Positions 1 through 37,634 of a DNA stretch of 37,634 nucleotides are shown in pieces. Source of the DNA: Fidelibacterota bacterium (GTDB lineage Bacteria; Fidelibacterota; UBA2242); the NCBI GenBank assembly GCA_016783665.1, contig JADHWC010000014.1, positions 1 through 37,634 on the forward strand. The letters run 5' to 3'. The position numbers and the translations under genes were made by a program. The notes under the pieces are model-generated. The model ran no database searches, was not told the origin of the DNA, and saw only the letters and a list, made by a program, of their open reading frames with translations. Every line of letters starts with the position of its first letter. Position 1 is the stretch's first letter.

Positions 1-101
1 AATGTGATATTGCGTTCGATATACTGAATGTGCTGATTTCTTTAATTGCATTCATTAATTTAATACATCGCTGCAAGGAAAACACAGAATCTTGCTCTCA
101 C

Positions 102-121
102 CCCCGCCTTCACAGGCGGGG
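102..121. repeat. GC-rich palindrome
   Basis: A perfect 8-bp stem (CCCCGCCT / AGGCGGGG) with a TCAC loop lies in otherwise AT-rich intergenic DNA. It resembles other short GC-rich palindromes in this window with CCCGCC...GGCGGG arms (near 15553, 20108 and 37396), so it is probably one copy of a dispersed repeat family. No T-tract follows it on either strand, so a rho-independent terminator is unlikely. Confidence 0.55.
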
Positions 122-182
122 AACTCCCGCTGGATTAGAATAACCGAAAAATAACCGCAATTATTACCATATAACCTCATTC

Positions 183-206
183 TTACACGTAGAATCTACC
201 GTGTAA
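183..206. promoter_or_regulatory. Near-perfect dyad upstream of HTH gene
   Basis: TTACACGTAGA and TCTACCGTGTAA form an inverted repeat with one central base and one bulged C, about 60 bp upstream of the small HTH gene. A TTGACA hexamer lies at about 234-239, but no convincing -10 box follows it. The position and symmetry fit an operator, possibly autoregulatory, or a stem-loop in the leader. Its function is inferred from position only. Confidence 0.35.
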
Positions 207-264
207 ATTCTTTTATCTTCTTGTTGTGATTGTTGACAATTTGAACTCATAACAAGAGAAAATA

Positions 265-462
265 ATGAAGACAGATCAATTTTTCACGATGGAAGAACTC
301 TTAGAGAAATTCCCATCTCTAAGAGTTTATTACATTGATTATTATGTTAGAAACCGTGTTATTCCCTGCATAAAATCCGGTCGGGGCAATCCTCGGAAGT
401 TTCCGCCAGAAACCATTGAAATTATCCTAGTACGACTGAAAATATTACAGGTAAAAAAATAG
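265..462 (+). CDS. Small MerR/excisionase-like HTH protein
   Basis: This is a 65-residue protein not assigned to a named family. Its layout resembles a minimal MerR or excisionase winged helix. An N-terminal helix (MEELLEKFPSL) is followed by a segment with several Tyr and Arg (about 22-32). A Gly/Arg wing (SGRGNPRKFPPE, 38-49) and a C-terminal helix (TIEIILVRLKIL) complete it. Proteins of this type bind DNA directly and often accompany mobile elements or small regulatory circuits. The ATG is preceded only by a weak purine stretch (AAGAGAAAA). It is the only plus-strand gene in the left 34 kb, and a near-perfect dyad lies just upstream, which would suit self-regulation. No partner gene follows, since tRNA genes lie next on the opposite strand. 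Confidence 0.6.
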   Translation: MKTDQFFTMEELLEKFPSLRVYYIDYYVRNRVIPCIKSGRGNPRKFPPETIEIILVRLKILQVKK

Positions 463-597
463 TGGCAGATAAACAACCATTATTATCTGAAATCAAATAT
501 CTGATTAGTTTAAGAACAAATATAATCCAATTCTTGATCTGTTTTAGCAAGATGATTATTAGGCGATTTAATGCACATATCTATATTTGATTATTTG

Positions 598-670
598 TAG
601 CGCATAGGGGAATCGAACCCCTGTTACCGGCGTGAGAGGCCGGTGTCCTGGGCCACTAGACGAATGCGCC
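598..670 (-). tRNA. tRNA-Glu (CTC)
   Basis: The reverse complement folds as a cloverleaf beginning GGCGCAUUCGUCUAGUGGCC. The anticodon arm CCGGC-CTCTCAC-GCCGG gives anticodon CTC. The T arm is CAGGGG-TTCGATT-CCCCT. The acceptor stem pairs GGCGCAU with AUGCGCU, including a terminal G:U. CCA is not encoded. It sits 8 bp from a tRNA-Gln gene on the same strand, so the two are probably co-transcribed. Confidence 0.95.
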
Positions 671-678
671 GTAAATTG

Positions 679-749
679 CTGGGGTGCAGGGATTTGAACC
701 CCGATCTTACGGTCCAGAGCCGCATGTCCTGCCATTGGACGACACCCCA
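679..749 (-). tRNA. tRNA-Gln (CTG)
   Basis: The cloverleaf starts TGGGGTG and ends CACCCCA plus a G discriminator. The U1:A72 acceptor pair is a known identity feature of bacterial tRNA-Gln. The anticodon arm TGCGG-CTCTGGA-CCGTA gives anticodon CTG, and the T loop is TTCAAAT. CCA is not encoded. This tRNA is a direct substrate for the GlnRS encoded at the other end of the window. Confidence 0.95.
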
Positions 750-816
750 TCATCAAAAAGCGTGCTAATTTACAATTCGGTCAATCAAAGGTCAAGCACT
801 TCGACCGTCACATTTT

Positions 817-2205
817 CTATATCAAAATATCAATAATAAACGCAGCTGCGAATAACAATGTTGTCAATAAATGTAAGCCGATAGTTAATGCATTTACCGG
901 TAACAGTTCCATTATTTTATCATAATTCCGGTTTGCCAATTTAAACGAGCGAATTATCATCGGAGTCACAAGCAGTACGATAAATGACCAGACTGGAAAT
1001 ATTCTCATTACTGCTAAAGTGACGATCCAGATATACACAAATAGCAAGGTGATTTTATAGACTATCAGTGATCTTTTCTTATCTTTCAACAGTACAACAA
1101 CTGTTCGTTTTCCTACCGCTCCATCCGCCTGCATATCCTGGAACCCATTAATAAACAAAATCAGACCAACGAGAATCCCGGCTGGTATCGATGCCAGGAT
1201 GGGAATCCAATCCAATTGCTGAACTTGCACAAAGTATGTACCCAGTACGATAAGAGGACCATAGGAAATAACAATCGCCAGTTCTCCAATACCTCTATAG
1301 GAAAGTTTAACGGGCGTAGCTGAATAAGTAAATCCAAGTATTATACCAATAAGTCCTATTATCAGTATCACATTCCCCGCTAAAATGAAATTCAGATATA
1401 ATCCGATTATGATAGCAGCGAGAAAAAATATCGTTGCAATGAAAAATGTTTTTTCAGGAGAAATGATACCATTTTGGATCATCCTGCTTCCACCGGTAAA
1501 AACATTATGATATTTATTGACCTCGTCGTTCTTAGAACGGTGATCATAATAATCATTAATAACATTAGCGCCGGCATGTGCGCATACTGCCCCGAGTAAA
1601 GTCAATAAAAAGAGTTTCCAGCTGACCTGTTGTTGATGATGATAAGCGATTGCAATTCCGAGAATAACCGGTGCAATACTGGCGGTAAAAAATGGTGCTC
1701 TTATTATCGCAGTCCATAATCGAAATTTTGTGACAGTTGCGTTGATTAGACTTTTTAGTAATCCGGGTTTGTTCTCCTGGAATTCCAGAAACTCTTCATT
1801 TTCGTCCTGCCGCTTGCAAGCAGTATTAATCTTCAGTGGAAGAATTTGAATTAATATTGTATTTGCATCAGATGCCCTGTTCTTTCGAGAAGGATATTTC
1901 TGTTTCCATTTAGTAAGGACGTCTTTTTTTACTAACGGATCGACTACAGGTTTTGCAATACCATTATAAGATAACGATGAGATATTATTCCCGGCCGGTA
2001 CATCCAGCAATAAATTCACATAAGGATTATATGAAATTTGGTTTATTGTAATCGAATCTTTTGGAATGAATAAAAATATGTTAAAACCATCGTTAATAAA
2101 ACGAAATTTAACACTATGACTTATCGTCGATACTTTGCTTGATAAAATTGTATGTTTATTTTTATCGAGCGCCGATTTTATCTGTTTATATAATTCATGT
2201 GACAT
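817..2205 (-). CDS. PNPOx-like domain fused to UbiA/MenA-type prenyltransferase
   Basis: This is a 462-residue two-domain protein. Residues 1 to about 128 look like a split-barrel PNPOx/FMN-binding-type domain (NPYVNLLLDVP, then NGIAKPVVDP and WKQKYPSR). Residues 160-462 form an integral-membrane UbiA prenyltransferase with about eight or nine hydrophobic segments. The two Asp-rich motifs for Mg-diphosphate binding are at NDYYD (217-221) and DMQAD (357-361). The GGSRMIQNG stretch after motif 1 and the overall pattern favour the MenA/1,4-dihydroxy-2-naphthoate subgroup, so the acceptor may be a quinone precursor. That is inference. MenA proteins are usually about 300 residues, so the extra N-terminal domain explains the length. 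The gene starts 27 bp after the dinG-like stop and may be co-transcribed with it. The ATG is the first in frame. Confidence 0.8.
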   Translation of the reverse strand: MSHELYKQIKSALDKNKHTILSSKVSTISHSVKFRFINDGFNIFLFIPKDSITINQISYNPYVNLLLDVPAGNNISSLSYNGIAKPVVDPLVKKDVLTKWKQKYPSRKNRASDANTILIQILPLKINTACKRQDENEEFLEFQENKPGLLKSLINATVTKFRLWTAIIRAPFFTASIAPVILGIAIAYHHQQQVSWKLFLLTLLGAVCAHAGANVINDYYDHRSKNDEVNKYHNVFTGGSRMIQNGIISPEKTFFIATIFFLAAIIIGLYLNFILAGNVILIIGLIGIILGFTYSATPVKLSYRGIGELAIVISYGPLIVLGTYFVQVQQLDWIPILASIPAGILVGLILFINGFQDMQADGAVGKRTVVVLLKDKKRSLIVYKITLLFVYIWIVTLAVMRIFPVWSFIVLLVTPMIIRSFKLANRNYDKIMELLPVNALTIGLHLLTTLLFAAAFIIDILI

Positions 2206-2232
2206 TCGAAAACCTTTTTGTATTACTAATTA

Positions 2233-5091
2233 TCAAAAGAAAGATCTGATTTCATTCATAAGATCATCAAATCCAACCACCGTCACAGCGTCAACGGGAA
2301 TTGAGCGCTTGAAATATTGACCGTATGATTTTTTATCGATTCTTTCATCCAGATTAATGACGATTCCCCGGTCTTCTTTTGACCGAATTAAGCGACCTAT
2401 CCCCTGTCTGAATTTCAAAACCGATTCAGGAACATAATAATCATTAAACGGATTGCGTCCCTCCCGTTTAATCTTTTCAACATTAGCTTCAATAATCGGT
2501 TCGGAAGGAACCGGAAACGGTAGTTTGGAAATGAGTAATATTTCCAACGAATCCCCCACAACATCGATGCCTTCCCAGAAACTGTTCGTTCCTAATAAAA
2601 CAGATGCCTTTTCCTTCCTGAATTGCTCCAGTAATGTCGTCCGGGAACCGCTGGCGCCCTGAGCTAAAAGCGTGACGCCCAATCTCTTGAATTCGGGCTG
2701 AATACTTTTATATACATTACTCAAAGTCGAATATGAAGTAAATAGGGCTAACACTCCTTTATTAAATGACTTGGCTATACTAACCAATATTGACGCAATA
2801 GACGATAAATCGTTGGATTCTCTCATTGATTTATGGTATGTCAGAAATTTCATTTGATCAGGATAATTAAACGGTGATCCCACCGATACAGCCGTCAAAT
2901 CCTCGGGATTCAGATTTATCATACCGGTGCGCGCCAGGAAATAACTGAATGAGTTAGCGACCTGAAGGGTTGCAGACGTTAAAATTGTGGAATGTTTTCC
3001 CGAGAGTAATTTCTCATAAAGCAAATTTGACATATCAAGGGGCGTACAGGCAAATTCAACATTTTTTTCATTTCCGCGTACTCCGACCTCGTACCAGAAA
3101 ATCAACTCATCATTATCACCAACCGTAACCTGTTCCAATGTTGATTTATAAGTCTCTAACGCAGAAATAATGTTGGCAAACCTAATTCTCAGATCATCGA
3201 ATCCCTTAGGAAAATCTTTCACAATATCATCGATTTTTATAACCAGACTATTTAGAGTGGACACCAGGGATGATAATTCAAAAATATAGGCGTTGGATTC
3301 AATGACAACATCCGGAAATTCATCCCTGAACCGTTTATATCGCCGTTTTAATGAGTATCCTCGGTTTGATTGCATTTTATCATGTGAGCGATTTAAGATG
3401 GCTTTGTAGAATGTTGCGGCGATGACTTTTAAGTCACTAATATGATCTTTGATTTTAGTTGTATAGGTTTCAATCTCACTTACTTTCTTGAATTGATTTA
3501 CCAGGTGGAGAACATCAATAATCAATCCCCGTTCAACCGGAGTCGCTGCATAGACAACATTCAATAATCCCGTCATCATTGGCAAATTAATCTTAGATGA
3601 GAAGTAATTATACGAATTCTTTTCAAGATTGTGGGCTTCATCAATAATGAGTGCGGCATATTCAGGGATTACAGAATTTTCTGAAGCTGCATCTGACAAT
3701 AATAGTGAATGATTCACAATCATAACATTAGATGAGACAGCATGATACCGGACTTTCCCCAGATAGCACCCGTTATATTTCTGACATAAACTCGTCGTGC
3801 AATATCCGGGTTCCGAACAAATCTCATTCCATATCGAATAACGTTGGTTCAATTTGAATCCATTATTCTCGGCAATATCCCCTGTTTTCGTATGTTTTAA
3901 CCAGACGACAATCGGAATAATCGAAGACCGGTTCGCAATATGCAATCTATTTCCGAGATCCGATATAAACCGGTTCCAGCGGGTCAGACAAATATAATTT
4001 GCTCTTCCTTTAAGCATTACCGCTTTGAAGTTCAACCCAAGAGTTTTGTTTACAAAGGGAATTTCCTTAAAAAATACCTGTTCCTGCAGGGTTTTTGTAT
4101 TACTGGCTATGACAACGCGGGCTGTATCAGTCATATTATTATGCAGCCACAATATCGATGGAATCAAATATGCTAAAGATTTTCCGACTCCGGTGCCGGC
4201 TTCTACAGCTGCAGATGTCCCGCTCGTAAAAGATTCAAGAACATGCTGAGCCATCTCATTTTGCTGTTCTCTCGGTTCAAACTTTTCTAACGTATTAGAT
4301 AAAATACCGTCAACACCAAAATATTCTTCGACGCTTTTTTTTACGGAGTCAATAGATCTTTGATCATCTACGCTAATGTTTTTCCCGATAATGTTAATTG
4401 GCGGCGACCAGTCAATCGGAGGTGGTTTTGAAGAGCCTATACTTTTTTGAAGCAACAGACGTTTGGCAGCATTTTGATACAGCCATTTATTAGGATCATT
4501 TGTATCCTTCAGGATCATATTGATTATCTGAAGCGTGTCCAGATCATATTTGATTACTTCTTTAATTAATTTTAAAAATATTTTACCGGTATTCAGAGCA
4601 TCAGTTTCCGCTCGATGGGATCCTTCGGACGAATAGCCGCAATATTCGACAACCGTAGATAATCGATGATTATGAAGGTAGAAATAAAATGCCTGTGCTA
4701 ATAACGATGTATCGTATATGGGATTTTTAAACCGGAGCCGTTTAAAATTATTATGACGCTTAAAGTATGACTTTAAGAACCCAAGGTCAAAGCCAATATT
4801 GTGACCGACTAAAGGAAGATCACCAATAAAATTAAGCACCTCTTGCAATTGCAGTTCAAACGCAGGTTTGCCCCTGAGCATGTCATTTGTGATACCGGTT
4901 ATAGTCTCGATCTCGGGACTAATTTCCACACCGGGATCACATAAAAAGGATAATGTTTCAGTTTTCTTCCCGTTATCAAAAATAATAGCAGAAAATTCGA
5001 TGACTTTATCTGTATTCGGATTAAGTCCCGTCGTCTCAAGATCGAGCGCTATAAACTTTGAGAGATGTAATTCTTTTAATATATCGGTCAT
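2233..5091 (-). CDS. dinG: DinG-family helicase with N-terminal DEDDh exonuclease domain
   Basis: This 952-residue ATP-dependent superfamily 2 helicase probably unwinds DNA or R-loops during repair. Residues 1-180 form a DnaQ-like 3'-5' exonuclease with complete DEDDh residues: D17 and E19 in LDLETTG, D102 in HNIGFD, and H159 and D164 in HRAETD. The helicase part has Walker A at about 297-305 (EAGTGVGKS) and DEAH at 484-487. Motif VI-like GIGRLIRS lies near the C-terminus. Cysteines 368, 431, 436 and 442 match the four-Cys 4Fe-4S layout of E. coli DinG/XPD, including the 5- and 6-residue spacings. The protein therefore combines the exonuclease of the Firmicute form with the Fe-S cluster of the proteobacterial form. 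It is separated by 5 bp from the GGR-family gene upstream. Confidence 0.92.
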   Translation of the reverse strand: MTDILKELHLSKFIALDLETTGLNPNTDKVIEFSAIIFDNGKKTETLSFLCDPGVEISPEIETITGITNDMLRGKPAFELQLQEVLNFIGDLPLVGHNIGFDLGFLKSYFKRHNNFKRLRFKNPIYDTSLLAQAFYFYLHNHRLSTVVEYCGYSSEGSHRAETDALNTGKIFLKLIKEVIKYDLDTLQIINMILKDTNDPNKWLYQNAAKRLLLQKSIGSSKPPPIDWSPPINIIGKNISVDDQRSIDSVKKSVEEYFGVDGILSNTLEKFEPREQQNEMAQHVLESFTSGTSAAVEAGTGVGKSLAYLIPSILWLHNNMTDTARVVIASNTKTLQEQVFFKEIPFVNKTLGLNFKAVMLKGRANYICLTRWNRFISDLGNRLHIANRSSIIPIVVWLKHTKTGDIAENNGFKLNQRYSIWNEICSEPGYCTTSLCQKYNGCYLGKVRYHAVSSNVMIVNHSLLLSDAASENSVIPEYAALIIDEAHNLEKNSYNYFSSKINLPMMTGLLNVVYAATPVERGLIIDVLHLVNQFKKVSEIETYTTKIKDHISDLKVIAATFYKAILNRSHDKMQSNRGYSLKRRYKRFRDEFPDVVIESNAYIFELSSLVSTLNSLVIKIDDIVKDFPKGFDDLRIRFANIISALETYKSTLEQVTVGDNDELIFWYEVGVRGNEKNVEFACTPLDMSNLLYEKLLSGKHSTILTSATLQVANSFSYFLARTGMINLNPEDLTAVSVGSPFNYPDQMKFLTYHKSMRESNDLSSIASILVSIAKSFNKGVLALFTSYSTLSNVYKSIQPEFKRLGVTLLAQGASGSRTTLLEQFRKEKASVLLGTNSFWEGIDVVGDSLEILLISKLPFPVPSEPIIEANVEKIKREGRNPFNDYYVPESVLKFRQGIGRLIRSKEDRGIVINLDERIDKKSYGQYFKRSIPVDAVTVVGFDDLMNEIRSFF

Positions 5092-5096
5092 ATTTA

Positions 5097-6269
5097 TTAA
5101 AAACCCGCAAAGGCTTTCAAAACATCAACTATCAGAGATGGTTTATTTTTTACAACAGCCTTGAAAATTTTAGTTAATGTTACCTCATCGGGGCTCAAAC
5201 CCTGAAGGGCGTCGGCAATTTCTTCATAATCATCATCCGTTAAGGTCAGAGTCCACTCTTTTAACCTATGAAATCGTTTATGTTTTTTACCTGCCGTTTT
5301 ATTCCACTCAGTCTGATATCTTTTAAGTTGTTTTACTGAAGTATCCCCCTTTTTAATAGCATCTGCCGCGACGAGTCCGGCTATTTTCCCTGCTGCCATA
5401 GCAGATGAAATTCCTCCACCGGTTAAAGGATTTACCTGATGAGCAGCATCACCGACTACCATTAATCCATCAGTCACTAATTCGGAAAGATGGGTCACAA
5501 TCGGAACTCCTCCGGCTGTTGTCGTTAATCGAGTAGCCGTAGGAAATTTTTCAGATACAAATGATTCAAGATATTCCAATGATGAACGCTCACCCGTATA
5601 TTTTCCGTTAACTCCTAAGCCGACATTTGCAACATTATTCCCTTTGGGGAAAACCCAGACATAACCGCCGGGCGCCCAATTATGAGACAGGTAAAAATCA
5701 CCACGGTTGGGATTCACATCAATGTTGGCTAACATCATCTGTGCACAGGACTCGATATCTCTCATTGCGAGTTTAGTCTGAATCCCGGCAAAACGCGCAA
5801 TCCGCGACTCAACTCCATCGGCAGCAATGACAATATCAGCCTCAATTTCTTTTTCACGTCCGATATATTTCAAATATAAGGTTGTTTTATTATTAGTTCT
5901 TTTCAGATTATAAACGTAGGCTTTAGTAAATACTTCGACACCAAGTTCTGAGGCTATTTCGGCTAAGGAATGATCAAAAAGCCTTCTGTGTAAAATATAT
6001 CCAATCGCTCGAGATTGTAACTGAATCATTTTTCCTGAAGGTGTAAAAAAACCAAAATCTGTTATTGTTGTCGCAATCCAGCAAGGATCAATATCTACGT
6101 ATTGCCTCAATTCTAAATCACTGATTCCTTCCGCACAACGCACCGGTACGCCAATCTCCCGGTCCCTTTCCAATAAGACAACTGAGGCTCCCAGACTAGC
6201 TGCGAATCTTGCTGCTGTTGATCCAGCCGGACCGGCGCCGACAACAACGATATCGTAATGTTGCCTCAT
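5097..6269 (-). CDS. Geranylgeranyl-reductase-family FAD oxidoreductase
   Basis: This 390-residue flavoprotein belongs to the FixC/geranylgeranyl reductase (COG0644) group. It has an N-terminal dinucleotide-binding GAGPAGS motif, the ERDREIGVPVRCAEG segment typical of GGR proteins, and the conserved GDAAHQVNPLTGGGIS motif that contacts FAD. Members saturate isoprenoid double bonds in archaeal lipids, chlorophyll side chains or menaquinone (MenJ). The substrate here is unknown. I place the start at the ATG preceded by AAGGAG eight bases upstream; a start 14 codons further up has no such site. A ferredoxin and a UbiA prenyltransferase lie about 0.5 kb upstream on the same strand, and another UbiA gene follows after dinG. 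This favours a role in polyprenyl lipid or quinone reduction. Confidence 0.87.
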   Translation of the reverse strand: MRQHYDIVVVGAGPAGSTAARFAASLGASVVLLERDREIGVPVRCAEGISDLELRQYVDIDPCWIATTITDFGFFTPSGKMIQLQSRAIGYILHRRLFDHSLAEIASELGVEVFTKAYVYNLKRTNNKTTLYLKYIGREKEIEADIVIAADGVESRIARFAGIQTKLAMRDIESCAQMMLANIDVNPNRGDFYLSHNWAPGGYVWVFPKGNNVANVGLGVNGKYTGERSSLEYLESFVSEKFPTATRLTTTAGGVPIVTHLSELVTDGLMVVGDAAHQVNPLTGGGISSAMAAGKIAGLVAADAIKKGDTSVKQLKRYQTEWNKTAGKKHKRFHRLKEWTLTLTDDDYEEIADALQGLSPDEVTLTKIFKAVVKNKPSLIVDVLKAFAGF

Positions 6270-6431
6270 ACTTTTACTCCTTACTCTCAACTGAGTATTG
6301 TTTAGATCCAACCACAGAGGACCCTGAGTAGTTTTTTATTATTAATTCTGTCAGAACGCAAATTTTTATTTTCTCTCTCCCCTCTGTGCCCTTTCAAACT
6401 ATTAACCTATTTATCCCATAGTCCATTGTGA

Positions 6432-6545
6432 TTTGTTATCCTGAGTTCATCGAAGGGTCATCCCTGCCCGACAGTAGGAGGAGAAGGAAAACATCCTCCA
6501 AACACACTTCGATAACATCCCGATAAATCGGGATTACTCCGTGTT
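6432..6545. repeat. Dispersed palindromic repeat cluster
   Basis: Two adjacent pieces are present. The first is a TCCTGAGTTCATCGAAGG-type unit joined to CATCCCTGCCCGAC. The second contains CATCCCGATAAATCGGGAT, a hairpin with ATCCCGAT/ATCGGGAT arms. The second piece recurs in inverted orientation near 37440-37472 with nearly 30 matching bases, and related units occur at 20021-20266. The pattern fits a REP/BIME-like intergenic family. There is no coding sequence of its own. Confidence 0.7.
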
Positions 6546-6558
6546 ACATAGATAAATT

Positions 6559-6750
6559 TCAATATTTTCTCATCAGAAATTCCCTTGGGGTAAATGAATT
6601 CATTCCTTCTTTTAACAATTCAACATTAAAATTTAGCCAACCTATTCTTTCATTCATCTCTCTCATATTGAAATGTACTTTCCTAATGTTTAAGACACTG
6701 CCTACATAAAATAATTTTTCTGTTATATCTTTATGAGGATATTCTTTTTT
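6559..6750 (-). pseudogene. Remnant of a GxxExxY-family gene
   Basis: The minus strand reads in one frame through EYPHKDITEKL, then RKVHFNMREM, then GWLNFNVELLKEGMNSF before a TGA. The first piece matches the usual N-terminus (PHKDLTEKI) and the last the usual C-terminus (LLINFNVELLKEGI) of GxxExxY proteins, which are normally about 125 residues. The central catalytic-like part with the GxxExxY motif is missing, so this looks like an internal deletion. The upstream ACCACAGAGGTCACAGAG stretch is also commonly seen ahead of such genes. The rest of the 470-bp gap holds dispersed palindromes. Assignment is from recalled family sequences. Confidence 0.6.
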
Positions 6751-6783
6751 TAAACAGAGTTTCTCTCTGTGACCTCTGTGGTT

Positions 6784-6987
6784 TCAGCTCTCCTTACATA
6801 AACTTTCATCACTACCCACAACCGTCGATAATGCAGCAAAAGGACATATCTTTACGCAGGCATCACAACCAATACAAACAATTTCGTTAATTGATAATTC
6901 AGTTTCAGTCATTTCAATACAATCAACAGGACAAACTGATATACAAATACCGCAAAGATCACATCTGTTTTTGTCAATTCTGATCAT
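6784..6987 (-). CDS. 2[4Fe-4S] ferredoxin
   Basis: This 67-residue bacterial-type ferredoxin has two classical CxxCxxCxxxCP motifs. C9, C12, C15 and C19 form the first, and C38, C41, C44 and C48 the second, giving two 4Fe-4S clusters for low-potential electron transfer in the cytoplasm. Its ATG overlaps the stop of the upstream UbiA gene (ATGA), so the two are translationally coupled. The GGR-family flavoprotein follows downstream after a 0.5-kb gap. Known archaeal geranylgeranyl reductases take electrons from a dedicated ferredoxin, so this protein is a plausible donor. That pairing is inferred from context. Confidence 0.93.
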   Translation of the reverse strand: MIRIDKNRCDLCGICISVCPVDCIEMTETELSINEIVCIGCDACVKICPFAALSTVVGSDESLCKES

Positions 6988-7949
6988 GCATCATCCTCCT
7001 CAACCTTAAATGTGGGATAATCAAGGTTGAAGCGAGTAATATAATAAATACGAGCGATGTAAAAATTCACCAGGAGAACAAAAAAGAAAAGCGGAAACTG
7101 AACACATAGTATCAGTGCAATGAACAATAAGGGATATCGAATAGTCCGCAATACCCAAATATCGTTTGGTTTTGCAAGCATGATAATATAAAGCGGTAAG
7201 GATATTAAAATAGGATGAGTTATGATCGGATCGTGAAGTATCAACCCAAGAATAAATCCTAACAACATCCATATAAATGCCATCCAAACAGTAATGGATC
7301 TTCCATATTTAACCGCAAAGGTCTTTTTTTTATGTATTAAATCACCTTTCTCGTCAGGCAAGGTTGTTAACAATGCCACCGATCCCCATGCAAAAACGTA
7401 AGGCACCATCTGAATAAATATTTTTACCTGAAATTCTCCTGCCATCAGCCAGCCGATACTAAACAGGAATACACCGCCGATTAAATTTGTAATAATTCCC
7501 AGTATGGGACGGTCTTTCCATTTGAACGGTGCAAAATTATAGAGATATCCCCAAAACAAAATAAATAATGCTATTACTATAAATAACAGTACGCTTTGAA
7601 TGAGATATACAACTAAGGATAAGCAAATCAGAACATAGGCGATCTTCAACGCTTTTTCAGGAGGAATGTGATTTTCAGAAATCAAAAATAGTTTTTTATT
7701 ATCCCGATCGGTTTCAATATCCTGCAGTTGGTTTAAGATAAATGTAGCGCCGGCTGCCAGTGTTAGAATGAAAAAATTAAACAGCGTTAACCAATTAATA
7801 GAAGTTTGCCACCAAATGACAGTGCCGTTTACCGTACTGTATGCAGAATAACCGGCGAGAGTAATGATCCAGACCGGAAAAAAGAGCGTTGGACGAAGGA
7901 TAAACAGGTAATCCAGTGGTTTTAAATATTTCAGTGGTATTTTGAACAT
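6984..7949 (-). CDS. UbiA-family prenyltransferase
   Basis: This 321-residue polytopic membrane protein has the two UbiA Asp motifs. One is NQLQDIETDRDN at about residue 70, the other LPDEKGD at about residue 200. Several hydrophobic helices surround them. UbiA enzymes transfer a polyprenyl chain to an aromatic, heme or glycerol-phosphate acceptor. The acceptor cannot be read from sequence here; digeranylgeranylglyceryl phosphate synthase and quinone-type enzymes are both possible. Two ATGs are adjacent, and I choose the second because GGAG lies five bases before it. The gene ends in an ATGA overlap with the ferredoxin and begins 15 bp after purF. Confidence 0.85.
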   Translation of the reverse strand: MFKIPLKYLKPLDYLFILRPTLFFPVWIITLAGYSAYSTVNGTVIWWQTSINWLTLFNFFILTLAAGATFILNQLQDIETDRDNKKLFLISENHIPPEKALKIAYVLICLSLVVYLIQSVLLFIVIALFILFWGYLYNFAPFKWKDRPILGIITNLIGGVFLFSIGWLMAGEFQVKIFIQMVPYVFAWGSVALLTTLPDEKGDLIHKKKTFAVKYGRSITVWMAFIWMLLGFILGLILHDPIITHPILISLPLYIIMLAKPNDIWVLRTIRYPLLFIALILCVQFPLFFFVLLVNFYIARIYYITRFNLDYPTFKVEEDDA

Positions 7950-7964
7950 CATATCTCCAAATAA

Positions 7965-9314
7965 TTAATAATTCTCTTCGGAATCTAAATACTTTCCGGT
8001 AAAACATGCCGTACAAAAATGTGTTGCCGGTAATGACGTTGATTCGATCAGTCCTTCTACAGTGATATATCCCAAGCTATCAACTTCCAGGTATTCACGG
8101 ATCTGGGCAACCTCCCTTTGATTGGCGATCAGTTCCTCTTCTGATGGAAAGTCCATCCCATAAATACAGGGGTATTTTACCGGTGGAGATCCAATCCGGA
8201 TATGAATTTCTGCCGGTTTTTTATCCCGGATCATACGAACTAATTTTTTTAACGTCGTCCCGCGCACAATCGAATCATCTACAATAACCACTTTTTGTTG
8301 ATTAAGAACACCGCCGATCGAATTAAATTTGATTTTTACCGAAAGATCTCTCATTTCCTGGGTTGGATGGATAAAGGTTCGTCCGATGTAATGATTTCGA
8401 ATCAGACCGATCTCAAAACGGGCGTCCGAGCGCTGCGAATAACCCAATGCGATAGTATTACTGGAATCGGGCACCGAAATGACAATATCAGCGCCTTCCA
8501 CTGGTTTCTCAAAAGCAAGTATCTTACCGATTTTTCGTCGAGTCTTATCAACGTATTCCCCGAAAATACGACTATCGGGACGGGAAAAATATACATATTC
8601 AAAAATACAGTGCCGTGGTTGCGGATCATCGATTTTGTAACTTTTTTCTTGCTTACAATCCAGGAAAATCATTTCTCCCGGATCAACATCCCGCTCATAT
8701 TCAGCGCCAACCAGATCGAGTGCGCATGTTTCGGAAGCAAAAATAACTGTGCCGTTTAACCTTCCCATGCATAGCGGTCGGAATCCGTATTTATCACGCG
8801 CCACAATCATTTTATCATTGAATAAAATAACGAGAGAATAAGCTCCCTTTACCTGCCGGAGCGCGTCAAGTATTTTTCCTTCGATGGTTGACTCTTTAGA
8901 ATGTGCAAACAGATGGATAATATACTCAGTGTCAGATGTCGTCTGAAAAAGGGCGCCCTTTTCTTCCAGCCGATGTTTTATGGGATCCAAATCGACAAGA
9001 TTACCATTATGGGCTATTGCAATCTGGTTGCTTTTATAATTAAACACCAGCGGTTGAATATTTACACTCGATCTATCACCGTGTGTTGAATACCGATTAT
9101 GTCCAATCGCGAATTTACCATGCAGCTTTTGTAATTTTTTACGGTTTGAGAAAACCTCCGAAACTAAACCGTACCCCTTTTCAGAATGAATTTTTGAACC
9201 GTTGTATGTTGAAATTCCAACGCCTTCCTGACCGCGATGCTGTAAAGCATAAAGACATTGATAGGCAAGTGTTGACGCCTCTTCATTGTTATAAATTCCG
9301 ACTATTCCGCACAT
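7965..9314 (-). CDS. purF: Amidophosphoribosyltransferase
   Basis: This 449-residue enzyme catalyses the first committed step of purine synthesis, PRPP plus glutamine to phosphoribosylamine. Met1 precedes Cys2, the Ntn glutaminase nucleophile (MCGIVGIYN). The glutaminase domain covers about 1-235 with NRYST and SDTEYI motifs. The phosphoribosyltransferase domain carries the PRPP loop VIVDDSIVRGTTL (about 343-355). Cysteines 236, 383, 434 and 437 match the 4Fe-4S ligands of the Bacillus-type enzyme, so this is the oxygen-sensitive Fe-S form. The absence of a propeptide is clear, since translation starts directly at MCG. It sits 1 bp from the PHP gene; no other pur gene is present in the window. 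Confidence 0.97.
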   Translation of the reverse strand: MCGIVGIYNNEEASTLAYQCLYALQHRGQEGVGISTYNGSKIHSEKGYGLVSEVFSNRKKLQKLHGKFAIGHNRYSTHGDRSSVNIQPLVFNYKSNQIAIAHNGNLVDLDPIKHRLEEKGALFQTTSDTEYIIHLFAHSKESTIEGKILDALRQVKGAYSLVILFNDKMIVARDKYGFRPLCMGRLNGTVIFASETCALDLVGAEYERDVDPGEMIFLDCKQEKSYKIDDPQPRHCIFEYVYFSRPDSRIFGEYVDKTRRKIGKILAFEKPVEGADIVISVPDSSNTIALGYSQRSDARFEIGLIRNHYIGRTFIHPTQEMRDLSVKIKFNSIGGVLNQQKVVIVDDSIVRGTTLKKLVRMIRDKKPAEIHIRIGSPPVKYPCIYGMDFPSEEELIANQREVAQIREYLEVDSLGYITVEGLIESTSLPATHFCTACFTGKYLDSEENY

Positions 9315-9315
9315 T

Positions 9316-10374
9316 CTATTTTGATTCCAATATTTTTATATGATTTGAATAAATCCAACCATGTTTACCTTTAAGCACTTCAAGCCGGTATATACCGGGA
9401 GTCACCTGTAGGTTGAGTTTGGTAGCCTTCCCTTTTTGAAATACTTCACCATTGCGAATTATCCGACAGTGTCCTTTCTCCGGAAGCGTTGCTTTAAGAA
9501 CCGGATGTTTCATTTCACCTGATTCTCCCATCTGTAATATCCGGTCACCGTCTTCAGCCCAAAATCGAAAGCCTCTGGCATCACCCCACCTGTAGTTCGA
9601 AATGAATGTTCGCCCGTCATGAATTAACTTAAAAATAGTCGATTCAGTTGTTGAATTATCATCGGATTTTGACAATTCATCGTTGCAGAGCAAATGAGTC
9701 CGAATCGACTTGAACATGATTTTATAATCAAAAATTGCTTTTGTGAAAAATCCAAATATTGTGATTTTCGTCGCATGAACATCCACGGAACCAATTCCGG
9801 TAACTTTTCGTTCTAAATTCGCTTTATCCCACCATTTTAGAAGCTGTCTCGAAGGAAATGTTGAAAAACTACGCGGGTGTACAACATTCCAGTATTTATT
9901 CCGTACGGTTGTCAGTTCAAGCCAGTGAGACATCATATTCCATATTTCAATAACTTCAACTTCCGGGTAATCCAGATTTCCCCAGGGGATCGGCGGAAAT
10001 CCAGCAATTGCAGAATCAATATCTCTTTGTTCAAAAGGATGAGCGGCAATACCGAGCGCACCCTTCTCTTTTACTGCCTGAATATATTCTTTGTGTGAGT
10101 AAGATGAGGGCAATATTTTATCCAGTCCGAAAGCAAGATAATGGTGCTGATCATCAGCATCGTTGATTTCATATCCAACCGACACAAAAAGATTATCATG
10201 CCAGCCAGTAAAACCTTCTTCCCTTCCTCTTAAGGTCCTATGGTCAGATGCTAAAAGGTAGTCCAAACCGGCTTCCTGCGCCGCTTTTATAATTTCAGAG
10301 TATGTTCCGCTCCCATCTGAAAATATGGTATGAGCATGAATACATCCAATATACTCTTTAAAATCAGAATTCAT
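9316..10374 (-). CDS. PHP-domain metal-dependent phosphoesterase
   Basis: This is a 352-residue protein with a PHP (polymerase and histidinol phosphatase) domain. Visible metal ligands are HAH (13-15) followed by SDGSG, then ASDH, GIAAHPFEQ and the late SVDVHATK motif. About 110 residues after the PHP core resemble a beta-rich accessory region (KATLPEKGHCRIIRNGEV). Related proteins hydrolyse nucleotide or sugar phosphates; the substrate here is unknown. I start at the ATG that overlaps the stop of the YfiM-like gene (ATGA), 11 codons inside the longest frame. The overlap chain symporter-YfiM-PHP-purF suggests one transcript. Confidence 0.82.
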   Translation of the reverse strand: MNSDFKEYIGCIHAHTIFSDGSGTYSEIIKAAQEAGLDYLLASDHRTLRGREEGFTGWHDNLFVSVGYEINDADDQHHYLAFGLDKILPSSYSHKEYIQAVKEKGALGIAAHPFEQRDIDSAIAGFPPIPWGNLDYPEVEVIEIWNMMSHWLELTTVRNKYWNVVHPRSFSTFPSRQLLKWWDKANLERKVTGIGSVDVHATKITIFGFFTKAIFDYKIMFKSIRTHLLCNDELSKSDDNSTTESTIFKLIHDGRTFISNYRWGDARGFRFWAEDGDRILQMGESGEMKHPVLKATLPEKGHCRIIRNGEVFQKGKATKLNLQVTPGIYRLEVLKGKHGWIYSNHIKILESK

Positions 10375-10730
10375 GATATTGCCTGAATAAATGTGATTGC
10401 CAGACAAACACCCATGGCGTCCGTTATTAAATCACGAATACTAAACATGCCTTTCGGTTTACGACGATCATTAAGCTCCTTACCTATTCCAAGAGAAATG
10501 GTGATTATTCCGGCAGTGTTTATCGATTGATTCTTTGAAATACCGGCAATTCTGTTCTGGATATAGTAGCCGGTTGTGGTCACCATAAACGAACTGCTTA
10601 AATGTTTCAGTTTATCAAATGCAATCCACGGATCCTGTTTCTTATCATGTAACACATTTCCATTATCAAAACCGAAAGCATGACAAAATAGAAGACCGAC
10701 CAAAATAATGACTGCGATTTTTTTTATCAT
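10371..10730 (-). CDS. YfiM/DUF2279-like exported protein
   Basis: This 119-residue protein has an N-terminal signal sequence (MIKKIAVIILVGLLFCHAFG). The mature part contains FDKLKHLSSSFMVT, GIGKELNDRRKPKG and SIRDLITDAMGV. The D-K-x-x-H, GKE-x-x-D and D-x-x-x-D-x-x-G pattern is that of YfiM/DUF2279 proteins, which are small envelope proteins of unknown function. C15 lies within the hydrophobic stretch, but no clear lipobox is seen. The start is chosen at the ATG overlapping the symporter stop (ATGA). The longer upstream frame would run through the symporter coding sequence and is not real. Confidence 0.72.
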   Translation of the reverse strand: MIKKIAVIILVGLLFCHAFGFDNGNVLHDKKQDPWIAFDKLKHLSSSFMVTTTGYYIQNRIAGISKNQSINTAGIITISLGIGKELNDRRKPKGMFSIRDLITDAMGVCLAITFIQAIS

Positions 10731-12082
10731 ATAATCCCAAGACCGCTCAGAAATATTAGAAGAATCAGAACAGGGGCAACAAATCGAATTAATATTGACC
10801 AGAATGTTGCTAAAAAACCTGAAAAAGAAGCCGCTCCCTGCTGTAAATGTGGTAACGCCTTCCTTATTCCCCAAAACCAACCAACAAATAACGCAATAAA
10901 AATACCGCCTAAAGGTAAAAATATATTTGCAGAAATAAAATCAACAAAATTAAAACACGTTCGCCCAAAGATTGTGAAATTCTCCCAACCACAGAATGAA
11001 ATTGCACTGGGAATACCAAGCAAAAATACAAATCCGCCGAGTACAATTGCGACTGTTTTCCGTTTCAGATGAAATTCATCGACAACAAATGTGGTAATGA
11101 CCTCCAGGAGTGAAATAGTGGATGTCAAAGCCGCCATTGATAACAACATAAAGAAAAATATCCTGAATACATATCCACCCGGTATTGAATTGAATACAAT
11201 TGGCAAAATATTGAATATCAGCGCTGGTCCCTGAGCTGGTTCTAATCCCATGGCAAACCCAGCCGGAAAAATCATAAAACCGGCAAGTATCGCGATAAAT
11301 GTATCAAGAGCAACGATATTAACGGCGCTATAAACAATATTCTCTTTTTTCGACATATAACTACCATAAGTCAGTAACGCTCCCATACCGAGGCTCAATG
11401 AGAAGAATGCCTGTCCCAGGGCAAGCATAAAGGTTTTTCCTGTTATGGCGGAAAAATCGGCTTTTAACAAGTAGCGAACTCCATCGCCCGCACCCTTGAG
11501 CATAATTCCTCTGATAACCAAAACAATTATTAGTCCCAGTAACGCCGGCATCATGATTTTACTGGCTCGTTCAATCCCTTTTGTCACACCGGCGTAAATA
11601 ATTATAACGGTCATGATCATAAAGAGCCCATGAAACATCAGAGTCCATTGTGGTTTTGATGATAACGATTCAAATAACTGTCCTGCGGCTTCCGGGTTTT
11701 CAAGCTTATGAAAACTCCCTTTTATCGACTCAATAACATATCCCAGACTCCAGCCGGCAATGACATTATAATAGGAAAGAATTAAAAATCCGGTAAAGAC
11801 ACCAAGTCCGCCAACTGCGATCCAGAATGGGTTTCCATTTGATAGTTCTCTGAAACTTCCAACCGGATTTTTTTGCGCAGTGCGACCGATTAATATTTCC
11901 GCGATAACTACAGGAAGTCCCACCAGAATGACACATATCAGATAGAGGACTATAAAAGCTGCGCCGCCGTTCTCTCCGACTAAATATGGAAATTTCCAAA
12001 TGTTTCCTAATCCAACCGCAGATCCCGCTGCGGCAAGAATGAATCCAATTCTGGATCCCCACTGTTCGCGTTTACCGTCCAT
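10727..12082 (-). CDS. Sodium:neurotransmitter symporter family transporter
   Basis: This is a 451-residue integral membrane transporter of the NSS/SNF family, the LeuT group. The TM1 signature GFILAAAGSAVGLGNIWKFP, with the unwound-helix Na/substrate region, is present, followed by NGGAAFIVLYL (TM2). About 11 or 12 hydrophobic helices can be traced. Bacterial members co-transport Na+ with amino acids, often hydrophobic ones or tryptophan; the substrate cannot be assigned. It starts inside the last codons of the DUF5683-like gene (11-bp overlap) and ends in an ATGA overlap with the YfiM-like gene, so it is embedded in an operon. Confidence 0.95.
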   Translation of the reverse strand: MDGKREQWGSRIGFILAAAGSAVGLGNIWKFPYLVGENGGAAFIVLYLICVILVGLPVVIAEILIGRTAQKNPVGSFRELSNGNPFWIAVGGLGVFTGFLILSYYNVIAGWSLGYVIESIKGSFHKLENPEAAGQLFESLSSKPQWTLMFHGLFMIMTVIIIYAGVTKGIERASKIMMPALLGLIIVLVIRGIMLKGAGDGVRYLLKADFSAITGKTFMLALGQAFFSLSLGMGALLTYGSYMSKKENIVYSAVNIVALDTFIAILAGFMIFPAGFAMGLEPAQGPALIFNILPIVFNSIPGGYVFRIFFFMLLSMAALTSTISLLEVITTFVVDEFHLKRKTVAIVLGGFVFLLGIPSAISFCGWENFTIFGRTCFNFVDFISANIFLPLGGIFIALFVGWFWGIRKALPHLQQGAASFSGFLATFWSILIRFVAPVLILLIFLSGLGII

Positions 12083-12644
12083 TAAAACCCCCGATATTAC
12101 ACGAAAAATTCAATCCGACACCCATTGTTTGTGTATCCATAACTAATTCGATTTTTTCGCTGGGGAAATTATATAAATGAGCGTCAACATAGGCGTCTAA
12201 CATTCCGATAAAATATATCCCTGCACACCACCAGGCGTACTTATTGCGTTTCTCTCGCGCTCGCCAGCTGTTAATCTCCAATTCATATCCCGTAACACTT
12301 TCAACCCGTTTTTTTTTATCCGATTCACTCAGCGAATTCCACGTATCCACTCCGATGGTATTTTTTGTATCTTTAATATATTGATAAATTGAATTGTATT
12401 CGATCATCCTGTAAATGTGGTACGCCTCAAGAGTTACATATATTGCTGCTTTAACCGGCTTTCGGACATAAAGTTGTCCCCATCCCGGGATTATTGCCGA
12501 TTTGATTAAAGCGGATCGGGGAGAAATATTTCGTATGCTGTCTTTTTTGACCGATTCATGTCCATATATATCCGAGAGGAAACAGGAAGTTATCATTATA
12601 ATTCCCAACACTATATTTTTTAGGTTAGTATTTCTCGTTACCAC
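12072..12644 (-). CDS. DUF5683-like membrane protein
   Basis: This 190-residue protein starts with GTG and a short charged N-terminus followed by a hydrophobic signal or anchor (NIVLGIIMITSCFLS). The core PRSALIKSAIIPGWGQLYVRKP and the following hydrophobic segment with HIYRMIEYN match DUF5683 proteins of Bacteroidota and relatives. These carry the conserved PGWGQ motif and have no known function. A second hydrophobic segment (WWCAGIYFIGMLDAYVDAHL) lies near residue 145. The N-terminal part could instead begin at an internal Met (residue 17), but that would remove the positively charged n-region. The gene overlaps the symporter by 11 bp. Confidence 0.75.
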   Translation of the reverse strand: MVTRNTNLKNIVLGIIMITSCFLSDIYGHESVKKDSIRNISPRSALIKSAIIPGWGQLYVRKPVKAAIYVTLEAYHIYRMIEYNSIYQYIKDTKNTIGVDTWNSLSESDKKKRVESVTGYELEINSWRAREKRNKYAWWCAGIYFIGMLDAYVDAHLYNFPSEKIELVMDTQTMGVGLNFSCNIGGFNGR

Positions 12645-12692
12645 AGGAATATGAACCTACTTAACAAACGTAAATTATTATAAGTTATCGGA

Positions 12693-13583
12693 TTACACCG
12701 CCCAGCCGCCGATTACAAAAGCTGACTGCGGTACTATGGAAATGTCTATTTCTCTGGCATAAATGTCATAGAGTTCACCGTCAAAATGGATAGGCAACGG
12801 GACATCGCTGGTAACTCTGATCTTTTTACCTTTCCGCATTGTCACTTCCTTAACAACGTCTATTGTACCATTTATTAATCGCACAAAATTGACTAATATT
12901 TTCCAGATTGGAATATCACTTATATGGCAAATGTCAAAAATACTGTCATGAATGGAGGCGTCCGGTGTGAGTTTGAACCCACCACCGACAGTCGGGCCGT
13001 TTCCGATTGCTATTAGATATATAGAACTTTGCCCAATTTTCATTCCATCGATCTCCAGATTGATCGGTATAGCTTTCCATAGAGTTAAACTGCTCAGAAC
13101 TGCGTATAGATACGATATTGTTCCTTTTAAAAATTTCATTTTTTTATTTCGGTAATTCACGAATCCATCGAAACCTATGCCGACCCCGTTTAAAAATATT
13201 CTATTACCAATTGTTCCCAGATCCATTAAACGATAATTGTAATGGATAATTGTATCAATAGCCTTCTGTAAATCACGTGTTACTGAAATACTTTTTGCGA
13301 AATCATTACCGGTTCCATCGGGAATAATTCCAAATGGAGTTGTTGTTCCGGCAAGTCCATTCATAACCTCATTTGCCGTTCCATCGCCGCCATAGGCAAT
13401 GACGACGTCATATTCTCGATGAATCTTATCGCTTATCCTGCTCGCATGAAGCGGCTCAGTGGTATAATAATAATCAAACGTATGTCCGGTTTGATCGGTA
13501 ATTTCTTTCAATAGCGGCAGTCGTTTGGAAGTTCGTCCTCTTCCGGCTACCGGATTAACTATAATGGCGTATTTACGTTTCAA
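12693..13583 (-). CDS. Diacylglycerol kinase-family lipid kinase
   Basis: This 296-residue protein belongs to the DAGK catalytic-domain family (YegS/DgkB/BmrU type). The phosphate-binding NPVAGRG (10-16) and the nucleotide-binding GGDGTANEVMNGL (65-77) are intact. GIIPDGTGNDFAKSI and LNGVGIGFDG follow in the expected order. It likely phosphorylates diacylglycerol or a related lipid at the cytoplasmic face of the membrane. The start is a TTG with GGAG about ten bases upstream; no in-frame ATG precedes NPVAG. It lies 6 bp from ridA and 48 bp from the DUF5683-like gene. Confidence 0.92.
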   Translation of the reverse strand: MKRKYAIIVNPVAGRGRTSKRLPLLKEITDQTGHTFDYYYTTEPLHASRISDKIHREYDVVIAYGGDGTANEVMNGLAGTTTPFGIIPDGTGNDFAKSISVTRDLQKAIDTIIHYNYRLMDLGTIGNRIFLNGVGIGFDGFVNYRNKKMKFLKGTISYLYAVLSSLTLWKAIPINLEIDGMKIGQSSIYLIAIGNGPTVGGGFKLTPDASIHDSIFDICHISDIPIWKILVNFVRLINGTIDVVKEVTMRKGKKIRVTSDVPLPIHFDGELYDIYAREIDISIVPQSAFVIGGWAV

Positions 13584-13589
13584 TTGATT

Positions 13590-13973
13590 TTACTCCAATG
13601 TTGCAATGGCTTCAATCTCTACAAGAACATCCAGAGGAAGTCTGCTAACCTGAACCGCCGACCGGGCAGGTTGTTTCTCCGGAAAAAATTCCATAAAGAC
13701 TTCATTTAGTTTGGAAAAATCGGAAAGATCAACCATAAATACGGTTAGTTTTACAACATTCTTCAGGTTGGTGCCGGCAGCTTCAAGTACGGCAGCTAAA
13801 TTTAACAGGTTCTGCCGCACTTGAGATTTAATATCCGTCGCGGTTATTTTACCGGTTTTCGGGTTAATCGGAATTTGCCCCGACGTAAAAACAAAGCCAT
13901 TGGATACAATCGCCTGACTGTAGGGTCCGATGGCTTTGGGCGCTTTATCTGTTGTAATGACCTGACGACTCAT
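13590..13973 (-). CDS. ridA: RidA family enamine/imine deaminase
   Basis: This 127-residue RidA/YjgF-type protein hydrolyses reactive 2-aminoacrylate and related enamines, protecting PLP enzymes. The family pattern is clear: [13 protein letters not shown] at the N-terminus, [13 protein letters not shown], the substrate-binding Arg in [10 protein letters not shown], and VEIEAIA at the C-terminus. The length is normal for the family. It sits directly downstream of gcvPB, itself a PLP enzyme, with a 16-bp gap, so co-expression is plausible. Confidence 0.94.
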
Positions 13974-13989
13974 ATTATGCTCCGTTTAT

Positions 13990-15435
13990 TTACAATTTAC
14001 TCCAGCAAACATTCAGATCTTTATTTGCTTTTAATTCCTCCAATCGACGGACGGGAGTTGTAAATGGCGCCTGATGAAGCCTTTCCGGATTTTCATGGGC
14101 TTCCTTATCTATTTTTTTCATCACTTCGATAAACTCATCAAGAACCTGTTTGCTTTCGGTTTCAGTAGGTTCGATCATTATGGCTTCTTTGACGATAAGC
14201 GGGAAATAAACAGTCGGTGCGTGTAATCCAAAATCCAAAAGGCGTTTTGCGATATCCAGTGTTTTTATGCCCAGCTGCCGATGATTATCACCGGATGCGA
14301 CAAACTCATGCATACAGACACGATTGAACGGGACTGCAAATTTATCTGCTAACTTGACACGCAAATAATTTGCATTTAGGATAGCATTTCGGGACACCAT
14401 CCGCAATCCTTCTAATCCCAGCATTGTTATATATACATACGCCCTGACCATTACACCGAAATTTCCATATAAACCAAGTACTTTTCCTACCGATTCCGGA
14501 TAATCAGAAGAAAGTTTAAAATTCGATCCGTCTTTTACAATTCTTGGTATTGGTAAATATTTTGACAGTTTCTCAACGACAGCGATAGGACCGCTTCCCG
14601 GTCCCCCGCCTCCGTGTGGAGTCGAAAATGTTTTATGAAGATTGATATGGGTAATATCAAATCCCATATCTCCCGGGCAGGTAATCCCTAATAAAGCATT
14701 CAGATTAGCGCCGTCCATGTAAACAATGCCATCATATTTGTGAACAATGTCCACAATTTGTTCGACTTCTTCTTCAAAAAGACCCAATGTATTGGGGTTG
14801 GTAATCATCAGACCTGCTACTTCTTCTGTCATTTTCTCTTCCAGGTCGTTGATATCAATACAGCCCCGTTCATTGGATTTTAATGCGATCGTTTTGAAGT
14901 TTGCCGAATATGCGCTGGACGGATTCGTGCCGTGAGCGGAATCAGGAATCAGAATATATTTACGCTGTTCGCCTTTACTCTCATGATATTTCTTTATGAC
15001 CATGACACCGGTTAATTCGCCATGCGAACCGGCGGCAGGCTGCAATGTGACGGAATGCATACCGGTGATCGCGCACAACATTTTTTCCAAACCATACATT
15101 AACTCGAGAGCGCCCTGGGTTGTCTTTTCGGGCTGAAGCGGGTGGATATTGGCAAAACCGGGTAAGCCGGCAATTTTATCATTTATTTTTGGATTGTACT
15201 TCATCGTACACGAACCTAGCGGATAAAATCCTTTGTCGATATGATGATTCATGTTTGATAGATTCGTAAAATGGCGTACAACCTCCGGTTCGCTGACTTC
15301 CGGCAGATTAAGATCCGATTTCCGTAATAGCGATTCAGGGATATATTTCTCAATAGCCTTTTCTTCGGCAGATTTTACAGGTAGTGAAACACCAATTTTA
15401 CCTTTTGACGAGTAATCAAAAATCAATTTCTCCAT
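13990..15435 (-). CDS. gcvPB: Glycine dehydrogenase (decarboxylating) subunit 2
   Basis: This is the 481-residue C-terminal half of a split glycine cleavage P protein, which decarboxylates glycine using PLP. The PLP lysine is K268 in HINLHKTFSTPHGGGGPGSG. GSCTMKYNPK near residue 75 and SAHGTNPSSA near 167 are diagnostic of GcvPB. The start is the ATG with AAGGGG nine bases upstream, six codons inside the longest frame. The partner subunit gcvPA and genes for GcvT, GcvH and lipoamide dehydrogenase are not in this window, so they must be elsewhere or absent. Upstream lies a decayed accessory region. Confidence 0.96.
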   Translation of the reverse strand: MEKLIFDYSSKGKIGVSLPVKSAEEKAIEKYIPESLLRKSDLNLPEVSEPEVVRHFTNLSNMNHHIDKGFYPLGSCTMKYNPKINDKIAGLPGFANIHPLQPEKTTQGALELMYGLEKMLCAITGMHSVTLQPAAGSHGELTGVMVIKKYHESKGEQRKYILIPDSAHGTNPSSAYSANFKTIALKSNERGCIDINDLEEKMTEEVAGLMITNPNTLGLFEEEVEQIVDIVHKYDGIVYMDGANLNALLGITCPGDMGFDITHINLHKTFSTPHGGGGPGSGPIAVVEKLSKYLPIPRIVKDGSNFKLSSDYPESVGKVLGLYGNFGVMVRAYVYITMLGLEGLRMVSRNAILNANYLRVKLADKFAVPFNRVCMHEFVASGDNHRQLGIKTLDIAKRLLDFGLHAPTVYFPLIVKEAIMIEPTETESKQVLDEFIEVMKKIDKEAHENPERLHQAPFTTPVRRLEELKANKDLNVCWSKL

Positions 15436-15466
15436 CGTTGCCCCTTCATACACTTTTCTTCATAGT

Positions 15467-15541
15467 TCATATTATATATTCTTGTTTTACAAATGCTTTT
15501 ACAACAGACTCAATTGCCGCTAACATATCCAGATTTTTCAC
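15467..15541 (-). pseudogene. Truncated nucleotidyltransferase-like gene stub
   Basis: A GTG start overlapping the previous stop (GTGA) opens a 24-codon frame reading KNLDMLAAIESVVKAFVKQE before a stop. This resembles the first helix of the nucleotidyltransferase-like genes (AbiEii/DUF6036 type, usually about 200 residues) that follow the conserved small upstream partner. The expected GGSVASS core is absent, so only the 5' end survives. The family link is from memory and rests on few residues. Confidence 0.4.
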
Positions 15542-15810
15542 TTATGCCTCTGCCCGAAAGACGAAGTCAGGCGGGTCTGCTTTAAATAATTGGAAAGACG
15601 TTTCGCCAAATCGCTGCCATAATTGTTTGCAACAAAAATTAAATTCACCTCTTCTTCGCTTAATCCCGGGTTGGCTCTTGAGATTGCCCGCCTGGCAAGT
15701 CTTATTACTGTCTCAGAAAGTGATATTGTTATCGACGCTCTTTTAGCTATGCCTGCTTTTTGAAGCATCAATATCTGAAATTTCTCTGCCGCTGGATGTG
15801 TATCAGACAA
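15538..15810 (-). CDS. Conserved small protein, partner of a nucleotidyltransferase
   Basis: This 90-residue protein has a TTG start and a GGA-containing RBS. It is predicted mostly alpha-helical, with SETVIRLARRAISRANPGLSEEEVNL and FVANNYGSDLAKRL. I recall this pattern from small ORFs of cyanobacteria and other phyla that precede nucleotidyltransferase-like genes, possibly a toxin-antitoxin-like pair. The function is not established. Its last dozen residues (RLTSSFGQRHK) are encoded by a GC-rich palindromic repeat (ACCCGCCTG...CGGGCAG), so the natural C-terminus has probably been replaced. The downstream partner is reduced to a stub. Confidence 0.6.
   Translation of the reverse strand: MSDTHPAAEKFQILMLQKAGIAKRASITISLSETVIRLARRAISRANPGLSEEEVNLIFVANNYGSDLAKRLSNYLKQTRLTSSFGQRHK
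15547..15580. repeat. GC-rich palindromic repeat overlapping a gene end
   Basis: CTCTGCCCGAAAGACGAAGTCAGGCGGGT carries imperfect inverted arms (CTGCCCG / CAGGCGGG) around an AGACGAAGT core. It belongs to the same type as copies at 102, 20104 and 37396. It forms the 3' end of the small conserved gene, just where the operon partner is truncated, which suggests insertion or repeat-mediated deletion. Confidence 0.5.
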
Positions 15811-15896
15811 TTTTTTAGAATCCTTTATTGTCTTTATACCTCTTGTATTTCTTCTTTAAATTTAAAATAATATAAAACTACTTTTAAATACCATCA

Positions 15897-16118
15897 TTAC
15901 AACAAATTCTCCTTATCAGATGTGTATAAATTAGGTGAACACATAATTCCATTGTCGTTGTATGTGTCATCGTTAAATTCATCAACGACCCAAACGTATC
16001 TTTTTTCCCCATTCTTGACTATTTCCATCGGCACTAAAAACGCACCAGTAGTATATATCCTTGGTTTTGATTCAGTAAATGTATACCCATCCAGTTTTTG
16101 TTCAATCTTCAAGGTCAT
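15897..16118 (-). CDS. Hypothetical protein
   Basis: This 73-residue protein is not recognised. It is beta-rich by eye (YTFTESKPRIYTTGAFLVPMEIV, then KRYVWVVDEFNDD) and has no signal peptide or obvious catalytic motif. It follows the endonuclease-like fragment by 17 bp in the same orientation and shares its high AT content. It is therefore probably part of the same transferred accessory island. It could itself be a fragment of a larger protein. Confidence 0.4.
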   Translation of the reverse strand: MTLKIEQKLDGYTFTESKPRIYTTGAFLVPMEIVKNGEKRYVWVVDEFNDDTYNDNGIMCSPNLYTSDKENLL

Positions 16119-16135
16119 ATTTTTTATCCCAGCTT

Positions 16136-16699
16136 TTAAAATTTTTCTTCAACATAATATATTCTTTCCCAAGTACTTTTGTTTTGCCATATTTCTTTGA
16201 CTGATTTTTCCCATTCATTATCATAATCTTCTAATGTAAGTATTTCAACAAGTTTCCTTATAGGAACATTGAACTTTATATTGATTCTTGGAAGGAATTT
16301 TAATCCAGATTTTTTCGATAACTTTCGTGTTGATCTAATCCAATTTTCTAAATCGGTTAAAAAATCCAATTCTTTAGACATCTTGAGTTGTTTTTTAAGA
16401 AATGGTAACGCTTTTGCCATAACAACAATGTTTTCTGGAAATAAAACAAAGTATAACCAATAATCCCTTTCAAAGAACAATTTATCAATTGCAATAAATC
16501 CATTTATTGCAATCCAATAGTCTGACCTTTCCATTGTCTTAATTTCAATTTTTCTAACTTCACCATTTTTATTGATGGAAAGCCCATTAAAACCAGATAA
16601 TCTTTTTACAAATTCCAATCGACATCCTTTAAACGTTTCAACTGAGCTTACCAATCCGGATCCAATTTTTTCGACAGAAGAACCGTGCTGCTTATGCAT
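16136..16699 (-). CDS. Restriction endonuclease-like protein (NO VEIN/DUF3883-like core), possibly truncated
   Basis: This 187-residue protein contains a PD-(D/E)XK-like core. RLEFVKRLSGFNGLSINKNG is followed by VRKIEIKTME, where the E-x-K is a candidate catalytic pair, and by an Asn plus hydrophobic strand (WLYFVLFPE). This matches the C-terminal domain of DUF3883/NO VEIN-type restriction proteins. The rest (RSTRKLSKKSGLKFLPRINI) is unassigned. Its ATG lies inside the 3' end of a methyltransferase fragment (8-bp overlap), as in a restriction-modification operon. Because the methyltransferase is broken, the endonuclease may be inactive or a relic. Confidence 0.55.
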   Translation of the reverse strand: MHKQHGSSVEKIGSGLVSSVETFKGCRLEFVKRLSGFNGLSINKNGEVRKIEIKTMERSDYWIAINGFIAIDKLFFERDYWLYFVLFPENIVVMAKALPFLKKQLKMSKELDFLTDLENWIRSTRKLSKKSGLKFLPRINIKFNVPIRKLVEILTLEDYDNEWEKSVKEIWQNKSTWERIYYVEEKF

Positions 16700-17165
16700 A
16701 ATACTTCACCTTTTGAATATTAACAACAGCAAATATTAAAGCTACTATAACTATTATCCTTGAGACTTCCGAACAGACAGATTTCATATCTCGAAAATAA
16801 TTCTCTAATCGCTCATTTTTATCTTTACTAACCAATCCAATCATTTTACCTCTGAGATCATTAACATCATACCCTAAAAAGTTTAATTGAGCTTCGTCAT
16901 TCTTCACATAATCAATCGCAAACGAATATGGTGGCGATGTAATTACTCCATCAATTGAGTTATTTTCAAGTGACATTTTCGTTGCAGTATCATTTTGTAA
17001 AATATTAACAATTCCTAAATCGCTGATGTATTTAGAACCATTTAAGATAAATGCTAATTCAAATGATTCATTAACTGATGGTAATAATTCTACCTTATCC
17101 TTGAATATAGTTTCTAAAAATGAAGGGATTTTATAAAATTCTTTATTTTCATTCATGTTTTTCAT
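16692..17165 (-). pseudogene. DNA methyltransferase fragment
   Basis: This 157-residue reading frame contains the catalytic motif IV of amino-methyltransferases, SIDGVITSPPYSFAIDYV (TSPPY at 76-80), followed by a segment (LNFLGYD...LRGKMIG) typical of N4/N6 DNA methylases. The AdoMet-binding FxGxG motif is absent. The frame ends soon after an odd hydrophobic tail (IVIVALIFAVVNIQ) where a family member would continue. It is therefore a 3'-truncated or internally deleted copy. A TTG lies one codon upstream; I use the ATG. The adjacent endonuclease-like gene supports a decayed restriction-modification locus. Confidence 0.65.
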
Positions 17166-17251
17166 CAATTCTCATTCATACGTTTTGTCAATTGAATCTT
17201 CTCTATTTTGAAGCAACTATTTGCCTATAACTTTTACACAACACTATTCAT

Positions 17252-19879
17252 CTATTGCTTAATATCGCGGCTTACTATCTCTTTTATCAGTTGATGGAAC
17301 TTTTCAAAAACCTCAGGAATTTTTTCCGGATACTTCCCTCCTGCCGTTGCCATATGGGGTTTCCCGCCGCCGCCGCCGCCTAACATTTTGCCCAACTCTT
17401 TTACCAGATTTCCGGCATGTAAATGATATTTCTTGATAGCCGCATCGGTAACAACAACCACCATAAACGGTTTTCCATCGCTTACTGAAATAATTAGTCC
17501 GACACCGTATTCCAATTTGTTTCGGATAATATCGCCAACCTTTTTCAAATCATCAATTGTATTTGAATCGTATTGATGAGAGAATAAAGTAATTTCGCCA
17601 ACTTTAGGCGAACCCATTAACAGTTTATCAATATCATCTTCGATACTTTTTGTTATTTCTTCTGCTAGTTTCTTTTCGAGCTGTTTGTTTCGAGTAATCA
17701 ATTCATCAATAAACTTAGAAAAAGTACCAACCGTAGTTCCAGTACTTACAATTGCCGAATCTAAAATTCTTTCTTTATTTCTAATGAATTCAATCGCTTT
17801 ATTTCCAGTTACTGCTTCGATCCGCCGAATTCCGGTTGCAACTGAAGATTCTGAAATAATTTTTACAAGCCCTATATCACCGGTGCGCCGTACATGTTTT
17901 CCACCACACAATTCCTTTGAAAAATCACTGACGGTTATTACGCGAACGTTATCTTCGTATTTCTCACCGAACAGAGCCATTGCGCCGGATTTTTTACCTG
18001 AATCATAATCCTGAATTTTATCAACTACGTCATTGTTTTCCCAGATTTCCTGATTGACAATGTCCTCAATCTTTTCCAGGTCAACAGAGTCTATTTTTGC
18101 AAAATGGGTCAGATCAAAGCGCAATCTTTCCGCTGTTACAAGCGAACCTTTCTGGTGTACATGATCTCCCAAAACTGTTCGTAATGCAGCGTGGAGTAAA
18201 TGGGTCGCCGTATGGTTGGCTCGAATATTATTACTTTTTTGAACATCGATCTTTGCGGTAACATTTGGATTTTTCAGGATAGAACCGCTTTTCAATCGGC
18301 AGACATGTACAATCATGTCATTAAGTTTAATCGTGTCCGTAACGTCTAATTCAAAATCAGCACTAATAATTGTTCCGGTATCGCCGATTTCACCGCCTGA
18401 TTCGGCATAAAACGGGGTTTTATCCAGTACAAGATGAATAATGTCATCATGGATAAAATATTTCCGAATGACCGATTCCGATTCGACATTGTCATATCCA
18501 ATAAATTCCGAGTCGACGCCTTCAGAAAGTACGATCCACTCTTTATCCAATTCTAGGGTATCCATTTTAAAATTCTGTGCCGACCGAGCCCGCTCTTTCT
18601 GCTTTTCCATTTCGACGGCAAAACCATCGAGGTCAACAGAAAATCCATCTTCTTCAGCGATTAGTTGCGTTAAATCAACCGGAAATCCATAAGTATCATA
18701 GAGTTTAAAAATATCACTCCCTTTGATCTCAGATTTTTTCGTATCGATAAGTTGTTGTTTAACAAGTAAATATACTTCTAAACCTTTATCAAGCGTTTCG
18801 CCAAATGATTGTTCTTCCGCCAGGATTACTTGTTTAATATGCTCTTTACGTTCAATTATTTCAGGAAAAACGTCCCCGAGTATTTTACAAACTGTGTCAA
18901 CCAGCTTATATATGAAAGGTTCATGCATATTTAACATACGTCCATACCGGGCGGCTCTCCGCAGGATTCTTCTGATCACATATCCCCTGCCTTCATTGGA
19001 AGGCATACCGCCATCTGCAATCGAAAAACTTAACATTCGAATATGATCGGCGATTACCCGGTGAGGCATTCCGGATTCTTCATCGTAGGGTACACCCGTA
19101 AGTTGTGCTATTTCGTCAATGATTGGTTTGAATAAATCCGAATCATAATTTGAATGTTTACCCTGTAATGCAGCAACGATCCGCTCCAGTCCGGCTCCTG
19201 TATCTACATGTTTTTTTGGCAGCGGATGCAATTTTCCGCCTTTATCACGGTTATATTGAATAAAAACCAGATTCCATAATTCAATATATTCAGGATCGTC
19301 GGTATTGATTTTTGACGCTGATTGTCCGTCCGGATTGTCGCCGGAATAATAATGGATTTCAGAACAGGGACCGCAAGGACCTGTTTCCCCCATTTCCCAA
19401 AAATTATCCTTTTTACCATATTTTAAAATATGCTCAGGATTGATATCTGTTTCGGATTTCCAGTATTCGGCAGCCTCGTTATCGTCTTTAAAAACAGTTG
19501 CCCATAAACGTTCTTTGGGAAATTTCCATACGTCCGTCAACAACTTCCATGCATAAACAATAGCTTCTTTTTTATAATAATCGCCAAATGACCAATTGCC
19601 CAGCATTTCAAAGAATGTATGGTGATATGTGTCTTTTCCAACCTCTTCGAGATCGTTATGTTTACCACTGACTCGTATACATTTCTGAGAATCGACGACT
19701 CGTGGATAAGATGGCTCTTCCTGATTCAGAAATATAGATTTAAACTGGTTCATACCGGCATTTGTGAACAATAATGTCGGATCATTTTGAGGAATTACAG
19801 GTGAACTTATAACAATTTTATGCTTATTATTTTTAAAAAAGTCTATAAAATCGTTCCTTATTTCCGCTGCGGTTTTCAT
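17252..19879 (-). CDS. alaS: Alanyl-tRNA synthetase
   Basis: This 875-residue class II synthetase charges tRNA-Ala and edits mischarged Ser and Gly. The catalytic domain is at the N-terminus (FFKNNKHKIVISSPVIPQNDPTLLFTNAGM region). The editing domain has the zinc-binding HTATH (about 555) and CGGKHV (about 658) motifs. The C-Ala domain ends with a Gly-rich GGGGGGKPHMATAGG. The length is standard. It lies 3' of recA-recX on the same strand, a common order, though separated here by a 1.2-kb gap with repeats and a broken gene. The tRNA-Ala gene near 28.6 kb keeps the G3:U70 pair this enzyme recognises. Confidence 0.98.
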   Translation of the reverse strand: MKTAAEIRNDFIDFFKNNKHKIVISSPVIPQNDPTLLFTNAGMNQFKSIFLNQEEPSYPRVVDSQKCIRVSGKHNDLEEVGKDTYHHTFFEMLGNWSFGDYYKKEAIVYAWKLLTDVWKFPKERLWATVFKDDNEAAEYWKSETDINPEHILKYGKKDNFWEMGETGPCGPCSEIHYYSGDNPDGQSASKINTDDPEYIELWNLVFIQYNRDKGGKLHPLPKKHVDTGAGLERIVAALQGKHSNYDSDLFKPIIDEIAQLTGVPYDEESGMPHRVIADHIRMLSFSIADGGMPSNEGRGYVIRRILRRAARYGRMLNMHEPFIYKLVDTVCKILGDVFPEIIERKEHIKQVILAEEQSFGETLDKGLEVYLLVKQQLIDTKKSEIKGSDIFKLYDTYGFPVDLTQLIAEEDGFSVDLDGFAVEMEKQKERARSAQNFKMDTLELDKEWIVLSEGVDSEFIGYDNVESESVIRKYFIHDDIIHLVLDKTPFYAESGGEIGDTGTIISADFELDVTDTIKLNDMIVHVCRLKSGSILKNPNVTAKIDVQKSNNIRANHTATHLLHAALRTVLGDHVHQKGSLVTAERLRFDLTHFAKIDSVDLEKIEDIVNQEIWENNDVVDKIQDYDSGKKSGAMALFGEKYEDNVRVITVSDFSKELCGGKHVRRTGDIGLVKIISESSVATGIRRIEAVTGNKAIEFIRNKERILDSAIVSTGTTVGTFSKFIDELITRNKQLEKKLAEEITKSIEDDIDKLLMGSPKVGEITLFSHQYDSNTIDDLKKVGDIIRNKLEYGVGLIISVSDGKPFMVVVVTDAAIKKYHLHAGNLVKELGKMLGGGGGGKPHMATAGGKYPEKIPEVFEKFHQLIKEIVSRDIKQ

Positions 19880-20020
19880 ATCACTCCAAATCTACTCAAC
19901 AATTTTCACCTTATTTTTGACAACTCTTGTTTCTCCATTATAAATCAAATCATTCTAATTATTAAACGTTTAAGTTATTTTTTCCAGCGTCAATAATCAA
20001 GCCCCGAATTGTCGGTTTCA

Positions 20021-20266
20021 TTAACATAATATCACAAAATTGTCACATAATACCCTTGATGGTTTCGTCCCATAGGGATCTCTTTGAGATAAAAAGTGAT
20101 TACCTGCCCGCCCTCCTTCGGAGGAAGCAGGCGGGTAAGTGTCATTCTGAGAGAGGCATCCCGACTCGTCGGGAAAGAATCGGGTTGGACAGTTGCGATA
20201 TGTCATAAGCGATCCTTCAGTCATACTTCCTTCAGGATGACAGTTTTGATACTTTTTACGATTCAA
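20021..20266. repeat. Composite of dispersed palindromic repeats
   Basis: This is the main content of the 640-bp gap upstream of alaS (19880-20519). It holds a GC-rich hairpin (CCCGCC...GGCGGG, about 20108-20135, with CTCC-TTC-GGAG inside). A GTCATTCTGAG unit with CATCCCGACTCGTCGGGA follows, then a CGATCCTTCAG...CAGGATGACAG unit. These resemble the repeats near 6432-6545 and 37396-37480. No gene is supported. I see nothing recognisable in the AT-rich remainder (19880-20020 and 20267-20519). Confidence 0.65.
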
Positions 20267-20519
20267 TCACCCTTGATACTAAAAAGGAACTTAATGATTT
20301 CACGAGTATAGATTCCCCCAATAAACCTCAACCCTATATTTCAATCGACAGAAATATACAAAATTTATCATAATTATTTAGGTTCTTTCTATTTTTCAAT
20401 GGGTCGATATACTAAAAATAAAAAATCTGATTATCCAATATCCAACCCCAGTGTAATAAAAGAAAAAGAAGATTTCACGGGGCAGGCACGGAACATCCAA
20501 TATCGAAGTATTTTTGTCA

Positions 20520-21004
20520 CTATTGCTCCTTTTTCTTTTTCGCTGTATCAATGCTTTTGAAAAGTATTGAAATCAACTCATCTGTCTCCTGTAATAAAGG
20601 GGACAATTTTGTTGAAGGTTGAATTAATTTTGCCTGAACTATTATTTTCAGCCACACTTCAGTCTCTCTCAACTCTTTTCCCGTAAGGGATTCCTGCGGA
20701 ATAAACCCACTTTCAATTTATTCACCCCGTTAGATATTTCGTTTAAAGTATTGTTTTCTGCTAATTTATTAATTATCTAACGGGGTAAATAAAATCAGCC
20801 TTTGATTCAGCACTTTTGCCACAGGCATTCCTTCGGAAGAGCCTCACCGTAATTTGCAGCGGGTGAAGTTCCGCTTCTTAATATTTGAGAAGAGATATGT
20901 CTACCTGCTTTTGTTTCAGGCAGTTGTTCTGAAACATTAATAATTCTAACCGCATAATCAATAAACCGTTCCTGTAAATCAAACTTTTTTTCTTTTTCAT
21001 TCAT
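20520..21004 (-). pseudogene. Four-helix bundle protein gene (S23/IVP type), disrupted by insertions
   Basis: The 5' part encodes FIDYAVRIINVSEQLPETKAGRHISS and RSGTSPAANYGEA, the N-terminal half of the 23S rRNA-intervening-sequence four-helix bundle family (about 120 residues). The frame then breaks. Fragments AESKADFI, NKLKV and ELRETEVWLKIIVQAKLI, ending IDTAKKKKEQ, reappear downstream in other frames. Between them lie three extra segments: about 22 nt (TTCCGAAGGAATGCCTGTGG), a 77-bp inverted-repeat element, and about 30 nt (TTCCGCAGGAATCCCTTACGGG). Removing these restores a normal-looking protein. The N-terminal 65 codons still form an open frame from ATG. Members are helical and of uncertain function. 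Confidence 0.75.
20717..20793. repeat. 77-bp inverted-repeat element
   Basis: Arms TTTATTCACCCCGTTAGATA and its complement (20774-20793) match at 19 of 20 positions and flank an AT-rich 37-bp spacer. The element sits between codons of the four-helix-bundle gene. It looks like a small non-autonomous insertion or a long hairpin. No transposase is present. Confidence 0.7.
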
Positions 21005-21079
21005 ATTTGGAAATTTCGTGTTGGCTATTGGACATTAACTTACCCACTCAATTCTCAGAAGAGCCATTATTTATTGCAT

Positions 21080-21748
21080 TTATTGAAGATCTTTCAGCAC
21101 CTGATTGATTACAGAATAGTTGAAACCACGTTGTTGTAAAAACCGGTAAATTTTCTCCCTCGCTTTTGCCTGGTCTTTAATAGTCCTCATTTTCTTCTTT
21201 GCAAGTTCAAAGGCGTTTTTTAATTGATCTGAGTCGTGGATTTGATTTTCCAGAACATTTTTTATGATTTCTGACGATAAGCCGCGTCTGCGCAATTGAA
21301 GTCGAATCTTATTAATTCCGTAACAATTCAAATTGATCATATCACGCACTAACATCGATGCATACTCTTCATCATTAATATACTTTCGTTCTTTACAATA
21401 AGAGATAGAGCGCTTAACGGCTTTTTCTGTAATTTCTTTCTTCCGAAGATAAAGCGTTAATTCGTATTCGCTTCTCATTCGCCTTATTAAGTATCGTAGC
21501 GCTAACTCTTTTGCTTTTTCGAATTCTTCATGTGTTTTGATAATCGTGATCTGCTTTTCGGAAAGTGATTTACCTGTTTCAATCGGAAATAAACGGAAAG
21601 TCTCTTCGCAAACACTAAAAGAATATTCGCCATCGAGAAATATTGATCGTCGATCCGTTCTTTTTTTCTGTGTAGAAATTTTTGTGACGATTCTTTCTGC
21701 CTCTTTCGAGAAATTTAAACCGTCACGGGTATTGCTATATGCAAACAA
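21080..21748 (-). CDS. recX: RecX family regulatory protein
   Basis: This 222-residue protein resembles RecX, which binds RecA filaments and modulates their activity. Its C-terminal two-thirds are helical tandem repeats with characteristic segments: ALRYLIRRMRSEYELTLYLRKKEI, YINDEEYASMLVRD, GINKIRLQLRRRGLS and REKIYRFLQQRGFNYSVI. The first 60 residues form a beta-rich N-terminal extension seen in many RecX proteins. The only plausible start is a TTG 7 bp after the recA stop, with no good Shine-Dalgarno site. Translation coupled to recA is therefore likely. The recA-recX order is conserved across bacteria. Confidence 0.92.
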   Translation of the reverse strand: MFAYSNTRDGLNFSKEAERIVTKISTQKKRTDRRSIFLDGEYSFSVCEETFRLFPIETGKSLSEKQITIIKTHEEFEKAKELALRYLIRRMRSEYELTLYLRKKEITEKAVKRSISYCKERKYINDEEYASMLVRDMINLNCYGINKIRLQLRRRGLSSEIIKNVLENQIHDSDQLKNAFELAKKKMRTIKDQAKAREKIYRFLQQRGFNYSVINQVLKDLQ

Positions 21749-21754
21749 TGTGAG

Positions 21755-22774
21755 TTATTTGGCTGGTTGGGGTTCTTTTACTAGACCAAGAAATTCTCGA
21801 ACCTTCTTCTCAATTTTTGTAAACATCTCTTTATTTTCTGCCAGGAATTGTTTGGCATTTTCCCGACCCTGACCAATTCTTTCATCTCCAAAAGAGAACC
21901 ATGATCCGCTTTTTTGAATAACATCTGCCTCGACCGCAGTATCCAGTACATCGCCTTCAAATGAAATTCCTGTTCCGTATATAATATCGAATTGAGTTTC
22001 TCTGAAAGGTGGCGCCAGTTTATTTTTTACAACTTTAACTCTTGTGCGATTTCCAATATTAGTGTTTCCTTCTTTCAGCGAAGAAATCCGGCGGATCTCA
22101 AGACGCAGCGAGGTATAAAACTTCAGAGCACGTCCACCGGTAGTCGTCTCGGGATTTCCAAACATGACTCCGATTTTCATCCTGATCTGATTAATGAAAA
22201 CAACAGAAGTATTCGATTTACTAACAGAGCCTGTTAATTTGCGAAGCGCCTGTGACATTAAGCGTGCCTGAAGCCCCATATGTGAATCACCCATTTCGCC
22301 CTCTAATTCCGCCCTGGGGACCAACGCCGCAACAGAATCCACAACGATAACATCAATAGCATTACTTCGTACAAGCGTTTCCGTAATTTCCAGCGCCTGT
22401 TCACCATTATCCGGTTGAGATATAAGCAAGTCTTTCGTATTAACACCTAACTTTGCTGCATAAATTGGATCAAGGGCATGCTCGGCATCGATAAACGCTG
22501 CATATCCACCTGTTTTCTGAGCTTCTGCAATAATATGTAACGCAAGAGTCGTTTTCCCGGAGGCTTCCGGTCCATAGATCTCAGTTACTCTGCCCCGTGG
22601 TATTCCTCCGATTCCCACGGCAGCGTCAAGTGACAGACAACCGGTGGAAATAACATCTGTCGAAATTTTGAAGCCTTCATCACCCAATCTCATTATAGAT
22701 CCCTTACCGAATTGACGGTCTATCTGAGATACGGCTAAATCCAGCGCTCTTTGTTTGTTTGTATTATCTACCAT
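21755..22774 (-). CDS. recA: Recombinase A
   Basis: This 339-residue RecA is the ATP-dependent strand-exchange protein of homologous repair and the SOS response. Walker A is GPEASGKTT (68-76), Walker B is in the [10 protein letters not shown] region, and the L1/L2 regions include [22 protein letters not shown]. The C-terminus is short with a lysine-rich tail. I use the ATG with GGGAG upstream; a TTG two codons earlier would add only two residues. I did not find a convincing LexA box in the short 19-bp gap to thpR, and the gene appears to be transcribed with cinA and thpR. Confidence 0.99.
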
Positions 22775-22793
22775 AATCAAGCTCTCCCTCTGT

Positions 22794-23354
22794 TCAATTC
22801 AATGAAAATTTATGTATTGGAGTATATATTGCTCCCTTAGGCTTTAAGATACTCTCAAACAGTATGATTTCCGTAACATTGTTTTCAATGGGATCAAATC
22901 TATACTTAACGAAGCGATTCAGATTGGGATAAGACTTTTTAAAACCTTTAACACGACCTAAAGTAATATGTGATCTATATTCCCTATCTTCCTTTTTTAC
23001 AGGCATATCCTTCATCGCATCATTAAGTAATTTACTCAATTCTCCCAAATGATTCGAACCTTGTGTAATTCCCAGCCATAGCACTCTTGGTCGCGTTAAA
23101 TTCGGAAATACTCCGGTTCCCTGACTAATATAAGCAAATTTTTTAAAACTACGAATGGAACTTTGTATGTTTGATATAATAGCCGGGATATGATCGGTAT
23201 TTACATCTCCTAAAAATTTTAGCGTCAAATGAACATTTCCCGGAGCTATAAAGCGAATTTCATTTTTTAAAAAATGAAATTCCGAATGCAGTGCACGTAT
23301 CAATGCCCGAGTCTGTTCCGAGACATTGACAGCTAAAAACAGCCGCTTTTCCAT
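22794..23354 (-). CDS. thpR: RNA 2',3'-cyclic phosphodiesterase
   Basis: This 186-residue 2H phosphoesterase of the LigT/ThpR type hydrolyses 2',3'-cyclic phosphate ends of RNA. The two catalytic H-x-T motifs are HLT at 42-44 ([10 protein letters not shown]) and HIT at 129-131 (SHITLGRV). The length is typical. The ATG is one base from the cinA stop, and the gene lies between cinA and recA, where it is also found in other genomes. Confidence 0.94.
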
Positions 23355-23355
23355 A

Positions 23356-24585
23356 TTACTTCCTCTTTAATGCCAGACGTAATTGATTCAAAGCCATCTG
23401 GGAAAAATATGTTTTATTCGATTCTCTATCCCATCTATGTAAAAAATGAAATACTTCATCTGTTTGATTCATAGATAATCCCACGTAAACCGTGCCGACA
23501 GGTTTTTGCGGTAATCCGCCAGATGGTCCCGCGATGCCGGTTGTGCTTAAACCAATATCCGTATTTGCATTCTTTCGAATACCGCTTGCCATTTCTAATG
23601 CCGTTTCCGGACTTACAGCGCCATATTTTCGTAAAGTATTTTCCTTTACATTCAATACATCCATTTTCGATTGATTACTGTAGCAAACAGCGCCTTGCAT
23701 AAAATAATCCGAACTGCCGGGAACATTTGTCAATCGGTGGGCGATCAACCCTCCCGTGCAAGATTCTGCAGTCGCAATCGTATGTTTTTCGGCTGTCAGC
23801 ATTTCAGCGATGACGGATTCCAGTGTATCAATCCCGAATCCATAAATGACATTACCAAGTATAGCGCTTACCTCATCAATATATAACGAAAACCGAGTGT
23901 GTTCATTATCATTACTATTTAATGACAATGCGATATCAACAGCCGGGAATCTTGGTAGTAAAGAAACTACTAATTCCGGATGAGAGTCAATCCAGTGACT
24001 AATTTTAGAAAATATTTCAGATTCCGGTAATCCGGTTGTGTGGATTATTTCACAGGATATCTTCTGATTAATCAACTTACTTATATCATGCCGGATGAAA
24101 TCCTGGAACATCTTCCTCATTTCAACAGGCACACCGGGCATAAAGAAAAATAATCTCCCGTCTTTCTCAAATTTCATACCCTGAGCGGTTCCAATTAAAT
24201 TTGGGCTGATAATCGACTTGTTGGGAATCATAGCCTGTTGTTTATTAAAATCAGACAGGCTTAAACCCTTACTATCAAAAAGAGTTTTTATATGTCGAAA
24301 TGCATCATTATTGAATTTCAGTGGTGAATCAAAGTATTGTACAATTGCTTCCTTGGTAATATCATCGTGCGTTGGTCCTAAACCACCGGTAATAAAAACG
24401 AGATTAACCTCAGATTCAATATGATCAAGAGCATGTGTAATGGATGTAATTGTATCACCGATGATCGCAATCAAATCAACATTGACGCCAATATGTTTCA
24501 ACTGTTCTATAAGATACCGGGAGTTCGTTTCTGTCGATAATCCCGAAGTGAGTTCATTACCGATCGCTATAATTGCAGCGCGCAT
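23356..24585 (-). CDS. cinA: CinA family protein (NMN deamidase/competence-damage protein)
   Basis: This is a 409-residue full-length two-domain CinA. The N-terminal MoaB/MogA-like domain shows AIGNELTSG and FITGGLGPTHDDIT, associated with ADP-ribose pyrophosphatase activity. The C-terminal domain has TAESCTGGLIAHRLTNVPGSS and GIAGPSGG, the nicotinamide-mononucleotide deamidase signature. It likely recycles NAD by-products. It abuts pgpA with no gap, and the order pgsA-cinA-recA is classical. No frameshift or truncation is seen. Confidence 0.96.
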   Translation of the reverse strand: MRAAIIAIGNELTSGLSTETNSRYLIEQLKHIGVNVDLIAIIGDTITSITHALDHIESEVNLVFITGGLGPTHDDITKEAIVQYFDSPLKFNNDAFRHIKTLFDSKGLSLSDFNKQQAMIPNKSIISPNLIGTAQGMKFEKDGRLFFFMPGVPVEMRKMFQDFIRHDISKLINQKISCEIIHTTGLPESEIFSKISHWIDSHPELVVSLLPRFPAVDIALSLNSNDNEHTRFSLYIDEVSAILGNVIYGFGIDTLESVIAEMLTAEKHTIATAESCTGGLIAHRLTNVPGSSDYFMQGAVCYSNQSKMDVLNVKENTLRKYGAVSPETALEMASGIRKNANTDIGLSTTGIAGPSGGLPQKPVGTVYVGLSMNQTDEVFHFLHRWDRESNKTYFSQMALNQLRLALKRK

Positions 24586-25053
24586 TTATATTATCCAGAG
24601 AATTAGATTGACGGTGATTGCCGTGAAAATTCCGGCGACAATATCATCCATCATAATTCCGAACCCGCCATTCATATGTTCGAGTTTATTAATGGGATAT
24701 ATTTTTGTAATATCAAAAAATCTAAAAACAACAAAAGCGAGGAAAAATAATGGTAATTGCTCAGGAAATCGGATTTGTGGAATAAGTAATAATGCCAGCC
24801 ACATTCCGGCAACTTCATCAATTACAATATAAGAAGGATCGATAAGTCCGGAATAAATCTCTGATAAACCAGCTACAAAGATCCCAATAAGAATCGCGCT
24901 AGTGACAATAATAATTCGAATCAGCGCCGATTCGACGGGAAGAAATATCCAGATGATAACAGCAAGAAGACTCGCCCATGTACCGGGAGCGACAGGTATA
25001 TATCCCGTATAAAAAAAAGACGCCAGCGTGTTGATGAAAAAGTTTTTTCTCAA
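24586..25053 (-). CDS. pgpA: Phosphatidylglycerophosphatase A
   Basis: This 155-residue integral membrane phosphatase converts phosphatidylglycerophosphate to phosphatidylglycerol, the step after PgsA. Family motifs are GYIPVAPGTWASL near the N-terminus, YIVIDEVAGMWLAL, FRFFDITKIYPI and GGFGIMMDDIVAG. The start is a TTG overlapping the pgsA stop (TTGA), so the two enzymes of the pathway are translationally coupled. The length matches the family. Confidence 0.96.
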   Translation of the reverse strand: MRKNFFINTLASFFYTGYIPVAPGTWASLLAVIIWIFLPVESALIRIIIVTSAILIGIFVAGLSEIYSGLIDPSYIVIDEVAGMWLALLLIPQIRFPEQLPLFFLAFVVFRFFDITKIYPINKLEHMNGGFGIMMDDIVAGIFTAITVNLILWII

Positions 25054-25655
25054 GATTTTTTAAGATACTGTTTAATAATTTTTCTATTGACGATGATATA
25101 TTCAACACCGGTCCATACGGTAAATAAAGTCACGATCAGCATCAATATATATATGATAGGATAATTTTCGAGGACTTTGATATATTCAGATATTCCTAGG
25201 AATATTTTCCAACGCTGAGTGATGATATAGACCAAAATAAAACATACAGCGCCAATCTGTGCTCCGGTTTTTACTTTAGCGGATGAGCTGGTAACCATTG
25301 TGCTGTCTTTTGTGGACATTAATATCCGTATCCCGGTTACTATAAAATCCCGAAGGATCACTAAAATAACCATCCATAAAGGTATGTAATCCATCACAAC
25401 AAAGGAAATAAATGCAGCAGACATAAGCACTTTATCGGCTAAAGGATCAAGGAATTTTCCTAATCTTGTCACTTCACTATATTTTCTTGCAATATAGCCG
25501 TCATAGGCATCAGTCGTGGATGCAAGTATAAAAATAATCAATGCCAGTATTTCAAAATATTGATATCCCCTAAATAAAAAATATAAAAACAGAGGAGTCA
25601 ACAATATTCTCAAAGTAGTAATAAAATTTGCCCTTGTGAAAATTTTAGATTTCAT
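25050..25655 (-). CDS. pgsA: CDP-diacylglycerol-glycerol-3-phosphate phosphatidyltransferase
   Basis: This 201-residue CDP-alcohol phosphatidyltransferase makes phosphatidylglycerophosphate in the inner membrane. The complete CAPT motif is present: DG at 52-53, AR at 56-57, G66, D70 and D74 (YDGYIARKYS, then LGKFLDPLADK). Several hydrophobic helices follow. The ATG overlaps the recR stop (TAATG) and the stop overlaps pgpA. This places phospholipid synthesis between recombination genes in one compact transcript. Confidence 0.96.
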   Translation of the reverse strand: MKSKIFTRANFITTLRILLTPLFLYFLFRGYQYFEILALIIFILASTTDAYDGYIARKYSEVTRLGKFLDPLADKVLMSAAFISFVVMDYIPLWMVILVILRDFIVTGIRILMSTKDSTMVTSSSAKVKTGAQIGAVCFILVYIITQRWKIFLGISEYIKVLENYPIIYILMLIVTLFTVWTGVEYIIVNRKIIKQYLKKS

Positions 25656-26248
25656 TATAATTGTGTTCTACCCTTTATTGCATGTGTTAAAGTTAATTCG
25701 TCGGCAAATTCGATATCGATTCCCATAGGTAGTCCCTGAGCGATCCGGCTTACATTTATGCCCTTGTTTTTTATCAATTTTGACAAGTACAGCAATGTTG
25801 TTTCGCCATCCCGGGTTGGATTGATTGCAAATATTACCTCTTTAATACCATCCAATCGAGGCATCAGATCATCAATATTCAAATCATTTGGTCCGATTCC
25901 GTTTAGTGGTGATAAGACACCGCCCAGCACATGATAGAGTCCTCGATACCGACCGGTTTTCTCAATTGCCAGCATATCCATGCTTTCCTGAACAATACAA
26001 ATCGTTGAATGGTCCCGCTTTAAATCTGAGCAAATGTCACAAGGATCATCTTCCGATATATTATGACACTGACTGCATTCGGATATCCGATCTTTTACAT
26101 CAATGATCGCCTTTGCCATGGCAACAGCGTCGTCACGAGGATTTTTCAAGATGAAAAATGCCAGACGTTGAGCAGATTTTTTACCTACGCCCGGGAATCG
26201 CGATAGTTGATCTATCAATATTTGAAGAGAAGCTGGTAATGTGCTCAT
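25655..26248 (-). CDS. recR: Recombination mediator RecR
   Basis: This 197-residue RecR works with RecO/RecF to load RecA at gaps. The N-terminal HhH region (LSRFPGVGKKSAQRLAF) is followed by the Cys4 zinc site C58, C61, C70 and C73. A Toprim domain comes next (ICIVQESMDMLAIEKTG, YHVLGGVLSPLNGIGP). The length is standard. The start ATG overlaps the ybaB stop (ATGA), in the conserved dnaX-ybaB-recR order. Confidence 0.97.
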   Translation of the reverse strand: MSTLPASLQILIDQLSRFPGVGKKSAQRLAFFILKNPRDDAVAMAKAIIDVKDRISECSQCHNISEDDPCDICSDLKRDHSTICIVQESMDMLAIEKTGRYRGLYHVLGGVLSPLNGIGPNDLNIDDLMPRLDGIKEVIFAINPTRDGETTLLYLSKLIKNKGINVSRIAQGLPMGIDIEFADELTLTHAIKGRTQL

Positions 26249-26583
26249 AGACCTGGAATTTTAAAACCACCGGGCATATTCGGCATTAGCCCACCTGTTA
26301 ATCCAGCCATTTTTTCCTGAGATAACTCCTGAGATTTCGATAATGCATGGTTCGTTGCGGCAACAACCATGTCTTCGACCATTTCAACATCGTCGGATAA
26401 TACTTCGGGATCGATTTTTATCGACAATATTTCCTGTTTGCCATTTGCAACAACTTTTACCATACCGCCGCCGGCGCTACCTTCGACCGTCATACCGGCT
26501 AACTCCTCTTGTATCACTTCCATCTTTTGCTGCATCTTCGTAAACTGTTTCATTATATTATTTAAACCACCTTTGGGTATCAT
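26245..26583 (-). CDS. ybaB: YbaB/EbfC family nucleoid-associated protein
   Basis: This 112-residue small DNA-binding protein has MKQFTKMQQKMEVIQEELAG as its N-terminal helix. The beta core is VKVVANGKQEILSIKIDPE, followed by a C-terminal helix and a Gly/Pro/Met-rich tail. It binds DNA as a dimer and is usually encoded between dnaX and recR, as here. I start at the ATG preceded by AAGGAG with a six-base gap. A longer frame would overlap the dnaX 3' end. Confidence 0.95.
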   Translation of the reverse strand: MIPKGGLNNIMKQFTKMQQKMEVIQEELAGMTVEGSAGGGMVKVVANGKQEILSIKIDPEVLSDDVEMVEDMVVAATNHALSKSQELSQEKMAGLTGGLMPNMPGGFKIPGL

Positions 26584-26593
26584 AGTTGACTCC

Positions 26594-28249
26594 TTATGTT
26601 GGAATAATTTCTCCGCTAAATGCATCCATTACTTTTTTTGTCATTTTGTCAAATTTACTCGTTTTCTGAGATTTGTTAGGATCTGTTTTATCCTTAATAC
26701 ATTTAATCTTTATCGGTTTATCGAGAACTTCCTCTATAATTTTTTCCACAACCGCTGAACGGGATTTTATCGTATTTAGATGAAATACAGCATCGTTCTC
26801 AAATATCACTTCTAATACATTGCCCTTGAGTTTATGAGGTTTCCCCTCTCTTAGAAATGACGAAAGCGATGGATTATCATCACTGATTTTCCCTATGATT
26901 GTATCCCATTTAGCGATTATATCTCCAAGGGTAATATTATTGTCTAAATCCTGATTTATTGCTTCAGCGGGTTCTTCTATCGGTCGAATTTCGGTTTTCT
27001 TATCTGATACAGGTTTAGGCTCGGGCTTGACTGGTTTCATACCAGTTGCTTTATCAGGCTGAAACAGATCTAAAGTTTCTTTAACAACTGATTCTGCCTT
27101 GTTATTCCGTAAAGTATATCCTTTATTTTTTATTGAATCCAATATATCTTCAACCGCAACAGTGTTATGCATAGCGCCCATACGTAATAATGTGAACTCG
27201 ATGTGCATTCTCTGGTTCAGAGAGGTTTTCAATCCAACCTGAGCGTCGGTAACGATCTTAATTAGTCGTAAAATATCTCCGCTAATCCATTTATCGGCTT
27301 CTTCAAGATAACGATTCTTTATATTATCGGGTAAATCCAGCATATCCACCGAATTTGTTGTATTGGCAATCAACAGGTTCCTGAAATGCTCTGAAAATCC
27401 GTTTAAAAATTCGGCTACATTAATACCTTCATCAATAATCTTACCCGCCAGTAAAAGTAGTGATTTTGCATTGTTCTGATAAATTTCATTTCCAATATCA
27501 ATATAAAATTCATAATCAATCAGACTTAGGATTTTACGGGCATCTTCCATCGTGACCGATTTATCCGAGGATGCAATTAATTGGTCAAGCAGACTTTCAG
27601 CGTCTCTCATACTGCCTTCAGCCTTTTTTGCAATCAACATCAAAATATCATCAGAGATATCAACACCCTCTTTTTGATCTATTTCGCTGAGCTGCCTGAC
27701 GATTTGAGCAACCGAAATCCGATGAAAATCATAGCGCTGGCATCTTGAAATAATCGTCGCTGGAATTTTGAGGGGTTCGGTTGTTGCAAAAATAAATATT
27801 ACATGCGGCGGGGGTTCTTCGAGAGTTTTTAAAAGAGCGTTAAACGCCTCTTTTGTAAGCATATGTACTTCATCTATGATAAAGATACGATAATTTGAAC
27901 TTGCCGGCGGATATTTTACATTTTCCCGGAGATCGCGAATCTGGTCGATACCACGATTAGATGCACCATCTATTTCCAGAACATCAAGGCTTCTTCCGGT
28001 AGTTATTTCTTTACAATTTTGACATTCATTACAAGGATTGTACTCATGAGGATTCGTACAATTCAGACTTTTTGCCAATATCCTTGCAGTGGATGTTTTC
28101 CCAATCCCTCTTGATCCGGTAAATAGATATGCATGGGAAATTCGGCTGGTTTTAATGGCATTCCGGAGTGTGGAACAGATATGTGACTGTCCGATGATTT
28201 CATCAAATCGTTGAGGTCTGTATTTTCGGGAAATTACTTGATAACTCAT
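26594..28249 (-). CDS. dnaX: DNA polymerase III subunit gamma/tau
   Basis: This 551-residue clamp-loader ATPase has Walker A at GSRGIGKT (45-52), zinc cysteines C64, C73, C76 and C79, IIDEVHMLT, and FATTEPLKIPATIISRCQR with the SRC sensor motif. AAA+ and oligomerisation domains run to about residue 360. A Lys/Pro-rich linker (KPVKPEPKPVSDKK) and a short tau-specific domain follow. No convincing programmed-frameshift site for a separate gamma subunit is seen; the A7 run near the 3' end is too late. The SRP RNA gene lies 11 bp upstream. Confidence 0.96.
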   Translation of the reverse strand: MSYQVISRKYRPQRFDEIIGQSHICSTLRNAIKTSRISHAYLFTGSRGIGKTSTARILAKSLNCTNPHEYNPCNECQNCKEITTGRSLDVLEIDGASNRGIDQIRDLRENVKYPPASSNYRIFIIDEVHMLTKEAFNALLKTLEEPPPHVIFIFATTEPLKIPATIISRCQRYDFHRISVAQIVRQLSEIDQKEGVDISDDILMLIAKKAEGSMRDAESLLDQLIASSDKSVTMEDARKILSLIDYEFYIDIGNEIYQNNAKSLLLLAGKIIDEGINVAEFLNGFSEHFRNLLIANTTNSVDMLDLPDNIKNRYLEEADKWISGDILRLIKIVTDAQVGLKTSLNQRMHIEFTLLRMGAMHNTVAVEDILDSIKNKGYTLRNNKAESVVKETLDLFQPDKATGMKPVKPEPKPVSDKKTEIRPIEEPAEAINQDLDNNITLGDIIAKWDTIIGKISDDNPSLSSFLREGKPHKLKGNVLEVIFENDAVFHLNTIKSRSAVVEKIIEEVLDKPIKIKCIKDKTDPNKSQKTSKFDKMTKKVMDAFSGEIIPT

Positions 28250-28260
28250 AATAGGCTATT

Positions 28261-28530
28261 GGCTATGCACCAGGCATTGAATCTGTTAATAACTACTCTA
28301 TTATGACTGTTAGCTCGCTTTCGGGAATCCTGCGGCACATAAAATGATCGGCTACCGCTGCTCCCTTCCAGGCCTGACGGGGTTTACCAATTTTCTATTG
28401 CGCAGAATGGAAAGTATCAACGCTACATATCACAACAAAGCAACCAAAACCTGACCCTCTGCCTGGCATCCACCCTGCTATAGCGGTTTGCAGGTTACAG
28501 GGCACCGCTGGCTCCCCATGTAGCATAGCC
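28261..28530 (-). ncRNA. ffs: Signal recognition particle RNA (large bacterial type)
   Basis: The minus-strand transcript contains the conserved helix-8 segment GGAAGGGAGCAGCGGTAGC. Its 5' half, with AGCGGTGCCCTGTAACCTGC and CGCTATAGCAGGGT, and its 3' end, TGTGCCGCAGGATT...GAGCTAAC, correspond to the Bacillus scRNA. The ends pair as GGCTATGC / GCATAGCC, which sets the boundaries at about 270 nt. It therefore includes the Alu domain and binds Ffh. It lies directly upstream of dnaX, the scr-dnaX-ybaB-recR order of Firmicutes. Confidence 0.93.
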
Positions 28531-28555
28531 ATAAAATTCATTCATCAAAAATCAG

Positions 28556-28628
28556 TGGAGCTGATGGGGATCGAACCCACGACCTCAGCATTGCGAACGC
28601 TGCGCTCTCCCAGCTGAGCTACAGCCCC
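28556..28628 (-). tRNA. tRNA-Ala (CGC)
   Basis: The cloverleaf GGGGCTGTAGCTCAGCTGGG... has anticodon arm CAGCG-TTCGCAA-TGCTG, giving anticodon CGC. The T arm is GTGGG-TTCGATC-CCCAT. The acceptor stem retains the G3:U70 identity pair for AlaRS. The discriminator is A and CCA is not encoded. The gene lies 25 bp upstream of the SRP RNA on the same strand. Confidence 0.96.
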
Positions 28629-28689
28629 ATTCAAAAATCAAGGTTTAAACTTAAAATAATCCCGGTTTGTTTCAAAAGGGTTATTTCGA

Positions 28690-29172
28690 TTATTTTTTCC
28701 TACGAAAAAGCCCCTTCTTTTTTGGTTTTTCAGCAGAATCGTCTTCTTTTTCAGCTCTATCTTCTTCCTCTTTTTTCCGCTCCATATTTTCCAGCCGCTT
28801 TTCGAATTCACTCATTTCTGCAAATTCTTCCTCTGATTCTGTCTCGGTTTCCTGCTGTTCTTCAGACGGTTTGGCAGCTATGGTCGCTTCTTTCAATCGT
28901 TCTTCTTTCAGCTTTTCAAGTTTACCAAGCATCAGAACGACTTCACCGTTGAATTCCTGGATGGTTTTTTCCAGCCGTTTCATCAATTCATCAGCCATTT
29001 GCTTTCCATAACTCTTACCGATATTATCAAGAATATCATCGAGTTTGCGTTTTATATATTCACTGCGCTTTTCGGTTTTACTAAAATCTACTTCAGGCAC
29101 TTTTTGTTCAAGTTGCTCTTCAGCGCTTTTTTCGCCTCTTCTGCTTAATCTTGTTCGCCGTGGGTCTGCCAT
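28690..29172 (-). CDS. Hypothetical charged coiled-coil protein
   Basis: This 160-residue protein is very rich in Glu, Lys and Arg. A basic N-terminus (MADPRRTRLSRRG) precedes a predicted helical segment at about 34-95 (YIKRKLDDILDNIGKSYGKQ, MKRLEKTIQEFNGEV). An acidic Glu-rich low-complexity region and a basic C-terminal tail (KPKKKGLFRRKK) follow. No enzymatic motif or signal peptide is visible, and I do not recognise a family. A Shine-Dalgarno-like AAAGGGAAA lies before the ATG. Its start overlaps the read-through extension of the interrupted gene upstream by about 28 bp, which suggests an original operon. Confidence 0.7.
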   Translation of the reverse strand: MADPRRTRLSRRGEKSAEEQLEQKVPEVDFSKTEKRSEYIKRKLDDILDNIGKSYGKQMADELMKRLEKTIQEFNGEVVLMLGKLEKLKEERLKEATIAAKPSEEQQETETESEEEFAEMSEFEKRLENMERKKEEEDRAEKEDDSAEKPKKKGLFRRKK

Positions 29173-29990
29173 AATTTCCCTTTCAATTTTTTAAAAGTAT
29201 AAGTTAAACGTCCAATAGAGTCAAGCCTTTTTATCTTACTTTTTCGAAACTCAATAATGGTTTTGGGTCGCAGCCAATCGACAATAGAAGGAGCAATATA
29301 ATAGCCGACAATCGTTCCAATCACAGCGCCGGAAAAATAGTAAATACCGGTCTGATTAGCAGGAATGGGAAATAGCGCATTTACTAATTGTCCTGCTCAT
29401 AATCCCGCCGATGTTGTTCCAATCATAGCCATCCAGTAAAGAATATCCGCTTCATCCTGACGGCTCCAGTATTTCATTTTATCGATAGATTTTATAGAAA
29501 TGTCATAGAATTGATTATCCAGTAATAACCTGATATTGTTCCGGTCTGATTTATAGAAGTAACCGCTATATTTCTGCTTATTATTCAGCTTTATGATGCA
29601 ATAGGAATTCACCGGCACTTCCGAAAGATGTTGTTCGGAAAATAGCGGTTTGTATTTTCGTTGTAAGTATTCCAGTTTATCTTTATCCGGCGGCTGTTTT
29701 TCACCAATTTTCCGACCCAACAAATAAACTTCGTATTGACTGTATAAATATTCCCGTATTTTAATTCTCTGATTGTCCCAATATTGAACGACGGCGACAA
29801 TACTATCACTGGGTAATCGATGGAACTGCGCATTGATAAAGTTATTGACTTCCGGAAACAGATGATAATGCGCCTTTTCAATAATATCTATTTCAGACCC
29901 GACATTCTCATGCACAACAATAATTTCACCTGCATAAATAAATATACATAATGTGATCTGAAATAGTATAAAAAGAGTGCTGAACTTCAT
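29145..29990 (-). pseudogene. Exported protein gene interrupted by an in-frame TGA
   Basis: The first 197 codons encode a signal peptide (MKFSTLFILFQITLCIFIYAG) and a mature domain of unknown function. A short beta-rich region resembles an SH3/LSM-like fold (INSYCIIKLNN-type strands, then KYSGYFYKSDRNN). A TGA (29397-29399) then follows SAGL. The same frame stays open for about 84 codons, reading AGQLVNALFPIPANQTGIYY, a glycine-rich membrane segment (FSGAVIGTIVGYYIAPSIV) and a basic tail, and ends at 29145. The extension looks like real protein. GGA to TGA is a one-base change. The annotated frame 29397-29990 may still be translated as a short protein. Confidence 0.65.
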
Positions 29991-30042
29991 GCTGATAAAA
30001 AGCCTCGCTTATTAAAGGGGACTTTTGTGCTTATTTCTTTTC

Positions 30043-30149
30043 TTAGGGGGTGTGATAAAATAACCTTAACATTATTAATATTGTAAATTCATAAATAACA
30101 TAATGATAAATCACCATGAATGACAACTTTATTCTATCACACCCCCTTA
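30043..30149. mobile_element. MITE-like element with terminal inverted repeats
   Basis: TTAGGGGGTGTGATAAAATAA at the left and TATTCTATCACACCCCCTTAA at the right form terminal inverted repeats of about 17-19 bp with one or two mismatches around an AT-rich 70-bp interior. TTA flanks both ends as a direct repeat and could be a target duplication. There is no open reading frame. It sits between the FecR-domain gene and the interrupted gene and may also act as a long hairpin downstream of the FecR gene. Confidence 0.6.
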
Positions 30150-30174
30150 ATTTATGATTGCTCAATCCGAATTA

Positions 30175-32322
30175 TCAGAAGTTAAAACCGGTTTCAATCG
30201 TTGTTATAGAGACCGATTCAGTTTTAGGATCGATCACTCCGTTGCCGTCATAATCCCGGTAGGTTCTCTGGAATACATAATAAATGACTGCCCCACCACC
30301 TAACTCAAAACCGGCTTTATAACCCAATATCGTGCTTTCCGAGGGCTTATTGAATAGAAATGGATTGGCATCATTATTGCGTTGATAGAATGCCATTGCA
30401 TCGGCTAATTTCGGGATTTTTCCCTTCGGGATAGATGCCGTTGCCATAAAACTCTTTATTTCAGCCCCCGAACTAAACATATGCTGGTAATAACTACCGA
30501 GAATAACATAATTCAGGATATTCACATCAAACGCGCCGAATACACCCTGCATGGGATCCTGAGCAAGGGCTATCTGTGATTTTGTAAAAATTCGATTATC
30601 TTTAATCTGAACCCGTTCATAATCATATGCACGATCCCAGAAATTAAATAGGAAATTCTCGCCGGCATAGCGGTATTCTAGAGTTAAATTGAAATATTTC
30701 AAGATATTGGCTCTCACTCCGGGAGCGGCAAAACCGAAACCTGGTGTAAATGCAGCCGGTTTTTTGACTTCAGCAAAGGATGTATCTTCAAAAGGGAAAA
30801 AACTGGCTGCCTGTCCATATACAACAACATTAAAAAGTTTATTCTTAAGAACTGGCATACCGATATCAAAGGACACTGCTCCATTTAAAATTCGGTCATA
30901 ATCGGATAATTTTGTGATTCCCTTTTCAATGATGGTTTCGCTCGGCATATCATAGCCGACAGATCTCAAATAATCCCGCTGAATTTGCGTAAAATTCGTT
31001 TTAAGTTCATCAATGACTTTATTATCGTCATCATCGGGATACATATCAAGTGCATCCGCCACTTCATCGTCATCGGAATCCGGTAAACCTTTATATGGAT
31101 AAACATCCAGGACAACAGAGCCACCTAGTGTAAGCGGTAGTTTTTTCAGTGGACGATAAGTTACACGTCCTGCCATAAGACCGGGACCAGTTATTTCTTT
31201 GGCATTAGCAACAAAGGCTTCCCAGCCCAAACTACCAATTTTCATTCCGGTATGGACGCCGACTTTGCGTACCTGGGGATACTCGGTAGTATTTGAATAA
31301 CCACTCATTAAGATACCGTAACCGAGTGTTACATTGTCCATAGCGCCCAATTTTGCAAAGAAAGGATCACCCTGCTGCGCCCAGCGAACATAATAAAATT
31401 TATCGAGATAATCGGAGAATTCATCCCACTCGTCTTTACGGATATTGCCTTGATCATCCATATAAATAGCAATATCCAGCGCCACTCCGAGTTTTCCAAA
31501 CTTTACTTCAGGTCTCAATGCGATTTGGTTATAGATTTTGTCATCGATAGTAACGGAACCAAGACCGAGTCCCATTCCATATGGTTTGGATTTCTTTGCG
31601 GCTGGTTCAGGAACTTCCGGAGGCATTTCGGCAGTTGTTGTAGGAACCTCCGCAACAGTTGTTGGCTGTTCGGGTTCAGGTTGATATACTTCTTCTTCCG
31701 GCTGGATTGGTTCAGGTTCTTCAGGAGCTGGCGCCTCTTCATCTATATCCTGAGGCATATCTGATTCTTCAACAGGCAGGTTTATTAATTGTCCCTGTGG
31801 AGTGGAAATAACCATCTGACCCGGGCCCATGCTTAATTCAACTCCGGTTATGAGGTTCAGCACATTAATGTTTCCCTCGACGCCATAAAACCGGTCACCA
31901 TATTGTGGAGAAACCACCGACCAGAATTTTGTACCTTTCACGGATGCTACCGATGTTGGCGTCTCAATCCGGAAAGAGCCTCTAACAGCGGGGGTGATAC
32001 TCGCCAGTACTCGACCACTTGATATTTTTACTGTTCGGACCGAAAATTCTTCCCGAATCGCTACTTCGGAATTTTTCCGTATTTTAACAAGACTTTTATC
32101 ATTGGTAAATATGACCGCAACGAAACCATCTTCAGCGGTCATAATCGCGTCACCGATATGCATCCCCATACCCATTTCTGCAGCAACATTGAATTCATTT
32201 TCGCCACTGGGTTTTACAAAGACCGTCCCGGTAGCTTTTAAAACCGTCGCAAAATATGCTTGGGCAGCCAGCGGCAATGTCATCGAAGCCACAATGATGA
32301 TTACAGATACTAATCTTCTCAT
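30175..32322 (-). CDS. FecR-domain protein with C-terminal outer-membrane beta-barrel
   Basis: This is a 715-residue exported protein. A signal peptide (about 1-22, ending LAAQA) precedes a FecR-like domain (about 45-165, IRKNSEVAIREEF, SGRVLASI, TPTSVASVKGTKF). A Pro/Glu-rich linker follows (about 195-245). The large C-terminal region has alternating beta-barrel-like strands and ends in ETGFNF, with the terminal Phe expected for BAM insertion. Two Asp-rich loops look calcium-binding: DSDDDEVADALDMYPDDDDN near residue 420 and DYDGNGVIDPKTE near the C-terminus. It probably resides in the outer membrane with FecR in the periplasm. No sigma/anti-sigma pair is nearby. GAGG precedes the ATG. The gene is downstream of a broken response regulator. 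Confidence 0.8.
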   Translation of the reverse strand: MRRLVSVIIIVASMTLPLAAQAYFATVLKATGTVFVKPSGENEFNVAAEMGMGMHIGDAIMTAEDGFVAVIFTNDKSLVKIRKNSEVAIREEFSVRTVKISSGRVLASITPAVRGSFRIETPTSVASVKGTKFWSVVSPQYGDRFYGVEGNINVLNLITGVELSMGPGQMVISTPQGQLINLPVEESDMPQDIDEEAPAPEEPEPIQPEEEVYQPEPEQPTTVAEVPTTTAEMPPEVPEPAAKKSKPYGMGLGLGSVTIDDKIYNQIALRPEVKFGKLGVALDIAIYMDDQGNIRKDEWDEFSDYLDKFYYVRWAQQGDPFFAKLGAMDNVTLGYGILMSGYSNTTEYPQVRKVGVHTGMKIGSLGWEAFVANAKEITGPGLMAGRVTYRPLKKLPLTLGGSVVLDVYPYKGLPDSDDDEVADALDMYPDDDDNKVIDELKTNFTQIQRDYLRSVGYDMPSETIIEKGITKLSDYDRILNGAVSFDIGMPVLKNKLFNVVVYGQAASFFPFEDTSFAEVKKPAAFTPGFGFAAPGVRANILKYFNLTLEYRYAGENFLFNFWDRAYDYERVQIKDNRIFTKSQIALAQDPMQGVFGAFDVNILNYVILGSYYQHMFSSGAEIKSFMATASIPKGKIPKLADAMAFYQRNNDANPFLFNKPSESTILGYKAGFELGGGAVIYYVFQRTYRDYDGNGVIDPKTESVSITTIETGFNF

Positions 32323-32339
32323 AATAACACCTCTAATAT

Positions 32340-32975
32340 TTATTTATTATTTTTTGATATAACACCAAGAATTATTTTTAAATCTAATAACTCAATTATA
32401 CTAAACTCCATCTTCGCTTCTTCTTCAGTATCATCCGAAAATTTCAACTTTACAAAAAAAGACCGGACAAGCCCGACGTCAATCTGTTGAATCAGCGCTT
32501 TAAAGGGCGTATTAATGCCGGTTTTGAAAACCGGGTGACTTCCTTCCCGATCATATCCTGGCGGCTGTATTTCAACTTCGTACAGAACGGTTGGGAACAA
32601 CCCAATATCGTATCGTCGCTGGCTAAATCCATATTTCGATTCAGCTGATCAAGATCAATAGGTTTTGAAATGAAATCCACCGCCCCCATCTCTATCAAAT
32701 CGTTGGTAACATTCCGGTTCCCTTACGCCTGTCAGGATAATAACAGGAACTTTATTGTCCATCTGATTTATCCTTTCAAGAACTTCAAAACCATCCATTT
32801 CCGGCATTATTAAATTTAAAAGAACCAAATCGAAATCTTCGGATTTTAATTGTTTCAATGCTTCCATGCCGGATTGCGTAATAGTTGATTTAAATCCTTT
32901 ATAATCCAAAAATTCTGAAAGAAAACTGCATACATTCGGTTCGTCATCAACTATTAATATTTTATTTCGGCTCAT
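32340..32975 (-). pseudogene. Frameshifted response regulator
   Basis: The first frame encodes a receiver start (KILIVDDEPNVCSFLSEFL, acid pair D10/D11). The phospho-acceptor position reads LLNLIMPEMDG, so Asp54 is replaced by Asn. The frame is lost after GVREPE. A +1-shifted frame continues with the expected receiver end, LIEMGAVDFISKPIDLDQL, including the conserved Lys-Pro. A third open stretch in the original frame (YEVEIQPPGYDREG through FVKLKFSDDTEEEAKMEFSI) runs to a TAA at 32340 and may be an output domain of unknown type. At least one and probably two frameshifts, plus the Asp to Asn change, indicate an inactive gene. Confidence 0.75.
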
Positions 32976-33030
32976 CTAATTATCTATCTTTCTGGATAAC
33001 TCAACATTTTAAAATTATTTTAGGGACATA

Positions 33031-34293
33031 TCAATATTTTTTATTTTGCGTCAGTTGAATAATTTCCTCTTCCGTCATCATATTAATTGAAACTTGCGAA
33101 ATTTTGGCGATGGTTCGTAATGGTAATGTCAGTTCATAATCAATCGTCTGGAATCCTTTTGACAAAAATACTGTGATCGTCCAGGGACCGGCGGCGATAT
33201 TAAACATGGGATTGAATCGTTTAACTTGATCACGCGATGCAGGCGAATTGATTAGTCTCGTCAGGGCTTGTCCATTCTCATCGATTAAGGAAATAACCGG
33301 AAAATACCGATACTCTCCATAGGCCACTTTTTTCACAAATTGAGATGTAAAAACATAATCATTCCCGGAAAATGAGTACTCGATATAATCCTTCCCCTCA
33401 TTCTTGTTTTTATACTTAAGGGTTTCCATAATTTCCTGAAGAATAGGGATCCGCATCTGATAATCAACCTTAAAAGATAAAATTACATCGCTTTTTTCCA
33501 GAGGGATTCGTTGAATTAACGGTTCGCTAATATTTATCTCGTAGGGATTGTTCAGAACGCGGTTTAAGATTTGTTCAAAACTATTAGTTTCGCGAATAAG
33601 ATCTTTGACTTTATTCGTAAAGGCATCTTGAGTAATGTCACTTTTCTGAAATGGTGTTGTGGCGTCATAACTTGCAGATGGCTTTTCCGTATAGGCGTTT
33701 AAAAGTTGTTCCAGTGCCTCGCCTATATTTTTAGTCGCTGCTGTCATTTCGCGAACATCATCGAGTTTTTCATCGGTAAACATATCTATTTTCTCGGTTG
33801 CCGGATGGGCTTCCTTTATTGATGGAGATGATCCGATGATATTTGGATCCAAAATCTCATCAAGCGCACCATTGACGACAATTATCAATTGTGCAAGATC
33901 CGATGATTTTTCTCTGACCGTTTTGTTCGCCAGCATTTCCCAGTTACCAAGGTCGGTTAGTTGCAGTTCAACAATAAATTCACCCTTTTTCCGCTGATAT
34001 GCGCCAGACAATACCAGATTCCTGGTCTCTCTGAATCGCGCATCACTGCGAATTTTTGATAGCGCATTGTCTAATTTCTCAGTTTTATACGCATGGATAT
34101 CTGGATTCATTTTAAAGTGGTCAATAATAAAATCAACAAACCCTTCTTTCAGCCAATTTATTTCTGCATCGTTATATAAATTATCAAAAGACATTACCCA
34201 CATATTAATTTGCGCCATTAAACCGGAACCGGATAACATAAAAATTACAAGCAAAAATCGTAATAAATATTTACCTTTTTTTTCGTTATTCAT
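33031..34293 (-). CDS. Exported protein of unknown function
   Basis: This 420-residue protein has a signal peptide (LLRFLLVIFMLSGSGLMAQ). The region after it, VMSFDNLYNDAEINWLKEGF then SGAYQRKKGEFIVELQL, resembles the TolB/CsgG-like fold used by envelope proteins and some FlgO-type proteins (FDNL...W...G...). The middle, rich in Thr/Ala/Lys, may be a linker, and the C-terminal part looks beta-rich (DYELTLPLRTI). No catalytic motif is visible. It ends 55 bp before the broken response regulator and precedes the FecR/barrel gene, so it may belong to one envelope operon. The start is the first ATG of the frame, about 260 bp from the divergent glnS start. Confidence 0.7.
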   Translation of the reverse strand: MNNEKKGKYLLRFLLVIFMLSGSGLMAQINMWVMSFDNLYNDAEINWLKEGFVDFIIDHFKMNPDIHAYKTEKLDNALSKIRSDARFRETRNLVLSGAYQRKKGEFIVELQLTDLGNWEMLANKTVREKSSDLAQLIIVVNGALDEILDPNIIGSSPSIKEAHPATEKIDMFTDEKLDDVREMTAATKNIGEALEQLLNAYTEKPSASYDATTPFQKSDITQDAFTNKVKDLIRETNSFEQILNRVLNNPYEINISEPLIQRIPLEKSDVILSFKVDYQMRIPILQEIMETLKYKNKNEGKDYIEYSFSGNDYVFTSQFVKKVAYGEYRYFPVISLIDENGQALTRLINSPASRDQVKRFNPMFNIAAGPWTITVFLSKGFQTIDYELTLPLRTIAKISQVSINMMTEEEIIQLTQNKKY

Positions 34294-34551
34294 CGTCGAT
34301 CCTGCAGATTATTGTGAAGATTTGTATAAGTATAATCAATTCTCTTGTTGTCTGTTCATACACATTAATTATTTATTAACGGGTTAAGTTCATTATTATT
34401 TAGTACGAAATCAAGCATTTTTCGTCATGACGCCTCATAGATCGATAAGATTGATTATTATCACAAATGACAACAACATCCCATTCGCTTTATGATGCAC
34501 CTTAGGATGGAATTTATTAAATTGGGGCTCGGAAAAATGGAAAGGAATAAA
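34294..34551. promoter_or_regulatory. Divergent intergenic region
   Basis: This 258-bp AT-rich gap separates the minus-strand exported-protein gene from plus-strand glnS, so both promoters should lie here. On the minus strand a TATACT hexamer (about 34330-34335) has a TGAACA hexamer about 18 bp upstream, a weak sigma-70-like pair. On the plus strand AAAGGA precedes the glnS ATG by six bases. I see no T-box, riboswitch or palindromic operator. Confidence 0.3.
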
Positions 34552-36264
34552 ATGACTCAGGACAACAATAATAAAACCAACAAAATTACCGGCACTTCCC
34601 GTTCTTTGAATTTTATCCACCAGATTATTGAAGATGATAATGCAAGCGGGAAATTCAAGAAACGGGTTCACACACGCTTCCCCCCGGAACCTAACGGTTA
34701 CCTGCATATAGGTCATGCCAAGTCGATCTGTCTTAATTTTGGCACTGCGAAAAAATATAACGGCTTATGTAATCTTCGTTTTGATGATACAAATCCGACC
34801 AAAGAAGAAGAGGAATACGTCAATTCGATTATTATTGATGTTAAATGGCTGGGTTTTGACTGGAATGACCGGCTATATTATGCTTCCGATTATTTCGATA
34901 AATTTTATGCATACGCTATCGATTTGATAAAAAAAGGCAAAGCATATGTCTGCGATCTGACGGCGGAAGAAATCCGGCAGACCCGCGGTTCACTGACGGA
35001 AGCCGGCAAAGAAAGTCCCTACCGGAATCGCAGCGTCGAAGAAAACCTTGATCTCTTTGAGCGTATGCGGAAAGGCGAATTTCCCGATGGATCACGCACA
35101 CTACGCGCTAAAATCGATATGGCGTCACCAAACCTCAATATGCGCGACCCTGTCATGTACCGCATTCTACACGCCGCCCATCATCGCACTGGTGATAAAT
35201 GGTGTATTTACCCAATGTATGACTGGGCTCACGGTCTGGAAGATTCCATTGAACGGATTACCCATTCCGTTTGTACTCTTGAGTTTGAGGATCATCGTCC
35301 CTTATACGATTGGTTTCTCGGTGAATTGGGCGCTTATCGTCCACAGCAAATCGAATTCGCCCGGCTAAACCTTACTTATACGATCATGAGCAAACGGAAA
35401 TTACTTGAACTTGTACAGAAAAACTTTGTAAGCGGCTGGGATGATCCGAGAATGCCTACGATTTCCGGGATGCGTCGTCGTGGATTGACACCACAATCTA
35501 TTCGCAACTTCGCTGACCGTATCGGCGTCGCAAAACGTGATAGCACTGTTGACGTTGCCTTGCTGGAATTCAGTGTCCGGGAAGATCTGAATAAACATGC
35601 TCTCCGCTTTATGGGAGTATTGAATCCGCTGAAAGTGGTTATCGACAATTATCCCGAGGACCAGGAAGAAGAACTGGACGCGATCAATAATCCCGAGGAC
35701 GAAAGCGCCGGCAAACGCAAAATACCGTTTTCCAAGGTGATCTATATTGAAAAAACCGATTTCATGGAAGATCCGCCGAAGAAATACTTCCGCCTCGCCC
35801 CGGGCAGAGAAGTTCGTCTGCGCTATGCCTATTTCGTCACATGTACCAATATAGTCAAAGACATAAATGGAAATGTGGTTGAAGTACATTGCACTTACGA
35901 TCCGGCGACACGCGGCGGGGACTCTTCCGATGGCAGAAAAGTGCGCGGCACGATTCACTGGGTATCTGCCAAACACGCCATTACTGCCGAAGTCCGACTT
36001 TATGACCGCCTGTTTACGGTTCCGAATCTTTTGGGCGATAAGGCTGGCAGCAATTATAAAGAATTCATCAATCCCGATTCATTGAAGGTTCTGCATAACT
36101 GTCTGATCGAACCAAACCTGAAATACGCTAAATCGGGATTGCGTTTCCAGTTTGAGAGATTGGGCTATTTCTGTATAGATCCTGATACAACTGATGATAA
36201 TCTCGTCATCAACAGGACCGTCACTCTGCGGGATACCTGGGCAAAGATCGCTAAAAAGCGCTGA
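34552..36264 (+). CDS. glnS: Glutaminyl-tRNA synthetase
   Basis: This 570-residue class I synthetase attaches Gln to tRNA-Gln. The HIGH motif is HIGHAKS (52-58) after [10 protein letters not shown], and the KMSKS-type motif is MSKRK near residue 280. [15 protein letters not shown], typical of GlnRS rather than GluRS, follows. The C-terminal anticodon-binding beta-barrels are complete. The start is the ATG with AAAGGA six bases upstream, aligning with E. coli GlnRS. Codons look richer in G and C than in neighbouring minus-strand genes, by eye. With a dedicated GlnRS, the organism need not rely only on the Glu-tRNA amidotransferase route for Gln-tRNA. Confidence 0.97.
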
Positions 36265-36279
36265 CTTAGGAGCAATTCC

Positions 36280-36303
36280 GTCTCAACGCAAGAGCGTTGA
36301 GAC
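36280..36303 (+). terminator. Perfect stem-loop after glnS
   Basis: GTCTCAACGC and GCGTTGAGAC form a perfect 10-bp stem around an AAGA loop, 16 bp after the glnS stop. The run downstream is purine-rich (AAGAGGAAAGC), so it is not a classical intrinsic terminator. It may stabilise the glnS mRNA 3' end or act with Rho. Confidence 0.5.
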
Positions 36304-36446
36304 AAGAGGAAAGCAAAACCGGATTACACCTGTCAGGTTTATTAAATCCTTACTTCCTTTGCAATTTTATTGATGTTTTAAAAAAAAAGTCATTAGTTTT
36401 AATAGAATATTTAAAGGATGTTAAACTGAAAATTGGAGGATTTGTG

Positions 36447-36923
36447 ATGAAAACATTGATTGTCTATGCCAGTAAACACGGTTGCGCTAAAAAGGCTGCG
36501 GAGAAATTAAGCGAAGCGTTTGGCGAAGGAACCGAAGTGAACGATATTCGCAGTATTGCCAAAAATGATATCGCTGATTTTGATCGTATTATTATCGGCG
36601 GTTCCATTCACGCTGGTCGAATTCAGAAAGATGTTAAAAAATTTATTCAAAAAAATCTTGCCCAGTTATTAGAGAAGCAGATTGGGTTATACATTTGCTG
36701 TATGGAAGAGGGGGAAAGCGCCGACAAGGAATTCACCAATGCTTTTCCGAAACAACTGATTGAACATGCCGTTGCTAAGGGATTTTTCGGAGGAGAATTC
36801 AATTTTGAGAACATGAATTTTATTGAACGCTTTATTGTCAAGAAAATTGCCAAAGTGACTGAAAGTGTTTCAAATGTTAAAGAAAACAATATCATCGACT
36901 TTATCAATACAATGAAGAAATAA
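36447..36923 (+). CDS. Flavodoxin-domain protein (HemG-like)
   Basis: This is a 158-residue flavodoxin-like protein. The N-terminal phosphate loop YASKHGCAKKAAEKL follows the first strand (KTLIVY), and IIIGGSIHAGRIQKDVKKF is the diagnostic stretch of the HemG/flavodoxin_5 group. It therefore binds FMN and may act as a protoporphyrinogen oxidase or an unspecified electron carrier; no heme gene is nearby. The start is the ATG preceded by TTGGAGGATTTGTG, with an ideal GGAGG; a longer frame 50 codons upstream has no such site. The FMN-binding lipoprotein follows after 13 bp. Confidence 0.85.
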   Translation: MKTLIVYASKHGCAKKAAEKLSEAFGEGTEVNDIRSIAKNDIADFDRIIIGGSIHAGRIQKDVKKFIQKNLAQLLEKQIGLYICCMEEGESADKEFTNAFPKQLIEHAVAKGFFGGEFNFENMNFIERFIVKKIAKVTESVSNVKENNIIDFINTMKK

Positions 36924-36936
36924 TAAGGAGAACGAT

Positions 36937-37323
36937 ATGAAGACATTAAAGCTGATAATTGTAGCAGCCTTGATCGGTTTAACGCTGGTGAGCTGTAAAA
37001 ACTTCCGGGAGTATAAACGGCGTATCGCAGCGGTTGAGATAGAGAATATCGATTTACAGAAGGTCGCCGACGGTGAGTATATCGGTGAATTCGACGCTGT
37101 GATGGTCAAAGCAAAGGTGAAAGTCATCGTTAAAGACCATAAAATAGTCAATATTGAATTATTACGGCATGATAACGGCAAAGGGAAACTGGCGGAAGTT
37201 ATTCCCGGCAATGTAGTCGCTGCTCAAAATCTTCAGGTGGATACAGTAAGCAAAGCCACCGCGAGCAGCAAGGTGATTCTTGAAGCCATTGAACAGGCAT
37301 TGAAGAAGGGAATAACGTTATAG
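36937..37323 (+). CDS. FMN-binding domain lipoprotein
   Basis: This 128-residue protein has a lipoprotein signal (MKTLKLIIVAALIGLTLVSC, lipobox LVSC, Cys20). A FMN-bind domain follows: DGEYIGEFDAVMVKAKVKVI, then HKIVNIELL, and VDTVSKATASSKVI near residue 102-115. The Thr in KATASS (T108) matches the residue flavinylated by ApbE in Rnf/Nqr-like proteins, where the motif is usually S-G-A-T. Here Lys replaces Gly. It would be anchored on the outer face of a membrane. AAGGAG precedes the ATG. Pairing with the upstream flavodoxin suggests an extracytoplasmic redox function, but no partner apbE is seen. Confidence 0.85.
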   Translation: MKTLKLIIVAALIGLTLVSCKNFREYKRRIAAVEIENIDLQKVADGEYIGEFDAVMVKAKVKVIVKDHKIVNIELLRHDNGKGKLAEVIPGNVVAAQNLQVDTVSKATASSKVILEAIEQALKKGITL

Positions 37324-37395
37324 AGATAAATTAAAACTAACATTTTTCACTTTATAACTATCGGTTTGGAAACTTGATATGTTATACCGGGTTCG

Positions 37396-37480
37396 TCCCT
37401 GCCCGACCGCAGGCGGGGAAGCGCTGTTTTTTGTCATCCTGAGTAATCTCGATTTATCGGGATGTTATCGAAGGATGACA
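37396..37480. repeat. Dispersed palindromic repeats
   Basis: A GC-rich unit (CCCTGCCCGACCGCAGGCGGGG) is followed by a hairpin unit running GTCATCCTGAG...CGATTTATCGGGATGTTATCGAAGGATGAC. The second unit is the inverted near-copy of the element at 6509-6541. The 311-bp stretch after the last gene holds these repeats and a short ATGCCTG...CAGGTAT hairpin near 37547-37566, and no supported gene. Confidence 0.7.
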
Positions 37481-37620
37481 ACCCAAAAGAGGAGAATGTT
37501 GAAGTAATATTAAAATAGGATTCGTTTATTCCGCATTTTAAACAATATGCCTGTAAAACAGGTATGGTGTTCAGAGAAAATGGATATTTAGTCTGTAATC
37601 GAAAATGAAAAAAGGATAAA

Positions 37621-37634
37621 ATGGTAGAGACGAG
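37621..37634 (+). CDS. Possible start of a gene running off the window
   Basis: An ATG preceded by AAAAAAGGATAAA, a good Shine-Dalgarno context, opens a frame (M-V-E-T) that reaches the window edge. Too little is visible to name a product, and the ATG could be fortuitous. Confidence 0.25.

Follow-up and report, generated by a model that had tools for sequence, protein, structure and literature searches.

Twin-hairpin micro-elements and a hairpin MITE-like insert in a multicopy four-helix-bundle gene of Ca. Neomarinimicrobiota

An Interrupted Four-Helix-Bundle Gene

The window, a stretch of 37,634 nucleotides, belongs to a Ca. Neomarinimicrobiota MAG (G000) and carries on its minus strand a four-helix-bundle gene that is interrupted by three insertions of 22, 65, and 23 nt, here called A, M, and B (Table 1). 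A straight read-through breaks the frame, and this copy (WIN) is unreadable as a single frame. Once the inserts are excised, the coding pieces sum to 375 nt, or 125 codons, which are open and match the family, as an earlier note on this DNA had claimed. An intact sister copy, L022 (L-numbers denote compared loci), scores 64.4 bits against PF05635 (cut-off 33.8) and 94.1 against TIGR02436 (cut-off 24); the first coding piece of the window gene was also searched against Pfam and NCBIfam and supports the assignment.

The insert borders were fixed through empty sites, by alignment with the copies of a genus mate, G002, and with the one truncated copy that G001 contributes. L021-L023 are free of all three inserts, L019 has M only, L020 has B only, and L017 has A and M. 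For each insert, the uninterrupted copies have a precise empty site, free of target duplication. The three insertions proposed earlier are thus real, and the empty sites that were to be sought in homologous genes exist for all of them. The first insert, given as about 22 nt, has exactly that length, and the third, given as about 30 nt, measures 23 nt from its empty sites. The 77-bp inverted repeat is present at 20717-20793, but the insert proper is only 65 nt, the outer TTTATT/AATAAA bases being mostly host sequence. The advised check for target duplications found none; we found instead a preference for sites directly 5' of AAA(G).

Table 1. Features at the locus and insertion sites in four-helix-bundle gene copies
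Feature	Position	Strand	Evidence or copies
Multicopy cassette, gene with imperfect terminal inverted repeats	20381..21066, ends approximate		shared flanks
Fourth insertion, 41 nt (CCCCAGTG...CACGGGGCAGG), hairpin, in the cassette's inverted-repeat flank	20446..20486		alignment
Four-helix-bundle gene (23S rRNA IVP-type, PF05635/TIGR02436)	20520..21004	-	translation, exon parsing, Pfam/NCBIfam
Four open coding pieces of the gene	21004-20839, 20816-20786, 20720-20702, 20678-20520	-	exon parsing
Insert A, 22 nt, TTCC-GAA-GGAA-TGCC-TGT-GGCA, then AAAG	20817..20838	-	empty site L019-L023/L166; fold; family
Insert M, 65-nt hairpin MITE-like element, CCCCGTTAGAT...ATCTAACGGGGTGAA	20721..20785	-	empty site L020-L023; fold; ends elsewhere
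Insert B, 23 nt, TTCC-GCA-GGAA-TCCC-TTAC-GGGA, then AAAG	20679..20701	-	empty site L017, L019, L021-L023, L187; fold
Site N	after codon 5		L039, L069, L196
Site A	after GEA		WIN, L017, L038, L039, L069
Site M	after DFI		nine parsed copies
Site B	before KELRE		WIN, L020, L034, L039, L117, L209
Site M2, larger hairpin	near codon 34		L039, L069

Inserts A and B Are Twin Hairpins

Inserts A and B (minus strand, TTCCGAAGGAATGCCTGTGGCA and TTCCGCAGGAATCCCTTACGGGA) share the consensus TTCC-nnn-GGAA-TnCC-nnn(n)-GGnA, a back-to-back pair of mini-hairpins in which the second half is approximately an inverted copy of the first. Each folds as DNA into two adjacent hairpins with a stability that is unremarkable for so short a sequence (z -1.7 and -1.3), and some family members, e.g. 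TTCCGAAGGAATCCCTTCGGGA, fold best as a single 7-bp hairpin. Covariation was counted over 45 distinct sites at the one arm position whose two partners the pattern leaves unspecified. This position is Watson-Crick paired (C-G, G-C, T-A) in 42 of the 45, a value never reached in 20,000 shuffles (mean 24.7, maximum 35). An Rfam search gave only a sub-threshold microRNA match over the hairpin, which was dismissed as chance.

The likeness of the first and third inserts, already noticed from the window, exceeds chance, because the combined pattern hits G000 only at A and B and the reversed pattern hits it nowhere; the two form one family. Activity in G000 is at most putative, the tight pattern having no copy there beyond these two. 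The active mini-repeat mechanism suggested by the earlier note is therefore borne out as far as dispersal in relatives goes, but not by further strict-pattern copies in G000, where the small inserts come close to being unique.

Insert M and Other Hairpin Repeats

Insert M belongs to a separate hairpin family, CCCCGTTAGAT...ATCTAACGGGGTgAA, and the 77-nt repeat around it folds with z = -5.4. A genome-wide search for this element, as had been advised, found the same ends elsewhere in G000 and in the family; 7 of 16 family genomes have elements that begin and finish with CCCCGTnAGAT/ATCTnACGGGG. M-type elements in four-helix-bundle genes have related interiors, and those elsewhere have different ones. 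Like MITEs, insert M has terminal inverted repeats, is non-coding, and exists in several copies with varying interiors; unlike them, it shows no target-site duplication at its empty sites. It represents a separate MITE-like family without visible duplication.

The 41-nt insertion is missing here from the sister copies, some of which hold it in the opposite flank. This hairpin sits at the corresponding position of one or the other inverted repeat in different cassette copies, in the left flank in L017, L020, L022, and L030, and its placement suggests inversion or conversion between cassette repeats. Further hairpin repeats lie at 20105-20180 of the window (cctgcccgcc-ctccttcggaggaag-caggcggg and tcccgactcgtcggga), and similar CCCGA..TCGGG hairpins recur in L034, in L015, and inside the gene copy L209.

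A Multicopy Cassette with Recurrent Insertion Sites

The gene sits in a cassette with the core CCAATATCCAACACGGAATATCCAA and the ends GGTTC.. / ..GAGCC, of which copies with shared flanks number at least seven in G002, plus one truncated in G001. The cassette itself looks mobile. It measures about 0.55 kb without inserts, has truncated derivatives, and contains no other gene (L017-L023, L030, L018).

Fifteen four-helix-bundle copies from three genera were parsed, and L209 was inspected additionally. The same insertion sites are occupied in all three genera (Table 1), and the repeated insertion into one small gene that the earlier note remarked on has to be read accordingly: the gene is a multicopy cassette whose sites are filled in other copies and genera as well. 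By eye, L209 also contains hairpins of further families, one of them at site A. The phylum has many intact genes of this subfamily. Because some interrupted copies have close intact sisters, the insertions look recent and recurrent and, judged from these divergences, young relative to the gene: dS is 0.013 between L034 and the intact G001:C494, 0.07 between L196 and G008:C74, and 0.21 between L039, with five inserts, and G012:C316. Such recurrent occupation of homologous sites needs stronger targeting than an adjoining AAAG alone explains. Some of this pattern, particularly inside the 95%-identical group, can be put down to gene conversion among paralogues or to precise loss.

Dispersal and Target Preference

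Copies of the twin-hairpin pattern are present in 11 of 16 genomes of the GTDB family, with none for the reversed-pattern control. A stricter pattern matched 58 stretches in 84,980 species genomes, 56 of them in the FCB superphylum; sorted by record title, these are 14 in Neomarinimicrobiota (one counted there as G008, a member of the window's family), 30 in Bacteroidota-type genomes including Balneola, and 12 in Ignavibacteria/Chlorobiota. The other two, in Atribacteria and Lacrimispora, fail in arm pairing and were taken as chance. A search of viral contigs for the element returned no copies.

Among the sites screened, no convincing interrupted genes were found beyond the four-helix-bundle genes and an IS982-like transposase, the remaining flagged cases being weak open frames. 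L051 was discarded as an interrupted gene, since the pattern there is ordinary coding sequence of what fits an intact dehydrogenase-like gene. By eye, the micro-element lies inside an apparent IS982-like transposase gene in L037, L047 (G007), and L048 (G008), at nearby places in two species.

The element preferentially stands directly 5' of AAA/AAAG (CTTT on the opposite strand). With flanks unselected, one flank is AAAG at 15 of 45 sites and AAA at 28 of 45, against per-strand backgrounds of 0.7% and 2.7%, respectively. In the set for which AAAG was required, the 5' flank, unselected by the pattern, is enriched in C at -1 and -3, and typical contexts are CAC^AAAG and TTG^AAAG (^, insertion point), often within heptamer-like repeats. 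Tandem repeats of this kind (GTTGAAAG, AAATTTG) surround the elements of L086, L125, L121, and L208 and may be likened to the heptameric repeats that reportedly occur near cyanobacterial small dispersed repeats (SDRs). An excess of hairpin-loop targets was rejected, as flank complementarity is not significantly above shuffles.

Ungapped empty counterparts could be aligned for both window sites and for other four-helix-bundle sites. An intergenic repeat gave a further filled and empty pair (L045 versus L030, CCAC^AAAGACAC), and the REP repeat of L139 is present in both filled and empty copies.

Proposed Mechanism and Search for an Enzyme

Taken together, we consider it likely that A and B are very small non-autonomous mobile elements and that M is a hairpin MITE of another kind, the three lying in a multicopy cassette. 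Comparison among MAGs shows the dispersal, precise insertion, target preference, and paired arms of the twin hairpins. A and B would be copies of one dispersed, target-specific element of 22-23 nt, built of two adjacent mini-hairpins and inserting precisely, with no target duplication, preferentially directly 5' of AAA/AAAG; A, M, and B would all have landed in the four-helix-bundle cassette. The element may move as a folded single strand. From its anatomy it would be handled in trans, most likely by a single-strand HUH/Y1 (IS200/REP-type) transposase, our best guess since that chemistry is marked by hairpin ends, a fixed short target, and the lack of duplication.

Y1 transposases (PF01797) occur in 10 of 10 carriers tested and also in 5 of 14 control genomes. 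A cognate mobilising gene was sought among the carriers' Y1 loci and was not found: 28 of 30 loci have no flanking element, and in the other two the element lies inside the loop of the RAYT's own REP. We thus rejected the RAYT as the element's own transposase, as the carriers have Y1 genes but the flanking pairing is absent. One such region, L139 (G001:C342, 1-1260), holds a Y1 (RAYT-like) gene among REP repeats with the hairpin loop CCACCAT^AAATGG; the twin-hairpin element fills three copies of the loop and leaves one empty, and the G002 homologue L146 (G002:C95) has the element too.

Alternative Explanations

Most of the 15 parsed copies, including one that carries five inserts, have open coding pieces, which raises the question of whether the inserts are taken out or passed over when the gene is expressed, as by a micro-intron or a ribosome-bypass-like process, so that the interrupted genes stay functional. 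Identical sites in three genera would fit, as would the strongly synonymous divergence of the copies and the private substitutions of WIN, L017, L019, and L020, which are 15 synonymous to 4 replacement where about 78% replacement is expected without constraint. However, near-identical intact sisters exist, so that most of this selection can predate insertion, and L034 differs from its intact sister by 1 synonymous and 4 replacement changes, as without constraint. An exon frameshift in L017, a stop in L031, and a deletion in L069 likewise speak for young dead copies, and the near freedom of other genes from inserts among the screened sites would be odd if the inserts were harmless. On these sequence comparisons, removal or skipping seems highly improbable. 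If it were true, genes with up to five inserts would still make protein, and the twin hairpins and the 65-nt hairpin would be the smallest bacterial elements of an intron- or bypass-like kind.

A single ancestral insertion of A, M, and B, spread or lost by recombination among paralogous cassettes with the elements otherwise inactive, is an unlikely but more serious competitor. The 95%-identical group has copies with A M B, A M, M, B, or no insert, a distribution that looks like reassortment, and its M copies show just 2-3 differences over 65 positions; moreover, A inserts are of the TGCC type and B inserts of the TCCC type wherever seen. Yet genes whose synonymous divergence is saturated have the same sites filled, their close sisters having them empty, A is identical in the window and L069 despite differing flanking bases, and dispersed intergenic copies exist. 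Replication or template-switch errors at quasi-palindromes, in place of mobility, might also be invoked for elements so short and partly palindromic, several of which are found within tandem heptamer-like repeats (GTTGAAAG, AAATTTG, CACAAAG) or hairpin loops; the common consensus TTCC..GGAAT.CC..GG.A recurs, however, at unrelated sites across FCB phyla and is underivable from the local flanks, which makes this origin quite improbable.

Significance and Relation to Known Systems

If A and B are mobile elements as we propose, they would count, at 22-23 nt, with the smallest units of mobile DNA described so far; their target is defined, their ends are precise, and they range from Neomarinimicrobiota to Bacteroidota, Ignavibacteria, and Balneola. 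They would explain frame-broken genes that annotation pipelines would label random pseudogenes, and the many filled and empty pairs make it directly testable how hairpin-only elements get moved.

Cyanobacterial SDRs are about 21-27 nt long. Those of Nostoc/Anabaena are reportedly the subject of Elhai et al. 2008. The twin hairpins agree with this type in being 20-30 nt, dispersed, and near-constant in sequence, and in precise insertion with empty homologous sites. SDR5 is described as inserting into HIP1 after its third base and before its fourth (PMC4390886). Precise insertion at a short target, as described there, is shared, and so is the tiny size; the target (AAAG here, HIP1 there) and the phyla differ, as the sequence probably does.

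Palindromic elements of Rickettsia, 100-150 bp long, likewise lie inside protein genes, but they are in frame, whereas the present elements are 22-23 nt and frame-breaking. The hairpin elements of Allomyces and sponges span 26-79 bp. The account in PMC2800124 gives the Allomyces mtDNA double-hairpin and sponge repetitive hairpin elements as pairs of neighbouring hairpins that occur in both genes and spacers with no flanking duplications. These features are like ours; those elements are mitochondrial, larger, and GC-rich, and we know of no link.

REPINs consist of two palindromic units in inverted order that fold as one hairpin or two leaves, with a short tag (GTAG/CGTC) beside the hairpin, and are mobilised by RAYTs (PMC3116915). 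The consensus and folds of our element show the same inverted unit pair, the same one-hairpin or two-leaf folding, and an adjoining short tag. It differs in measuring 22-23 nt overall, in having no spacer, and in its tag, AAA(G)/CTTT in place of GTAG or CGTC; copies flanking a cognate RAYT gene were absent from the 30 Y1 loci. We do not claim REPIN membership, because neither that tag nor RAYT pairing was found. By analogy, the closest descriptions would be the cyanobacterial SDRs, the Allomyces double-hairpin elements, and REPINs, the twin hairpins being like a minimal REPIN.
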